Assembly (NCBI RefSeq): GCF_037081835.1
Contig: NZ_CP146516.1
Location: forward strand, 1,325,501 to 1,389,500
From: Spirobacillus cienkowskii
Lineage (GTDB): Bacteria; Bdellovibrionota_B; Oligoflexia; Silvanigrellales; Silvanigrellaceae
Length of the DNA: 64,000 nucleotides
Direction: 5' to 3'
Shown here: in pieces, positions 1 through 64,000 of the stretch
Position numbering within the stretch: the first letter of the stretch is position 1
How the letters are laid out: each line of letters opens with the position of its first letter
Notes under the pieces: generated by a model
What the model was told of the DNA's origin: nothing
Databases searched by the model: none
What the model saw: only the letters and a program-made list of their open reading frames with translations
Position numbers and translations under genes: made by a program

Positions 1-118
1 TTGGAGATTTTTATATAATAAAAATTATTATTTGATTCAATTAAAAAATCAACTATTATTCTGTTTTTTAAAAAAGAATATTAAAAAAGATATAAAATTT
101 CTATAATAAATTTGAAAT

Positions 119-3100
119 TTAAATACTTACGCTTGCTCCTGAGCGTATTGCAACTTTTTGCTTTTTCCTAAGATGTACTGGTACATCGCTTAAATCAACT
201 GAAACAAGTTTTGAAACTCCGGGTTCGCTCATAGAAATGCCATAAATTGTATCTAAAACTTCCATGGTTCTGCGATTATGCGTAATGACAATGAATTGAA
301 ATTCATGACTTAGAGCGTCTAGGACATCGTTAAATCGACCCACATTGGCTTCATCCAATGGTGCATCCACCTCATCAAGAAAACAAAACGGAGCAGGAGT
401 TGTTTTTAGTAAACTAAAAATTAAAGAAATTGCTGTTAACGCTTTTTCTCCACCACTAAATAAGCTCATATTTTGCATTTTTTTACCAGGCAATCGAACA
501 AGAATTTCTACGCCTGTATTTAACAAATCTTGATCATTTAACATGTGAAGTTCGCCATGGCCATTAGGAAATAGTACAGGAAATACTTTTTGAAACTCAA
601 CATTGACTTTATCAAATATTTCTTTAAATCTTGTTTTCGTAGTTTCTTCAATTTCTTGTATCGATAAAAATAATTCTTCTATCGATTTTTCAATATCAGT
701 TTTCTGTACTGTTAAAAAATTTAAACGTTCACTGACATCTTTAAATTCTTCGAGGGCACGCTCATTGACCGCTCCAAGTTCTTGAATGGCTTGCTGTAAC
801 TGTTTAATTCTGTCTTCAATTTGATTACGAATAGATTGGTCAGGATTTGCTTCAAAAGGAATATCTTCTGGAAGTAGCTGAAACTTTTCTGAAGCATCTT
901 TTAAAGCTGTTTCTATAATTGTTTCAAAACGCGCAAGTTCGAGTTGTTTTTCAGTAATAAATTTTTGTTTTGATGTTGTAGAATCTTTTTCTTGTTTTAA
1001 TTTTCCTTCTACAACTCTAAGCTCTTCAGAATTTTCAGTTTCTTCTTGAGTTAAAAATTCTAATTTGTCTTCAAAAATTTTAACTTCTCTTTGTAAGTTT
1101 GTAATTTCAAAATCAAGATTTGAAAATTCGTTTGCATCATGATTGATTTGAAAATCAAACTCTTCTAATTGTGAAATATAATTTTCAACTTTATTTTGCA
1201 TACGCTTAATTTGGAGTAAAATTTCTTCATAGTATTTTCTGTTGTTAGCTTGTCTTTCAACAATAACAGCGCGCTCCGATTTTTTACTCTGTAGTTGAAT
1301 TAAAATTTCATCTCTAAACTCTTTCTTTTCAGAAAATAAAATATCAAATTCTTCTAAATCTCTTTGTAGCGTGGAAAATTCTTGATCGAGCTTTTCTAAA
1401 TGATTTTGATTTTTAGCAAAAGACTCTTTGGCTTCTGATAACTCTTCACTGAGCCGTAATTTTTCTGATTCCAATCGAGATAAATTTTCGTCAATATGCC
1501 TCAGTTGTAAATCAAAATTTTCGAGCTGACTAGAAAGTTTAACAGATTCTACTTTTTCTTTTTCAAGGGCTGTTGCGATATCTGTTACTTTTTGTTCAAT
1601 TGCTTTCTTTTTTTCAGAAAGTAGATATAAAGCCCCCTCAGAACTTGCGAGTTTTTCTTGCATTTTTTCTTTATTTGTCAGTGCTTCTGCATATTCGCGA
1701 CGCGTCTGTAAAATTCCGTGTGACGCTCCGTCCTGAAATGCGCCACAACTTATACCAAATGTTCCCGCTGCAACAGTCCCTCTTTCTGTGACAAAAATAA
1801 AATGCTCACTCGACTGACATAATTTTTTTGCCTTTAGCAATACCCATTCATCTTGGCAAATAAAAATACGATCAAATATGTGTTGGATGGAGTGCCATTT
1901 GCAATTTTCAATTCGGCTACCGACGCAACGAATTCCTGCAATTGAAAGAATTTGTTTTTTATCGTTTTCTTCGCTGCTATTTAAAGGAAAGAGCAAATCT
2001 TTAACAAGTAGATTGACTCGTGAAATAGACATTTCTTCTACTTTGTCAACAATTTCAATAAAACTATCGTTGTTTTCAACTAACGCGGATTGAAATAAAT
2101 ATGGCATTGCATTTTCAAGAACTTCTTCATCATTTTTATGAAGCGAAATCGAATCAAAAAGAAATCCTGTTATAAGATTCGATAATTTTTCGCGTAACGC
2201 TAAAGTTCCATCTGAAAGACCTTGATTGGAGTCCACAATTTTTTGTAATATATTAGCTTTACTGCTGATCTCTAAATGTTGCTGTTTGCATTCCTCTTTT
2301 TCCGAATGTGCGAGATCGTATTGTTTTTTAATTTGAGCCAATTCAATTTCAATGTTGTTTCTATTAGCAAGAACTTCATTTAGCCCAATTGAAACCTTGT
2401 TTAGGCTATCCTCAACATATTTTCTATCAGCTGCAATCTGTCCACGATTTTGACCATGTGAAAGAAGTCCTTCGCTTGTTTTTTGAATATGTTGATTATA
2501 ACGAGAAATGGTGTCTAAAATGGCTTCGTTTCTTGCACGCAATGAGCTGCGGGTGGTTTCTATGGCTTTCATCTCTGAGCGAATTTCATCACCACGCATT
2601 TTTTCTACTTGTAAGTACTCATCGATTTCTTCGAGTTTTTCTTGGAGGCCTTCATTTTCATTATCAATTTTTTGTAAATCATCACCATGTTTTTCAATTT
2701 CTTCAATTAACTGTGCTTGTTTTGTATCTTCAGTTTTTACGTTTTGCTGTTCTTCTAAGAGAGCAGTTTTAATTTTATCTTTTTGAATAATGCGTTCATC
2801 ATGACGACGTTTGTAGTTTTCGAGTCGTTCTTGATATTTTGTAAGAGTAATTTTTTGGTCGTCAAGCTGATTTTCTGTTGACTTAATTTGCTGTGTGAGT
2901 TCAAGCTGCAGTGATTTTAAATCATTTGCGCGCGCTTCCCACTCTCCAGCTTCAATACTCGAACGCTGGATTTCTGAGGAGCGACTATCAATTTCTTTTT
3001 TTACTTTTGTTACAATACTGCGATAAAATCCGATATGATTTTTAATGAGTTGAATTTCTTTTTCTTTTAACTCTTGAGAAAAATTTAATTTTTGTGTTGC

Positions 3101-3742
3101 TTTTTCGACCTGCTCTTCAAGAGCTTCTTTTTGTCTTGTTAATTCTGTTTCTATTTCAGCTAAATTTTTTAGTCTTTCATGAGTTGATGACATTCTTTTT
3201 TCTGCTTCTTTACGGCGTACTTTAAATACCGTAATCCCTGCTGTTTCTTCGAGTATTTCTCTTAAGTCTTCTGGAGATGCTTGAATAATTCTATCTCGTT
3301 TATCTTGTTGAATAATGGCGTAACTTTTTGATCCTAGACCAATAGACATTAAAAAATCGACAATATCTTTTAAGCGGCATGGTTCACGATTCATAAAATA
3401 TTCGCGTTCGCCGCCGCGGTTTATTTTTCGGCCAATCGAAATTTCTGGTAAGTGCATAAATTCGGCAGGACAATGACGGCCATCGTTTGAAAATACGAGA
3501 GTCACTTCTGCAAGACTGAGTTGTTTTCTGCTTTGAGATCCTGCAAAAATAATATCAGTGGGATCATCAGCTCTTAAACTTTTTGCAGTTTGTTCGCCCA
3601 TAACCCAGCGAACGGCATCAATAATGTTTGATTTTCCAGAGCCATTTGGTCCAATAACTCCTGTAATTCCATCATGATAATGAATATTGACGCGATCTGC
3701 AAAACTTTTAAAACCTGAAATATGAATTGATTTAAGTTTCAT
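119..3742 (-). CDS. smc: Chromosome segregation protein SMC
   Basis: Structural maintenance of chromosomes ATPase, which compacts and helps segregate the chromosome, normally with ScpA and ScpB. The 1207-residue length is typical. Walker A GPNGSGKSN lies at residues 31-39. Two long Glu/Lys/Gln-rich coiled coils flank a hinge at about 510-690. The C-terminal head carries the signature at 1095-1100, Walker B (FCFLDE, about 1119-1124) and a conserved VITHNRRTM segment. The signature reads FSGGEK where most SMC proteins have LSGGEK, a mild variant. The ATG at 3742 follows AAGG about 6 bases upstream and gives the conserved N-terminus. scpA and scpB are not in this window. The gene stands alone and is divergent from the carboxylase operon. 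Identity is secure. Confidence 0.97.
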   Translation of the reverse strand: MKLKSIHISGFKSFADRVNIHYHDGITGVIGPNGSGKSNIIDAVRWVMGEQTAKSLRADDPTDIIFAGSQSRKQLSLAEVTLVFSNDGRHCPAEFMHLPEISIGRKINRGGEREYFMNREPCRLKDIVDFLMSIGLGSKSYAIIQQDKRDRIIQASPEDLREILEETAGITVFKVRRKEAEKRMSSTHERLKNLAEIETELTRQKEALEEQVEKATQKLNFSQELKEKEIQLIKNHIGFYRSIVTKVKKEIDSRSSEIQRSSIEAGEWEARANDLKSLQLELTQQIKSTENQLDDQKITLTKYQERLENYKRRHDERIIQKDKIKTALLEEQQNVKTEDTKQAQLIEEIEKHGDDLQKIDNENEGLQEKLEEIDEYLQVEKMRGDEIRSEMKAIETTRSSLRARNEAILDTISRYNQHIQKTSEGLLSHGQNRGQIAADRKYVEDSLNKVSIGLNEVLANRNNIEIELAQIKKQYDLAHSEKEECKQQHLEISSKANILQKIVDSNQGLSDGTLALREKLSNLITGFLFDSISLHKNDEEVLENAMPYLFQSALVENNDSFIEIVDKVEEMSISRVNLLVKDLLFPLNSSEENDKKQILSIAGIRCVGSRIENCKWHSIQHIFDRIFICQDEWVLLKAKKLCQSSEHFIFVTERGTVAAGTFGISCGAFQDGASHGILQTRREYAEALTNKEKMQEKLASSEGALYLLSEKKKAIEQKVTDIATALEKEKVESVKLSSQLENFDLQLRHIDENLSRLESEKLRLSEELSEAKESFAKNQNHLEKLDQEFSTLQRDLEEFDILFSEKKEFRDEILIQLQSKKSERAVIVERQANNRKYYEEILLQIKRMQNKVENYISQLEEFDFQINHDANEFSNLDFEITNLQREVKIFEDKLEFLTQEETENSEELRVVEGKLKQEKDSTTSKQKFITEKQLELARFETIIETALKDASEKFQLLPEDIPFEANPDQSIRNQIEDRIKQLQQAIQELGAVNERALEEFKDVSERLNFLTVQKTDIEKSIEELFLSIQEIEETTKTRFKEIFDKVNVEFQKVFPVLFPNGHGELHMLNDQDLLNTGVEILVRLPGKKMQNMSLFSGGEKALTAISLIFSLLKTTPAPFCFLDEVDAPLDEANVGRFNDVLDALSHEFQFIVITHNRRTMEVLDTIYGISMSEPGVSKLVSVDLSDVPVHLRKKQKVAIRSGASVSI

Positions 3743-4084
3743 ACCAACCTTGCGTAAACTTTAAAATTATAGCTCAAAGGGTGTTCTTTCTATTGCATAC
3801 AATGATATCGCAAATTTTATATTTCTAAAACATAAGGCAAAAAAATTTTAACCTTGCCCCCCTCATCAACAAATATTTAGCATACTATTATTAAATTGCT
3901 CATCTCGACCCAACAAAATAAATACCATGAGTGATTAGACAATTGATTCTTTTAAAAGATATAGGCAAGTTAAAGACTTTTAATAAAATAGATTGTATAA
4001 GATGTAAGCTTTTGTTGGTAGGTAATTTAACTTGGATCGAATTTTGATGTAATTGGTATTTTTTGACATAAATAAGGATCATCA
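3743..4084. other. Divergent intergenic region, smc / carboxylase operon
   Basis: This 342-bp AT-rich gap must hold the promoters of smc (minus) and of the carboxylase operon (plus). I see no convincing sigma-70 pair, hairpin or RNA gene. A 61-codon minus-strand frame at 3900-4085 has no protein-like features and ends against the operon start, so I do not call it. Confidence 0.5.
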
Positions 4085-5692
4085 ATGACTTTTATAAGAA
4101 GCCAAATCTCATTAAATTCTGAAGAATACAAATTGAATTTTCAAAAAAATCAGGAAATTTGTACTGAATTAATTCAATTACAAAATATAATAAAAATGGG
4201 TGGAGGTGAAAAGTCGCGCCAACGTCATGCTAATCAATCTAAAATGTTTGTTCGTGAGCGTATTGAAAATTTGTGCGATCCCGAATCACCATTTATTGAA
4301 ATAGGAATGCTTGCCGCACACAACGTTTACGAAGATGTCGTACCAAGCGCAGGAGTTGTAGCAGGAATTGCACAAGTAGCGGGCAAAATGTGCATGATTG
4401 TTGCCAATGATGCCACAGTTAAAGGTGGAACTTACTACCCATTAACTGTTAAAAAGCATTTAAGAGCACAAGAAATTGCATTAGAAAATAAACTTCCCTG
4501 TATTTATTTAGTTGATAGTGGTGGTGCGTTCCTTCCTATGCAGTCTGAAGTTTTTCCAGATAAAGAACATTTTGGACGTATTTTTTTTAATCAAGCTAAA
4601 ATGAGTTCTCTAGGAATTGCACAAATTGCGGCGGTCATGGGATCGTGTACTGCTGGTGGCGCTTATGTTCCTGCAATGAGTGATCAAACTGTGATTGTAA
4701 ATAAAACAGGAACAATTTTTTTAGGTGGTCCTCCTTTAGTAAAGGCTGCAACGGGAGAAGATGTAACGGCAGAATTTTTAGGAGGAGCAAAAGTCCATAC
4801 AGAAATGAGTGGTGTGGCAGATCATTTTGCAGAAGATGATCAACATGCATTATTTATAGTAAAAAATATTATTAGAAATTTAGGCCAAAAGGAACAAGCA
4901 AAAGTTGCGTTAAAAAATTCTGAACCGCCTGCTTATGATCCAAATGAAATTTTAGGTATTTGGCCTAGAGATTTAAAAAGACAAATTGATATACGAGAAA
5001 TTATTGCGAGAATTGTAGATGGAAGTCGGTTTTTTGAATTTAAAGAGCGTTATGCCTCCACTATTGTAACAGGATTTGCATATATAGAAGGTATTCAATG
5101 CGGAATTATTGCAAATAATGGTGTTCTTTTTAGCGAAAGTGCTCTTAAGGTCACGCATTTTATTGAGCTATGTACTAAAGAAAAAATTCCTATCATTTTT
5201 TTACAAAATATAACAGGTTTTATGGTTGGCTCACAATATGAGCGCTCTGGAATTGCAAAAGATGGCGCAAAAATGGTGCATGCTGTCGCTACTGCACAAG
5301 TTCCTAAAATTACATTTTTGTTTGGTGGTTCTTATGGTGCAGGCAATTATGGTATGTGTGGCAGAGCATACGCGCCTCGATTTTTATGGACTTGGCCTTC
5401 TAGTAGAATCTCAGTCATGGGAGGTGAGCAAGCCGCACAAGTGATGCTCACTGTTAAAAAAGAACAGTTTTTGCGCGAAAAGAAAGAATTATCTGCTCAA
5501 GAAATCGAAGAAATTATAAATCCTATTCGCTTAAAATATGAACAAGAAGGACATCCTTTTTTTGCGTCTGCGCGACTTTGGGATGATGGGGTTATTGATA
5601 TGCGAGCAACGCGTGCTATTCTTGCTGCAAGCTTATCCATTTGTTTAAATTCCCCGCTTGAAGAAACAAAAACAGGAATATTGAGAATGTAA
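4085..5692 (+). CDS. liuB: Acyl-CoA carboxylase beta subunit (methylcrotonyl-CoA type)
   Basis: Carboxyltransferase subunit that moves CO2 from carboxybiotin to a 3-methyl-branched enoyl-CoA, most likely 3-methylcrotonyl-CoA in leucine breakdown. The 535 residues match the methylcrotonyl-CoA carboxylase beta family in length and in hallmark segments: [35 protein letters not shown] and [17 protein letters not shown] in the N-terminal half, and [16 protein letters not shown] with [14 protein letters not shown] in the C-terminal half. The start follows a weak AAGGATC. It opens a five-gene operon with AtuA, a hydratase, the biotin subunit and an acyl-CoA dehydrogenase. Because AtuA is present, a geranyl-CoA carboxylase (AtuC) is the main alternative. 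Family is certain, exact substrate inferred. Confidence 0.9.
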
Positions 5693-5718
5693 AAGATTGT
5701 CTGCATTGGGAGAAATTT

Positions 5719-7623
5719 ATGTCAAAAAAAGAGTTTATTCGTATTGCAAATGCCGGAGGTTATTGGGGTGACGATCCTTATGCATTGCGGAGACAGGTGT
5801 ATGGCGAATTAAAATTAGACTATATATCTATCGATTTTTTAGCAGAAATTACCATGAGTATTTTGCAAAAACAAAAGACTAAAGATCCTTCAGCGGGTTA
5901 TGCTAAAGATTTTATAAATATTTTAGAACCAGTTTTAGCGGATTGCGTCCAAAGAAAAATTAAAATTATTACAAATGCAGGAGGAGTGAATCCTCTTGCA
6001 TGCGCTGAAGCATTGTTTGCGTTAGCGCGGAAAAAAAATTTAAACTTAAAGGTTGCAGTCATTAATGGTGATGATATTTTAAAAAATATTAGTAAATTGC
6101 GGCAGTCTGGTGTTGATTTTAAAAATATGGAAACCCAAGAAAATTTTGAAAATTATGCAGATAAAGTTTTATGCGCAAACGCATACTTTGGAGCCTTACC
6201 AGTTGCAGAAGCCTTAAGTTTTGATCCTCATATTGTATTGTGTGGGAGGGTGACAGATACAGGAATTACTTTGGGTGCGATGATTCATGAGTTTAAATGG
6301 AAAAGTGATGATTACGATAAGCTTGCTCACGGAATTGTTGCAGGTCATATTATAGAGTGTGGTGCTCAAGCTTCTGGCGGAAACTTTACAGATTGGCAAA
6401 AGGTACCAACATTCATTGATATCGGATTTCCTATTGTTGAATGTTATCCTGATGGATCATTTTATGTGACCAAGCACCCTAAAACTGGTGGTTACATGAG
6501 TTGTCAAACAGTACGTGAACAGTTGCTTTATGAAATGGGTTCGCCTCAAGCCTATATTACTCCAGATGTCATCGCTGATTTTTCGACAATTCAAATTCAT
6601 GCATCTTCTTTAGATAGAGTAAAAATTTCGGGTGTTAAAGGAAAAAAACCAACAGATTTTTTAAAAGTTAGTATTGCCTATGAAGACGGTTTTAAATGTT
6701 CTGGAACTTTAATAATTTCTGGACCAGATGTAAGAAATAAAGCAGAAATGTTTGCAAAAGTATTTTGGATCCGATTAGAAAATGAGTTATTAAACGCAGG
6801 CTTTAATAAAACTGTTGATTTTAAAAATACAGAATACGTTGGTGATGATAGCACTCATAAAGGGATGCTCAAAAAACATGATGCTATAGAAATTTTACTT
6901 AAATTAACAGTTAGAGATAATAATAAAGAAAAATTAAATATATTTAGAAAATTGTTGCCGAGTATGATTTTAAGTGGGCCAGCTGGTGTTGCCGTAACAG
7001 GAGGAGCTCCTACAATTTCAGAAGTAGTTAGCTACTGGCCAGCACTTATTCCTCAACAATATGCGCTACCAAGTATTTTTATTTATGAGCAACAATATGA
7101 AAAAGATAAAAGTGAGCTAATTTCAGAAAAAAAAGAGTTAAAATGGACTGTCACACAAGGGGAAAGTGTGATTAAAGAACCGCCCACAGATCTTTGGAGT
7201 TCAAATTTAGTAAGTATTATGTCAACCTCTCGACTTATAAAAGTATGTTTAATGGAAATTGCTCATGCTCGAAGTGGCGATAAAGGAGATACCGTTAACA
7301 TAGGGTTAATTGGTAGAAGTCCTGAGTGCTACGTATGGCTTCGCGAAAATATTACTGCAGAAAAAGTAAATGATTGGTTTCATAGTTTATGTAAAGGCGA
7401 AGTGCACCGTTACCTTGTACCTAATCTTTGGGCATTAAATTTTTTGTTAGAACAATCGCTTGGTGGTGGTGGTACAAAAAGTCTACAAATTGATGCGCAA
7501 GGAAAAACATTTAGTCAAGCTTTACTAAGATGCGAAGTTGATATTCCAGAAATCCTTTTGGCAACAATTCAACCTGAAAACAAACCATGTGCAGGTGAAC
7601 TTGTCAGAAGGGATATGGCATGA
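5719..7623 (+). CDS. atuA: AtuA family protein (DUF1446 plus AtuA-like C-terminal domain)
   Basis: Member of the acyclic terpene utilisation AtuA family, found beside acyl-CoA carboxylases; its biochemical role is not established. The 634 residues contain the DUF1446 core from the N-terminus (IANAGGYWGDDPYA near residue 9, then ITNAGGVNPLACAEAL and HIVLCGRVTDTGITLG) to about 450, a poorly conserved linker, and the AtuA-like ferredoxin-fold domain at about 515-620 (AHARSGDKGDTVNIGL, YLVPNLWALNFLLE, LGGGGTKSLQ). It starts 26 bp after the beta subunit. Its stop overlaps the next start as ATGA at 7620-7623, so the two are probably translationally coupled. Placement between beta subunit and hydratase suggests a step in the same acyl-CoA route. 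Confidence 0.88.
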   Translation: MSKKEFIRIANAGGYWGDDPYALRRQVYGELKLDYISIDFLAEITMSILQKQKTKDPSAGYAKDFINILEPVLADCVQRKIKIITNAGGVNPLACAEALFALARKKNLNLKVAVINGDDILKNISKLRQSGVDFKNMETQENFENYADKVLCANAYFGALPVAEALSFDPHIVLCGRVTDTGITLGAMIHEFKWKSDDYDKLAHGIVAGHIIECGAQASGGNFTDWQKVPTFIDIGFPIVECYPDGSFYVTKHPKTGGYMSCQTVREQLLYEMGSPQAYITPDVIADFSTIQIHASSLDRVKISGVKGKKPTDFLKVSIAYEDGFKCSGTLIISGPDVRNKAEMFAKVFWIRLENELLNAGFNKTVDFKNTEYVGDDSTHKGMLKKHDAIEILLKLTVRDNNKEKLNIFRKLLPSMILSGPAGVAVTGGAPTISEVVSYWPALIPQQYALPSIFIYEQQYEKDKSELISEKKELKWTVTQGESVIKEPPTDLWSSNLVSIMSTSRLIKVCLMEIAHARSGDKGDTVNIGLIGRSPECYVWLRENITAEKVNDWFHSLCKGEVHRYLVPNLWALNFLLEQSLGGGGTKSLQIDAQGKTFSQALLRCEVDIPEILLATIQPENKPCAGELVRRDMA

Positions 7624-8438
7624 CAATACGTTTTAATGGTAAATTTATTAAAGTTATTGATAAAGAACATGGCGTAAAAAAAATAGTTTTTTCTCGTCCT
7701 GATACCAGAAATGCATTTAACGAAAATATGATTCAAGAAATTACCGAACAACTTAATTTATTAGCTCAAATAACCTCAATTGAAGATATGCGGTTATTAA
7801 TTATTGAAGGTGAAGGAAAAGTTTTTTCTGCTGGTGCGGATTTGATTTATATGAAACAACAAGCACAGCAAAGTGAAGAAAAAAATTTACAAGATGCTCT
7901 GAATTTAGGAAAAATGTTTTTTACTCTTGCAGCTTTTCCTTGTCCTGTTGTTTGTATTGTTCAAGGAGCGGCAATTGGTGGTGGTTTTGGTTTTGTGGCA
8001 TGCGCGGACTTAACAATTGCAGAACAGAATGCTGTTTTTGCAACAAGTGAAGTGCGTTTAGGAATTGTTCCAGGCGTGATTAGTCCTTATATTGTGCGAA
8101 AAATTGGTGTAGCGGCATCATCGCAATTTCTGCTTTCAGGAAAACGATTTTCTGCAAATGAGTCTCAGCAGCTTGGGTTGATTCAATATGTCACTGAGCA
8201 AGAATATTTAAAAGAAAAAAATGAAATGATTATGTATGAATTATTGATGGCAGGACCTCATGCTGCAAGAAGAACTAAAGAACTTATACTTAATGCTTCT
8301 CCGTTACCTTCATTAACGCAAATTGAATTTACGGCAAAACATATTGCACTTGCCCGCTCTAGCCATGAAGGAAAAGCTGGAATTGAAGCATTTTTTGCAA
8401 AAAAAGATCCATATTGGAGTGTAAGGGAACAAGAATAA
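7620..8438 (+). CDS. liuC: Enoyl-CoA hydratase/isomerase (methylglutaconyl-CoA hydratase-like)
   Basis: Crotonase-fold enzyme of 272 residues. Signs are FSRPDTRNAFNENM near the N-terminus, the oxyanion-hole segments EGKVFSAGADL and GAAIGGGFGFVACADL, and FATSEVRLGIVPGVISPYI. In the operon it would hydrate the carboxylation product, 3-methylglutaconyl-CoA to HMG-CoA if the substrate is leucine-derived, or the isohexenyl analogue in an Atu route. GFGFVACADL and EVRLGIVPG lie where crotonases keep catalytic acids, and Glu is visible in EVRLG. The start overlaps the atuA stop by 4 bp and the stop lies one base before the next ATG. No HMG-CoA lyase gene follows, so the final cleavage step must be encoded elsewhere. 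Confidence 0.88.
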   Translation: MTIRFNGKFIKVIDKEHGVKKIVFSRPDTRNAFNENMIQEITEQLNLLAQITSIEDMRLLIIEGEGKVFSAGADLIYMKQQAQQSEEKNLQDALNLGKMFFTLAAFPCPVVCIVQGAAIGGGFGFVACADLTIAEQNAVFATSEVRLGIVPGVISPYIVRKIGVAASSQFLLSGKRFSANESQQLGLIQYVTEQEYLKEKNEMIMYELLMAGPHAARRTKELILNASPLPSLTQIEFTAKHIALARSSHEGKAGIEAFFAKKDPYWSVREQE

Positions 8439-8439
8439 A

Positions 8440-10479
8440 ATGAAAAAACTTCTCATTGCGAATCGAGGAGAAATTGCTCGACGTATTTTAAAAGCAGGAA
8501 AGCAAAGAGGATATACTGTAGCCGTGATTGCAACACCAGATGATTTGGACTCATTGGTGTGCCAGGAAGCGGATGCTGTATTAAAAGTTTCGAGTTTTTT
8601 GAATGCCACTGATATTGTGAATAAAGCATTGGAATGGCAAGCAGATGCTATTCATCCAGGATATGGATTTTTATCTGAAAATAGTCAATTTGCATTTTTA
8701 GTTGAAAAATCAGGAATTGTGTTTGTGGGTCCTACAGTTTCAAATATGCAAGCACTAGGTAGTAAAGAAGCTGCAAAAAAACTCGCTCAGCAATGTGGTG
8801 TGCCAACATTAACTGCATTGTTATCGCATGATTTGCAATCAATCCCTCAATCTCGTTGGGCACAAGAATTAAAGCAGCGCCATATTATTGCACCATTTTT
8901 AATAAAAGCGAGTGGAGGGGGTGGTGGACGCGGAATGCGCATTGTAGAGGATGCGAGTGAATTGCCCAATGCAATTAAAAGAGCATCAGAAGAAGCGAAG
9001 TCTGCATTCAATGACGGCACTGTGTTTGTTGAACGGTACTTAAGTTCTCCTAAACATATAGAAATTCAAGTGTTTGGAGATGGTAAGGGTGGTGGAGTTT
9101 ATTTTGGAGAACGAGAATGCTCCATGCAGCGCAGACATCAAAAGGTCATAGAGGAAGCTCCTTCTGCGTCTATTTCTTTACAGCAACGTGAAGCAATGGG
9201 AAAAGCCTCTCTCTCACTTGTTAAAGAAACACAATATAGGGGTGCTGGTACAATAGAGTTTTTAATGGACTCTGTGGGGCAATTTTACTTTTTAGAAATG
9301 AATACCCGTTTGCAAGTTGAACACCCTGTGACGGAACTTGTTTATGGTGTCGATTTGGTTGATGCACAATTGCAATTAGCAGAAGGAAACTGGCCGCATC
9401 ATTTTCCGGATGCAAATACTTTTTATACATTAACACCTCGGTGCGTGGCGCTTGAGGCAAGAATTTTAGCGGAAGATCCAAGTCATGATTTTTTACCAAC
9501 ACCAGGTTTAATTAAAATTTACGAAGAGCCTAGAGAAGACGATGTTCGTGTAGACACTGGTGTTGTAAGCGGAGCGAGAGTAAATCCAAATTTTGATTCT
9601 ATGATAGCTAAACTTATTGTGTCTGGAGAAAATAGAGCGTTGGCAATTGAGAAATTGATAGCAGCTTTGAATCATTTTGAGATTCTTGGTTGTATTACCA
9701 ATCTTTCTTTTTTACAGCACATTGCAGAACATAAAGATTTTTTAGAAGGCAAACACGCCACCAATTGGATTGCGGCACAGTTGCCTCAGTTAATTAAGCC
9801 CAAATTACCTGATTTTTTATTAAATGTTTTTGAAAGTCATAAATTTAGAGAAAAAATTTCTTTACTGTTAGATGGCTTTGTTGAAGCAACAGAATTGGCA
9901 ACGATAAACAATGTCTTTGCGATGCAAAGTGATAAATTGAAAGCTTATTCTAAATTTTACGAAGCCTCTATTAATACTATTAATTTTAAAATCCATAAAA
10001 CAAAAAAACAGAATAAATTTTTTCTTGAATCAATTGATATATTTAATTTTTTTCAAAATAAATATATTGAATCGGAAAATGTCTCAAAAATTATGGAAAA
10101 ATATTTTATTAATTCCATGTTTGATAAAAATTATAAAATTCCATTTTCTGCAATTAGACTCTCACAGCAGTATATACAAATAAATATATGTGGAGAATAT
10201 TTAAAATTAGAATGCCCTTTTTATATTGTAGGGAAAAATCATAAAAATTCTTTGGACAGTGGCGAAATTCGTGCTCCTATGGCAGGTAAGGTATTTGAGG
10301 TTTTGGTCCATGAAGGACAAAAAGTTTTTTCTGGACAAGTCCTCTTTGTCGTAGAATCGATGAAAATGCAATTAGAAGTAAAGTCGGCTGGAGAAGGTCT
10401 GGTCGTAAAAGTTTTTGTTGAACAAGGGCAAATTTTGTCAGGCTCTGATGTCATGGCTATGATAGAATTAAAAACATAA
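8440..10479 (+). CDS. liuD: Acyl-CoA carboxylase alpha subunit (biotin carboxylase plus biotin carrier)
   Basis: ATP-dependent biotin carboxylase fused to a biotin carrier domain, partner of the beta subunit at 4085. The N-terminus (MKKLLIANRGEIARRI) opens the biotin carboxylase domain, about 1-450. The ATP-grasp loop KASGGGGGRGMRIV, the HIEIQVFGD segment and EMNTRLQVEHPVTE are all present. A carrier domain closes the protein at about 600-679 with biotinylation motif VVESMKMQLE; Ser replaces the usual Ala before MKM, and the Lys is intact. The 480-600 stretch is Lys/Asn/Phe-rich and poorly conserved, probably the BT-type interaction region. Length 679 is normal for methylcrotonyl- or geranyl-CoA carboxylase alpha. 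It starts one base after the hydratase stop, its Shine-Dalgarno lying in that gene's end. Confidence 0.93.
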   Translation: MKKLLIANRGEIARRILKAGKQRGYTVAVIATPDDLDSLVCQEADAVLKVSSFLNATDIVNKALEWQADAIHPGYGFLSENSQFAFLVEKSGIVFVGPTVSNMQALGSKEAAKKLAQQCGVPTLTALLSHDLQSIPQSRWAQELKQRHIIAPFLIKASGGGGGRGMRIVEDASELPNAIKRASEEAKSAFNDGTVFVERYLSSPKHIEIQVFGDGKGGGVYFGERECSMQRRHQKVIEEAPSASISLQQREAMGKASLSLVKETQYRGAGTIEFLMDSVGQFYFLEMNTRLQVEHPVTELVYGVDLVDAQLQLAEGNWPHHFPDANTFYTLTPRCVALEARILAEDPSHDFLPTPGLIKIYEEPREDDVRVDTGVVSGARVNPNFDSMIAKLIVSGENRALAIEKLIAALNHFEILGCITNLSFLQHIAEHKDFLEGKHATNWIAAQLPQLIKPKLPDFLLNVFESHKFREKISLLLDGFVEATELATINNVFAMQSDKLKAYSKFYEASINTINFKIHKTKKQNKFFLESIDIFNFFQNKYIESENVSKIMEKYFINSMFDKNYKIPFSAIRLSQQYIQINICGEYLKLECPFYIVGKNHKNSLDSGEIRAPMAGKVFEVLVHEGQKVFSGQVLFVVESMKMQLEVKSAGEGLVVKVFVEQGQILSGSDVMAMIELKT

Positions 10480-10568
10480 TATTATTTAAATATTATTGTC
10501 ATGAGCAACTAAAAATAAACGACCAATTCAGCTTGAATGAACTCATTTATTTGGAAGGATACTGTTTT

Positions 10569-11720
10569 ATGACAAGTTATCATAATAACGCACAAGAAAT
10601 TCGAGAAGTTATTCAGACTGTAAGAGCCTTTGCAGCAAAAGAGCTTGCTCCTTATGCAGACGAGCTCGATCGTGAAGAAAGACTTGCTCCGGGAATTTTT
10701 CGTAGGTTAGGCGAGCTTGGCATCTTGGGGTTAACCTGTCCGGAAGAATTTGGTGGGGCAAAATTAGGGGCTGTCTCAGTTGTTGCCGTTATGGAAGAGC
10801 TTAGTTATGCATGTCCCGGTACGTGTTTGAGTTATCTTGCCCATTCTTTACTTTTTGTTCATAATCTAGCGCAAAATGGTTCTCCAGAACAACTCGTAAG
10901 GTATTTGCCAAATTGTATCTCAGGTGAATCTGTTGGCGGCATGGCAATGACAGAACCTGGGTCAGGTTCGGATGCCATTGGTCTTAGAACCCGTGCTGTT
11001 AAAAAAGGAAATCATTATATATTAAATGGTTCTAAAATGTTTATCACAAATGGACCTGTTGCGGATGTTTTTTTAGTTTACGCGCGTACAGGAGAAAATC
11101 GTACAGACATTTCTACCTTTATTATTGAAAGAGGTTTTCCTGGTTTTTCTGTAGGTAAAAAGTTGTCAAAAATGGGAATGCGTGCAAGTCCAACCGGAGA
11201 GCTCGTTTTTAAAGATTGTATTGTTCCAGAAGAAAATTTAGTAGGAGAAGAAGGCTCTTCTGTAAAACATATGATGAAAAATTTAGATATAGAACGCGTT
11301 GGGCTTGGTGCAATGGCTCTTGGTATTGCACGCGCATGTCTTGATCATTCATTAAAATATTCACAAGAAAGACAACAGTTTTCTGAAAGTATAATCAACT
11401 TTCAAGCAGTCGGTGAAAAAGTTGCAAATATGTATATTGGTTATAGAGCCGCTCGATCCTTTATTTATGAAGCTGCCCAGGTTATTGAAGAAGGCCGTCG
11501 TGCCAATCAAGAGGCTGCTGCGGCAAAAGTATTTGCATCAGAAATGGCGACTAAGGTGGCTCTAGATGCTATTCAAGTGCTTGGTGGCTATGGGTATATT
11601 CGAGAGTTTCCAGTAGAGCGATTGATGCGAGACGCAAAACTCCTTGAAATTGGTGGAGGAACGAGCGAAATTTTACGAAATATAATTGTTAAAGAGTTTG
11701 TTCGTAAAAGCGGTAAATAG
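10569..11720 (+). CDS. liuA: Acyl-CoA dehydrogenase, isovaleryl-CoA dehydrogenase type
   Basis: FAD-dependent alpha,beta-dehydrogenase of 383 residues that would feed the carboxylase with 3-methylcrotonyl-CoA. I start it at the ATG at 10569, because GGAAGGAT at 10553-10560 sits at ideal spacing; an in-frame TTG at 10533 would swallow that site. Family segments include MAMTEPGSGSDAIGL, GSKMFITNGP and GGYGYIREFPVERLMRDAK. The catalytic base gives the subtype. The usual Glu near the C-terminus is absent (EIGGGTSEIL, where MCAD and SCAD have YEGTSQI), while NLDIER carries Glu at the position used by isovaleryl-CoA dehydrogenase. It is separated by about 90 bp from the alpha-subunit gene and is probably the last gene of the operon. 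Citronellyl-CoA dehydrogenase (AtuD) is the alternative. Confidence 0.9.
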   Translation: MTSYHNNAQEIREVIQTVRAFAAKELAPYADELDREERLAPGIFRRLGELGILGLTCPEEFGGAKLGAVSVVAVMEELSYACPGTCLSYLAHSLLFVHNLAQNGSPEQLVRYLPNCISGESVGGMAMTEPGSGSDAIGLRTRAVKKGNHYILNGSKMFITNGPVADVFLVYARTGENRTDISTFIIERGFPGFSVGKKLSKMGMRASPTGELVFKDCIVPEENLVGEEGSSVKHMMKNLDIERVGLGAMALGIARACLDHSLKYSQERQQFSESIINFQAVGEKVANMYIGYRAARSFIYEAAQVIEEGRRANQEAAAAKVFASEMATKVALDAIQVLGGYGYIREFPVERLMRDAKLLEIGGGTSEILRNIIVKEFVRKSGK

Positions 11721-11826
11721 TTTGTTTAGGCGTATTCAAGTATTGAAAGTTGTTTTGTGGCAACCTACAATACTAGTATTAGTGATATTGCATGAGATTC
11801 ATGATCATTAAATTCAGGAGCGTCAT

Positions 11827-12744
11827 TTGCAGGATAGTTCAAACAATCTTATTATAAAAAGCTTGGCGCCTTCTAATGAGCGGCTGCCTCTTTTTATTGT
11901 AGGAGATGTTCATGGGTGTGCTAAAGAGTTGTATGAACTGATAGAATCTGCCAAAAAACATGTTCCAAAGTTTCAATTAATTTTAGTAGGTGATTTGTTT
12001 ACAAAAGGCCCAGATCCCGTTGGTGTCTACGAATTAATTCAACAATATTCTGCATTATGTATCAAAGGAAATCACGATTGGGCATTATGGTCTACAATCC
12101 AATTTGCACACAAAAGAAGTTTTCGTACTTTAGCAGAACATACAAAACAAACCTTACATCTTATTCGCTATCATAAAAGAGCTATTTTTGAATTTCTTTG
12201 TAATCTTCCACATGCTTTTGTAACAACAATAATTTCGGCTTTAAATAGAAATAATTGGGAATCAGAATATCCATTAATTATTGTTCACGCGGGATTGGAT
12301 GCAACAAAAGGTTTACTCGGCACTTCAGAAAGAATGCTGTTAACAGCCCGGTATGTAAAATGGGATTCTAAAAATACAGATGATAGAAAGCTTGTGGTGG
12401 TTCCTGCAGGTTACCGTTCAGAAATTTTAAAACAACAATTTAGCAATGAACAGCAAAATATGAATAGCGAAAAAGAAAAATTTCGTTGGCATGAACTGCA
12501 TAATGGACCAGCACTAGTTGTCTTTGGTCATGATGCAAAGCAAGGTTTGTTTAGAAAAACTTTACCATCTGGAAGACCAATTTGTGTAGGAATTGATACA
12601 GGTTGTACTTACGGCAATAGTTTAACTGGTTATTTTCCAGAATTTGATTTAGCGATACAAGTTCGTTCTCATAGAAAATATTTTGATGTGAAAAAAAATG
12701 TTATTCTCTTAAAACCTCAAAATTCGCGTAGTATAGTTGTTTGA
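11827..12744 (+). CDS. Metallophosphoesterase of the PPP/ApaH-like family
   Basis: Calcineurin-like metal-dependent phosphatase, 305 residues. The three metal-binding blocks are visible: GDVHGC near residue 26, GDLFTKGPDPVGV near 55 and GNHDWA near 82, followed by VHAGLD near 155 and GHDAKQG near 235. The second block has FTKG where protein phosphatases and ApaH have DRG. The start is TTG at 11827 with CAGGAG ending 6 bases upstream; no ATG fits better. Possible substrates are diadenosine polyphosphates (ApaH/PrpE-like) or phosphoproteins, and the sequence alone does not decide. It lies 23 bp before an acyl-AMP ligase-like gene and upstream of the PrkA kinase genes, so a role in that stress module is possible. 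Confidence 0.8.
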   Translation: MQDSSNNLIIKSLAPSNERLPLFIVGDVHGCAKELYELIESAKKHVPKFQLILVGDLFTKGPDPVGVYELIQQYSALCIKGNHDWALWSTIQFAHKRSFRTLAEHTKQTLHLIRYHKRAIFEFLCNLPHAFVTTIISALNRNNWESEYPLIIVHAGLDATKGLLGTSERMLLTARYVKWDSKNTDDRKLVVVPAGYRSEILKQQFSNEQQNMNSEKEKFRWHELHNGPALVVFGHDAKQGLFRKTLPSGRPICVGIDTGCTYGNSLTGYFPEFDLAIQVRSHRKYFDVKKNVILLKPQNSRSIVV

Positions 12745-12766
12745 TACGTAGATTGGATTTTGTTTT

Positions 12767-14602
12767 ATGACGGTTAAAAGTTCTAAGGATTTAGAAATAA
12801 ACATTGAATATAATCATTTGTTTAAAGGCGCGGATGCGTTTTTTAATTTACTATTAAATCAATCTGTAAAAATAAATTTTGTGACTGTCAGAACATACTG
12901 TAATGGGGCGTGGCATCAATTATCAGGGAAGGATTTTTGTGCACATCTTGGGCGTGCAACGCAATATTGGGCAGATTTATTACCAATTTCAGAACGTGTT
13001 CATGGACAAAGTATTATCCTTTTAGGTCGCAATTCGTATAATACATTTATTGCAACTTTAGGAGGTGTTTTAGCAGGATTGGATGTGATGTCTGCACCAC
13101 CACACATGTCTAAAAATGATTTAAAGTGGTGCGTTAATTATTTTAAAGGTGTTGCAATAGCGACAGATATTGATGAGCTTGCTGGTCAATTGGATGACTT
13201 TTCGGTTCCCGTTTTAAATATTTCAACTGCAGCATGGATGCCTCAAGATAAACATCCAGAGCCACCGTTATTATCTCTTTATCGAGAAACTAAAACTTTG
13301 CCAACAGAAGATTTTTCTGAAGATAATATAATAAATAATAATGCCAAAAGTATATTAGAAAATTTTACTATTTTACCAGAAGATTCGCCTTGGCGTAAAA
13401 TTAAGCCAGGAAGATTTTCATTTGTTTCATTTGGCCATGATGGGTTTCAAAAACCTGAAATATTACAACCTGATGCTTTAGTCATTACAGCACAAAACTT
13501 TATTATTCATGCAGAATTTCCTAAGCAAATATTTTGGAAAAGCATGGAGCTCATGATTCCAAGTAATCCTTTTTCCCATTTGAGTCGTTTTTGTGCCATG
13601 CTTAAAAATGGAATTATTGGATTTCCAAATCCCAGTGCCGATTGGGAAGTCAATTTACGAATTTTAAGGCCTAGTTTTATTTTTGCAAGCACTCTTGAAA
13701 CCCAACAAATTTCTTCTTTTATAGAAACAGTCGAAAAAAGATTGACAAATAATCCGCGATTTCAGGTTAGCGAAAAAATTGAAAAAGCACAGTTATTGCT
13801 TGCTTCCAATAGAGCTATGAAAATTCCAGAAGGAATTTTTGACGCCTTAAAAAGTTCTTTAAGAAAAGCCTCTCGATTTATTTCTGGAAAATCATTTTTA
13901 AAAGAAGCTGTTGAGGATTTACAATTTGTTGTTCATGGACTTGCACCAGCAGTAGAAGCAAATGTGAGAACTTTAGAAAAATTGGGTATTCCTGTAATTG
14001 AATCTTATGGCACCACACATGCTGCAGGAATGTTATCGAGTAATTTATTTTTGACTCCGCATTTTAAAGTAATTGGAACACCATTGCCTCATGTAAACTT
14101 TAGATTAGGAGCACATTCAACTTTAGAATATCGACTGTCATCAAGTTTTTTTGAAAATAGTGGAAATTGGGAAGAAACGGGTGATGTTGCGCAAATGACT
14201 CCTTTTGGTTTTATAATTACAGGAAGAAAACGTCATTTGTTTGTAACGTTAGGCGGTACTGTAGTGTCTCCTGTTCGTCTTGAGCAGCTGCTAAAAGAAA
14301 ATGATATTATAACCGATGCCTGTGTCATTGGAGATAAGATGCCTTATTTATCAGCCTTAATAGTATTAAATCACGATGCATTAGCTGATTTTCGAGTTTC
14401 TCCAGATAAAATTCGGCAACAGGTGCAAGAAGTTGTAGATAAAGTTAACGAAACATTACCTCGTAACGTAACGTTAAAAAAATTTTCAATACTCGATAAA
14501 CCGTTTACAGAATCAAGTGGCGAAAAATTAACAAATGGAGAAATAAATAGACTTAAAATTCAAGAAACCAGATCGAGTCTGATAAGTTCTCTTTATCAAT
14601 AA
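12767..14602 (+). CDS. Degenerate AMP-binding (acyl-CoA synthetase-like) protein
   Basis: The 611-residue layout is that of long-chain acyl-CoA synthetases: an N-terminal region with an SIILLGRNSYNTFIATLGG segment, a central region, and a C-terminal part with GDVAQMTPFGFIITGRKRHL and SPVRLEQLLKENDIITDACV. The nucleotide-binding P-loop, normally a Ser/Thr/Gly-rich stretch ending PK, is replaced by FVSFGHDGFQKPE (about 13421-13458). The YGxTE motif reads YGTTHAAGM, losing the Glu that helps bind ATP and Mg. Adenylation is therefore doubtful; it may bind acyl chains or act as a regulator. It lies 23 bp after the phosphatase and 81 bp before prkA. Fold assignment is solid, function unknown. Confidence 0.75.
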   Translation: MTVKSSKDLEINIEYNHLFKGADAFFNLLLNQSVKINFVTVRTYCNGAWHQLSGKDFCAHLGRATQYWADLLPISERVHGQSIILLGRNSYNTFIATLGGVLAGLDVMSAPPHMSKNDLKWCVNYFKGVAIATDIDELAGQLDDFSVPVLNISTAAWMPQDKHPEPPLLSLYRETKTLPTEDFSEDNIINNNAKSILENFTILPEDSPWRKIKPGRFSFVSFGHDGFQKPEILQPDALVITAQNFIIHAEFPKQIFWKSMELMIPSNPFSHLSRFCAMLKNGIIGFPNPSADWEVNLRILRPSFIFASTLETQQISSFIETVEKRLTNNPRFQVSEKIEKAQLLLASNRAMKIPEGIFDALKSSLRKASRFISGKSFLKEAVEDLQFVVHGLAPAVEANVRTLEKLGIPVIESYGTTHAAGMLSSNLFLTPHFKVIGTPLPHVNFRLGAHSTLEYRLSSSFFENSGNWEETGDVAQMTPFGFIITGRKRHLFVTLGGTVVSPVRLEQLLKENDIITDACVIGDKMPYLSALIVLNHDALADFRVSPDKIRQQVQEVVDKVNETLPRNVTLKKFSILDKPFTESSGEKLTNGEINRLKIQETRSSLISSLYQ

Positions 14603-14683
14603 ATGCTTTTTATTACGATTTGCGACATTATTTAATTTGATATAATCTTGTTTTCATAATTTTCCTCACTCATTGGAGGTTTC

Positions 14684-16750
14684 ATGCAGCTTCATACTGA
14701 AAAAGTTTTTGAACTTGTTAGGGAAGTTTATAGCCCAACGTTATTTAATGAGTTGAATTGGACAGGAAGTTATTCTGATTATATTGTAATGGTCGAAAAA
14801 AATCCGAAAATTTGTAGAACAGCTTTTCAAAGAATTTATGATCTTATCATGCATTTTGGCTCTTATGAATATGTGGAACACAAGAAAAAGCTGATTCATT
14901 ATAAGTTTTTTGATGATCCATTGAATAATGGTAAAGATGCTGTTTTTGGTTTGGATGTGCATATTTCAAAATTGGTCAATTTTTTTAAAGCAGCATCTCT
15001 TCGTTATGGTCCAGAAAAGAGAGTTTTGTTGTTACATGGTCCCGTTGGTAGCGCAAAATCAACGATTGCCAGATTACTAAAAAAAGGTGTTGAATGGTAT
15101 TCACATCAAGCAGAAGGTGCATTGTATACATACGAGTGGATTAATCTTCATGATAAACTTAAAATGGAAGACACAATGCCATGCCCAATTCATGAAGAGC
15201 CTCTGCAATTAATTCCCGAAGAAGCGCGTGCAAAAGTTTTTAGTTTATTAAATAAGGGGAAAGGATTTCAAGATCGTATTCATGTAGATGGCGGTCTTTG
15301 TCCTGCATGCCGTTATGTTTATAACGAATTGATGCGTCAGTATAATGGTGATTGGGAAAAGCTAACTAAAAGTCATATTTCAGTAAAAAGATTGTTACTT
15401 TCTGAAAAAGACAGAGTTGGTATTGGTACCTTTCAGCCTAAAGATGAAAAAAACCAAGACTCTACTGAGCTCACTGGAGACCTCAATTACAGAAAAATTG
15501 CAGAGTATGGCTCGGATTCAGACCCGCGCGCGTTTAATTTTGATGGGGAATTTAATATTGCTAACAGAGGTATAGTCGAATTTGTAGAAATGTTAAAACT
15601 TGATGTAGCCTTTCTTTATGATTTACTTGGAGCTTCGCAAGAGCATAAAATTAAACCCAAAAAATTTGCTCAAACAGATATTGATGAAGTGATTATTGGG
15701 CATACCAATGAACCAGAGTATCGCAAACTGCAAAATAATGAATTTATGGAAGCGTTGCGAGATAGAACTGTTAAAATTGATGTTCCTTATATTACAAAAT
15801 TAAAAGAAGAAGTTAAAATTTATCGTAAAGACTTTAATCCAGAAACTGTGCCTCATATTCACATTGCTCCACACACAATTGATACAGCAGCTATGTGGGG
15901 AATTTTAACAAGACTTGAGGAACCTAAAAAAGCAAATTTAACTGTTATGCAAAAAATGAAGCTTTATGATGGTAAAACGTTATCTGGTTATACAGAAGAT
16001 AATATAAAAGAATTGCGCAAAGATGCGTTACGCGAAGGTTTGGATGGTATTTCTCCTCGCTATATTCAAGATAAACTATCAAACTCTTTAGTCGAAGATA
16101 GAGGAAATGGATGTATTAATCCATTTATTGTTTTAAATGAACTTGAAGGTGGTTTAAAAAACCATAGCTTAATTCGTGATGAAGAAACTAAAAAGCGTTA
16201 CAGAGAACTCTTGGCAGTTGTTAAACAAGAATATGAAGATATTGTTAAAAATGAAGTACAAAGAGCAATTTCTGCAGATGAAGAAGCGATTGCTAAACTT
16301 TGTGGAAATTATATAGATAATGTAAAAGCATACACCCAAAAAGAACGTGTTCGTAATAAGTATACAGGAATGAGTGAAGAGCCTGACGAGCGATTGATGC
16401 GCAGTATAGAAGAAAAAATTGATATTCCTGAAAGTCGTAAAGACGATTTTAGACGGGAGATCATGAATTATATTGGTGCATTGGCACTTGAGGGTAAAAT
16501 ATTTGATTACAAAACAAATGAAAGATTGCATAAAGCTTTAGAGCTAAAACTATTTGAAGATCAAAAAGATACTATTAAATTAACAAGTTTAGTGAGTAAC
16601 GTTGTTGATAAAGAAACACAAGCTAAAATAGATGTTGTTAAAAATAGATTAATTAAAAACTATGGATACTGCGATATTTGTTCAACTGATGCATTGCATT
16701 TTGTTGCAAGTATATTTGCGCGTGGTGATGTTAAAAGAAACTTAAATTAG
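14684..16750 (+). CDS. prkA: PrkA family serine protein kinase
   Basis: AAA-fused serine protein kinase, 688 residues, linked to stress and stationary-phase or sporulation responses in bacteria. Walker A GPVGSAKS is at residues 119-126. The segments [36 protein letters not shown] and IGHTNEPEY are characteristic of the family, and the C-terminal half carries the PrkA kinase-like domain. TGGAGGT sits just upstream of the ATG, so the start is secure. It heads the classic prkA-yeaH-spoVR trio, with yeaH 46 bp downstream. In Escherichia coli the equivalent yeaG-yeaH operon responds to nitrogen starvation; here the regulation is not visible in the sequence. Confidence 0.96.
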
Positions 16751-16796
16751 TTTTGTAAAATTTTTAAAAACCTCTTGTTAGAGAAGGCTAAATTTT

Positions 16797-17900
16797 ATGA
16801 AAATGGAAACTGATGTTAACCGTTTCAGAAAAATAGTCAGAGGAAAAATTAAAGACAATTTAAAACGCTTTATTTCATCCGGAGAGCTTATTGGCAGACA
16901 AGGAAATAAACAGGTTTCAATTCCACTGCCAAGAATTGATCTTCCGCGTTTTGAATTTGGCGGTAATCAACAACGGGGTGTGGGGCAAGGTGATGGAGAG
17001 CCAGGGGATCCAGTAAATCAAGGACAACCACAACCTGGCGAAGGAGAGGCGGGACAAAATCCAGGTGAACACAGTATGGAAGTTGATGTCAGCCTCGATG
17101 AATTAGCTGGAATTTTAGGTGAAGAACTTGGTTTACCGAGAATCGAAGACAAGGGCAAAAAAAATATTACCCAAAAAAAATACAAATATCAGGGGGTGCT
17201 TAGAAACGGACCAGAGAGTTTACGCAATTTTAAAAGAACCTACAAAGAAGCATTAAAAAGACAAATTAGCGTAGGTGACTATACGCAAGACAAACCCATT
17301 GTCATTCCAATTAAAGACGACAAAAGGTATCGTAGTTTTCGTATTGAAGAAAAACCGGAAGCCAGTGCGGCAATTATTTATATGATGGATGTTTCTGGCT
17401 CAATGGGTGACGAGCAAAAAGAAATCGTAAGACTCACATCATTTTGGTTAAATACTTGGCTGAAACATAACTACGATAACCTTGATACGCGTTTTATTAT
17501 TCACGATGCCATTGCCCGAGAAGTGGATGAGCATACATTTTATCACACAAAAGAATCGGGCGGAACTTTAATTAGCAGTGCTTACAAATTATGCGAAAAA
17601 ATTATTTTAGAAAGTTATCCCGCTTCGGAATGGAATATTTATTTATTTCATTTTTCTGATGGTGACAACTGGAGTGGCAATGACACCAATGAATGTATGA
17701 ATTTATTGGATAGTGTTTTACTCCCATCAAGTAATCTATTTTCTTATGGTCAAGTTGAAAGTCGCTATGGCAGCGGACAATTTTTAAAAGATTTAGAAAA
17801 GCATTATGGCGATCAAAATGAAAAAGTTATTATTCATCAAATAAAAGACAGAGATGGTATTATGAATGCTTTGCGATCCTTTCTCGGCAAGGGGAAATAA
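16797..17900 (+). CDS. yeaH: YeaH/YhbH family protein (DUF444, VWA-like)
   Basis: DUF444 protein of 367 residues, partner of PrkA in many bacteria. A basic N-terminus (1-40) leads into a Gly/Gln/Pro-rich low-complexity stretch at about 56-92, then a von Willebrand A-like domain. The metal-ion-dependent adhesion site [10 protein letters not shown] at 197-206 has Asp198, Ser200 and Ser202 in DxSxS spacing, and [10 protein letters not shown] follows later. VWA domains next to AAA ATPases usually act as adaptors, so it probably links PrkA to clients; that is inference. AGAAGG precedes the ATG at 16797; a second ATG two codons on would change little. It is 2 bp from spoVR. Confidence 0.93.
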
Positions 17901-17902
17901 TT

Positions 17903-19441
17903 ATGGTTATGGATCCTCGATTAACCAGTGAGCTAACGCCTGAATTAAAAGAAATTGTCTCAGAAATTGAAAGTCATGCGCGAAACTTAGGATTAGATTT
18001 TTTTCCCACTATTTTTGAAATGGTTGATTATCAACAAATGAGCGAAATCGCTGCGTATGGTGGTTTTCCGACTCGTTATCCTCATTGGCGTTTTGGTATG
18101 GAATACGAGCGCATTGCAAAAAGTTATGAATATGGCTTATCCCTTATTTATGAAATGGTGATTAATAATGATCCTTGTTATGCATATCTATTAAGAAGCA
18201 ATTCGTTAGTTGATCAAAAAACTGTGATAGCTCATGTCTATGGGCATTGTGATTTTTTTAAAAATAATTATTGTTTTGCTCATACAAACAGAAAAATGTT
18301 AGATGAAATGGCAAATCATGGGAGTCGTGTTCGGAGATATATTGAAGAAGTTGGTCATGACGAAGTAGAATCTTTTATTGATATTTGTCTATCATTAGAA
18401 AACTTAATCGATCAGCATGGTCCTCATATTCGTCGTGAGTACAGGCCAAAGGATAAAGACAATTATGATGAAAGTTTGATTTCTCCTGATAAGCTTCCTG
18501 TTCCTAAACTTCCTTCTTTGCGCGGCTATATGGAAGGCTATATTAATCCTGATAGTTACGTTAAAGAGCAACAGGCAAAAGTCATTCTCGAAAAAGAAAA
18601 AGAAAAAAAATTTCCAGAAAGTTCTGTGCGTGATGTGTTGAAATTTTTGTTAGAGTATGCACCCCTTAATTCTTGGCAACGGGATGTTTTATCAATTGTT
18701 CGAGAAGAGGCGTATTATTTTGCTCCTCAAGGACAGACAAAAATTATGAATGAAGGCTGGGCTGTTTATTGGCATTCTAAAATATTAACGCAGCTTGTTT
18801 TAAAAGACTCTGAAGTGATTGATTATTGCGATCACTATGCTGGAGTTGTGCAAATGTCAGGACAACGTTTAAATCCTTATAAACTTGGTGTAGAGCTCAT
18901 GAGGCATATAGAAAAGCGTTGGAACTGTGGACAATTTGGTTTGGAATACACGTTGTGTGATGATCCGCAAGTCCGAAGAAATTGGAATAAAAATGCAAAT
19001 AAAGGAATGGAAAAATTATTTGAAGTGAGAAGATTTCATAACGATATCACTTTTATTGATGAATTTTTAGATGAAGACTTTTGTGAAGATGCGAAATTAT
19101 TTACATGGGTGCAAGATAGGCGATCCGGTCAAGCGATTATTCATGACCGTGATTTTAAAACGATTAAAAAAGATTTGCTCGACTCTATGACAAATTTTGG
19201 ACAACCTATTATTGATGTTGTTGATGGCAACTTTAAAAACCGAGGAGAGCTGTTACTGAGACATCGACATCAAGGAAAAGATTTAAAAATAGATTGGGCT
19301 GTAGAAACATTAAAAAATATCTTTAAAATTTGGAATCGACCTGTAAATATTGCAACATTTATAGAATCAGAATCAAAAGTCATTCATTATGATGGGGCGG
19401 AGCCTAGAATCGAAAAAGGGGTGCAATTTAGTAATAATTAA
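17903..19441 (+). CDS. spoVR: SpoVR family protein
   Basis: SpoVR homologue, 512 residues, the usual length. Family segments are visible: FEMVDYQQMSEIAAYGGFP, HWRFGMEYERI, EMVINNDPCYAYLL and HVYGHCDFFKNN in the N-terminal third, MNEGWAVYWHSKI in the middle, and NPYKLGVELMRHIEKRWN later. His and Glu residues in these motifs suggest a metalloprotein; the activity is unknown. In Bacillus the protein supports spore cortex formation, but the family is widespread in non-sporulating bacteria beside prkA and yeaH. The ATG is 2 bp after the yeaH stop, so the genes are cotranscribed. It ends 8 bp from the convergent response regulator. Confidence 0.95.
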   Translation: MVMDPRLTSELTPELKEIVSEIESHARNLGLDFFPTIFEMVDYQQMSEIAAYGGFPTRYPHWRFGMEYERIAKSYEYGLSLIYEMVINNDPCYAYLLRSNSLVDQKTVIAHVYGHCDFFKNNYCFAHTNRKMLDEMANHGSRVRRYIEEVGHDEVESFIDICLSLENLIDQHGPHIRREYRPKDKDNYDESLISPDKLPVPKLPSLRGYMEGYINPDSYVKEQQAKVILEKEKEKKFPESSVRDVLKFLLEYAPLNSWQRDVLSIVREEAYYFAPQGQTKIMNEGWAVYWHSKILTQLVLKDSEVIDYCDHYAGVVQMSGQRLNPYKLGVELMRHIEKRWNCGQFGLEYTLCDDPQVRRNWNKNANKGMEKLFEVRRFHNDITFIDEFLDEDFCEDAKLFTWVQDRRSGQAIIHDRDFKTIKKDLLDSMTNFGQPIIDVVDGNFKNRGELLLRHRHQGKDLKIDWAVETLKNIFKIWNRPVNIATFIESESKVIHYDGAEPRIEKGVQFSNN

Positions 19442-19449
19442 AAAATTTG

Positions 19450-19842
19450 CTAGTTATTAACTAGTTTTTGAATTTTAGCTTTAAATTCATCAATTTTAAA
19501 AGGTTTTAATATAAATCCATCTGCTTTTAAGCTCATGCCTTGCATGATGTATTTTTTCTCTTTAATAGAAGTAAAAAAAACGACCTTAAATTTTCTTTTA
19601 GGAAATCTATCTTTAATATTATGCATCACCGCAAATCCGTTTTTGTCTGGCATGTAAATATCAAGAAGTATTAAACTTAAACTATGAATATTTGCTAAAA
19701 TTTGAGTAATGAGTTCATCAACATTATAACAGCACACAACTTTATAACCTATCGATTCTATAACTTTTTTTGTTACAAGATGAATTTCTTCCATGTCATC
19801 TAATAAAATAACAACTTTTTCTGTTCCCATTTTTAACACCAT
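19450..19842 (-). CDS. Single-domain response regulator (CheY-like receiver)
   Basis: Receiver domain only, 130 residues, no output domain. Acidic pocket Asp15-Asp16, phospho-acceptor Asp61 in LLDIYMPDKNG, switch Thr91 (VFFTS) and Lys113 (LKPF) are all present, so phosphorylation should work. It could act like CheY or Spo0F, or through a protein partner. No histidine kinase is in the window. The ATG at 19842 has no clear ribosome site; an ATG four codons later (19830) is an equally good start. It converges on spoVR. A short CTAGTT-ATT-AACTAG inverted repeat followed by T5 at about 19450-19470 could be a weak terminator but lies partly inside this gene. Confidence 0.9.
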   Translation of the reverse strand: MVLKMGTEKVVILLDDMEEIHLVTKKVIESIGYKVVCCYNVDELITQILANIHSLSLILLDIYMPDKNGFAVMHNIKDRFPKRKFKVVFFTSIKEKKYIMQGMSLKADGFILKPFKIDEFKAKIQKLVNN

Positions 19843-20021
19843 TTCTATGTTATTTATATAATCTATCGGAAAATTTAAAAGTCTCTAAATTTTAATAAAT
19901 TTAGTCAATTATCTGACAACTTCATTTTAAATCATAAATTATAAAATCTTTTTAAGTAAATCAGTTACCTAAAGCTTATTTAGGAATTAACCGATATTGT
20001 TAAAAAGAGGAGATTAGTCAT

Positions 20022-20192
20022 ATGAGTATGAATCCAAAAGAAGATAGAATTAAAAGTGAAAAATATAGAAGAGATGGCGCAAAATATGTTTGCAATAAAT
20101 GCAAAAATAAATATTTTTCAAAAGAAGATGTAGAAAAATGCTATGATAGTCATTTTGCCCCAGCAGGAAAAACTTCAGATAACAAAAAATAA
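20022..20192 (+). CDS. Small zinc-finger-like protein (56 residues)
   Basis: A 56-residue frame starting at ATG 20022 behind a strong GAGGAG at 20007-20012, spacing 9. The protein is Lys/Asp/Glu-rich. It has a CxxC pair (Cys24, Cys27) followed by Cys40 and His44, a C2HC arrangement likely to bind one zinc ion. There is no signal peptide or membrane segment, so it should be cytosolic. I do not recognise the family; a nucleic-acid-binding or protein-binding adaptor is possible but unproven. It lies divergent from the response regulator, about 180 bp away. Confidence 0.7.
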   Translation: MSMNPKEDRIKSEKYRRDGAKYVCNKCKNKYFSKEDVEKCYDSHFAPAGKTSDNKK

Positions 20193-20345
20193 AAAAAAAA
20201 TTACAAAAAATCTAATTTATTTGTAAAAATTATTAATATTTTTAAATATTTTATATTATTAAAATTAATAATAACATAAATCTAAAATAATAATATAATT
20301 ATATTATTAATAATATTTTTAAATATTTATACAAACTCTATCTAT

Positions 20346-20374
20346 TTGACATTTAAAATTTTGATTAATATACA
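20346..20374 (+). promoter_or_regulatory. Probable sigma-70 promoter of the GDSL lipase gene
   Basis: TTGACA at 20346-20351, a 17-bp spacer and TATACA at 20369-20374, about 75 bp upstream of the lipase ATG. The -35 box is consensus and the -10 box matches 4-5 of 6. It lies in a very AT-rich 257-bp gap after the zinc-finger gene, so chance similarity is possible, but the -35 and spacing are good. Confidence 0.55.
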
Positions 20375-20449
20375 AACTTTGATTTTTTGTATTGTTTAAT
20401 ACCACTAAATCAATTGTATTTTTTTGTTTACTCCTATAAGAGGAAAAAT

Positions 20450-22239
20450 ATGCGTTTATCATATAGTAAGTATTTGTTTTCTTCAGTTTTTTTTTAAATT
20501 TTTCTGCCTTCTCACAAGAAAGCCTGCCTGAGTTTAAAATTGCATGTTATTACTATAATTCTAATCCAAAATTTGGAGATTATTCTGAGCATTCTAATTA
20601 TGCTCTCTCAAAAGTATTAGTTGGACAAAATAATATTGTCACAGCAATAGATTCCAATCATCAAGAAATTTCAATTAAAGGTAAGGTGATTAATGGTTTT
20701 GTTACTACAGATATTAGTAATAAAAATAATATTTTAAATTATTGTAATCAAGCACTTAATAATTTATCACAAAATTACTTAAACACAGTTTTTCGCAGAC
20801 TCAATTTTTCATTATATGATGTGCGGGCTTTTTCAAGTGGCACTCCTACCGCCCGGTATCATGAAACTATTGCTTCTGGCGAGTCTATTGTTAATTTTAT
20901 TTACCATCCTATACGATATCTCAATTCTCAAGAAATTCGCGAAGCAGCCTCAACAATTGAAATCCCTCAAAAAACTCCAACACAAATTATAGAAATTGAA
21001 ACAAACCAAGCTTTAATATATCCTCCTGAAGAAAAAGTTTTACCAAATCATATTAAACAAATAGTTATTTTTGGAGACAGCTTATCAGATCAAGGAAATT
21101 TAAAGTATAAAACTGGTCATATTCCAGATTTTCCTTATTGGTTTGGTCGATTTTCTGATGGTTTTATCTGGCCAGATTATCTTTTTAAAGCAACTCAAAT
21201 ACCAATTTTAAATTTTTCATATGGTGGCGCAACAACCATAGACTTTAAACATAAATTTGTTGATGGCATAAAGCTATGGGGACAAGCACTAATTACGGGC
21301 AATTTAGAAAATTATTTAAATTACTTTAATAAAGAAATATCAGTTTCAAATACTTCTTTTAGAGAAGAAAATTTAGAGCAAAGAGAAATAAATCATAATG
21401 TTCATGATACCTTATACATTATATGGATAGGCGCTAATGACTTTCTTTCTGTTCTAAATTCTAGTGAATTTGTAAATAAATTTTTTGATGAACCTGATAG
21501 TATTTATGGAAAAAATAAAATTATTGAAGAATCGGTAGCTGGAGTTACTAAAATATATTCAGCTTTAATTGAGAAAGGTGCTAAAAATTTTGCTGTTATT
21601 AATTTACCAAATATTGGTTATACGCCTTATGTTTTAACAACAACTTACAAAAAAGATATATTAAACGATGCTGAAAGATATAAAGAATTTTCGATTAAGT
21701 TAACACAGGCTGTTTATGAATACAATAAACATCTAAATAATAAAATTGAAGAGATTAATAAAACCATAGAAAATAAGATAATTTTAATTGATGTTAATTT
21801 GCAACTTAATAACATGCTTTATGGTAAGCATATGTTTGATGAAACAAAATCTTTCGATTATGGGTTTACCTATTTAAATTCAGAAGTGCTGATTCCTAAT
21901 CAAAATAATATATATATTCAAAAACCTTGTTTTTCTGGTGCTCCTTTATTTAATGTCACTTTTTTCAGCTATTGGAATCCAAATTTTAATAAAACTTTAG
22001 AAGATTTTGAAAGAACAAAAATTTGTTCTAATGATATGAAAGCTAAGGATTTTCAATCTAATAAAAACGCAATTTTTTGGGATAATCCACACCCTTCAAG
22101 CTATGCCCACTGCTTTTTATCTCATTTTATTGAAAAAACTTTAGGAGATAATAATCTTATTGCAAAAAATTCTTTAAGTCTTGACGAAGTAAAAAAAGAG
22201 TGTGGATCTGTTATTAATTATAAATTTAGTATTCATTAA
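20450..22239 (+). pseudogene. Secreted GDSL phospholipase/hemolysin, frameshifted in the signal peptide
   Basis: SGNH-hydrolase related to Vibrio thermolabile hemolysin/lecithinase. Block I FGDSLSDQGN is at about 21070, FSDGFIWPDYL and the glycine block GGATT follow, then IGANDF (block III) and WDNPHPSSYAH near the end (block V, Asp and His). An N-terminal domain of about 150 residues precedes the catalytic part. The natural start is ATG 20450 after AAGAGG and encodes MRLSYSKYLFSSVFF, but frame is lost in a T9 run at 20487-20495. One extra T restores a clean signal peptide (ending FSAFSQ) and a 596-residue protein. As read, only a GTG at 20686 could start the long frame, without secretion signal. 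Either a sequencing slip or a slippage switch. Confidence 0.85.
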
Positions 22240-22329
22240 TTTTCATTAAATGATTGTTTTTTGATAAATTATTAATATAGCAATCAATTTTCCTCCTTCT
22301 TTTAGTATGGGGAGGGGGACGTTAAAATA

Positions 22330-22932
22330 TCAAAATATATATCCAAGAGTTAAACCAAATTCTTGAGTCAAAACTGAATTATTTTTTTCTAAATAATTCA
22401 TTGCTTTTATCCATTCTGGATTGTTTGCAACCGTACTGTATAGATCTTTTCTATTAAGTGGATTATAAAATAATTTCATTCCAGCACCTATGTAAATACC
22501 AAAAGTTAGTCCTGATTTATTTGTAAAACGATAGCCAAATTGAAATGCAGGAGAAAAATTAATTTGTTCTCTCTCAATTTTATTAAAATTATCTCTAACT
22601 TCTTCTGACATATATAAAACTCGAGCTTTTAATCCGATAAATAGTCCTAATGGATTTTTGCTAAAAATATAATAATGCCATTTAGGAACAATACTAAATA
22701 TCTCACGCTTTGTTTGAACAGAATCTGAAGAAAAAGGATTTTGTTTATAAAATTCAATATCAGTTCCGATAAAATGATTCTCAAATATATTGAGTTCATA
22801 ATTTATTCCAAATCCTTGATTGACCATAAGTAAAGGATTGAGTTCTATAAGAGCACTCGATGTTTCTTGAGCCATGCCTGTTTCAAATATAAAACAATTT
22901 AATAAACTTACTTTATAAATAACTTTTCTCAT
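22330..22932 (-). CDS. Probable outer-membrane beta-barrel protein
   Basis: A 200-residue protein with a hydrophobic N-terminus ending MAQ, fitting a signal peptide cleaved near residue 21. Alternating amphipathic strands rich in Tyr, Phe and Gly follow (FGINYELNIF, GLFIGLKARVLYM, FQFGYRF, LTFGIYIGAGMKLFY), and the protein ends LTLGYIF with a terminal Phe. This is the pattern of a small eight-stranded outer-membrane barrel; the terminal aromatic residue is the BAM recognition signal. AAGGG lies upstream of the ATG. I cannot assign a specific family or role. It is convergent with the GDSL lipase gene, about 90 bp away. Confidence 0.65.
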   Translation of the reverse strand: MRKVIYKVSLLNCFIFETGMAQETSSALIELNPLLMVNQGFGINYELNIFENHFIGTDIEFYKQNPFSSDSVQTKREIFSIVPKWHYYIFSKNPLGLFIGLKARVLYMSEEVRDNFNKIEREQINFSPAFQFGYRFTNKSGLTFGIYIGAGMKLFYNPLNRKDLYSTVANNPEWIKAMNYLEKNNSVLTQEFGLTLGYIF

Positions 22933-23037
22933 GTAATGACCCTTTTGAGTAAACTTGTACTTACATTCATAAAATGCTATAGCAGAGAAGAAGGTAAAAA
23001 TGCAAAATGGTTATTTTAACATTCAAGAGTAAGTATT

Positions 23038-23451
23038 ATGAATAGTAAAATGTTTATTTATGAAATGATTATCAAAGAGCACCATTTGGACTCTTTTGCG
23101 CATGTAAACAATGCCGAGTATTTAAAAATTTTAGAAGAGGCACGTTGGGAATTTATTCATCACAACGGCTATGGCCTCGAAGAAATTCAAAAATATAAAA
23201 AAGGTCCAGTTATATTAGAAGTTAATTTAAAATTTATGAAAGAATTAAAACTTCGTGAAAAAATCCAAATTAAAACACAATGCGTTGACTTTAATAGAAA
23301 AATTTTAAAGCTTGAACAAAAAATTATCAATACTAAAAATGAAGTCTGTACTCTTGCATTATTTACATTAGGTTTTTTTGATCTCAATCAAAGAAAAATA
23401 ATTGAAAACACACCCGAATGGATTAAAGCAATTGGAATTGACTCAAATTGA
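23038..23451 (+). CDS. Acyl-CoA thioesterase, 4HBT (YbgC/FadM-like) family
   Basis: Hot-dog-fold thioesterase of 137 residues. The segment HLDSFAHVNNAEYLKILEEA is the 4-hydroxybenzoyl-CoA thioesterase motif (acidic residue, then HVNN and a Tyr), followed by ARWEFI. It would hydrolyse acyl-CoA, probably of medium or long chain; substrate not decidable here. The start follows a weak AAGAG. Its last 29 bp overlap the end of the convergent DUF3025 gene. Confidence 0.85.
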   Translation: MNSKMFIYEMIIKEHHLDSFAHVNNAEYLKILEEARWEFIHHNGYGLEEIQKYKKGPVILEVNLKFMKELKLREKIQIKTQCVDFNRKILKLEQKIINTKNEVCTLALFTLGFFDLNQRKIIENTPEWIKAIGIDSN

Positions 23452-24205
23452 GTAAAAATTCTTTTGCTTTAGTGATTGACAGAGAAAAAAAGGCATTACT
23501 TTTTTTATATAAGCTTCGGTTTGCAAGCAACAAAGCCAAAGAATGATCAACGTACGCTATTTGCTCAATGCTGTTAAGATTAAAAAAACTGTCATCACAC
23601 TGGATTTTAAGAGTACACATTGATAAATCAAGATTACCGTAAACAATTTGTTCATAAGTTGCATGACCAAAAATAAAAGGCATTGATCTTTCAGCAGAAC
23701 ACATCAATGCACATCCTCCTTCATCAAACATTGTTAGAAAATCTTGTTCTCTGCTTCGGCTGATTGGAGATGCTGACCAAGGAAATTGTGCAATTTCATC
23801 AAATGCAATAAAATGCCGCATATTTAAAGCTGCTTTAGATTTAGGAAAATGATACCAAATTTGAGAATTAAAAAAATCATGCCAATTTTTTGAGCGAGTT
23901 TTAACTTCGCCTTTTAGATAAATCCTTGGCTCATACAAATTATCTAAACCAACTTTATGACGTGCTCCTTTTTGTAAAATAAAAAAAATTTCTAAACCCG
24001 AGCGAGTGATAAGACCTTGAGGCTTGTAATAATTCAGTTCATTTAAGCTTGGCCAATCAGTGTTGTTTGAAAAAATCTGACCATATGGCATAATAGGAAA
24101 GAATAGTTCAGAGCATGTTAAAAATTGCGAATTCCAATCTCTCAATGTAGGTTGGGACTTGTTATTTTCTTTTTCTTCAACCCTTGAATTGATAGGGTAT
24201 GCCAT
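23423..24205 (-). CDS. DUF3025 family protein
   Basis: A 260-residue protein recognised by the DUF3025 core: YEPRIYLKGEVKTRSKNWHD, then FFNSQIWYHFPKSKAALNMR and FDEGGCALMC. The family is mostly proteobacterial and of unknown function; conserved Trp-His-Asp and Arg residues suggest an enzyme. No signal peptide is visible. The start codon at 24205-24203 overlaps the divergent DUF503 start (CATG at 24203-24206). A GTGAGG about 8 bases upstream supports this start and lies inside the neighbour's coding region. The 3' end overlaps the thioesterase gene by 29 bp, so the gene is squeezed at both ends. Confidence 0.8.
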   Translation of the reverse strand: MAYPINSRVEEKENNKSQPTLRDWNSQFLTCSELFFPIMPYGQIFSNNTDWPSLNELNYYKPQGLITRSGLEIFFILQKGARHKVGLDNLYEPRIYLKGEVKTRSKNWHDFFNSQIWYHFPKSKAALNMRHFIAFDEIAQFPWSASPISRSREQDFLTMFDEGGCALMCSAERSMPFIFGHATYEQIVYGNLDLSMCTLKIQCDDSFFNLNSIEQIAYVDHSLALLLANRSLYKKSNAFFSLSITKAKEFLLNLSQFQLL

Positions 24206-24683
24206 GTACTTAGCCTCACTTTATGTGGTTCTTGATTTAGATCCCGAAATTATGGTGACCGATCGCGATCGTGTATTACGCTCCTTACGAGAAAAATTAA
24301 AGCAAAAATTTTCTCATCGCATTACGGTTAGAGCAGATGAGAATGAAGGATCTTTGGCTGTTGCTTTGTTTGATGACAATTTTGAGCGTATAAAATCACG
24401 CTTAGATGATGTTAACGAAAAAATTGATGCCATAGGTGAAGCACGTGTGCGTTTTCATCAGGAGCAGATTTTTTGTTGGTATAACGGTAAATTTGTGGAA
24501 ACTAATGATAGTTTAGCTTTTAGTGAACAAAATACAAATCATTTTAAAGGTAATTCAACAATTACTCATTCTTTTCATAGACAAGAAAAAACAATTGTAT
24601 ACACAGATAAGGATGATGAAATAGCGTCTGCTATTCCATCGCGATACTCAAGACGAAGTTTAAGGATACCAACTCGAAAGTGA
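24204..24683 (+). CDS. DUF503 (YlxP-like) family protein
   Basis: A 159-residue protein. The first 95 residues match the small alpha/beta DUF503/YlxP family: a beta strand at the N-terminus (LASLYVVLDLD), then DRDRVLRSLREKLKQKFSHR, then VALFDDNFERIKSRLDDVNE. The rest is a polar, basic tail of about 60 residues not usual for the family. In Firmicutes ylxP sits near rbfA and infB and may bind RNA; here it sits before the prc protease gene, 10 bp away. GATAGGG six bases upstream selects ATG 24204; a longer frame opening at 24159 would run further into the divergent gene and has no ribosome site. Family call moderately sure. Confidence 0.65.
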   Translation: MYLASLYVVLDLDPEIMVTDRDRVLRSLREKLKQKFSHRITVRADENEGSLAVALFDDNFERIKSRLDDVNEKIDAIGEARVRFHQEQIFCWYNGKFVETNDSLAFSEQNTNHFKGNSTITHSFHRQEKTIVYTDKDDEIASAIPSRYSRRSLRIPTRK

Positions 24684-24693
24684 GCATGATTTC

Positions 24694-26835
24694 ATGTATT
24701 TGCGAATAATAAAAATTTTCTTTTTTTCTGTATTTTTTACCTTAATTATTATAGCTGGTCATTATTTTAGCTTTAATACACTGACACAGGTTGCTAATTC
24801 AGAAGAAATAATAAAAAAACCAGCAAAAAAAAATGTTGGCTATTTAACCTGTTCTATGCTGTCAGAAAGAATGAGAGATTTTCTAAAATCTCATTATGTC
24901 TATCGTGAGCTTGATCTTGAATTATCAAAAAGAACTTTTGAAACATTTGTTAATTTTCTTGATCCTGGCAAACTTTATTTTACTTTTGAAGACATTAAAG
25001 AATTTAAGAGGCTTTATTATCACGAAGGAGAAAAAGAAGAGCCGATTATTTTTAATAAAATTAATAACGTAGATTGTCGCTTAATCAATGGAGAAAAAGG
25101 TATCTATGAACGGTATAAAATACGTTTAAAAGAAGCGACCATACTTGCAGAAAATGAATTGAATGAAAAACCAAATTTTACAAAAGATGAATATATTGAA
25201 ACAGATCGCAAAAAAATAGAATGGGTTAAGTCAACCGCAGAATTAAAAGATCGCTGGAGAAAAACAATCAAATTTATACTTTTAAATATGAAAGAATCAG
25301 ATGATATAAAAAAAATTAAAAAAAGATTATTAAAACGGTATGAAATGATTAAAAAAGATGCAGAAGCAAGAACAACAGATGAAATTTATTCTATATTTTT
25401 AAACGCTTTTGCTCTTTCTTTAGATCCTCATTCTAGTTTTTTAACTCCTGTTGATAATGATCAATTTCAAATTGGATTTAGTCTAAAATTTGTTGGGATT
25501 GGTGCGACATTAAAAAGTGTTGATGGCTATACAATTGTTGATGCCATAGTACCTGGGGGAGCGGCGGCAAAAGATGGTCGTTTAAAAAAGAATGATAAAA
25601 TTGTTGCGGTCGATGCAGGAGATGGATCAGGTATTCAAGATGTTATAGAAATGGATCTTTCTAAGGTTGTTCAGCTTATTCGTGGTAAAGAAGGATCGCA
25701 TGTCAAACTTGTTATATTAAGAAAAGAAGTCGATGGTAAAATAAATCGTTTTTCTATCATTTTAAAACGTGCTGTTGTTCATTTTAAAGACAGCGAAGCT
25801 AAAAGCGAGGTTATAACACAAGGTAAGTACAAACTTGGGATTATAAATTTGCCAAGTTTTTATATTGATTATAAAGGTTGTCAAGAAAGTCCTATAACGT
25901 GTCGCAGTTCTTCTAATGATATGGCGCGAGAAGTTAAAAAATTAAAAGCAGCACAGGTCGATGGAATTCTACTTGACTTACGAAGAAATGGTGGCGGAGA
26001 TCTTTCTGAAACACAAAAAATTGTTGGTTTATTTATTAAAAATCCAGTGGTCACGCAGGTAGAATATCGAGAAAAACAAGTGAGAACATTGGAGTCTGAA
26101 GTCAAAGAACCATTGTATTTAGGTCCATTGGCAATTTTAGTGAGTAAATATACAGCATCAGCTTCTGAAATTTTATCGGGCGCTGTGCAGGATTATGGAC
26201 GTGGTATTATTTTAGGTGATTCTAGAACATTTGGAAAAGGCACAGTACAAACTGTAATTGAGGTGCCAGGTTCTGGTGGAAGACCAACAGATGGGGCAAT
26301 TCATGTTACAATTGCTAAATTTTTTAGACCTAGCGGTAAAAGTAACCAAGAAAAAGGTGTGTTATCAGATATAATCATTCCTGATATTATTGATGTTATG
26401 GATATTGGTGAAAAAGAAAATGATTACGCACTTCCCTATACAACAATTAAAGCTTCAAGAGATTTTAAACCAGAAAAAGACTTATCAAATATAATTCAAA
26501 AACTTAACAAAATAAGTACACAACGTGTAGAAAAATCTCCAGACTTTAAAAAAATCTTAGAAGCGATTGAGAAAGCTAAAAAAGACAAACAAGCTAAAAA
26601 TACATTAGTTTCTCTTAAAGAAAATGAAAGTCTAGTGTCAAAAGACAAAAAAACAAGTCATTCAAAAAAAGATGTCGTAAAGTCAGGCGTAGTTGATTTA
26701 AAGCAAATGCCAGAAGAAGAAGAGTCATCCTTTGATTTTTCACCAAAAGTTGTGCAAAAAAATGACTTTATTCTTAAAGAAGCCGGAAATATTCTTGTGG
26801 ATTTTATTCCACAAATAAACCAAATGCAAAAATAG
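24694..26835 (+). CDS. prc: Tail-specific protease Prc/Tsp (S41 family)
   Basis: Carboxy-terminal processing protease of 713 residues, close to the 680-residue E. coli Prc. One N-terminal membrane segment (about 5-27) anchors or exports it to the periplasm. An N-terminal domain (LSERMRDFLKSHYVY, FLDPGKLYFTFEDI) precedes a PDZ domain at about 255-340 (GIGATLKSVDGYTIV, VPGGAAAKDGRLKKNDKIVA). The S41 catalytic region has the Ser-Lys dyad: Ser in TASASEI (about 26155-26169) and Lys in FGKGTVQ (about 26230-26250). A Lys-rich tail follows. It trims or degrades periplasmic proteins and in several bacteria controls cell-wall hydrolases. It probably shares a transcript with the DUF503 gene. Confidence 0.94.
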   Translation: MYLRIIKIFFFSVFFTLIIIAGHYFSFNTLTQVANSEEIIKKPAKKNVGYLTCSMLSERMRDFLKSHYVYRELDLELSKRTFETFVNFLDPGKLYFTFEDIKEFKRLYYHEGEKEEPIIFNKINNVDCRLINGEKGIYERYKIRLKEATILAENELNEKPNFTKDEYIETDRKKIEWVKSTAELKDRWRKTIKFILLNMKESDDIKKIKKRLLKRYEMIKKDAEARTTDEIYSIFLNAFALSLDPHSSFLTPVDNDQFQIGFSLKFVGIGATLKSVDGYTIVDAIVPGGAAAKDGRLKKNDKIVAVDAGDGSGIQDVIEMDLSKVVQLIRGKEGSHVKLVILRKEVDGKINRFSIILKRAVVHFKDSEAKSEVITQGKYKLGIINLPSFYIDYKGCQESPITCRSSSNDMAREVKKLKAAQVDGILLDLRRNGGGDLSETQKIVGLFIKNPVVTQVEYREKQVRTLESEVKEPLYLGPLAILVSKYTASASEILSGAVQDYGRGIILGDSRTFGKGTVQTVIEVPGSGGRPTDGAIHVTIAKFFRPSGKSNQEKGVLSDIIIPDIIDVMDIGEKENDYALPYTTIKASRDFKPEKDLSNIIQKLNKISTQRVEKSPDFKKILEAIEKAKKDKQAKNTLVSLKENESLVSKDKKTSHSKKDVVKSGVVDLKQMPEEEESSFDFSPKVVQKNDFILKEAGNILVDFIPQINQMQK

Positions 26836-26876
26836 TAATTTTTTCATCGTTAAATTTATTTAATAAGAGATATTCA

Positions 26877-27905
26877 ATGTTACAAGAAAAAAAAATTTTT
26901 GATATTACAATTTTAGGAGGCGGTCCTACAGGTCTTTTTGCAGCATTTTATGCTGGTATGAGAAATGCTAGTTGTAAGATAATAGATTCTATGCCAGCTC
27001 TTGGAGGTAGATTAACTGCTGTATATCCAGAAAAATATATTTATGATGTAGCTGGATTTCCAAAAATACTTGCAAAAGATCTAATCGATAATTTAATTTT
27101 GCAAATTAAGCCTTATAACTCTGAAATTTGTCTTAATCAAAATGCGCAAATTTTAAAGAGAAATACTCAAGAAGATATATGGGAAATTCATACAGAATCA
27201 GAAATTCACTATACCAAAACAATCATAATAGCTGCTGGAGTGGGCTCTTATACTCCTAAAAAACATACTGCAAAAGGTGCTCTTGATTTTGAAGGAAAAG
27301 GAATTAGCTATGCAGTGCTAGAAAAAGAATTATTTAGAAATAGACGCGTGATTATTGCTGGTGGTGGTGATTCTGCGTTAGATTGGGCAAATGAACTCGT
27401 TCATTTGGCTCAATCTGTAACTTTAATCCATCGTTCGAGCGCTTTTCGAGCACATGATGACTCAATTTTAAAGTTACAAAAAACATCAGCAAGAATTATA
27501 TTAAATACAGAAATTGTTGGATTTTTTGGGAATAATCGTTTAAAACAGGTTTGTATTAAAAATATTGATAATGACCATGAAGAAATTCTTGAAGCTGATG
27601 ATGCAATAGTGATGTTTGGATTTCATAGTTCTCTTGGAAAAATTAAAGATTGGGGTGTAGAGTTGCTTGGTAACGGAATTCAAGTAAATGAAAAAATGGA
27701 AACTAATTTACCAGGAGTCTTTGCTGCTGGTGATATTGCAAAATATAGTGCAAAGCTTGATTTGATTGTTTCTGGATTTTCTGAAGCTGCTATTGCAGTT
27801 GCTTTTGCAAAAGTTTTTATGAATCCTAAAGAAAAAGCCCAGCCATTGCATTCAACGACAATTATGGAAATAAAACAAAGAAAAGAAAAACGAGCTGCGC
27901 AGTAA
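26877..27905 (+). CDS. Ferredoxin--NADP reductase, thioredoxin-reductase-like type
   Basis: Flavoprotein of 342 residues. The FAD-binding GGGPTG at 14-19, ALGGRLTAVYPEKYIYDVAG, the NADPH-binding VIIAGGGDSALDWA at about 157-170, and the C-terminal GVFAAGDIAKY match type-2 ferredoxin/flavodoxin-NADP reductases (YumC family). No redox-active CxxC is present between the two nucleotide domains, which separates it from thioredoxin reductase. It would exchange electrons between NADPH and ferredoxin. The ATG follows a weak purine-rich stretch, 41 bp after prc. Cytosolic. Confidence 0.92.
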   Translation: MLQEKKIFDITILGGGPTGLFAAFYAGMRNASCKIIDSMPALGGRLTAVYPEKYIYDVAGFPKILAKDLIDNLILQIKPYNSEICLNQNAQILKRNTQEDIWEIHTESEIHYTKTIIIAAGVGSYTPKKHTAKGALDFEGKGISYAVLEKELFRNRRVIIAGGGDSALDWANELVHLAQSVTLIHRSSAFRAHDDSILKLQKTSARIILNTEIVGFFGNNRLKQVCIKNIDNDHEEILEADDAIVMFGFHSSLGKIKDWGVELLGNGIQVNEKMETNLPGVFAAGDIAKYSAKLDLIVSGFSEAAIAVAFAKVFMNPKEKAQPLHSTTIMEIKQRKEKRAAQ

Positions 27906-27946
27906 TTGCAGATGTGGAGTATTAAAGTAACTGGTAGGGTTTTTAA

Positions 27947-29974
27947 ATGAAAAATACAACTTTATCAAAAAATAATTTTTCCACATTTGATAATAATCAA
28001 ATTCTTAAAAATTTAGATTACGAATGGCTTGTCACAAATGGTTTGGGTGGGTATTCTTCAGGAACAATTTCTGGGATACTAAATAGAAGATATCATGGAT
28101 TATTTATTACTCCGCAAAATCCTCCATTAGATAGAAGATATTATGTATCTAAAATAGAAGAAACAATTTTTATTAATGATAAAGAATTTTTATTAAGTGC
28201 AAATAGATGGCGAAATTCTGAGGCAATTCATCCTGCAGGATATCAATATATTGATAGTTTTTTCTTAGATGAAAATATTCCAACTTGGATTTTTCGATGC
28301 GATAAATTATTTATTGAAAAAAAAATATTTATGCCATTAAAAAAAAATCAAGTATATATTTGTTATAAAGTAATAAGTCATGATTACGCAGATATTATAC
28401 CAAATTTTAAAATAAAGTGTGATCTTTTTGTAAATAATAGAAATATTCATGAAATTAAAAAAAATCCAAATATTTTTGCGGAATTTAATTCTAAAGATAT
28501 TGAATTTTTTAACGAAAATAAAGAGAAAATTTTTGAATCTTTTAGTAATATGGAGTTCAAAGAAGTAAAAAATATTACTTATATTAACTATGAGCTATTA
28601 GAAGAGAAAAATCGCGGTTTTGACTATGTAGAAGATCATATATTAGGTGCTAGTTTTAGTTCTAATTTAAATATAGATGAAGTCAATTATATAGTTATTA
28701 ATGCTGACAAACACAATAATGTTGAGTTACCCTACAAAATTATAAATGAAATTAAAATTAGCAATAAAGTTATAATTGATGGATGGAAAGAGAAAGTTCA
28801 TAATACTCCAAAATGGATCGAGCAGCTGCTATATTCAGTAAATTTATTTATAGTTAATAGAGCAAAAAAAAATAATTTATCCTCTGATAAAACAATTATA
28901 GCCGGGTATCATTGGTTTGGCGATTGGGGACGCGATACAATGATAAGTCTTCCTGGTTTATGTCTTGCAACGCAGCAATATCATATTGCGCGCGAAATTC
29001 TTGAAAACTATGCGCAATATATTGATCAAGGTATGATTCCAAATCGCTTTCCTGATAATAATCATTTACCAGATTATAATACCGCAGATGCAACTTTTTG
29101 GTTTTTTGAAGCGGTTTTTCAATATTACTTTGCAACTAAAGATTTAGATTTCTTAAAATTTTTGTATCCTTATTTACAAAAAATTATTGAAAATCATTTA
29201 AAAGGAACGCGATATAATATTTATTGTGATCCAAATGATGCATTAATTTATGCAGGAGAAAATGGTACCCAGCTTACTTGGATGGATGCTAAAATTGGTG
29301 ATTACGTTGTGACGCCGCGAGTTGGTAAACCAATTGAAATCAATGCATTATGGTACAATGCGTTAACAAATTTTGTGGATCTTTGTCTTGAATTAAAGTA
29401 CCCGCATGAAAAATATTTACAAATTTCTCAAACAGTTAAAAAAAATTTATTATTATTTTGGAATGAGGAATTGGGTTACTGTTATGATGTTTTAAATTCA
29501 AAGGATGGTCATGATACATCATTAAGACCTAATCAGATTATCGCTCTTTCATTAAATCATTGTCCTTTTTCAGCATTTCAAAAGAAAAGTATTTTAGATC
29601 ATTGTGGTCGTTCGTTATTAACCTATTATGGTTTACGCTCGTTATCTAAAGATGCTAAGGATTATAAAGGACTTTATATCGGAACTCCGTGGGATCGGGA
29701 TAATGCTTATCATCAAGGAACAGTTTGGGGATGGCTTTTAGGAAAATATGCTATAGCTTTTCATAACGTAACAAAAAATGCTAATGTTGCAATTTCTTTT
29801 TTAGAACCCTTAGAAAAGCATATTAATCAATCAGGAATTGGTTTTATCAGTGAAATTTTTGATGGCAACTATCCATTTATAGCAAGAGGTTGTATTGCTC
29901 AGGCTTGGAGTGTTGCAGAAACTTTAAATGCTTGGAGTAAGATTTCAAAACATTTAAATCAAAAAATTAATTAA
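27947..29974 (+). CDS. Glycogen debranching enzyme (archaeal-type amylo-alpha-1,6-glucosidase)
   Basis: A 675-residue enzyme of the GDE N-terminal/GDE_C type. The N-terminal domain opens with EWLVTNGLGGYSSGTISG and RRYHGLFI. The catalytic (alpha/alpha)6 barrel, from about 300, contains HWFGDWGRDTMISLPGL, NTADATFWFFEA and a late GTVWGWLLG. It should remove alpha-1,6 branches from glycogen or maltodextrins. GGTAGGG upstream supports the start. The product is unusually Asn/Lys/Ile-rich in the middle of the N-terminal domain, in line with local AT content. Its last 4 bp overlap the convergent epimerase-like gene. Confidence 0.9.
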   Translation: MKNTTLSKNNFSTFDNNQILKNLDYEWLVTNGLGGYSSGTISGILNRRYHGLFITPQNPPLDRRYYVSKIEETIFINDKEFLLSANRWRNSEAIHPAGYQYIDSFFLDENIPTWIFRCDKLFIEKKIFMPLKKNQVYICYKVISHDYADIIPNFKIKCDLFVNNRNIHEIKKNPNIFAEFNSKDIEFFNENKEKIFESFSNMEFKEVKNITYINYELLEEKNRGFDYVEDHILGASFSSNLNIDEVNYIVINADKHNNVELPYKIINEIKISNKVIIDGWKEKVHNTPKWIEQLLYSVNLFIVNRAKKNNLSSDKTIIAGYHWFGDWGRDTMISLPGLCLATQQYHIAREILENYAQYIDQGMIPNRFPDNNHLPDYNTADATFWFFEAVFQYYFATKDLDFLKFLYPYLQKIIENHLKGTRYNIYCDPNDALIYAGENGTQLTWMDAKIGDYVVTPRVGKPIEINALWYNALTNFVDLCLELKYPHEKYLQISQTVKKNLLLFWNEELGYCYDVLNSKDGHDTSLRPNQIIALSLNHCPFSAFQKKSILDHCGRSLLTYYGLRSLSKDAKDYKGLYIGTPWDRDNAYHQGTVWGWLLGKYAIAFHNVTKNANVAISFLEPLEKHINQSGIGFISEIFDGNYPFIARGCIAQAWSVAETLNAWSKISKHLNQKIN

Positions 29975-30702
29975 GGATAATCAATAAATTTATAGTTCTC
30001 ACCCAGTATCTCATGCTTAACCTTATAATTTGATACTTTTTTACATATATCAATATTGCTTTTTTGAATGAGCGTAAAATCTTTTTCAATTAGGTTATTT
30101 TCTTTTAGTTTATTTAAAATCTCATTATGCCTTTTATAGTATCCATTAGATAAGTTATATCTTGCAGAAAAGCGAAAATTATTAAATATATTTTCTATGC
30201 ACGCGATAATATCGTAAACATGAATTAAATTCACAAAATTATTTGGATTTTGAATTCTTTGATCTTTATACCAATTAATTGGTAGTCTATCTGGTCCAAA
30301 AATCCCTGTTAAATGTAAGATACAAGCTCCTTTTATGCGAAGTTTTTCTTCTGCTTGAATTCTTGGAATAGAAAAATCTAATTGGCTATCTTCAGTTATA
30401 ACTTCATCGGGAATTTTATTAATGTATCCTGACGTGGTACTTAAAATAATTGTTTTTTTATTTTTACAATAAAAATCATAAAAATTTAATGCTAAAGAGA
30501 TATCATTCAAATTTTGAGATGCAGGAAAAGTCCATAAAACATTGTCAACCGAGGGTAAATTATTCCATGTTTCTTGTAAATTTAAATCAAATTTAATTTC
30601 TGAATTAGAAATAGCTTTTCTTTTTGTAAAAATAATATTTTTATATTTTTCATAAATAAAATTACCAATATAACCTTTTCCAAGGACAATCATATTATTC
30701 AT
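29971..30702 (-). CDS. NAD-dependent epimerase/dehydratase-like protein (atypical SDR)
   Basis: A 243-residue Rossmann-fold protein. The nucleotide-binding motif is short (IVLGKGYIGNFIYE at the N-terminus, G-K-G-x-x-G). Extended-SDR landmarks follow: LSTTSGYINKIP where the catalytic Ser/Tyr region would be, and LTGIFGPDRLP. The YxxxK signature is not clear, so dehydrogenase activity is uncertain; it resembles the YeeZ-like atypical SDR group. It lies 14 bp downstream of the carbonic anhydrase gene on the same strand, probably cotranscribed, though no pathway link is evident. Confidence 0.75.
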   Translation of the reverse strand: MNNMIVLGKGYIGNFIYEKYKNIIFTKRKAISNSEIKFDLNLQETWNNLPSVDNVLWTFPASQNLNDISLALNFYDFYCKNKKTIILSTTSGYINKIPDEVITEDSQLDFSIPRIQAEEKLRIKGACILHLTGIFGPDRLPINWYKDQRIQNPNNFVNLIHVYDIIACIENIFNNFRFSARYNLSNGYYKRHNEILNKLKENNLIEKDFTLIQKSNIDICKKVSNYKVKHEILGENYKFIDYP

Positions 30703-30716
30703 TTGCTACCTTAAAT

Positions 30717-31391
30717 TTAAATATTTGTGTTAATAAGACTTAATAGTCTATTTGCTTCTTCGTCATCCAGCACCTTAAAAAGGCCTTCAGTTTCATTAAA
30801 AGAATAAACATCAGCCGTTGCAATATCAAACCACCAACAATAAATTCTTAATTTATTTTGGTTGATTCTTTCTTTAATAATAGGATATGTTTCTAAATGC
30901 TTTTTTTGTTCTAATACGTTAATTTGAGAAAGTTGATTATGCTGTTTTAATCCTTTATTAATTATAAAACCATTATTTAGAAGTTTTAATGCACTTTCAC
31001 CATATTGTAGCCACGATCTCAAATTTGGGTAAGGTATAGTGGCTCTGTCTATTAGCAAGTTTTGCATAGCACCACATTCAGAATGACCACAAATAACAAT
31101 GCTTGTAACATTAAGCGTTAAAACAGAAAATTCAATTGCAGCGGCTTCGGATTCATCGCCAATAGAACTTCCATTTTCACCACATGGTGGAACCATATTG
31201 CCAACATTTCTGACTACAAAAAGATCGCCAGGATCGCTCGAGGCAAAAAGATTAGGAACCACTCTGCTATCAGAGCATGCAATAAAAAGCGTGTCAGGTG
31301 ATTGACCAAGAGCTAACCTTGCAAATGTTTCTCGATAGTTTGGTAATACATTCCTTCTAAAATCAGCAATTCCATTGATTAGTTTTTTCAT
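30717..31391 (-). CDS. Beta-class carbonic anhydrase
   Basis: Zinc enzyme interconverting CO2 and bicarbonate, 224 residues. Zinc ligands are Cys39 in the CSDSR motif, His103 and Cys106 (GHSECGA), with the Asp41-Arg43 catalytic pair. FVVRNVGNMVPP and ESEAAAIEFSV are typical of plant-type beta enzymes. The C-terminal WWFDIATADVYSF is also conserved. AGGTAA lies upstream of the ATG. Supplying bicarbonate would serve biotin-dependent carboxylases, including the one at 4085-10479, though the genes are not linked. Confidence 0.95.
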   Translation of the reverse strand: MKKLINGIADFRRNVLPNYRETFARLALGQSPDTLFIACSDSRVVPNLFASSDPGDLFVVRNVGNMVPPCGENGSSIGDESEAAAIEFSVLTLNVTSIVICGHSECGAMQNLLIDRATIPYPNLRSWLQYGESALKLLNNGFIINKGLKQHNQLSQINVLEQKKHLETYPIIKERINQNKLRIYCWWFDIATADVYSFNETEGLFKVLDDEEANRLLSLINTNI

Positions 31392-31549
31392 TTATATTAC
31401 CTGTAACAATACAAAAAGGTATAATTTCCAAATGTAATTTAGATTAATACTAAATAAAAAACAATGATACAATTATTAAAAGATGTTTTTTTGAGTATTT
31501 TTATGGCAATTTTTATTCAAAATAAAGATGGATGGGTAGATTAATACAA

Positions 31550-32023
31550 CTATTTAATTTGAATTCTTTTTACTTCTTTCTGTATTTCTGGCAGTTTTTT
31601 TAATTTTACAATCAGCTCCCCATTTTTCATTTCTGCATAAATATTTTCTTTATCGATACAATTTTCTGGGATTGCAAAACTACGTTCAAACTTTCCATAA
31701 AAACGCTCTCTTATATGAGGTCTTTCAGAATCTGTTTCTTCGCTTTCAAATTTTCTTTCACCTCTGATTGATAATAAGTTATTTGAAAACGAGATATCAA
31801 TATCTTCTTTTTTAGCCCCAGGAATATCCGCTGCAATAATAATTTCATCTTTAGTTTCTTTTAAATCTACTTTTAATGATAACCCAGATGCTGGCAAAAG
31901 CATGTCTACACTATTATCACGAAAAATATTATTAAATAATCTATTCATTTCTGTTTGTAGCAAATGAAAATTATCTGCTTCATTGCGCAAAGTTAAAAAA
32001 GATGGTTTTTTAAAAAGAGACAT
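31550..32023 (-). CDS. Small heat shock protein, Hsp20 family
   Basis: ATP-independent holdase chaperone, 157 residues. I start it at the ATG at 32023, which has a near-perfect AGGAGGA at spacing 7; an upstream in-frame start (32068) has none. The alpha-crystallin domain spans about 45-150: VDLKETKDEIIIAADIPGA, then LLSIRGERK, RERFYGKFERSFAIPE, and the closing A-x-x-x-G-x-L motif in AEMKNGELIVKL. The C-terminal IQIK resembles the I-x-I anchor. No CIRCE or ROSE-type element is evident upstream. Confidence 0.95.
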   Translation of the reverse strand: MSLFKKPSFLTLRNEADNFHLLQTEMNRLFNNIFRDNSVDMLLPASGLSLKVDLKETKDEIIIAADIPGAKKEDIDISFSNNLLSIRGERKFESEETDSERPHIRERFYGKFERSFAIPENCIDKENIYAEMKNGELIVKLKKLPEIQKEVKRIQIK

Positions 32024-32282
32024 AACAAGATCCTCCTTTATACATTTAGTTATAACATTCCCATCCACCTCATGAATAATTTAAATCATAATCTGTTCAT
32101 GCAAAGAAGCTCTAATTAAAAACTATAAAAAAATTAAAATCACTTTAGAAAATTTAAGTAAATTTTATATAACGTAAAAAATCATTCTTATTTTAAAACT
32201 TTTAAGTAATTTAAAAAATTGACAAATTTTAAATATCAAGTTAGCATGTATAAATTAATAATACAATTACAGGTCATTAAGT

Positions 32283-32579
32283 GTGTTATATAATCAATAT
32301 ATTATATCTATAGGGTTACTGTTTTTAAGTTCTACAATAATGATAATTGCTTGGTATGCACATCTTAAACATTCCAATTCTGCTATTTGGCAAGCCATAC
32401 TTGTTTCATGGTTTATTGCATTTTTCGAATATCTACTGCAAGTACCTGCCAACCGCATTGGATATAAGGTTATGTCAACTGCACAATTAAGAGTCATAGC
32501 TGAATTTTTTATTTTAGTCTCATTTGTATTATTGGAGCTGTTTATTTTGCATTTTAGAGGCCTTTTTCTTAGAATATAA
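32283..32579 (+). CDS. DUF486 (DMT-like) small membrane protein
   Basis: A 98-residue protein with about four membrane helices, matching DUF486 throughout: LFLSSTIMIIAWYAHLK, then ILVSWFIAFFEYLLQVPANR, IGYKVMSTAQLRVIAE. The family belongs to the drug/metabolite transporter clan and its substrate is unknown. The start is GTG at 32283, with a weak AGGT upstream. A TTGACA at 32219-32224 with TAGCAT 17 bp later could be its promoter. Confidence 0.88.
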   Translation: MLYNQYIISIGLLFLSSTIMIIAWYAHLKHSNSAIWQAILVSWFIAFFEYLLQVPANRIGYKVMSTAQLRVIAEFFILVSFVLLELFILHFRGLFLRI

Positions 32580-32614
32580 TTAACTATTAATTAATATTGC
32601 CAATAAGGTAAATA

Positions 32615-33811
32615 ATGAAAGCACTGTCAAGTAAATTTTCTTATAATTATAAATTATTATTTTTTTTTGTTATTTTTACAATTTTTTTTATACTATTAGA
32701 AATCAATAACAATCGCTATTGGCAAAGTGATTTTGAGGTGTATTATAACAGTGCAAATAGATTTTTAAATTCGCAGTTGTTATACAGACCTGGAGAAGAT
32801 GGTTTTTATAGGTACAAATATTCTCCAGTCGCTTCGCTGTTATTTATTCCATTTGCGCTAGTTCCATTTGAAATTGCTAAAATATTTTATTCATTTTTTA
32901 TTTCATTATTAATGTATTTAAATCTTATTATTAGCATTAAATTATTTAAATCATATACAAAAAATTCAATTTCTAAATATCATCTCTTTTATATAGTTTT
33001 TTTCATCGTTTTGTCTATGTTTTCTCATTATTTTAGGGAGTTACATTTAGGTCAAGTAAATATTTTAATACTTTTTTTGATTTTGTATTCTTTGATTGTT
33101 AACAATAAAAATACTCTATTATCTTCTGTATTAATTGCTTTATCAGGTTTTATTAAGCCCTACTTTTTGATATTTATATTATATTTTATTTTTGAAAAAC
33201 AATTTAAACAGGTTTTATATATTGTTTTTTCTTCTATTGTATTATTTTTTACTCCCCTGTTTAATTATAATTTTAATAATTTAATGACTAATTATTATTA
33301 CTGGTATTTAGAGCTAAAATTAGAAATATTAAGAGAAAGTGAAATTGGTAATATTGAAAATGTGTCTATATTTACTTTTTTTGATAAATATTTGGGATAC
33401 TTTTTTATAATTAATAATAAAATAGTACATCTTTTTGTGTTAATTATTTTAGGATTATTTGTTTCTTGGTATTTAATGCTTACAGCTAAAAATTTGCCAA
33501 AATCACAAAAAATTAAGTTTGATTATTCTATGTTATGTGCTTTAATACCAATACTAGTATCTAATGGAAGAAGTATTTATATTTTTCTATTTCCTTTAGT
33601 ATATTTAATATCAATTAGCAATATTTATAAAAACATGGTTTTTTTAATTGTTTTTTGTTTCTCTTGTATTTGTATAGGTTTGAATTTTGGAGAGGGAGTT
33701 ATTTTATCGCAATGGATTAAAAATTTTTATTTAATGCCATTTGCTGGATTAATGTTAATTTTCTTATCAGTATTTATAATTAAAGATAAAAAATTACTAA
33801 CTATAAAATAA
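32615..33811 (+). CDS. GT87-like (DUF2029) membrane glycosyltransferase
   Basis: Polytopic membrane protein of 398 residues, about ten helices. The first periplasmic loop has SDFEVYYNSANRF with Asp39 in the position of the catalytic acid of GT-C enzymes, then YRYKYSPVASLLFIPFALVP, which is the GT87/DUF2029 hallmark. Such enzymes use polyprenyl-phosphate sugars, for example alpha-mannosyltransferases. The acceptor is unknown here. It starts 35 bp after the DUF486 gene and ends 32 bp before the metal ATPase; no functional link is obvious. Confidence 0.75.
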   Translation: MKALSSKFSYNYKLLFFFVIFTIFFILLEINNNRYWQSDFEVYYNSANRFLNSQLLYRPGEDGFYRYKYSPVASLLFIPFALVPFEIAKIFYSFFISLLMYLNLIISIKLFKSYTKNSISKYHLFYIVFFIVLSMFSHYFRELHLGQVNILILFLILYSLIVNNKNTLLSSVLIALSGFIKPYFLIFILYFIFEKQFKQVLYIVFSSIVLFFTPLFNYNFNNLMTNYYYWYLELKLEILRESEIGNIENVSIFTFFDKYLGYFFIINNKIVHLFVLIILGLFVSWYLMLTAKNLPKSQKIKFDYSMLCALIPILVSNGRSIYIFLFPLVYLISISNIYKNMVFLIVFCFSCICIGLNFGEGVILSQWIKNFYLMPFAGLMLIFLSVFIIKDKKLLTIK

Positions 33812-33843
33812 AAATTAATAGAAAATTATATGAGGCATAATTT

Positions 33844-36186
33844 ATGGAAGAAAATAGCTTGCAAAATATTAACAATAATTTGAGCTTGACTCAAGATCCA
33901 GTTTGTAAAATGACTGTTGATCCTTCTAATCCAAAAGGTGGAAGCTTTAATTATAAAAATCATAAATACTATTTTTGTTCAATTTATTGCAAGGATAAAT
34001 TTCAATTACAACCAAATCAATTTTTAAATTCAATAGAATCTAGTGATACAAAGCAAAATCAACATAATGATAGTCTTGAATATATTTGCCCTATGCATCC
34101 AGAAGTTCGTCAAATTGGTTTTGGTAGCTGCAATAAGTGTGGAATGGCACTAGAACCTGTAAATATAGATTTATCAAATACTAAAATTGAATTTGATGAA
34201 TTGCAATACATGAAACAAAGATTATATGTAAGCTCTATTCTTTGTATTCCATTATTATTTATTTCAATGGGTGGCAGCTCCCTTCTGTTATCAATTATAA
34301 GTATGAATTATATTCCTTGGATTGAATTATTGCTTGCAACTCCAATTATTTTTTGGTGTGGATGGCCATTTTATATTCGTTTTTTTGAAAGTATTAAGTA
34401 TAAAAGTCTCAATATGTTTACTCTAATTGGACTCGGTGTTTTGGTTTCTTATTTCTACAGTATTATAGCTGTTATTATTCCAAAAATTTTTCCGCAAATT
34501 TTTAGAGATCCAATGACTGGTATGGTTGGACTTTATTTTGAAGCTGCATCAATGATTGTAACTTTAGTATTACTTGGCCAGGTTCTAGAACTCAAAGCAA
34601 GAAAAAAAACAAATTCAGCAATTCAATCCTTAATAACCTTAGCCCCCAAAACTGCTTTACGCCTTAACAAAAATGGCGAGCATGAAGAAGTTTCAATTAC
34701 AAACATAACTATTGGAGATAAAATTTTTGTTAGACCTGGAGAAAAAATACCAGTTGATGGCAAAGTGATTTCTGGGCAATCTGCGATTGATGAATCAATG
34801 ATAACTGGTGAATCGATACCGGTTGATAAAAGCAAAGGAGATATAGTTATAGGAGCAACAATTAACGGAACAGGTTCTTTACTCATTCAAACAGAAAAAA
34901 TTGGATCTCAAACACTTTTATCTCAAATCATACAGCTTGTTTCAGAAGCGCAACGATCAAAAGCGCCTATTCAAAAGATTGCCGATCAAGTTTCCGCTTT
35001 TTTTGTGCCTAGCGTCATTTTAGTTGCAATTTTTACATTATTAATTTGGCTTAAATTTGGTCCCGAACCTAGCATTGCTTATGGAATTATCAATGCAGTC
35101 GCAGTTTTAATTATTGCATGTCCATGTGCATTAGGATTGGCAACACCGATGTCTATAATGGTAGCAACTGGCAAAGCAGCAACATTTGGTATTCTATTTA
35201 AAAATGCTGAGTCAATTGAGCAGTTGCGAAAGGTTGATACACTTGTGATTGATAAAACTGGTACCTTAACAAAAGGCAAACCTCAATTAGTGACCATCAA
35301 TTCATTAGAAAAAAACATATCAACAAATGAATTACTTTTGTATGCAGCAAGTCTCGAACAATTAAGTGAACATTCACTTGCACAAGCAATTGTCAATGCA
35401 GCGCATGAAAAACAAATTAAATTGTTTTCTACAACAGAATTTAAATCGATCACTGGTAAAGGCGCCGTTGCAAAAATTAACGATCATCAAATTGCGATTG
35501 GCAATAAAGCGCTAATGGCGGATTTATCTATTTCTGTATCTGATTTTGAAAATAAAATTGATATGCTTAGAAGAGAAGGGCAGACAGTGATTTATGTTGC
35601 CTTTGATAATAAATTATTAGGATTACTGGGTGTCATTGATCCAATAAAAGAAAATGCACATGCTACAATTCAAGAGTTAAAAAATTGTGGCATTAAGGTG
35701 ATTATGCTTACTGGTGATAGCTCTAAAACTGCTGAACATGTTGCACGAAGCGTTGGAGTTGATCAGTTTTATGCAGACTTATTACCACATCAAAAGGCAG
35801 AAATAATTGAAAAAATACAAAATAACGGTCATATTGTTGCAATGGCAGGAGATGGAATTAATGACGCTCCTGCTTTAGCAAGAGCAGATGTCGGTATTGC
35901 TATGGGTACAGGTACTGATGTTGCCATTAGTAGTTCTGATATAACCCTTGTTAAAGGCGACTTAACTGGAATTTTAAAGGCTCGCAAAGTAAGCGTTAGT
36001 ACCATTAAAAATATTAAGCAAAACTTATTTTTTGCATTTGTTTACAATATTATTGGTGTTCCTATTGCTGCAGGAGTTTTATACCCTTTTTGGGGTGTGC
36101 TTTTAAGTCCAATTTTTGCTGCTGCTGCAATGAGTTTTAGTTCTGTTTCGGTTATTATAAATTCTTTAAGACTTAATCGAATGTAA
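33844..36186 (+). CDS. Copper/heavy-metal translocating P1B-type ATPase with YHS and metal-binding N-terminus
   Basis: A 780-residue exporter. The N-terminus has a YHS domain ([10 protein letters not shown] near residue 19, then [12 protein letters not shown]), then a heavy-metal-binding domain ([20 protein letters not shown], about 80-100). Eight membrane helices follow. The actuator loop has TGES, the transport helix [10 protein letters not shown] starts at residue 426, the phosphorylation site is Asp470 in DKTGTLTKG, and [16 protein letters not shown] gives the hinge. The CPC motif with these N-terminal domains points to Cu(I) or Ag(I). It lies alone after the GT87-like gene. No CueR- or CopY-like regulator is in the window. 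Confidence 0.95.
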
Positions 36187-36322
36187 ATTTTAATTTAAAT
36201 AAACAACATCAATACTTCTATCTTATCATAACCAATTTTTTAAAATAAATTGAATTAAAATTGAAATATAAATAATTTTACCTTATTACTAAAAATATTC
36301 ATGAATTTTTGAGGTACTACAA

Positions 36323-37592
36323 ATGAATGAAAAAGGAATATCTTTATCGCGTAAAGAAGATTTTTCACAATGGTTTATTGAGGTATGCACTAAAGCAGAC
36401 TTAGCTGATTATTCTCCTGTAAAAGGATGTATGATTATTAAACCAAATGGATATTCTCCCCACATCAGAAACAATGATTTGGTCGCAATATAAAAAATGG
36501 ATTAAGAGTTATCGCGATCTTCCGCTTTTATATAATCAATGGGCAAATGTCGTGAGATGGGAAATGAGAACGCGTTTGTTCTTGAGAACAACAGAGTTTT
36601 TATGGCAAGAGGGTCATACGGCGCATGCAACAGATCAAGAAGCTGAACACGAAGCGATGCAAATGATTATGCTGTACAAAAATTTTTGTGAAGAAATTTT
36701 AGCTATACCAGTATTTATTGGCAGAAAAACTGAACTCGAAAAATTTTCTGGAGCAAAGCATACATATACAATAGAAGCTATCATGCAAGATGGAAAAGCA
36801 TTACAGCTTGGCACATCTCATCATTTGGGACAAAATTTTTCTCGGGCGTTTGATGTCCAATTTCAAACTGATAAAGGAACGCTAGAATACGTTCATGCAA
36901 CGTCGTGGGGTGTGTCAACCAGGCTCATGGGCGCGCTTATTATGACGCATTCTGATGATAAAGGCTTTGTTGTGCCTCCTCGCATTGCAGAAACACAAGT
37001 AGTTATTATTCCAATTTATAAAACAGAAGAAGAGTTTTTAAAAATATCAAATCTATTAAATAATTTAATTCCCGAATGGAAAAAAACATTTTCTCTTCAT
37101 TTTGATAACAGATCATTCCACACTCCAGGTTTTAAATTTGCAGAGTGGGAATTAAAAGGAATTCCATTGCGTCTTGAAATTGGACCAAGAGACCTAGAGC
37201 AAAAAACTTGTGTTATTGTTCGGCGCGATAAAAATAAAGGAGAAGAAGAGCATAAATCTGTTGTAAAGCTTGAAGATATTTTAAATATCGTTCCCAATAA
37301 GTTATCAGAAATTCAAAATAATCTTTATCATAGGGCAATACTTAGAAATTCAGAAATGACTTTTGAAATTCAGTCATTTCAAGAGTTAGAAAAAAATATT
37401 GAAGTAAAACCAGGTTTTTATTTAGCATACTTTGACGACAATCCAAAAGCAGAAGAAGAAATTAAACAAAAAATAGCTGTCACCACACGCTGCATCCCTT
37501 TTGATAAAAATACAGATAATACTTCTCTTGGAAAGTGTTTTTATACTCATAAACCAACAGCGCGAAAAGTGTGGTTTGCAAAATCTTATTAG
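36323..37592 (+). pseudogene. proS: Archaeal/eukaryotic-type prolyl-tRNA synthetase, internal out-of-frame deletion
   Basis: The intact start is at 36323 (ATG, GAGGT 7 bases upstream). It encodes the class-3 ProRS N-terminus ([37 protein letters not shown]). Directly after PNGY the sequence jumps to [19 protein letters not shown] in another frame. About 65 residues normally between these points (motif 1 and the following strand) are missing and frame is shifted by one. The remaining 381-codon part keeps motif 2 (RWEMRTRLFLRTTEFLWQEG), motif 3 (GVSTRLMGALIMTH), the anticodon-binding domain and the terminal WFAKSY. An ATG at 36447 could start this part but would lack motif 1. A functional synthetase must be encoded elsewhere, unless the deletion is an assembly fault. 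Confidence 0.88.
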
Positions 37593-37784
37593 GCTTGATG
37601 TAAGATTTTGGATTTTTCTAATATATTTAGACCCCCAATTTTAAAATTTATTACTTAATATGATATCTAAATTTTATTTTTTATTATTAAATTGTATGTT
37701 TTGTTTTGCAAAAATTTTATTGGTTATCTATTTAAAATAAAATTTTTTGTTTTTAAATTAATATTGAAAAATTAAAAAATGATA

Positions 37785-37813
37785 TTGACAAATATTTAAA
37801 AAAATAATATTTA
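37785..37813 (+). promoter_or_regulatory. Candidate sigma-70 promoter before the APC permease
   Basis: Consensus TTGACA at 37785-37790, 17-bp spacer, then TATTTA at 37808-37813. Base composition here makes a TA-rich -10 likely by chance, so the call rests on the -35 box and position 155 bp upstream of the permease start. Confidence 0.4.
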
Positions 37814-37839
37814 TAATTTTAGCTTCTATAGGAGATTAT

Positions 37840-37860
37840 ATGCTTACTTTATTTTTATAA
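37840..37860 (+). other. Possible six-codon leader ORF before the APC permease
   Basis: ATG-CTT-ACT-TTA-TTT-TTA-TAA, preceded by AGGAG at 37830-37834, spacing 5, and lying 27 bp after the candidate -10 box. It would encode MLTLFL with three Leu codons. A leader peptide controlling the permease by translation is possible, but no alternative hairpins are clear and the frame may be chance. Confidence 0.3.
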
Positions 37861-37968
37861 TTTTTCTTAATTACTTAACGCTCAAATAGTATTTATTTTT
37901 ATAAACTTTTTTCAACAATTATTTTATCTTATAAATTTTATATTTTAAAAATATGCAAAGGAAAATAA

Positions 37969-39531
37969 ATGCGCAAAATTACATCAGTTAATTTGTTTTT
38001 TTTATCACTTGGATCGATTATTGGATCGGGTTGGTTATATGGGGTTTATTTTACAGCAAAAACAGCGGGAAATTCAGCTGTAATTTCTTGGATTCTTGGC
38101 GGTTTCATGTTGGCAATTATTGCACTTTGTTACGCCGAAGTGTCTTTAAATAAACAATTTAATAATTTAACACAAGTTGCAAAAGGATCTTTTGGAAAAA
38201 ATGGAAATATTTTAGTTAGCCTTCTTACTTGGATATGGACAACTCTAATTCCTCCTATAGAAGTGCAAGCTACAGTTCAGTATGCTTCAAATTATTTACC
38301 TTGGATAAAAGATCAAAGTTCAAAAGAATTTTCTTATTCTTATTTAGGATTCTTACTTTCATTTTTTCTTCTTTTTATAATGTTTTTGGTTAATATTTTT
38401 TCCTCTAATACAGTTGGACGTGTAAATAAAATAATTACATTTGTAAAAGTTATAATACCTGTTGCAGTTTCATGCATATTTATTTATGTTTTGTTTCAAA
38501 ATCCTAGTAATGTACTTAATAATTTATCTACCGGTTTTTTTAGCGAAGGGATAGAAAATACTTTTAGCGCTATCTCAACGTGTGGTATTGCCTTTTCTTT
38601 TATAGGTTTTCAAACCGTGATTTTTTTAGCTAACGAAACAGAAAATCCGCAAAAAAGTATACCACGAGCTATATTTGGTTCCATTTTTATTGCACTAATT
38701 ATTTATGTTATGGTTCAGTTGAGTTTTAATTTATCTGTTCCTAATACTTATTTAAATGATGGTTGGAGTCAATTGAGTTTTGCAGGCGATTCGGGACCAA
38801 TTGCTGGTTTGTTAGGTATATTTGGTTTTGTATCTTTTAGCTATTTTTTATATATTGACGCTGTTATTTCTCCATTTGGTACAGGACTTGGGTACAAAAC
38901 AGCTGCATCTCGCGTATTGGCAGAGATTTCAGATAACAAAATATTACCTAAGTTTATATCTATAAGAAATCGATTTGGGTCACCATACCTTTCAAATTCA
39001 ATAAACTTTTTTATTGGTCTATTTTTTATTTATTTCTTTCCAAGTTGGAGTTATATGATTGTTATTTTATGTGGACTTATTATCTTAACTATGTCTTATG
39101 TGCCATTATATGTAATTTATCTTAGAATTTCTAATTTTAATAATACGTCATTTAAAATGAAAAGGTATTTATTAACATCATTCTTAAGTTTCTTCTTTTG
39201 TAACTTAATGTTTGTCTGGTGCGGTTGGGAAGCAATACGTATTGTTATGATAATATTTTTTGTAATTTTATCTTTCACAATTATTAAGGATATAAAATTT
39301 AAAACTATCAAATTTAATCCTATCTATCATCTTTTTTTACCTTCTCATATTTGTTTATTAGGCTATGTGACTTATTTTAAATTTATAAATAAAAATATTA
39401 GTTTTAGCCTAGAAGTTAGTAGTCTCTTTGTTTTTTCATTAATGTCTTTTTTGCTTTACAGAAAAATGATTTTAAGTCATTCTCAGAAAAAGATTTTTAC
39501 AAAGAAAGATGCGCAAGCAGATTTTACGTAA
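37969..39531 (+). CDS. APC family amino acid permease
   Basis: Twelve-helix transporter of 520 residues. The first helix has SLGSIIGSGWLYGVYFTA, the unwound G-S-G segment that binds the amino-acid backbone in APC carriers. NETENPQKSIPRAI between helices 6 and 7 and ASRVLAEISDNKILPKF between helices 8 and 9 are also typical. It would import an amino acid with protons; the substrate is not decidable, though the sequence resembles the aspartate/proton symporter branch. A short in-frame AAGG precedes the ATG. The end of another probable permease lies at 63758-64000. Confidence 0.85.
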   Translation: MRKITSVNLFFLSLGSIIGSGWLYGVYFTAKTAGNSAVISWILGGFMLAIIALCYAEVSLNKQFNNLTQVAKGSFGKNGNILVSLLTWIWTTLIPPIEVQATVQYASNYLPWIKDQSSKEFSYSYLGFLLSFFLLFIMFLVNIFSSNTVGRVNKIITFVKVIIPVAVSCIFIYVLFQNPSNVLNNLSTGFFSEGIENTFSAISTCGIAFSFIGFQTVIFLANETENPQKSIPRAIFGSIFIALIIYVMVQLSFNLSVPNTYLNDGWSQLSFAGDSGPIAGLLGIFGFVSFSYFLYIDAVISPFGTGLGYKTAASRVLAEISDNKILPKFISIRNRFGSPYLSNSINFFIGLFFIYFFPSWSYMIVILCGLIILTMSYVPLYVIYLRISNFNNTSFKMKRYLLTSFLSFFFCNLMFVWCGWEAIRIVMIIFFVILSFTIIKDIKFKTIKFNPIYHLFLPSHICLLGYVTYFKFINKNISFSLEVSSLFVFSLMSFLLYRKMILSHSQKKIFTKKDAQADFT

Positions 39532-39566
39532 AATAACTTATTGCAATTTTTAATTAAGGACTTTTT

Positions 39567-40331
39567 ATGACAATTGAAACAATTTCCGACCTAGAAAAAC
39601 TCAAAAAAATTGGTAAAATTGTTGCAAATACGCTTTCATATATGAAAAAGAAAGCAGAAATTGGCATGACAACTTTAGAGCTAGATAAAATTGGTGGTTC
39701 TTATTTAGAAAAATTCGGTGCCGTTTCTGCTCCAAAACTCACATATGGTTTTCCTGGTTATACTTGTATTTCTTTAAATCACAAAATTGCGCACGGAATT
39801 CCATCAAATGAAATAATTTCTGCTGGAGATTTGATTAATATTGATGTTTCTGCTGAATTAGATGGCTACTTTGCAGATACAGGAGGATCGTTTATGATAC
39901 CTCCTACAAAATTGAGTTACGAAAAATTGTGTACAGCAACAATGGAAGCAATGTATGCAGGAATATTTGCAGCAAAAGATGGTGCAAAATTATCGGCAAT
40001 AGGCAAATCTATTCAAAAAGTTGCGAGAAAATATGATTATAATATAATCGAAAACTTAGGAAGTCATGGTGTTGGAAAAGCGCTTCACGAAGAACCGAAA
40101 TACATTGCTTCATACTTTGATCCCAAAGATAAAAGAATTTTAAAAAAAGGAATGGTTATTACAGTGGAACCATTCCTTTCTACTGGCGCAAAGTTTGCGC
40201 ACGAAGATAAAGATGGTTGGACTTTAGTTATTAATAAAAATTATAGAGCAGCACAATTTGAGCATACAATTTTTGTTACAGATCGCGAACCTATTATATT
40301 AACCAAACCTAATTTTGATTGTTTTTTTTAG
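39567..40331 (+). CDS. map: Methionine aminopeptidase, type I
   Basis: Cotranslational removal of the initiator Met. The 254 residues carry the full pita-bread active site: His76 (KIAHGIPS), metal ligands Asp93 (INIDVS), Asp104 (YFADTGG), His167 (GSHGVGKALHEEP), Glu201 (TVEPFLSTG) and Glu232 (FEHTIFVTD). No N-terminal zinc-finger extension is present, so it is the type Ia form. AAGGA precedes the ATG. It lies 36 bp after the permease gene. Whether it is the only map gene in the genome cannot be told here. Confidence 0.96.
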   Translation: MTIETISDLEKLKKIGKIVANTLSYMKKKAEIGMTTLELDKIGGSYLEKFGAVSAPKLTYGFPGYTCISLNHKIAHGIPSNEIISAGDLINIDVSAELDGYFADTGGSFMIPPTKLSYEKLCTATMEAMYAGIFAAKDGAKLSAIGKSIQKVARKYDYNIIENLGSHGVGKALHEEPKYIASYFDPKDKRILKKGMVITVEPFLSTGAKFAHEDKDGWTLVINKNYRAAQFEHTIFVTDREPIILTKPNFDCFF

Positions 40332-40497
40332 ATATTAAAAATATTATTGCCACAAAAATAATAAAAAAAGGCATACAATTTCTTTTGTCAAAACTAAAAC
40401 CAAATCTAAGAGCAAAAGTAGACTAAGCACATAATAGCTCTTTTTTAACAATTAACTAGCATATATTTAATGCAGAAACTTAACTAAGATAAATTGT

Positions 40498-40881
40498 TCA
40501 ATCCATAGGGCAGACGCGAATAATATGACCGTCTGGATCGTTAATTAGAAAAGTTCGACCAAATCCTTCTGTATAAAGTTCCTTAACTATATGAATATCA
40601 GGTTTTATCTTCCACTCATTATAGAGATTATCCACATCTTGTTCGGTAGGAAGCATTATACCAATTTCACAATAGCGAGGAGTTTGACGATCGGGCTTAT
40701 CACCACCAGTCCAGATAGCAAAAAGCGCTTCACCTGAAGTAGAAAAAGCAACATAGCGTGGGCTAATGAATACGGGATCTTTCTTAAATATTGTTTTATA
40801 AAAATATGTTGAACGTTCAATATCTGAAACATAAACCAATTGTAAATTAGGGCTAATAGGTATCGCTGTGGCGCTAGTCAT
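40498..40881 (-). CDS. VOC (glyoxalase/bleomycin-resistance) family protein
   Basis: A 127-residue protein starting at ATG 40881, selected by AGGAGGA directly upstream; a longer frame to 40959 has no ribosome site and would add a hydrophobic, unrelated stretch. VOC features: QLVYVSDIERSTYFYKTIF at the N-terminus, a central FAIWTGG, and the C-terminal TFLINDPDGHIIRVCPMD, where the last acidic and His residues would bind metal. Members act in lyase, dioxygenase or antibiotic-binding roles; no substrate can be named. It stands alone. Confidence 0.85.
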   Translation of the reverse strand: MTSATAIPISPNLQLVYVSDIERSTYFYKTIFKKDPVFISPRYVAFSTSGEALFAIWTGGDKPDRQTPRYCEIGIMLPTEQDVDNLYNEWKIKPDIHIVKELYTEGFGRTFLINDPDGHIIRVCPMD

Positions 40882-41193
40882 AAATCCTCCTTGATTTTTT
40901 AGATTGCTTACAAACAAAAAAATTTTGAATAAACAAAATATTAAAACAAAAAAAAGCAATTTTTTATTTAAATTTGAAAAATTTTAAATTTATCAAAATT
41001 CTGATCGATCTCGACAATCTATATCTGCTGGGAGGTACTATTAATTTTCTTTGAAAAATCCTACTACTACTTTTTAAGTGAACATTAAAAATAAGTCGTA
41101 AAAAATATAATCTTAAAATGAAATTTATTAAAAAATGTTAATTATTTATAAAGTTATCTTGTGATAAAAATCTGGCGGTTAGATACCACTAAA
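40882..41193. other. Intergenic region without recognised features
   Basis: A 312-bp AT-rich gap between two minus-strand genes. A GGGAGGT at about 41030-41036 is followed by no start codon on the plus strand. I see no hairpin, promoter or coding frame worth calling. Confidence 0.4.
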
Positions 41194-41928
41194 TCAAGTT
41201 TCTTCATTAAAAACAACTGGCTGAGCAAATGCATTTTGCATTCTTTCTATTAGCATTAATAAATCATCTTTAATTTTTTCGGGATTAGTTTCATTAATAG
41301 AAACGCTAACTTCAGTAGGAAGAGAAGTATAACTTATTTTAGGATAATAACATTCATGAATAGCTAAACGCAATTCATTTGTTGAATACACAAGTCTATA
41401 GTTCCAACGAGCACTTAAATTGGAATAAAAATCCTGTTTCTCTTTTAAAGATATTTCTAAAAATAAATCAGAAAACAATTTTTTTTCATAAACCAATTGT
41501 TTTTGATTTTCAATGTCAAATAAAATACAGCCCTGGATTTCTCCTGTATCCGCTGTATTTATTAGAATATTTTTAATAAAAAAGAATAATTTTTTACTGT
41601 TTTTTAATGTATATATTTTTGCATTATCTAATAATGTTAATCTTTTTACGCGGTCCTTATTTTTTTTAATTTCGTTAAAACTGACTCCTGTACTTGAGAA
41701 AGAGAATTGATGCCATTCTTTTAATACTTCAATTGAAGGCAAAGAACCATCTTCAAAGCAGACAACACTATCAACTCCACAATAAGGACATAGGGCAGTG
41801 CTTTCATCATCAATGTATTCATCGATTTCTGCTGTTTTAAAAGTTTTTAAACAATAATAACATGAGCAATTTTCAAATTTAATAAGAATATTTTTATTTT
41901 TAAAAGATAATTTTCCTTGAAAAGTCAT
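41194..41928 (-). CDS. Zinc-ribbon protein of unknown function
   Basis: A 244-residue protein. The N-terminal 60 residues form a treble-clef or ribbon: Cys21, Cys23 and Cys26 in CSCYYC, then Cys47 and Cys50 in ALCPYCGVDSVV. This resembles small bacterial proteins of the CFYC...CPYCG type. The remaining 180 residues are mixed alpha/beta, Lys- and Asn-rich, without motifs I recognise. No signal peptide is visible, so it is probably cytosolic. AAGGAG upstream supports the ATG at 41928. It is divergent from the MACPF-like gene, 353 bp apart. Function unknown. Confidence 0.7.
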   Translation of the reverse strand: MTFQGKLSFKNKNILIKFENCSCYYCLKTFKTAEIDEYIDDESTALCPYCGVDSVVCFEDGSLPSIEVLKEWHQFSFSSTGVSFNEIKKNKDRVKRLTLLDNAKIYTLKNSKKLFFFIKNILINTADTGEIQGCILFDIENQKQLVYEKKLFSDLFLEISLKEKQDFYSNLSARWNYRLVYSTNELRLAIHECYYPKISYTSLPTEVSVSINETNPEKIKDDLLMLIERMQNAFAQPVVFNEET

Positions 41929-42281
41929 AATGACAAACTCCTTAATAATGGTACTTTAAAAATATTTTTAATAACCGATACGTTAATAACAAAAATTTAG
42001 ATATTTTTTAATAGCAATAGACCAATTTGATGAAACATAAAAATTAGTTCTAGGATATGAAATAGTAAGCGAGGTGTCGGCAGAAACCATGTCTTTAAAT
42101 AATTAAAAATAATTTTGTAATCTCAATTTGGTACCTTTTTAACCTGTTCTTTTTTCTTGACTCCAGGTTATGCGTCATTTATTCTTTTGGTAGTTTTAAT
42201 TGCAAAAAATTGAAAAGTTGAGTTTTTATAATTATATTATGAAAAATATTATTTTATCAATAATAATGAAAGGAAGTTTTA
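41929..42281. other. Divergent promoter region before the MACPF-like gene
   Basis: A 353-bp gap serving two divergent genes. The only reasonable promoter-like pair is TTGACT (42157-42162), 17 bp, TATTCT (42180-42185) on the plus strand, about 95 bp before the downstream ATG. It overlaps an imperfect AACCTG...CAGGTT inverted repeat (about 42141-42169) that could bind a regulator. Confidence 0.35.
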
Positions 42282-44090
42282 ATGATTGATAGTTTGTATT
42301 TATTTATTTTTTTCAACTTATTTAATTACTCTTCGTATTTAAATAATAATCCAGTAGATCAAAAAAATTTAATTTCAATAGAAACAACACCAACAATAGA
42401 AACCCCAGAACCAATGAGCTCAACTGTTTCCGAAAATTCAACGCCAGGGAATGGAATTATTAAAGTATTTGGAATGCCAAGAGAGAACAATTGTTTTAAA
42501 AATAGCAAAGAAAAAGGAACAATCACTTTTGAAAATTTATCCGGTCAAATTAATTTTACAAGAGCTGTGAGCACAAAAGAGCTTGAATCTGTATTGAATG
42601 TGTCGGCAGGAGCCGAAGTATCTTATGGAATTTTTTCAGCAACTGCCAATGCAAATTATTTAAAAGAAGTGAGCAATTCAAGATACAGTGAAAATTTTTC
42701 ATATGTGCAAACCTTCTCTGCCAATGCTAAATATGAAATTCCTGATTTATACGGAAATGATTTACTCAACAACATTGGGCGTGGTGCTTTAGCAAATGGA
42801 AGGTTTACCGAAGTTTGTGGAGATGCATTTATCCGCAGTAGCAAAGCAGGGGCTGTTTTAATTACAACTGTTAGCATAGAATTTGGTTCCGCAAAAGATA
42901 AAACAGAATTTGATGCGCAATTTAAAGGCGGTATAAAAGGAATTGCGAGCATTACCGCGGCATTTAAAAAAACCTTAAGCACAAGTGAGATGTCTGCAAC
43001 TCTGAGCGTAAAAGCGCTGCAAAATGGTGGCGACCCCTCAAAACTTGCGCAAATTTTTGGTCAACCCATTGAAGGTTCTTTTGCTGTTAGCAAATGTGGT
43101 AAAGATGATATTCAATCTTGTAGCAAAATTATAGATGGAATTATTGAGTATGCGCAAGATGAATTTCAAAAAGGGTTAGATATCAAAAATCCAGATGCTA
43201 TTTATTATTACAACCCTGTTGCAGAAAGTTATAGCACATATGGAATTGGCTATGATTTGGTGAATCTTTCACCTCAAATAAGAGAACATATCAATTACCT
43301 AATAAAGAGAGTTCAAACAGACTTAGAAAATAAACAATATTTGTCAAAATACATTTCATATTTACGAGCTCAACCAGAAATTTTTCAAGGAATACCTGTA
43401 GATTTTATAGGTGATATAAATTTATTAATAAGCAACTATGATAAATTATTGGATTTGAATTCAAATGCTATTGCCGGTTGTTTTAATGCAAGCGTGAATG
43501 AAAAATGTCCAGAGTTTGTTCAAAATATCAAAGGAGAGCATGAAAAATTCAATCAAAAATATCTCAAAAAAGTTTATGCATTAAAAACTATTATCTTAGT
43601 AGGAATTAAGAATTTAACTACAAAATATTTATTCTTACCAATAAATATAGACAACAATGTTCCAGTTGTTGATTTAGAATTTGGAGCCAATCCTTTTGAA
43701 TTAGGTATTGCTGGTGATTATCTTATTAAAATCAATCATCACTATATGCAAGGTACTGGGGTATGTAAAGTAAACTATAATCCCTCCGTTTCTGGCATTA
43801 AGGTATGGAGTTATTTTTCAAAGTATCCTGGTTTTGAATATGAAGCTGGGCAACATGAACCAGAAATTTGGTGCGAAAACGTACTAGCAATTTATGATGA
43901 CAAACGAGATCTATTATCTGTTACGTCTAGTAGTAAAATGAAGAGAATTGGAGTTGTTCTCTTTGATGAAGTTGCAACAGCTCAAGATCCAAATCATATT
44001 CCTATTTTTAAGTTTATTGATGGAACTTCGTACAATGATACAATTACAGTTATAAAATTGGAAAATATGTTGGAGTATAATCCTATTTAA
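42282..44090 (+). CDS. Candidate secreted MACPF/CDC-like pore-forming protein
   Basis: A 602-residue protein with a hydrophobic N-terminus (about 3-18) that may be a signal peptide, then a Pro/Thr/Ser linker. Residues about 60-290 resemble a MACPF core: SYGIFSATANANYLKE, then the signature-like FTEVCGDAFIRSSKAGAVLI (Gly, aromatic, then an alpha-x-G turn), then an amphipathic stretch rich in Ala, Ser and Thr ending VKALQNGGDP. The C-terminal 200 residues are beta-rich and may bind a target. MACPF proteins punch pores in membranes; in bacteria they act as toxins or host-interaction factors. The signature is imperfect, so the call is tentative. GGAAG precedes the ATG. Confidence 0.5.
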   Translation: MIDSLYLFIFFNLFNYSSYLNNNPVDQKNLISIETTPTIETPEPMSSTVSENSTPGNGIIKVFGMPRENNCFKNSKEKGTITFENLSGQINFTRAVSTKELESVLNVSAGAEVSYGIFSATANANYLKEVSNSRYSENFSYVQTFSANAKYEIPDLYGNDLLNNIGRGALANGRFTEVCGDAFIRSSKAGAVLITTVSIEFGSAKDKTEFDAQFKGGIKGIASITAAFKKTLSTSEMSATLSVKALQNGGDPSKLAQIFGQPIEGSFAVSKCGKDDIQSCSKIIDGIIEYAQDEFQKGLDIKNPDAIYYYNPVAESYSTYGIGYDLVNLSPQIREHINYLIKRVQTDLENKQYLSKYISYLRAQPEIFQGIPVDFIGDINLLISNYDKLLDLNSNAIAGCFNASVNEKCPEFVQNIKGEHEKFNQKYLKKVYALKTIILVGIKNLTTKYLFLPINIDNNVPVVDLEFGANPFELGIAGDYLIKINHHYMQGTGVCKVNYNPSVSGIKVWSYFSKYPGFEYEAGQHEPEIWCENVLAIYDDKRDLLSVTSSSKMKRIGVVLFDEVATAQDPNHIPIFKFIDGTSYNDTITVIKLENMLEYNPI

Positions 44091-44272
44091 TTATACAATA
44101 ATTTTTTTAATTTTATCTGCATAAACTGTTTGAGCTTTGTGAATGGCTAATCGAGAATAGATTTCTAGGGATTGTCGAATTTCATCACCTGAATAAGGTT
44201 CACTAAGAGCATCATCAATGAATTGAGATTTTAATCGCCTAAAAAGAAAGGCGCGGCATCTTACTGCGAAAC
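44091..44272 (-). pseudogene. C-terminal remnant of a tyrosine recombinase
   Basis: On the minus strand the sequence encodes FIDDALSEPYSGDEIRQSLE then IYSRLAIHKAQTVYADKIKK before a stop at 44091. This matches the C-terminus of the intact recombinase at 57635-58345 (IDDALIQPYSGHETRQSLEI). Upstream similarity continues to about 44272 but with a frameshift and stops. The conserved His of the GH motif is Asp here; Tyr is kept. It is a dead fragment, abutting the stop of the MACPF-like gene, and marks the left edge of the accessory island. Confidence 0.8.
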
Positions 44273-44297
44273 ATGTAAAGTTGTCTAAAAAAAGTGG

Positions 44298-45475
44298 TTA
44301 TTTAAGCATCCAGGCATCAGCTAATTTTTCATCTGACGGCCAATCGTAATTTTTCGCGATTGAACTAATAATATCTTGGGCAAGTTCACGGCCATTATCT
44401 GAGTTAGTTATAATTACAGCTCCTTGGCCTTTAGCTGGATAAGCAACGATCCAGCCTTGATATCCAGCATTTTGTCCTAATTTTGCAATTCGAAGCTTTT
44501 CATTAGTTCCAGATATAACAAAACCAAGTCCATATTGCGTATTTTTTTGTTTGGTCAACGCTTTTTTAATATTGAGATTTGAAAATAAACTTTTTTTATT
44601 TTGATATGCTTTCATAATTTCAATTAATATTTGCGAGATATCAGCTGGAGTGCTCCATAATCCAGCTGAAGCAAACTCAGGCACGACTCTCCATGGATAA
44701 GAAAATGGTTTCCCTTCTTCATTATAAGAGTGAACAGCATTTATTGATAAATCACTATTTAAAGGAGCTTGAAAAAAACTATTCTTAAGATTTAAAGGTT
44801 TAAATATTTCTTCATTCACAACAGATTGAAAGGATTTATCTGTGACGCTTTCAATAAGCAGCTCTACTATTTGATAACCACCACCTGAATAGCTATATTT
44901 TTCAGATGTTGGCACTTCCAATTTAACAGGAAGATTATTCGCTGGACTCTGTCCATTTAATATTTCAATCAGTGTAGGAAGCTTCTCATTAGGTGAATAA
45001 CCATAAAAGCCACTTATACCAATTCCAGAAGTCATACTTAGCAAAGAAGAAAGAGTTATCTCTGGATTTTTAAACTGTACAGGTTTCTCGATTTTCCAAC
45101 CTTTTAAAGAAGAACTAACATCTTTATCTAGTTCTAATATTCCATTATCAACTAATTTAACAACCGCCAACGCTGTAACTGCTTTTGATATTGAACCAAA
45201 TTGAAAAAGAGTTTCTTCATTAATTTTAGTTTTATTATTTTCTGATATATACCCATAGGAGTATAACCAATCTATTTTATTATTTTCAATTACACTAATA
45301 CTAATTGCTGGTACTTTATAATGCTTCATTGCATTTGAAATATTTACCTCTTTATTATTAATTGGAATTTTGTTAAGAGTACTGTTTTTTTATTAGGAGA
45401 GTTTGTAAATGAAAATGAAATAAAAACAAATAGTAATAATGATATATATTTTAAATTTTTAATTAATTGAAGCAT
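44298..45475 (-). pseudogene. Serine hydrolase (beta-lactamase/DD-peptidase fold), frameshifted after the signal peptide
   Basis: Class C beta-lactamase-like hydrolase. The 343-residue downstream frame (from ATG 45329) has the SxxK motif (Ser46, Lys49 in FGSISKAVTALA), a YSGGGY motif in place of YxN, and GQNAGYQGW near the end. The real start is ATG 45475 after GGAAA, encoding MLQLIKNLKYISLLLFVFIS, a good signal peptide. Frame is lost in a T7 run (45385-45391, A7 in the gene's sense). One more base in the run restores a 392-residue secreted protein. Possible roles are peptidoglycan DD-peptidase or esterase. As in the GDSL lipase gene, the break sits in a homopolymer close to the start. Confidence 0.82.
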
Positions 45476-45634
45476 ATTTTGAGTTTCCTTTCAAAAAATT
45501 ATGAATAAAAAAATTATCATAGAATAATTTTTTTATAATTAAAGGAAAATATTAAAATAATTAATAATTTCCTATTTTTTTAAAATTTATTTATATTTTA
45601 TATGAAATTTACCCGTAAAAATTTTGGTTATGCA

Positions 45635-45674
45635 GGGGTACCGAGCCGCTGAAACGGAAAAAAGGCGGAGTAAG
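45635..45674 (+). repeat. Tn3-family-type terminal inverted repeat
   Basis: Forty bases that begin GGGGTACC and end GGAGTAAG, with an internal CGGAAAAAA. Tn3-family ends are about 38 bp, begin GGGG and end TAAG, and Tn21/Tn1721-type ends have CGGAAAA at this place. Orientation puts the transposon body to the right. The group II intron 3' end abuts it directly. No matching right end is visible in the window. Confidence 0.6.
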
Positions 45675-46085
45675 TAGACCAGGGGAATTTCACCCCCAGC
45701 CTCTTGCAGAACCGTACGTGAGCCTCTCAGCTCATACGGCTCCCATTATTCAGCTATTATAGATTATGGTTTTACAACGTGCCCAATGAATAAATAGATT
45801 CGGATACTGCTGGTGCAATCTCTTAATCATTTCACAAGACTTATTATAACTGTCTCTATTTTTCTTAAATTTCCTTTTTGCCCATTTGATGAGATGAGAA
45901 TTCACTGCTTTCGCTATGATTTGCAGTGCTTTGGAACCATAATGCGCACAATAATAATTTAACCACCCACTGATTACAGGGTTTAACTTTTCAGCAATTT
46001 CTCGAATGTCAGATTGAGTCCAGTGCTTTAATTTCCAATGACGTATTACTTCACGGATATTAAAAGCTGACTTTTTGCTGATTGC
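45675..46085 (-). mobile_element. Group II intron 3' fragment (maturase C-terminus, domains V and VI)
   Basis: On the minus strand, 46085-45750 encodes the end of an intron reverse transcriptase: FNIREVIRHWKLKHWT, then EKLNPVISGWLNYYCAHYGS, the maturase domain, ending at a stop at 45750. Downstream, 45742-45708 forms domain V: GAGCCGTAT, a short bulged stem, and ACGTACGGTTCT, the usual bacterial form. Domain VI and the 3' end follow (GGGGGTGAAATTCCCC, then CTACTTAC). Everything upstream of the maturase domain is lost; the truncation point meets a GC-rich hairpin at 46087. The fragment cannot move by itself. Confidence 0.88.
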
Positions 46086-46086
46086 G

Positions 46087-46126
46087 GGTAAGGATCTGCG
46101 CGCCTCGCGGCGCGCAGATCCTTACC
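46087..46126. repeat. GC-rich perfect hairpin, copy 1
   Basis: Two perfect 18-base arms (GGTAAGGATCTGCGCGCC and complement) around a TCGC loop. The same core, with longer 27-bp arms, recurs at 59267-59324. It lies between the intron fragment and the stop of the MORN-repeat gene, so it may act as a transcription terminator stem, but no T-tract follows. Confidence 0.85.
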
Positions 46127-46136
46127 GCTTACCTAA

Positions 46137-47291
46137 TTAACGGCAATTCACTTTCTGTAGTAAGTCGATGGACTCTTGTGAATCGTATAGCTCTCTGTAA
46201 TGTAGTTTTCTACCAGTACTAGCTTTTCCAGAAATAAGTATGCCATTTTTATAAATAAAAGTTGCACAAAATTTACCGTTTTCTAAATAAATATTAGATT
46301 CACCTTGTTTTTTTCCTTTAATATATTCTAATTCTTGTTTTAATTTTCCTGAATCATAAAATGTCTGAAATATACCACAACGCTCATCACTACAATATTG
46401 ACCTCTCTCTATTAATCTTTCATATTTGTTATAACGCTTATAATCTCCATCAATAGTCTTATTTTTAATTAGATATTCAGTCTCTAATTCACCACTATTA
46501 TAATAACATTTTTTTCTGTTATTCAAATCTGTAATACACTGTCTTAATCCATCTTCATAAAAAAGCCTTGCCATACCATACACAATGCCTTTTTTATAAA
46601 ATAATTCACTTTTAATTTTTCCATTTTGATGGTAAAAACGAGTAAAACCATCAAGAAAACCATTCTTTGAAGATGCTATTTCTGCTATAGAACCATTTTG
46701 ATATAGATTAATTATTATACCTGAAACAGGTTTTTTTGTTTTAATATCTAAAATTTTTACAATATTATCAAACCCTTTTGCTACAACATCTTTTACTAAA
46801 ACATCTTTTACTACAACATCTTTTTCATTAATATATATTTTTTCGCTTCCTTTTCTAAGATTTTCTAATTTTGGTGCGGTATGTGTTTTAAATTCTTCGT
46901 AATCTTGATTATTTATTAAATATTCAGTATTATTTTGATTAAAAAATTTATTAAAAAACTTTTCAAAAAAATTTAATTTATTAACAGTAATATAAACATA
47001 TCTATAACAAATAATTTTATCTTCACTATTGCTTTCGCAATGACTTGGTAATATTTCAATTTCTTTATGATTTTCTTTACAACCATAAGAATTGTTGCAA
47101 ACCAAATCAAATCTTTCAAATATATTTTTTAATGAATTTATTATTGCAGTATCTCGATAGCTTCCTTCCCCAATTCCGCACAATTCGTATGTATCTTCAA
47201 TTATTTTTAATACTTCCTCTTTACAAATCCATTGAGATGAATATGAATAATTATTTATAAATATTAAAATTATAAAAAAACAAAATCTCAT
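46137..47291 (-). CDS. Secreted MORN-type repeat protein (YwqK-like)
   Basis: A 384-residue protein with a signal peptide (hydrophobic 4-14, cleavage near SYSS). Residues about 195-365 hold five or six MORN_2-type units of about 23 residues with the pattern Y-x-N-G-x-x-x-x-E (for example YHQNGKIKSELFYKKGIVYG, YDSGKLKQELEYIKGKKQGE, YLENGKFC). Such proteins are annotated as YwqK-like antitoxins, but this one is exported and no toxin is adjacent. The N-terminal half has several Cys and no known domain. A three-fold 15-bp tandem repeat lies in the middle. It belongs to the accessory island. Confidence 0.75.
   Translation of the reverse strand: MRFCFFIILIFINNYSYSSQWICKEEVLKIIEDTYELCGIGEGSYRDTAIINSLKNIFERFDLVCNNSYGCKENHKEIEILPSHCESNSEDKIICYRYVYITVNKLNFFEKFFNKFFNQNNTEYLINNQDYEEFKTHTAPKLENLRKGSEKIYINEKDVVVKDVLVKDVVAKGFDNIVKILDIKTKKPVSGIIINLYQNGSIAEIASSKNGFLDGFTRFYHQNGKIKSELFYKKGIVYGMARLFYEDGLRQCITDLNNRKKCYYNSGELETEYLIKNKTIDGDYKRYNKYERLIERGQYCSDERCGIFQTFYDSGKLKQELEYIKGKKQGESNIYLENGKFCATFIYKNGILISGKASTGRKLHYRELYDSQESIDLLQKVNCR
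46783..46827 (-). repeat. Three 15-bp tandem repeats inside the MORN-type gene
   Basis: Units at 46783-46797, 46798-46812 and 46813-46827 differ at a few bases and encode KDVVV, KDVLV and KDVVA on the minus strand. The unit length keeps frame, so copy-number change would lengthen or shorten the linker by five residues without breaking the protein. Confidence 0.75.
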
Positions 47292-47451
47292 TAATAACCT
47301 CCATTAATTATGACTCTAGTTTATATTAAGGTATTTCACTTTATACCCAATCCCTTCATCAAAATTTGAGCCACCACTTTACTTTTCGTTAATCCTATTT
47401 TTTCAACTATTAACTGGCATTTTTTAATATATAATACTTTATTACCTAATA

Positions 47452-48090
47452 TTATAATTTAATTTTATTAAAAATGATTTTTTTCCATATTAAATAAAGT
47501 AAAAATATAAATATTAAAGCTGGATACAAAAGCATTGAAAAATTTGATAAACTATGATTTTTTCTAGCTTCTCTTATGAGTTCACTTCCATTTACTAATT
47601 TAAGATTCAAAGTTTTTTCTTCCACAATATTGCACATCGAATCTTGAATATCTTTTCTTTTAATGCGACTTCCTGTCACTTTTTCAGTTAGACGATTAAT
47701 TGAATAAACATATCGAACACACAAATAACTACTACCATAAATTAACTCTGTGTCATCCCATTTTACAATACTCATTTTCTCATTGTCAACATTCAATAGC
47801 TGTTTGTAAATACTCGCTGTCACAATTTCACAAAATTGTGACTTTCTATTGCAAATAATTTTAGATATTTGATCAGGTATTGCAGGTTTATCATTTTCTA
47901 GATTTTCTATAATCCAAGTTCCAGTTGCATAAACAGAACCTGAATCCCAGTAATCAAAATTTAAAATTAAATCTGGTAAAAATACAGGATATTTTTCATT
48001 AATAATAATTCCATTTATAATTGAAATTACTATTAATACTGCTAGTGAAATAAAAAATGCTAAAATTGAAAAAAAAATATTTTTTTTCAT
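47452..48090 (-). CDS. Membrane protein of unknown function
   Basis: A 212-residue protein with one hydrophobic segment near each end (about 5-30 and 187-205), so a loop of about 150 residues should face the periplasm. The loop has four or five Cys and the segment YWDSGSVYATGTWIIEN. I do not recognise the family. The terminal stretch is basic (KKIIFNKIKL), favouring a cytosolic C-terminus. It lies in the accessory island, about 160 bp upstream of the MORN-repeat gene in the same orientation. Confidence 0.6.
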   Translation of the reverse strand: MKKNIFFSILAFFISLAVLIVISIINGIIINEKYPVFLPDLILNFDYWDSGSVYATGTWIIENLENDKPAIPDQISKIICNRKSQFCEIVTASIYKQLLNVDNEKMSIVKWDDTELIYGSSYLCVRYVYSINRLTEKVTGSRIKRKDIQDSMCNIVEEKTLNLKLVNGSELIREARKNHSLSNFSMLLYPALIFIFLLYLIWKKIIFNKIKL

Positions 48091-48302
48091 ACTATTAATA
48101 CCTTTTTTCTAAATGAGTATTTTAATAAATACTAATTGCTTAAAAAATATTTTTCGACTTTTTATAGTAAATTCTTTATGAGAAAATTTTGACAACATTA
48201 TACACTAAATTTGTTGGATTTTTTTTCTTTTTTTCAAAGTATATATTAAATTAAAAGGGATTATTAAATATATAAATCAATCAATGGGTCTATTTAGCAT
48301 GT

Positions 48303-48600
48303 CGAGTAATAAGGAGAATTATTAAACTCTCCTTAGCCTCACAGAACCCGGCGTGCAGATTTCCTGCAACGGGCTCTTCAATAAATTAATTATAGCAAGA
48401 CATAATCTGCCATTTTAATAAATGGTATTTTAAGCTTTGGAAATGGGATTTGAAATATTTTAAGATATTGATTCATTCTTTCCTATTTTGACTTCTATTT
48501 GATAACGTTTTGCGCCAGTATTTTATTGCTTCAACATGAAATTTCTTGATAGATTCAGTATTACCTCCAAGCCCATAATTTTGTGAGAAGCATGCCAAAA
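48303..48600 (-). mobile_element. Second group II intron 3' fragment, frameshifted
   Basis: A different group II intron from the one at 45675. On the minus strand, 48600-48390 encodes a decayed reverse-transcriptase C-terminus: QNYGLGGNTESIKKFHVEAI, then YWRKTLSNRSQNRKE before a stop, and in another frame NQYLKIFQIPFPKLKIPF. The NYG..GN and NRSQ residues are maturase-domain hallmarks. Domain V is at 48376-48343: GAGCCCGTTGCAG, GAAA tetraloop region, CTGCACGCCGGGTTCT. Domain VI and an ACTCGAC 3' end follow near 48303. It is cut off on its upstream side close to a dispersed repeat (48644). Confidence 0.82.
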
Positions 48601-48643
48601 ACCAAGTCTACTTCATTATTTGAGAACACTCCCTAGCAGAGTA

Positions 48644-48678
48644 GGCTTTTTGAGCTGGACGCTGCAACCAAACTAGTA
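48644..48678 (-). repeat. Dispersed ~38-bp repeat, copy R1
   Basis: Read on the minus strand it contains TTGGTTGCAGCGTCCAGCTC followed by AAAAAGCC. It is the most diverged at its 5' end (ACTAGT where other copies have GACGTC). It lies between the second intron fragment and the lipoprotein gene. Confidence 0.7.
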
Positions 48679-48689
48679 ACTATTCGTTA

Positions 48690-49586
48690 TTAATTTTCAT
48701 TTAGGTACTTTGCTCTTGGATCACCCTCAAAAATAAAACCATTCAGTTTTCTATAAGTATCTTTTTCTACAATCTGTCGAGCAATTACAGCCAAATAAGG
48801 TAATATTTTCCTTAAATCGTTAGATCCACCCTCACTAATAACTGAAACTTTCCAAAATGGTTTAATATTTTTAGTTTTCAAAAAATGCTTATAGTCAATT
48901 GCTTCTAAAATTAAATGTCTTACATAAGTTGTAATATCGATAGAATTAATTCTTTCACCACGATATACTAACTCTGGTAAAGGGTTACCAGATGTGGTTT
49001 GTGATTTTATCTCCCCTAAGTTTTGACCATAATAATTATAAACCTTATGAGTTGTTGTAGATTGCTGAGGTTGTCGAATCACATAATCATATACTGGTTC
49101 ACTCCATGTTTTTGTTTTTGGCGCACTCACTCCAAAATTAACAAAAACAACAGTATCAATTTTCTTTTTATCTTCAGTTACTTTATAGCCATTTTCTTTT
49201 AAAATTTTTACTACAAGATTCTTTACTGGCAAGAATTCTAAACTATCTTTAGTTATTCCCTCCACAGAAGGCTCTATTGTTGTTAATTTTTTAACTGGTA
49301 TATTACCAACAAATCCTTCTACTTGAATCTGAAATCTTTTGTTTAGTTCAAATGATGCTTTATTAACCACTTTTTCATTTTCAAAAACAACTACTACATC
49401 TTGCCAAGAATACAAAACCTCATTACCCCATCTAAGAACATGATGTGGTCGACCCAGTATACTGTGAACCTGCTCTTCATTCATACCTAACTCAACTTTT
49501 TTAGAACGAGCACGCTCAAGATGAATTGTTACACATCCATTCAAAAATATTATAAAAAAAAACAATACTAGATTACGTCCTGTCAT
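48690..49586 (-). CDS. Lipoprotein with SmpA/OmlA-like N-terminal domain
   Basis: I start this at ATG 49586 (GGAGGG just upstream), which gives a clean lipoprotein signal: a hydrophobic stretch then FLNGC, with lipid attached to that Cys. A start at 49628 would put 14 extra residues before it. After the Cys, KVELGMNEEQVHSILGRPHH and WGNEVLYSWQDVVVVF resemble the SmpA/OmlA (BamE-like) fold. The remaining 200 residues are unassigned, with a conserved-looking KTKTWSEPVYDYVIRQPQQS region. Final length is 298 residues. It is probably anchored in the outer membrane. Copies of the dispersed repeat lie on both sides (48644 and 49656). Confidence 0.75.
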   Translation of the reverse strand: MTGRNLVLFFFIIFLNGCVTIHLERARSKKVELGMNEEQVHSILGRPHHVLRWGNEVLYSWQDVVVVFENEKVVNKASFELNKRFQIQVEGFVGNIPVKKLTTIEPSVEGITKDSLEFLPVKNLVVKILKENGYKVTEDKKKIDTVVFVNFGVSAPKTKTWSEPVYDYVIRQPQQSTTTHKVYNYYGQNLGEIKSQTTSGNPLPELVYRGERINSIDITTYVRHLILEAIDYKHFLKTKNIKPFWKVSVISEGGSNDLRKILPYLAVIARQIVEKDTYRKLNGFIFEGDPRAKYLNEN

Positions 49587-49655
49587 CTGCCCTCCAATAA
49601 TCAGATATTTCGGCATAAATGCAATCAACTATAAATTCCCAGCCATCACTTTAGT

Positions 49656-49697
49656 CAGTTTTTTGAGCTGGTAGTTGCAACCGAACGCTATTTCTCA
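49656..49697 (-). repeat. Dispersed ~38-bp repeat, copy R2
   Basis: Minus-strand reading has CGGTTGCAACTACCAGCTCA followed by an A run. It is the most diverged copy in the centre. On the plus strand it continues to TATTTCTCAAG, similar to the end of R6. It lies upstream of the lipoprotein gene. Confidence 0.65.
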
Positions 49698-49824
49698 AGA
49701 TACGCACAATTTACAAAGATAATTTTTAAGCAGAACGATAAAGAAAGCTATTATTTATTTAAAAATAATGATTTTTGTATTCTAGCTCCGATTAATTTTA
49801 TGTTAAAAAAAATTAACAAATATT

Positions 49825-50649
49825 TTATTTTGTGTTCAGAATTAATTCAATATTTCTTATATCTAATTCATTAAATTTAATACCGTATTGATTAAACCTA
49901 TCTTTATTAGCTTTGAATATTTTTATGTTATTGTTTTTTAAGATATTTTTTAATACTATAGTAAAATCTTTTGCAATAGGGTTATTATAAAAGTTAATAC
50001 CCAAAAATATAGAATCAAGTTGTAATCCTAAATCATTTAAATCATGATTACCTTTATTATTTAGTATTCTATATTCATCTTCATGATCCCAAAACTTATT
50101 ATACTTAAACCTACTCATTTCTCTATAATAGTCATGAATAGTTGGTATGTCATAAAATGACACTTCTGGATTTGAAGTATACTCAACTTTAATAATTTTA
50201 TTTTTATTACCTACTTTATATTTTAAGCAAATTCCTTTGTGGCAATAGCTATAGTTTGACCATAAATTTATATTATCATTAGTTCCAGAAAAACAACATA
50301 CTCCGATTTTTTTTGCCTCATGATGATAAACTTGGGTAAAAGACTTTAATAAATCATGTTGTTTAATATAATTTTCAAAACCGTTAATTTTATCTTTATT
50401 ATTTTTGCAATTTACAAGAAAACCAAATAATGGATTACAATTAATAGCATTATCAATAAATTTAATCTTATCAAATTTATTTTGTGAATTAAAAGTTAAA
50501 TTATGCTCAAATTCAAAAGGATCGTTAAATTCAGTAAATTCTGGAAAGTATAATTTTTTATTTAAAATTATATCTTTTAATCTATCAAGACAAATCTTAG
50601 AGTTAAGTGGTCTATATTTATATAAATGGTCAGGAATATTAAAACGCAT
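49825..50649 (-). CDS. DUF2971 family protein
   Basis: About 274 residues. The DUF2971 landmarks are HLYKYRPLNSKICLDRL, FPEFTEFNDPFEFEHN, VCCFSGTNDNINLWSNYSYC and HKGICLKYK, in the right order. The family is common in mobile and defence islands but its activity is not known. I place the start at ATG 50649; a GTG at 50661 is possible and would add four residues. The gene is very AT-rich. It is followed by a decayed serine recombinase and lies inside the accessory island. Confidence 0.82.
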   Translation of the reverse strand: MRFNIPDHLYKYRPLNSKICLDRLKDIILNKKLYFPEFTEFNDPFEFEHNLTFNSQNKFDKIKFIDNAINCNPLFGFLVNCKNNKDKINGFENYIKQHDLLKSFTQVYHHEAKKIGVCCFSGTNDNINLWSNYSYCHKGICLKYKVGNKNKIIKVEYTSNPEVSFYDIPTIHDYYREMSRFKYNKFWDHEDEYRILNNKGNHDLNDLGLQLDSIFLGINFYNNPIAKDFTIVLKNILKNNNIKIFKANKDRFNQYGIKFNELDIRNIELILNTK

Positions 50650-50694
50650 TTTGAATAACACTCTCTAGATTATGATAATCTTATAAATAATTAA

Positions 50695-51085
50695 TTACTG
50701 GTTTAATTTTATATTCAAATTTCTTCTTTCAATATAATTTTTTAAAGTTGAAAGATCCACTTCTAAGATTTTAGATATTGAAGTTTTTGATACGTTAAGG
50801 CTTAATAGTTTCTTTATTTCAATTTCTTTTCCATCAAGTTTTGATCTTCCAAAACTTCCTTTAGGTCTCCCTAATTTAATTCCTTCTGCTTTGAGAGATG
50901 CCAAAGCCTCTTTTGTACGAAGAGAGTTAAGCTCTCGTTCATAGGGTAAACATTGTAATCATGACTTTAGTATGTAAGTCTTGTCTATCTTTGATTTTGA
51001 TATTTTCTTTGCTCTCTATAAAATGAGATCCTGGGTTAATAAGTTGATCAATTGTTGTTACAACTTCCCCTACAGAATTGCTCCC
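50695..51085 (-). pseudogene. Serine recombinase (resolvase/invertase) remnant
   Basis: The minus strand encodes, in one frame, NSVGEVVTTIDQLINPGSHF then IKDRQDLHTKVMITMFTL before a stop, and in another frame RELNSLRTKEALASLKAEGI then KLGRPKGSFGRSKL and a helix-turn-helix end. Together these are the dimerisation helix, arm and DNA-binding domain of a Tn3-type resolvase or invertase, split by a frameshift near 50935. The N-terminal catalytic Ser domain is gone. It could be the resolvase of the Tn3 element whose transposase ends are at 57129-57622. Confidence 0.85.
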
Positions 51086-51476
51086 AAATTTCAGTGAATA
51101 ATATTAAAACCTCTTGTATGTTGTCAACAGGTAGAAGCATTTTTCTAAAGTAGAATCTAAAAGGAACAAGATAATATAACAGATTTTTTATATAATTTTA
51201 CATTTTATCACACTTAATTATTAAACTTATTCGATGAGATCTATTTGATTCAAATAACAATAATTGAGAAAAACCTAGATAAGGAGGAATACTTTTGTCG
51301 CGATTATACAGACAAACAATAGATGTCGCAAATGAGATATTTCGTTTACTATTTTCGCATATAAGAATTTTTTTCTTACTAATGTATACTGCGTTTGAAA
51401 GATCTTCCGCGGAAATAAAACTACAATTTGATATGCTGTTTTTCAGTGTCTTTAGAATAATGCCTTTGGGTATAGT
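51086..51476. other. Accessory intergenic stretch
   Basis: About 390 bp with no convincing gene. A plus-strand TTG frame at 51295-51528 has an AAGGAGG at 51281-51287, but its product resembles nothing and its 3' end is antisense to the small secreted gene at 51477-51635. The left 80 bp may be decayed resolvase sequence. Confidence 0.4.
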
Positions 51477-51635
51477 CTACGTAACATTTTCATCTGGGTT
51501 AAATATTCTCTTTTCTGTAGTCACTTGATCGATGATTATCAAAGTCCACTTGAACTCCGAATTTTTCTCTTCACTTCTTGCTACTGAAGAAAGAAGAAAC
51601 ACAAGTAACAAAGAAACGGTAACTATTCGCCTCAT
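51477..51635 (-). CDS. Small secreted protein, possibly truncated (52 residues)
   Basis: ATG 51635 follows GGAGG at ideal spacing. The product begins MRRIVTVSLLLVFLLSSVAR, a standard signal peptide with cleavage near residues 19-21, leaving about 32 mature residues (SEEKNSEFKWTLIIIDQVTT and a short acidic tail). After the stop, another frame reads on as CYVDYTQRHYSKDTEKQHIK, so the gene may be a frameshifted or truncated form of a longer secreted protein. Family unknown. Confidence 0.5.
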   Translation of the reverse strand: MRRIVTVSLLLVFLLSSVARSEEKNSEFKWTLIIIDQVTTEKRIFNPDENVT

Positions 51636-51804
51636 AAATTCCTCCAAATATTCCCATCTTCCGAAGTTTGCTGCTTAGCTTGAATAGAACAAGGTTTTGA
51701 GTCTGTCATTTTTTTGATAATTTATTTCATTCTGATTCAGCAAAAAATTGAAATATTTTCATAAAAATTTAAAATAATTAATAAATAGAATGGGAGATTT
51801 TTAA

Positions 51805-52128
51805 ATGATTAAATTTATATTGTTACTTTTATTCGTTTTTCCAGATTTTTCTTATCCTCAAAACGAAAAAAAATGTTTTGCATATGTTAAAGATAATGGT
51901 AGAAATGGAAAACACCCAAATGATATTTATAGATCTGTTGAAAAAGTAAAAAATGAATGCAAATCGGGCTACATATTAGATTTCAGAGTTTATCAAGAAG
52001 CGGAAGTTTTTGAAAAAGTTCAGTATGATACTGCGATATCGCGTCAAACAGAATTTTGTAATTATAATAAAACTATTACAACAACATTTAATAAATATTT
52101 CTTTGGCTTTACTTGCGAATTTAAATAA
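51805..52128 (+). CDS. Small secreted protein of unknown function
   Basis: A 107-residue protein with GGGAG before the ATG and a signal peptide (IKFILLLLFVFPDFSYP). The mature part has four Cys (near residues 24, 52, 85 and 104 of the precursor), enough for two disulfides, and a basic, Tyr/Asn-rich composition. I do not recognise a family. It sits in the accessory island between a small divergent secreted gene and the truncated DUF3800 gene. Confidence 0.6.
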   Translation: MIKFILLLLFVFPDFSYPQNEKKCFAYVKDNGRNGKHPNDIYRSVEKVKNECKSGYILDFRVYQEAEVFEKVQYDTAISRQTEFCNYNKTITTTFNKYFFGFTCEFK

Positions 52129-52359
52129 TGATGAAACGAGCAATATTTTTTCAATATTCTCGAAATTAAAATTTTTTTCTTCTTTTATACTCTTTATCTT
52201 TCATCTCTATTCTGCGAAAAAATCAATTAACAATTTGAAATAAAATGGAAAAATTCTTATTATATTTATGTTGAAAATCGTAGCAAGTGTGATATTATTA
52301 ATATACGCTGTGACTGCGTCGATACTTGCAGATATGGTAAACCAACACGGCGCCGTTTC

Positions 52360-52956
52360 TTATTTTGGCAATTTGATAAAGCCATATCCTTCAATTTTTC
52401 CATCAGGCCTTTTTCTAAAAGAATTTTCAATTTGCTCAAAAAATCTATTGTCATTTCTTGAAATTTTTCTATACACAGCTCCTGTTACAAGATCTGCAAA
52501 CTGTATTCCGACGCTTAAATGCGAAGGAGCCATAAAAACTCCTTCAATTAAATTTTGATAAAACGCAGAGCTTGGTTTATTTGATTGAAGTAGATTTTGA
52601 TGCAAATGTCTCAGTTGATCATCATCTTTTGGCATGCGGTGATCACATATAATGATATCATTTATTTTTCCGCCTATAATTCTTGAAAGATCTTGCAAGT
52701 AATATTGAAAACGTTCGGTCATTTGTTTGTAAGCGTACCAGTAGAGATCGTTTTGTGTGAATACATAACTTAACTCATATACTTTTTTAATATCAACAAC
52801 TACAGCTATAATTTTAATAGATTTGTATTTTGAAATGATCTTATAAAGCCCCGCCCTAAGTTCTTCTTTTTGATCAGCATTTAAATGCGACATAGAATTT
52901 TGACGTGATTCACTTTTTGATGGCCGTTTGAGCTGGACGCTGCAACCAGACGTCAT
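52360..52956 (-). pseudogene. DUF3800 family protein, N-terminus replaced by a dispersed repeat
   Basis: The C-terminal two thirds of a DUF3800 protein: ICDHRMPKDDDQLRHLHQNL, then VGIQFADLVTGAVYRK and DGKIEGYGFIKLPK. The conserved N-terminal segment with the catalytic-looking DESG is missing. The open frame instead starts inside repeat R3, which encodes MTSGCSVQLKRP. The repeat thus truncated the gene and by chance supplies an ATG. DUF3800 proteins are RNase H-like and common in defence islands. A 198-residue product could still be made, but function is unlikely without the lost acidic residue. Confidence 0.75.
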
Positions 52957-52959
52957 TTC
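52922..52959 (-). repeat. Dispersed ~38-bp repeat, copy R3
   Basis: Minus-strand reading is AAATGACGTCTGGTTGCAGC, then GTCCAGCTCAAACGGCC. It is inverted relative to R4 at 58362-58398, and the two bracket gajB, gajA, the Tn3 transposase remnant and the tyrosine recombinase (5.4 kb). Confidence 0.85.
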
Positions 52960-52971
52960 TGTTTGATAGGA

Positions 52972-54874
52972 TTATGAAAGCATTTCTGTGATAAAACGTG
53001 ACTGGGTTTGGGGTTTTACGTCTCCCCAAGGCATTATTCTTGTTTCTGGATAAGTAATATAAATCCATCTTCTTGATCTTGTAATAGCAACAAAGGCACT
53101 GTTTCTTTCTTCATCGATTTCTTTCTTATTGCGAGCTCGATAATCAGGAAAAACTCCTTCGCACATTCCTATAAGAAATACGATATCTTTTTCTAATCCT
53201 TTCATTGTATGAACAGTACTTAAAGTTAATCCATTTGATTTATAATCCTCATTTATTTGACCAAGTGCCATTGCATTACGAAAAGCACTAAGAGATATTC
53301 CTAGGCCTTTTTTCTTAAAAATAATCCAATTTGTTTTAAATTCATTAAGTTCATTTAAGGAAATGTCAAGTTCATTTAATAAAGAAGAATTTTGAGAATT
53401 TTTGGCAACTAGTTCTTTTATTTTATTTTCAATTTCAATACAGAATTTAGTTATATTTGGGTCATTTAAATCCAATTTATGAATCAAATTTAAAAGCATT
53501 ATTTGCAATTCAGGAAATAAAATATTTTGATGAATTATCTTAGGAACGAGCTCTTGAAGTATATTTTCATTTCCCCAAGTGTCTGGAGGATTTATTTTTA
53601 AAACCGAACATAATTTTTTACCATCAACCCAATCTTTTAAATTTAATCTGAGACGAATAGCAAGAATCGAGTATTTTTCCAAATAAAGAAGATGGTTCTA
53701 CTTGTCTCTCTCCTTTTTTTAGCGAATAAGCTATTTTGTTGTTTTTAAGACACTCTTCAAGTTTCTTAAAAACAAATTTGTTTCTTCCAATTATAACTAT
53801 ATTATTTAAAGTTATATCCCCCTCAATTTCGGGATCATTTTTAATCTGAAGTAATTCTTTAATTTTATCAATAATCCAAGATGCCTCAGAGTCTTCATCT
53901 TTTAAATTTTGAAAAAATCTTTTACCATCTAAGGCAAAATCGGATTCGATTTGAGATCCTGGCTTCAGCTTATTAGATAAGTGTATAACGGCTTTTGAGC
54001 TTCTATAATTTTCATTTAATCTAAATTTCAATGGATTAAAGTCATTTACAAATTGAGTACAAAAAAAATCATTTGAGGAACCATTGAAACCAAAAATCAT
54101 TTGATTGGGATCTCCTACCATCATAAGACTTGTTATTTCGTCACTACATAAAGCTTTTATAAATTCATATTGAGCTTTATTGAGATCTTGAGCTTCATCA
54201 ACACAAATATGTTTATAATTAGTTCGATATATTTTTCCACACCATGGTTGTTCAAGAAGAATTCGATGAGAATAAACTAAAATATCGTCAAAATCTATTC
54301 CACCGCTTTCCAGTAATGCTTCTTGATAAGCTACAAATATTTGCCAAAAATTTTTGCTGTTTATATATTTCTCTTTAATCTCATTTTCATTTAATAATTC
54401 CCTTTTTATAATAGAAAATTGTTCCATATATCTTTGAATTATTTGTTCTCGCTCTTTCTTGGTTTTTTTATCATGCACATTTAAAAATTCATCAATATTG
54501 ATTCCTCTATTACGTAAAGATTGCAAAAAAACAGTTTTGCAATCTTGTTCTCTATCATAAATGTGCAATTCTGATGGTAAACCAATTGTATGTCCATATT
54601 GATTTAAGATACGCTGAGCTACTCCATGAACAGTAGAAATCCAACAACAATCTTCAATCCCTTCAAAATTATTTAGTCGAAGAAGCATTTCTTCAGCTGC
54701 TTTATTAGTAAAAGTGAGTGCAATAATGCCTTCTTTAATTTTAGTTTGAAAAATATGGCTAATTCGTTCAGTTAATACTCTAGTTTTACCTGATCCAGCA
54801 GCTGCTAATACTTGCAGAGAAACACCAATTGGAGCATGAACAATTTCTTTTTGTGCAATTGATAATGTAGTCAT
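52972..54874 (-). pseudogene. gajB: Gabija helicase GajB (UvrD-like), frameshifted
   Basis: UvrD/PcrA-type superfamily 1A helicase of the Gabija anti-phage system. The first frame (54874-53624, 416 codons) has Walker A AAAGSGKT at 24-31, CVDEAQDLNKAQYEF, GDPNQMIFGFNGS and LNENYRSSKAV. The second frame (to 52972) has TLSTVHTMKGLEKDIVFLIG and FVAITRSRRWIYITYP, motifs V and VI. The join is near 53650-53670, where removing one T gives KILDLAIRLRLNLKDW and one 633-residue protein. As read, the product loses motifs V-VI and should be inactive. Its ATG overlaps the gajA stop by 4 bp. Sequencing error at one base would restore the system. Confidence 0.85.
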
Positions 54875-56721
54875 TTCAATACCCCATTTTTAATTTTATC
54901 GAAAAATTCAATTATCTTTGGAGGAAATTTCTCAATCTCTAATTCAACAATTCTTTTAGCTATTTCTGGTGCATATTTGGTTTTATTATCATTTAAAATA
55001 TCTATTAAAGCATTATTATAAAATGTTGGATTGGATGTATAATCTCTAATTTTATCATTATAAATATCTTGATTACAAGTTCTGCAAACTGGTTCATTTG
55101 TTTTGAATCTGCCCTTAGATGTTCCATTTTTTTTAGAAATCCAATTATCAATAGCACCTGAACCATCTAATTCTTTTATAGTTAATTCAATGATTTCTCT
55201 ATAATTTGTTGAAATTAAATATCCTTCAAAATCTGTTCCATCAAGAGTAGTTATGTTTGGATAATTCTTAATTTCCTCATCAGTACTACCATAAACTTTA
55301 TCGTAAACTTTTTTTAGATCATCCCTAGTTTTTTTTTCACCATCACTAAAAATATATACAGGAATTGAAAAATCTTTAGCAAAAGATAAAAAGGGAAAGT
55401 ATTTATTTCCGGAACCGCCAACTCCAATAAAATTTATACCCATTTCGAAAGATTCTTTTCCAAAATACTTATGAAAAAGAGTAGGAAGAGCCTGAGCTTC
55501 TGTCTCGCCTTCACATAAAATCAATGCCCGTGCAAAAAGAATTTCTCCTCTGGAATAAATAACTTCTCTTTGAATTTTTCTTTTGCTTTCTGTATCAAGC
55601 TCTGAGCTTAGAAATAAAGCCACTATATTATCAGAAGATTTTTTAAGATATCTTAACTCGGATTGACTAGCTATTGCAGCTAAATAAGGAGAATGAGTAC
55701 TAACAATTATCTGACCTTCAGATTCAACAAGTTGACGATAAAGAGTTTTTTGAGCATTGGGATGTAAATGAGCTTCAGGTTCCTCAGCCGCAATAATTGG
55801 AAAAAATGCTTTAGATTCTTCAGCATTTTTTTCAACCATTAAATCAGTAAATGATTTGACTGTAAGAATGGAAGCCCAGCTTCTTGTACCCATTCCATGA
55901 TACTCCATAGAAAATGTATTATTTGGGTTTTCACCAAAATGTATTGAGAAATGCTTTGAAAGATCTCTAACTTTCTTAGGAAATGGTGTAATTTCAGCAT
56001 TACCAGAACCATGAAATGATTGATTTAATTTTTCTAAATTTGTTTTCAAACTATTAAGATCATGACTTTTACTTACAGCTTCATGATTAATATTTTGAAT
56101 AAGTGATTCTAATTTATTAACTTCTTCTTGATTATATTTAATTTGAGATAATACTCTTCCTACAAATGAATTTTTTTCTTTAAGTTCTGTATGAATATCA
56201 CGTTGAGCATCAATAGATATAAATTTAATATTTTCAATTCTATTTGATATTTTAGATTCAATATTTTTTTCTGTTAACCATTCATTTAATGAGGGCCATT
56301 TTTTTAATGTAGTTCTTTTGCAATCAAAACTACCTTTATTTATTATATTTGATGCCACTTTTGTTCTAATTGCAAAAAATTGATCACCATTTAATTCTGT
56401 TTGTATGTTATCACTAAATTCCATGGCCCAATTGTCATTAAATAACTGAGTTCGATTTTTATTATTATCAACTGGAATAATCTTAACATCAACAATTATT
56501 TCTTGAACTCTATTTTCATCTAAATTGATATGAAAATCTTCTTCAGATAAATATCGAAAATAGTCACCTAGTGCTAAATGTAATGCTTTTAGTATAGAGG
56601 TTTTACCGGAATTATTAGCTCCAATTAGAATTGTTACATTAGATAAGGATATTTCTAGATTTTTAATTCCTCGGAAACCAGCAATTCTAATTGTATCGAT
56701 TAATATGCTCATAAATTTCAT
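54871..56721 (-). CDS. gajA: Gabija nuclease GajA (OLD-family ATPase-Toprim)
   Basis: 616-residue OLD-family protein. ATPase: Walker A IGANNSGKT at 33-41, a coiled-coil insertion at about 180-240, Walker B-like AAEEPEAHLHP, and IVSTHSPYLAA. Toprim nuclease from about 395: LCEGETEAQALP with the catalytic Glu, GVGGSGNKYFPFL, and IFSDGEKKTRDDLK. In Gabija, GajA cuts phage DNA and is relieved from ATP inhibition when nucleotides are depleted; GajB helicase assists. It overlaps gajB by 4 bp, the expected operon. An ATG three codons in (56712) is a possible alternative start. This gene appears intact while its partner is frameshifted. Confidence 0.88.
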   Translation of the reverse strand: MKFMSILIDTIRIAGFRGIKNLEISLSNVTILIGANNSGKTSILKALHLALGDYFRYLSEEDFHINLDENRVQEIIVDVKIIPVDNNKNRTQLFNDNWAMEFSDNIQTELNGDQFFAIRTKVASNIINKGSFDCKRTTLKKWPSLNEWLTEKNIESKISNRIENIKFISIDAQRDIHTELKEKNSFVGRVLSQIKYNQEEVNKLESLIQNINHEAVSKSHDLNSLKTNLEKLNQSFHGSGNAEITPFPKKVRDLSKHFSIHFGENPNNTFSMEYHGMGTRSWASILTVKSFTDLMVEKNAEESKAFFPIIAAEEPEAHLHPNAQKTLYRQLVESEGQIIVSTHSPYLAAIASQSELRYLKKSSDNIVALFLSSELDTESKRKIQREVIYSRGEILFARALILCEGETEAQALPTLFHKYFGKESFEMGINFIGVGGSGNKYFPFLSFAKDFSIPVYIFSDGEKKTRDDLKKVYDKVYGSTDEEIKNYPNITTLDGTDFEGYLISTNYREIIELTIKELDGSGAIDNWISKKNGTSKGRFKTNEPVCRTCNQDIYNDKIRDYTSNPTFYNNALIDILNDNKTKYAPEIAKRIVELEIEKFPPKIIEFFDKIKNGVLK

Positions 56722-57128
56722 TTCTTTAGTAAAATAATTATAAATTTTAATTTGTTAAAAATATTTATTCTTTTCATTTTAAAGCAATTATTCTCCATTT
56801 AGATTAACCAAGAAATCATTTTAACTTATTTTTGATAAATATATGATACATATTCATTTAAATTTTAATAGAATTACTCTAAAATAGAAGATAGTAGAGT
56901 GTATTTATACCTTTTCAACATTTAAGCAAACTACTCCTAAAGAATAAGAAAATGCAGACTTTTTTAACTTTATCTTGCAAAGTTCGTATTTGTCAAGTAA
57001 GGTAAGAACTCGAATTGAATTTTGAGATTATTCTTTCACAACTCTTTAATTTTAAAAATTTAAACACTTAAAAAGTTTGTACTCTGTTACTTCTGCGAAC
57101 TTTTTTACACGTTAAGGATTGCAAATAA
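56722..57128. other. Region between gajA and the Tn3 transposase remnant
   Basis: A 407-bp AT-rich stretch that must contain the gajAB promoter on the minus strand; no clear box is visible. Its right third holds three copies of an AAAGTTYGYA motif, described with the inverted-repeat site at 57071-57104. Confidence 0.45.
57071..57104. promoter_or_regulatory. Imperfect inverted repeat, possible recombinase core site
   Basis: AAAAGTTTGT at 57071-57080 faces GCGAACTTTT at 57095-57104 with a 14-bp centre. A direct copy, AAAGTTCGTA, lies at 56979-56988. An inverted core plus a directly repeated arm, just before a Tn3 transposase and near a tyrosine recombinase, is the layout of TnpI resolution sites of Tn4430-type transposons. 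The match is by layout only; a Tn3 end is another reading, since 57109-57116 reads ACGTTAAG. Confidence 0.35.
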
Positions 57129-57622
57129 ATGAAGCAAAAATGGTCTGATCAAGAATTAGAAGAGCAGTATACAATTTTACCTGAAGAACTTGTTCTTTTA
57201 AAAGATATTCGGGAAAAAACAACTCCTCCATTCGCAATTCTTATTACATTTTATAGAAATGAAAAACGATTTCCAAAATCTATGAGTGAAATTCCTAAAC
57301 CCATTTCTGATTACATATGCACGCAACTAGGTTATTCAAAAAAAGAAAAATTTTTTATGGTAAAAACAGCGAATTTGCATCAAATCGCATAGAGGAATAA
57401 GAACTTTCCGTATTGGCATTGCATCTACTGCAATCATCGTTAGTATATATTAACACTCTTATGATTCAAGATGTCTTATCTGAAAGCTATTGGTTTAGTC
57501 TCATGCAAAAAGATGATTTTAGAGCTATAACTCCATTACTATATAAACAGCTTAACCCATATGGAAAATTTACATTAGACATGAATCTAAGAATTCCATT
57601 AAAAGAATCAGATGTAGCATAA
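57129..57622 (+). pseudogene. tnpA: Tn3-family transposase reduced to its N- and C-terminal ends
   Basis: 57129-57392 encodes the transposase N-terminal domain (DUF4158): WSDQELEEQYTILPEELVLL, RFPKSMSEIPKPISDYI, then a TAG stop after LHQIA. 57401-57622 encodes the extreme C-terminus of the Tn3 catalytic domain: LALHLLQSSLVYINTLMIQ and AITPLLYKQLNPYGKFTLD. About 850 residues in between, including all DDE catalytic residues, are deleted. Full Tn3 transposases have about 1000 residues. The remnant lies 13 bp before a tyrosine recombinase gene, so the parent was probably a TnpA-TnpI type element. Confidence 0.85.
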
Positions 57623-57634
57623 TTTGAGGTAAAA

Positions 57635-58345
57635 ATGTTAGACATTAAAAGAACACCTCCACCCAAAAAAGCTAAAGAAATTGCTAAAATATTAAAATCT
57701 GAGTTTCCTAATTATTTTTATTTAAAAGATGTTTTTAAATTTTTACGAAAAGAACTAGAAATCAAAGTGGAGAAAAAAAGTAAAAAACTTCCTTATGTTC
57801 CAAACGAGGAAGAACTTAAAAAATTTTATAATTCTGTTTGGAATTCAAAAAATTTCAAAGACATGTTGATTATTAAAACTCTTCTATACACCGGAATAAG
57901 TGTATCTGAACTGACTAATATAAAATTAGAAGACGTTGATTTTGATAAATGTCAAATAAAAGTTATAGAAGGTAAAGGAAAAAAAGATCGAATAGTTCCT
58001 TTTCCAAGTCAATTTAAAGAAATACTCATGGGATACATGCAGACAAATAAACAGAAAAATGGGATATACTTATTTGAATCTTCTTGGCATAAAAAATATA
58101 CTACTAGAGGTATTCAAAAAATGTTTAAGAAATATGTAAAAGAAGCAAATATAATGGGAAATTTAACTCCGCATAAAATGCGTCATTATTTATTTCGATG
58201 GCTTAAGACCCAAGGTATTGATGATGCTCTTATTCAACCCTATTCTGGGCATGAAACTAGACAATCACTTGAAATTTACTCACGTTTGACTATTCATGAA
58301 GCACAAGCTGCTTATAACGAGAAAATAAAAAAATTTCCTTTATAA
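57635..58345 (+). CDS. Tyrosine recombinase/integrase with substituted catalytic Arg
   Basis: A 236-residue recombinase. The catalytic core has GKGKKDRIVPFP (beta-strand Lys), HKMRH with His180 and Arg183, PYSGHETRQSLEIYSRL with His206 and Tyr215. Box I reads LLYTGISVSELTNIKLEDVD: Ser89 stands where the family has the first catalytic Arg (usually TGLRVSEL). Strand cleavage should be badly impaired. The N-terminal SAM-like domain is short (about 50 residues). It follows the Tn3 transposase remnant by 13 bp and is followed by repeat R4 after 17 bp. A frameshifted relative lies at 44091-44272. It may be a TnpI-type resolvase or a stand-alone integrase. Confidence 0.82.
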   Translation: MLDIKRTPPPKKAKEIAKILKSEFPNYFYLKDVFKFLRKELEIKVEKKSKKLPYVPNEEELKKFYNSVWNSKNFKDMLIIKTLLYTGISVSELTNIKLEDVDFDKCQIKVIEGKGKKDRIVPFPSQFKEILMGYMQTNKQKNGIYLFESSWHKKYTTRGIQKMFKKYVKEANIMGNLTPHKMRHYLFRWLKTQGIDDALIQPYSGHETRQSLEIYSRLTIHEAQAAYNEKIKKFPL

Positions 58346-58361
58346 TAAATAGCTTATAAAG

Positions 58362-58398
58362 AACTGACGTCTGGTTGCAGCGTCCGGCTCATAAGGCC
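58362..58398 (+). repeat. Dispersed ~38-bp repeat, copy R4
   Basis: Plus-strand reading ACTGACGTCTGGTTGCAGCG, then TCCGGCTCATAAGGCC. It is inverted relative to R3. The 145 bp after it, up to the lipoprotein gene, are richer in GC than the surroundings and contain nothing I recognise. Confidence 0.85.
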
Positions 58399-58543
58399 TA
58401 GTTGTATGGAATAATCGATCCACACAACACTACGCGGTGGAGGACTATTTTCCGCAGCACCGAAAACTGCATCGCATCATGTTCTCGGCTGATAATACAT
58501 TTTGAACTATAACCCAGTTTGCTAATCAGTACATAGACAGCTT

Positions 58544-59206
58544 CTAGTTCATAGACCCTCTAGTGCTTAATGCATTGGTAATATTTGAATCACTCGCACC
58601 AGCGCTTAGTGCATTGAGAGCCGTATTGATGGCTTGCCAATTTAAAGTTATCGTTTTGCTATCTGAAAGATTGATATCGCTAGAACTACGAAACTCCATA
58701 GTAAAATTGCTATTTGTAGTAAAAGAAACTGCTGCTGTTGTAAAAGACGCTGCAGAATGCCCTGAACAATGGTTATCGATATAGATGCGAAAACGAGTTA
58801 CAGGCTTAGGATTTGGCACATTCACGGTTCCAAATGAGCCACCGCTCGTTACATTTAAAAAACCTTTTTGCCCAACACGATCGTCACCACTTACATCATC
58901 ATTGTCAGGGTCTTGGGAAAGATCGGACGCTTCGGATTCGCTAGAATTTTTAAAACGCACTCTTTTAATACAAAGTGAAATATTACTTGTTGCAGCCATT
59001 GCTGGCTTAATAAAGATTTTGCTCATAAAATCAGTAATAGGGCTTTTTATATAATTTGGTTTGTTTAAAGCGGTGTAAGTGGCAAACGAAACCGTTAATG
59101 TAGTCCCGTTTGAGGGGTTATTTTTGTTGCACCCAATTAAAAATGCGCTACACAAAAACAAAGAAAAAGTAATTATTGCTAAAGTCACAACATTAATGTT
59201 TTTCAT
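58544..59206 (-). CDS. Lipoprotein of unknown function
   Basis: A 220-residue lipoprotein. AAGGGAG lies six bases before the ATG. The signal peptide ends in AFLIGC, so lipid is attached to that Cys at about residue 26. The mature protein is Ser/Thr/Asn-rich with the acidic stretch LSQDPDNDDVSGDDRVGQ in the middle and a GGSFGTVNVPNPKPVTRFRI beta region; it looks like an extracellular beta-sandwich. No family recognised. Its GC content is higher than that of the neighbouring genes, suggesting separate acquisition. It is divergent from the glycosyltransferase gene. Confidence 0.75.
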   Translation of the reverse strand: MKNINVVTLAIITFSLFLCSAFLIGCNKNNPSNGTTLTVSFATYTALNKPNYIKSPITDFMSKIFIKPAMAATSNISLCIKRVRFKNSSESEASDLSQDPDNDDVSGDDRVGQKGFLNVTSGGSFGTVNVPNPKPVTRFRIYIDNHCSGHSAASFTTAAVSFTTNSNFTMEFRSSSDINLSDSKTITLNWQAINTALNALSAGASDSNITNALSTRGSMN

Positions 59207-59266
59207 CGATAACTCCCTTTAGGCTAAAAATTAAAATTTTGATCAGTTTAATCTAAAAATTCGTTA

Positions 59267-59324
59267 TTGGAGAGCGGTAAGGATCTGCGCGCCTCGCGGC
59301 GCGCAGATCCTTACCGCTCTCCAA
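59267..59324. repeat. GC-rich perfect hairpin, copy 2 (27-bp stem)
   Basis: Arms 59267-59293 and 59298-59324 are perfect complements (TTGGAGAGCGGTAAGGATCT then GCGCGCC, and complement) around a TCGC tetraloop. The inner 18 bp and loop are identical to the hairpin at 46087-46126. It lies between two divergent genes, 30 bp before repeat R5. Confidence 0.92.
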
Positions 59325-59354
59325 CCATCGAAATAAATAGTGACGCATTTTATA

Positions 59355-59392
59355 AAATGACGTCTGGTTGCAGCTGGGTGCTCAAAAGGCCA
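59355..59392 (+). repeat. Dispersed ~38-bp repeat, copy R5
   Basis: Plus-strand reading AAATGACGTCTGGTTGCAGC, then TGGGTGCTCAAAAGGCC. It is inverted relative to R6 at 60625-60661; together they enclose the glycosyltransferase gene. Confidence 0.85.
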
Positions 59393-59514
59393 TTTCATCT
59401 GGAATCTTTTTGCGACAGAACCTTAAAAATATATTGTTTAAAATTATTAAAAAAATTATAAGTATATTGTGGCATATTGAAAGTTTTTCGATATTTTAGA
59501 CCATGGAATATATT

Positions 59515-60501
59515 ATGATTATTAATAAAATTCATTATATTTGGATAGGTTCATTACTTCCAGAAAAGTACATTTACAATATTTCTTATCCATATTTTAA
59601 TAGCAATAATGAAATCTATATTTGGACAGATCAACCTATTAAGAATGAGATCAGATTTCGTAATTATTTAAGATATTCGTTAAACACTCAAATGAAAAGA
59701 TTGTTTTTTTATGATATTAAAATCTTAGACTCATATTGCAAAGAAATCCTTTTTCCTAAATTAGATTTTATTGAAAGAAAAACTTTAGTTGATACTTTGA
59801 TATTAGAGTACTCTTTTTATTCTGATCGCAGAATTCCACAATACGATCTTGCCGTTTGCAAAAGACTAGGCAATCTTGCGACATTAAGTGATATTTTGAG
59901 ACTCATAATTCTATATAAAGAAGGAGGAATGTATATTGATTGCGATAATACTTTTAGAAAACAAGCAAACTACAATAACAATCTAAACAGCAATAGATCA
60001 GTGCTCAAAATAAAAAATACTAAAAAATTAGAAATCGATTTACCTTATATTAATAAACTCTATTCCCATCAGGCTTTTTTTGGAAACAGTATTTTAGCTT
60101 CACTTCCAAGATCAGAAGGCACATTAATAGCTATTCGGAATACTTTAAAAGTTATAAAAGATCATTCAAAATATTTTACTTATAAAAATTTTCTTAGAGA
60201 TTTATATATAGAAAATTCTCAATATAAACATTTTTTATATCAGTTATTAAAAAATAAAAATATTAATTTCGATTCAGATTTACGTCGGTTTGGAAAATTT
60301 AAACCAACTATGCATAGTGAATCTAAGTTTTGTATAAATATGATGATTTCATATATTTATCCATATGTTACCTTGGCAATAATGATCGGCCCTAAAGTGA
60401 TTGCAAATTTTGAAGAAAATTATTGTGATACTCTATCAGATATTTTTCCATTTGAACCGGAAGCTATTATTAATGTAAATTCTGATCAAGAATGGCTTTA
60501 A
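59515..60501 (+). CDS. TcdA/TcdB-like glycosyltransferase with DXD motif (candidate effector)
   Basis: About 328 residues. INKIHYIWIGSLLP at the N-terminus and LSDILRLIILYKEGGMYIDC with the DCD motif (Asp146 and Asp148 counted from the ATG at 59503) match the catalytic domain of large clostridial toxins and related GT-A enzymes with a DXD sugar-binding region. These transfer a sugar from a UDP-sugar to host proteins such as small GTPases; other members are capsular transferases, so the toxin role is inference. No secretion signal is visible. I prefer ATG 59515, with GGAAT upstream, over ATG 59503. The gene lies between dispersed repeats R5 and R6, and so looks like island cargo. Confidence 0.75.
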   Translation: MIINKIHYIWIGSLLPEKYIYNISYPYFNSNNEIYIWTDQPIKNEIRFRNYLRYSLNTQMKRLFFYDIKILDSYCKEILFPKLDFIERKTLVDTLILEYSFYSDRRIPQYDLAVCKRLGNLATLSDILRLIILYKEGGMYIDCDNTFRKQANYNNNLNSNRSVLKIKNTKKLEIDLPYINKLYSHQAFFGNSILASLPRSEGTLIAIRNTLKVIKDHSKYFTYKNFLRDLYIENSQYKHFLYQLLKNKNINFDSDLRRFGKFKPTMHSESKFCINMMISYIYPYVTLAIMIGPKVIANFEENYCDTLSDIFPFEPEAIINVNSDQEWL

Positions 60502-60535
60502 AATATTTGTAAACTCACAATGAAGTTTCATTCTT

Positions 60536-60550
60536 GGTTCTGTTGCAAAG
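60536..60550 (+). repeat. IS6-family-like terminal repeat remnant
   Basis: GGTTCTGTTGCAAAG is the conserved outer end of many IS6-family elements (IS6/IS26/IS431 group). No transposase follows; only about 70 bp of unassigned, GC-richer sequence separates it from repeat R6. A solo scar is likely, but 15 bases give limited support. Confidence 0.45.
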
Positions 60551-60624
60551 ATATTGAACCTCTAAGCCGGTAGCTTCGTTTTGACGCCACTTGAAGCCAG
60601 AAAATAATTTTTTTCCCTTTAAAA

Positions 60625-60661
60625 GGCCTTTTGAGCCGCCATCTGCAACCAGTCGTCATTT
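60625..60661 (-). repeat. Dispersed ~38-bp repeat, copy R6
   Basis: Minus-strand reading AAATGACGACTGGTTGCAGA, then TGGCGGCTCAAAAGGCC. It marks the right edge of the accessory island as far as these repeats show. The rest of the 540-bp gap to the CZB gene holds only the AT-rich hairpin at 60791-60862. Confidence 0.82.
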
Positions 60662-60790
60662 CTCAAAGCAGGTCGATACCCCTATTTGAGGTACTAAATT
60701 TCCAAATTGGATTAAAATTCATTCTTCCAAAACTTTCACACATCATAATGCTAGTTATCATAAGTTAAATAATTATACATGTTGATTTAT

Positions 60791-60862
60791 TTAATTTACT
60801 AAATTTAATAGTATAAATTTATATTTAATTTACTAAATTTATACTTAAATTTAGTAAATTAA
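60791..60862. repeat. Three 17-bp AT-rich repeats, two forming a perfect hairpin
   Basis: TTAATTTACTAAATTTA occurs at 60791-60807 and 60825-60841 in direct order and at 60846-60862 inverted. The last two form a perfect 17-bp stem with a TACT loop. Possible roles are a protein-binding array, a replication-type iteron or a weak terminator. It lies about 180 bp upstream of the CZB gene. Confidence 0.8.
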
Positions 60863-61041
60863 CACAACGAAATTAAAAAGAGTTAAAAATTAAGGTTAGG
60901 AAGAAAATCAAGAAGTTAATTTTTTGACACTTTACAATATTTATTAATATTTTTAGATGTTTATATTTAATGATTCTACTTTTAATGTTAAAAAATAAGG
61001 CAATTGCTAAATTTAATTATCTAAGCAATAGGAGAGAGCGA

Positions 61042-61398
61042 ATGAATTTTGATGATGCAATCAAAGCCCATGCAGGCTGGAAAGTCAAATTGAGTGTTTA
61101 CTTAAAAAACCCTAATAAATCATTAGATCATAATGATGTTTGTAAAGATAATATTTGTGATCTGGGAAAATGGATTTATGGAGAAGGTGGATCAAAATAC
61201 TCTGCTGATGAAAATTTTAAAAAATTAAAACATGCTCACACTGAATTTCATCAAGAGGCAGCAAACATTATAAAAAAAGCAGATGCCAATCAAAATGTTT
61301 CAGAAGAGATTACGCTTGGAAATAAATCAAAATTTATAACCTTATCAAATGATATTGTAACATTACTAATGAGTATGAGGAGGCATGAAAATAAGTAA
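61042..61398 (+). CDS. CZB (chemoreceptor zinc-binding) domain protein
   Basis: A 118-residue single-domain protein starting at ATG 61042, with AGGAG at spacing 7; an upstream in-frame start (60970) has no ribosome site. CZB features are AIKAHAGWKVKL with the first His, VCKDNICDLGKWIYGEG with the zinc-ligand Cys, and LKHAHTEFHQEAANII with two more His. Such domains bind zinc tightly and sense hypochlorous acid or zinc at the C-terminus of chemoreceptors and diguanylate cyclases. Here it is free-standing, as in small cytosolic CZB sensors. It lies just before katG, which fits an oxidant-sensing role, though that is inference. Confidence 0.88.
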   Translation: MNFDDAIKAHAGWKVKLSVYLKNPNKSLDHNDVCKDNICDLGKWIYGEGGSKYSADENFKKLKHAHTEFHQEAANIIKKADANQNVSEEITLGNKSKFITLSNDIVTLLMSMRRHENK

Positions 61399-61488
61399 TT
61401 ATTGATTTCCTTATGAAGAAATTCTTTGTATTTTTTTTAATTTAAATTTAGAATTATTTATGTTAATTTAAATTGTATAAAAAAATAA

Positions 61489-63717
<2,229 letters not shown>

Positions 63718-63757
63718 TGACATTAAAAAAATGAATTTAAATTTTATAACAAAAAAT

Positions 63758-64000
63758 TCAACCCTCTTTTGAACATGGTTCTGGTTGAACATCATAGCTA
63801 TGCGTGACTTGTTTTGAACCTTGTTGTTCTGCGAGAATGAGAGAAATATTTTTCTTGGCTTGTTCAGGCGAAAGCATATATCTTTCTGATGCCCACAACA
63901 CTATCATTGAAAATGCCGCCAATACTGCAAAATCTATACCAACAGGAATTATTTTTAATCCACCATCAAATTCACCATATCGTGTTAAAACACATAAGCC
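63758..64000 (-). CDS. C-terminal end of a probable amino acid permease (partial)
   Basis: Eighty residues in frame to the window edge on the minus strand, ending at a stop at 63758. The start is outside. Visible parts are RYGEFDGGLKIIPVGIDFAV, one membrane helix (FAVLAAFSMIVLWASERYML) and a polar tail with SPEQAKKNISLILAEQQ. The layout fits the last helix and cytosolic tail of APC-family permeases, but this is a weak inference from 80 residues. It converges on katG, 40 bp away. Confidence 0.5.
   Translation of the reverse strand, partial: GLCVLTRYGEFDGGLKIIPVGIDFAVLAAFSMIVLWASERYMLSPEQAKKNISLILAEQQGSKQVTHSYDVQPEPCSKEG

What the first reader, a model, noticed from the sequence alone, without database searches (positions are those of the whole stretch)
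52922..58398. Gabija defence pair bracketed by inverted repeats with Tn3 and recombinase remnants
Seen: an OLD-Toprim gene (54871-56721) overlaps a UvrD-like helicase by 4 bp, the gajA-gajB layout. Both lie with a Tn3 transposase remnant and a tyrosine recombinase between inverted copies R3 and R4 of a ~38-bp repeat. Inference: the defence pair travelled on a Tn3-related element that has since decayed. R3 cuts into a DUF3800 gene, so insertion at the left edge is visible.
Basis: partly seen in the sequence, partly recalled or inferred. Interest (0 to 1): 0.7.

Follow-up and report, generated by a model that had tools for sequence, protein, structure and literature searches.

The report
Tn3 transposon relic carrying Gabija defence
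A decayed Tn3-family jumping element in this bacterial chromosome carries a Gabija anti-phage gene pair (one gene now broken), and related elements in sister species carry other predicted phage-defence genes, so such transposons likely act as shuttles for phage defence.

Summary
gajA overlaps gajB by 4 bp, and both lie between inverted repeats R3 and R4 with Tn3 tnpA fragments and a tyrosine recombinase. R3 and R4 are Tn3-family ends: the left end of an intact same-genus Tn3 (target duplication TATTT/TATTT, recombinase 75% identical) has R2, R3, R4, R6 and one further Tn3 end as its five best matches in the window. The element looks dead: about 820 of 997 TnpA residues are missing, the recombinase has Ser where 119 of 120 listed homologues have Arg, and gajB is split over two frames. 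gajAB was not found in a draft genome of the same species.

The wider result is the cargo. The intact sister element carries candidate system PDC-M68 in the slot where this one carries Gabija, and 6 of 8 delimited Tn3 elements of the genus hold a strong PADLOC match. A Yersinia massiliensis plasmid independently has tnpA, tnpR, gajA and gajB between identical 38-bp Tn3 ends. My searches found no paper reporting Gabija as Tn3 cargo.

Limits: R3 and R4 share no target duplication and are two of six such ends, so the original pairing is uncertain; defence activity is untested.

The parts
52922..52960 (-). R3, left terminal inverted repeat of the Tn3-family relic
   Evidence: 24 of 39 to the left end of an intact congener Tn3
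52972..53682 (-). gajB, C-terminal part in a second frame (profile 399-623)
   Evidence: PADLOC GajB 273 bits; 11 bp from R3
53624..54874 (-). gajB, N-terminal part (UvrD-like helicase, profile 2-400)
   Evidence: PADLOC GajB 579 bits, Pfam UvrD-helicase
54871..56721 (-). gajA, AAA ATPase with OLD-type Toprim domain
   Evidence: PADLOC GajA 786 bits, Pfam AAA_15 and OLD-like_TOPRIM
56971..57110 (+). likely resolution site of the recombinase, between cargo and tnpA (role inferred)
   Evidence: conserved with the intact congener element; perfect 13-nt inverted pair in the congener copy
57129..57392 (+). tnpA N-terminal remnant (DUF4158)
   Evidence: residues 4-84 of a 997-aa TnpA, 38% identity
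57350..57607 (+). tnpA C-terminal remnant
   Evidence: residues 908-993 of 997, 76% identity; Pfam DDE_Tnp_Tn3 51.5 bits
57635..58345 (+). tyrosine recombinase, likely cointegrate resolvase, with Ser at a conserved Arg
58360..58398 (+). R4, right terminal inverted repeat
   Evidence: 23 of 39 to the congener left end
48644..48680 (-). R1, further end of the same type (left-facing)
   Evidence: only 16 of 39 to the congener end
49657..49695 (-). R2, further end of the same type (left-facing)
   Evidence: 24 of 39
59353..59391 (+). R5, further end of the same type (right-facing)
   Evidence: 21 of 39
60625..60663 (-). R6, further end of the same type (left-facing)
   Evidence: 23 of 39
60556..60598 (+). 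left end of a second Tn3 type, like the decayed congener element
   Evidence: 87.5% to that element's end; 24 of 39 to the intact element's end
52360..52956 (-). DUF3800 gene truncated at its 5' side by R3 (outside the unit)
   Evidence: Pfam DUF3800 from profile position 30 of 149
44094..44261 (-). 3' remnant of a second recombinase gene
   Evidence: 73% identical over 56 residues to the congener recombinase

Best explanation
Window 52922-58398 is the relic of a Tn3-family transposon, ending in terminal inverted repeats R3 and R4, that likely moved here as one unit with a Gabija operon (gajA plus a now frame-broken gajB) predicted to have protected its host against phages. Inferred working of the intact ancestor: TnpA bound the 38-39-bp ends and moved the unit by replicative transposition; the tyrosine recombinase encoded just after tnpA resolved the cointegrate at the paired-repeat site (56971-57110) between cargo and tnpA; the defence operon rode in the slot between the left end and that site. 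Shown here: the ends, the slot, the relic genes, and a different candidate defence system in the same slot of an intact sister element. Decay shown here: most of tnpA is missing, the recombinase has Ser at a conserved Arg, gajB is split over two frames, DUF3800 is truncated at R3. That the element can no longer move and that Gabija no longer works are inferences.
For: Scanning all 39-mers of the window with the left end of the intact congener element (L068 10060-16961, TATTT outside both ends) gives as five best matches 60556, R3, R2, R6 and R4. Recombinase 75% identical to that element's; TnpA pieces 38% and 76% identical to its TnpA; site upstream of tnpA conserved. Closest plasmid homologues of the recombinase that I opened follow directly on a Tn3 tnpA, 3 of 3 (Priestia megaterium, Deinococcus radiodurans, Deinococcus sp.). 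GajA and GajB profiles. gajB ends 11 bp from R3. gajAB not found in other genus members or in the same-species draft. The same two-gene cargo sits between identical 38-bp Tn3 ends in a Yersinia massiliensis plasmid.
Against: R3 and R4 share no 5-bp target duplication (flanks). Six like ends lie within 12 kb in both orientations, so R4 may first have paired with R1 or R2. The right end of the intact element does not pick out R3 or R4 (19 of 39 each; other window positions reach 23), and R1 is weak (16 of 39). The gajB break is a single frame shift and could be an assembly error. The Ser for Arg change also occurs in 1 of 120 listed homologues.
Confidence: 0.8

Rival explanations
1. R3 and R4 belong to different, overlapping Tn3 insertions, and the unit that travelled was larger (R2-R4 or R1-R4, also holding the PDC-S31 candidate gene and DUF3800), or gajAB was caught between ends by recombination.
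For: R1, R2 and R3 are all left ends and R4, R5 right ends. R2 and R4 outer flanks agree at 4 of 5 bases (TAGTC, TAGTT; flanks), R3 and R4 do not. A PDC-S31 match (120 bits) lies between R2 and R3. In the same species R-type ends occur in other surroundings.
Against: 4 of 5 bases is weak evidence when several pairings are tried. R3 and R4 are the best-preserved pair (33 of 37 alike), and gajB ends 11 bp from R3, as expected of cargo flush with its end.
Confidence: 0.15
2. The repeats are crossover sites of the tyrosine recombinase: a cassette or invertible array like an integron or a Xer-site module, in which each interval is a swappable gene.
For: Conserved arms flank a variable centre, several intervals hold one gene, and a recombinase lies directly beside R4.
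Against: The repeats match the proven ends of an intact Tn3 and the ends of a second element. Ten strands folded as DNA gave z-scores between -1.6 and 0.5, no attC-like fold. The recombinase has its own conserved site upstream of tnpA and has Ser at a conserved Arg.
Confidence: 0.03
3. gajAB was already resident, or came by another route, and Tn3 elements later inserted around it by chance in an insertion-prone island.
For: The region also holds a group II intron end, a second Tn3 type and a second recombinase remnant, as expected of an insertion sink.
Against: gajAB is absent from the other genus members searched and not found in the same-species draft. It abuts R3 on one side and the transposon's resolution site on the other, the place that cargo takes in the intact sister element.
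Confidence: 0.05

Closest known systems
Tn3-family transposons (family survey PMC7157771, passages seen)
   Same: 38-40-bp terminal inverted repeats, about 1000-aa TnpA (here as remnants; whole in the sister element), a recombinase and a resolution site, passenger genes outside the transposition module
   Different: The tyrosine recombinase gene follows tnpA, whereas the survey describes tnpI as colinear with tnpA with the irs site upstream of and next to tnpI, and finds tnpI in only three of 190 members. Cargo is a Gabija pair; the passages seen discuss toxin-antitoxin and resistance passengers.
Gabija (GajA-GajB)
   Same: Adjacent, overlapping gajA-gajB, with GajA and GajB profile matches over nearly the whole length
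   Different: gajB is split over two frames. By sequence alone the match to the solved Gabija chains is weak (GajA 33 bits, GajB 41 bits).
Tn7-like transposons with defence cargo (PMC8649781, passages seen)
   Same: Transposons whose cargo includes Gabija and CBASS
   Different: Another transposon family, with another transposition machinery
[quoted passage not shown]
   Same: Tn3-type ends without a working transposase, several close together, able in principle to be moved in trans
   Different: Those are 262-bp elements and composites of them; here the intervals R1-R2, R2-R3 and R4-R5 have ends facing the same way and R5-R6 ends facing outward
Tn3 carrying Gabija in Yersinia massiliensis plasmid NZ_CP028488.1
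   Same: gajA and gajB inside Tn3-type ends, GajA 53% identical over 478 aa
   Different: Serine resolvase tnpR in place of the tyrosine recombinase, other end sequence, tnpA whole; gajA directly follows tnpR

Membership tests
Tn3-family transposon (as a relic) | Terminal inverted repeats of about 38-40 bp of the family | tested here: met
   R3/R4 39 nt, 90% complementary; match the left end of an intact Tn3 with target duplication
Tn3-family transposon (as a relic) | TnpA of the family | tested here: met
   Met only as fragments: residues 4-84 and 908-993 of 997; not intact
Tn3-family transposon (as a relic) | Resolvase and resolution site | tested here: inconclusive
   Recombinase and conserved upstream region present; Ser at a conserved Arg; no activity test possible
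Tn3-family transposon (as a relic) | 5-bp target duplication | tested here: not met
   R3 flank TTGAT, R4 flank TAGTT. So the Tn3 origin of ends and genes is claimed, but R3-R4 as one insertion unit is not proven
Tn4430/TnpI-type Tn3 | tnpI upstream of and colinear with tnpA, irs next to tnpI | tested here: not met
   Recombinase gene lies after tnpA, here, in the sister element and in three plasmid elements; definition from PMC7157771 passages
Gabija | GajA: AAA ATPase with OLD-type Toprim domain | tested here: met
   PADLOC 786 bits; Pfam AAA_15, OLD-like_TOPRIM
Gabija | GajB: UvrD-like helicase next to gajA | tested here: met
   Profile positions 2-400 and 399-623 in two frames; frame broken
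Gabija | Anti-phage activity | not testable with these tools
   Needs plaque assays
Integron cassette array (attC sites) | Folding, same-facing attC sites and an integron integrase | tested here: not met
   No significant fold; copies face both ways; integron-integrase model 81 bits against a cut-off of 265
TIME / mobile insertion cassette | Inward-facing Tn3 ends around DNA without tnpA | tested here: inconclusive
   Possible for nested R1/R2/R3 with R4/R5; no target duplications found (flanks)

The most novel reading that the evidence does not exclude
Tn3-family transposons, best known as antibiotic-resistance carriers, are in this genus a modular shuttle for anti-phage immunity: elements with a conserved resolution site-tnpA-recombinase backbone swap whole defence systems in one slot (Gabija, PDC-M68, PDC-S02), Tn3 elements of other types in the genus carry a CBASS-type cyclase, a dCTP deaminase and a SLATT protein, and Gabija has been captured by Tn3 elements more than once, here and in Gammaproteobacteria. 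Tn3 would then be a further general transposon vehicle of defence systems beside the Tn7-like elements.
Probability: 0.45. Interest if true: 0.66.

Novelty: new variant of a known kind. Interest (0 to 1): 0.5.

Why it matters
Defence systems move between bacteria, and which vehicles carry them is an open question. Tn7-like carriers of Gabija and CBASS are described (PMC8649781, passages); Tn3 carriers of Gabija did not appear in my searches. A conserved backbone with a swappable defence slot makes the question testable: pairs of ends delimit the cargo exactly, so unknown genes inside such elements become a list of candidate defence systems. The decayed copy here shows the other half of the cycle, a defence locus breaking down with its carrier.

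Tried and rejected
Integron/attC or Xer-site reading of the repeats: rejected. Chance repeat: rejected.

Target duplications: none exact for the pairings of left and right ends that I compared by eye; R2/R4 agree at 4 of 5 (flanks).

Empty site: the same-species genome G056 is a draft of 130 contigs. Its left flank matches the window to 39441, and its katG flank to 61282, where sequence diverges; the left contig ends about 100 bases on. No clean empty site could be read. Whether G056 has an intact tnpA is untested: the TnpA search had no query file and gave nothing. DUF3800: no homologue in 27 relatives.

One search printed the intact element's ends out of register; one search repeats the comparison in register and is the one used.

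Scan of named genomes with the recombinase alignment gave two distant loci, not used. Copies of the Yersinia gajAB: none in the E. coli genomes at megablast sensitivity; in the plasmids only that record covers >= 80% of the query (capped at 5000 records). No tRNA gene in 36000-64000. The organism could not be named with the tools used.

The cargo count is small and its 100-bit limit was chosen after seeing the results. Over 100 bits: 9 of 22 cargo genes in 8 elements against 1 of 20 flanking ORFs; one-sided Fisher p 0.007. Genes: window 2 of 2, G003 intact 2 of 2, G003 decayed 1 of 2, L069 1 of 3, L070 0 of 5, L071 0 of 3, L072 1 of 2, L073 2 of 3; the two gajB ORFs and the two dCTPase pieces count as one gene each. 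Dropped before the count: L074, L075, L076 (and L079 of a neighbouring genus), where the scan found no pair of ends, and a second locus of that genus (L043), not scanned. L075 has a type I restriction set beside Tn3 fragments. ORF L073:6998-7621 and small ORFs were not scanned. The 20 flanking ORFs come from L069-L073 and are not all of theirs; the one flanking hit (Ppl, 274 bits) is itself a defence family. A further scan of eight ORFs of the island and of G056 gave one over 100 bits, PDC-S31, and is not in the count.
Full report
1. What is in the window. The 64-kb window has 31% G+C and lies in a 2.81-Mb single-contig genome. From 52922 to 58398, in + strand order, lie R3; two pieces of gajB (52972-53682 and 53624-54874, minus strand); gajA (54871-56721, minus strand); a gap of about 400 bp; a TnpA N-terminal remnant with a DUF4158 match (57129-57392); a TnpA C-terminal remnant (57350-57607); a 236-aa tyrosine recombinase (57635-58345); and R4. 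PADLOC's GajA profile gives 786 bits and its GajB profile 579 and 273 bits; the GajB profile runs 2-400 in the first ORF and 399-623 in the second, so the gene is whole in content but broken in frame. By sequence the match to solved Gabija chains is weak (GajA 33 bits, GajB 41 bits).

2. The repeats. A 37-bp consensus occurs six times: R1, R2, R3 and R6 with their GGCC end to the left, R4 and R5 with it to the right. The rest of the genome gave two chance-level matches (150 of 425 first-look candidates scored). Conserved arms around a variable centre made me test a recombinase-site reading first. Ten strands folded as DNA gave z-scores from -1.6 to 0.5, so there is no attC-like fold.

3. What the repeats are. 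A congener (G003) has an intact element at L068 10060-16961: 39-nt ends (31 of 39 alike), TATTT directly outside both, a 997-aa Tn3 TnpA and a 236-aa recombinase 75% identical to the window's. Scanning every 39-mer of the window with its left end gives as best matches 60556 (24), R3 (24), R2 (24), R6 (23) and R4 (23); R5 has 21, as does one position outside the repeats (60386), and R1 only 16. The right end of the same element is less telling: its best matches are 60898 and 60556 (23 each), while R6 has 20 and R3 and R4 19 each. A decayed second element in G003 (L068 5500-10054) has ends that agree with the window consensus at 23 and 24 of 37 positions and inverted arms of 94 nt, 87% complementary. 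R3 and R4 are therefore Tn3-family ends.

4. The recombinase and its site. Among six recombinases aligned, only the window's has Ser at this conserved Arg. Of the best 120 of 2609 homologues, 119 have Arg (107 by a motif search, 12 read from the printed stretches) and one, P0203, has Ser. That this is the first catalytic Arg of tyrosine recombinases is recalled, not tested. The nearest homologue, 98% identical, has Arg. In plasmids the closest homologues that I opened follow directly on a Tn3 tnpA, 3 of 3. The stretch upstream of tnpA is conserved between window (56971-57110) and intact element. In the latter it holds a perfect 13-nt inverted pair 12 nt apart and a related motif upstream; in the window the same scan finds no such pair. 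It resembles the paired inverted repeats described for TnpI and TnpS/T sites (PMC7157771, passages). Its role is inferred.

5. Decay. TnpA residues 85-907 of 997 are missing; the recombinase has the Ser; gajB is split; the DUF3800 ORF left of R3 starts inside R3 and lacks the first 29 profile positions; R3 and R4 share no 5-bp duplication (flanks). More relics lie around: a recombinase 3' end at 44094-44261, an arm of the second Tn3 type at 45576-45635, an end of that type near 60556-60598, and a group II intron end at 45669-45744.

6. Distribution. Of 56 genomes searched, this one included, 5 have a GajA-like match at E <= 0.001; the best other is 27% identical. In a same-species draft genome (G056, katG 98% identical) the 3475-bp stretch from gajA to the recombinase found only a 119-bp match to the recombinase end. 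It is about 96% complete, so absence is likely but not certain. It has four R-type ends at E <= 0.05, one beside katG with the last bases of a recombinase gene inside it. R-type ends thus sit in different surroundings in two genomes of one species. The nearest GajA proteins in the large protein database are 67% identical (best 120 listed).

7. The cargo. In the intact G003 element the place of the Gabija pair is taken by PDC-M68B and PDC-M68A (574 and 264 bits); in the decayed one by a DUF1016 nuclease, PDC-S02 (481 bits). Tn3 elements of the genus with serine resolvases and other end types hold an oligonucleotide cyclase (332 bits; CBASS is my reading of that label) and PDC-S02 (482 bits) in L073, a SLATT protein (135 bits) in L069, and a dCTP deaminase split over two ORFs (386 and 74 bits) in L072. 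L070 (ends at 8139 and 16476, AATAG outside both) has 59 bits at best, and L071 39 bits. So 6 of 8 delimited elements carry a match over 100 bits; by gene 9 of 22 against 1 of 20 flanking ORFs (p 0.007; limit chosen afterwards). PDC names are computational candidates, so this is a pattern to test and no proof.

8. Gabija on Tn3 elsewhere. Of 575 plasmid records with a GajA match I read the surroundings of nine. The Yersinia massiliensis plasmid has tnpA (1001 aa), tnpR, gajA and gajB between two identical 38-bp ends; its 5-bp flanks differ (TATTC, TAATA). Aeromonas hydrophila pK533-strA has a tnpR 77% identical to that one directly before gajA and a degenerate end (24 of 38) after gajB, with no tnpA in the stretch. 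The other seven list no Tn3 gene in the 6-8 kb read on each side (less at two record ends); that gene table is incomplete. Gabija is an occasional Tn3 cargo.

9. Literature. Five held papers contain both 'Gabija' and 'Tn3'. I saw passages of three (PMC8649781, PMC12342005, PMC8987985), none reporting Gabija on a Tn3 element; of the other two I saw the listing only. PMC8649781 reports Gabija and CBASS in Tn7-like elements. A survey of 190 Tn3-family members (PMC7157771, passages) finds tnpI in three; in its held text 'defense' occurs once, in a reference title. Searches listed no paper whose title reports defence cargo of Tn3 elements; I did not open those papers apart from the ones named. Absence from this library is not absence from print.

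10. Verdict. Added here: the identity of the ends from an intact sister element, the broken gajB and altered recombinase, the six-end context, and the defence cargo shared across Tn3 elements of the genus and matched by an independent Tn3-Gabija element. The unit is a new relic of a known family with unusual cargo; the wider pattern deserves a survey.

Noticed in passing
window 46087-46126 and 59267-59324: Two copies of a perfect G+C-rich hairpin (GGATCTGCGCGCC arms) in an A+T-rich island; related copies lie in contigs C104 and C125 of the same-species genome.
   Followed up: partly
window 59318-59353: A 36-nt piece 89% complementary to the inside of the recombinase gene (58173-58208) lies directly beside R5, in inverted orientation; the same junction recurs in G056 C125.
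   Followed up: partly
window 49825-50661: Between R2 and R3 lies a gene matching the defence candidate family PDC-S31 (120 bits).
   Followed up: no
window 45669-45744 (-): Group II intron end (RF00029, 59 bits) next to an arm of the second Tn3 type.
   Followed up: no
window 59503-60501: A glycosyltransferase gene with Gly_transf_sug and TcdA/TcdB-type catalytic-domain matches (34 and 28 bits) lies between the outward-facing ends R5 and R6.
   Followed up: no
L110 3857-6915 (G056, beside katG): In the same species an R-type end with the last bases of a recombinase gene stands beside katG, followed by a 174-aa ORF and an ORF that looks like an IS transposase.
   Followed up: partly
L075 9878-14924 (G005): A type I restriction-modification set (methyltransferase 525 bits, restriction subunit 452 bits) lies beside Tn3 transposase fragments; no pair of ends found.
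   Followed up: no
L072 12224-13907 (G005): A dCTP deaminase defence gene split over two ORFs inside a Tn3 element, a second broken defence cargo in the genus.
   Followed up: no
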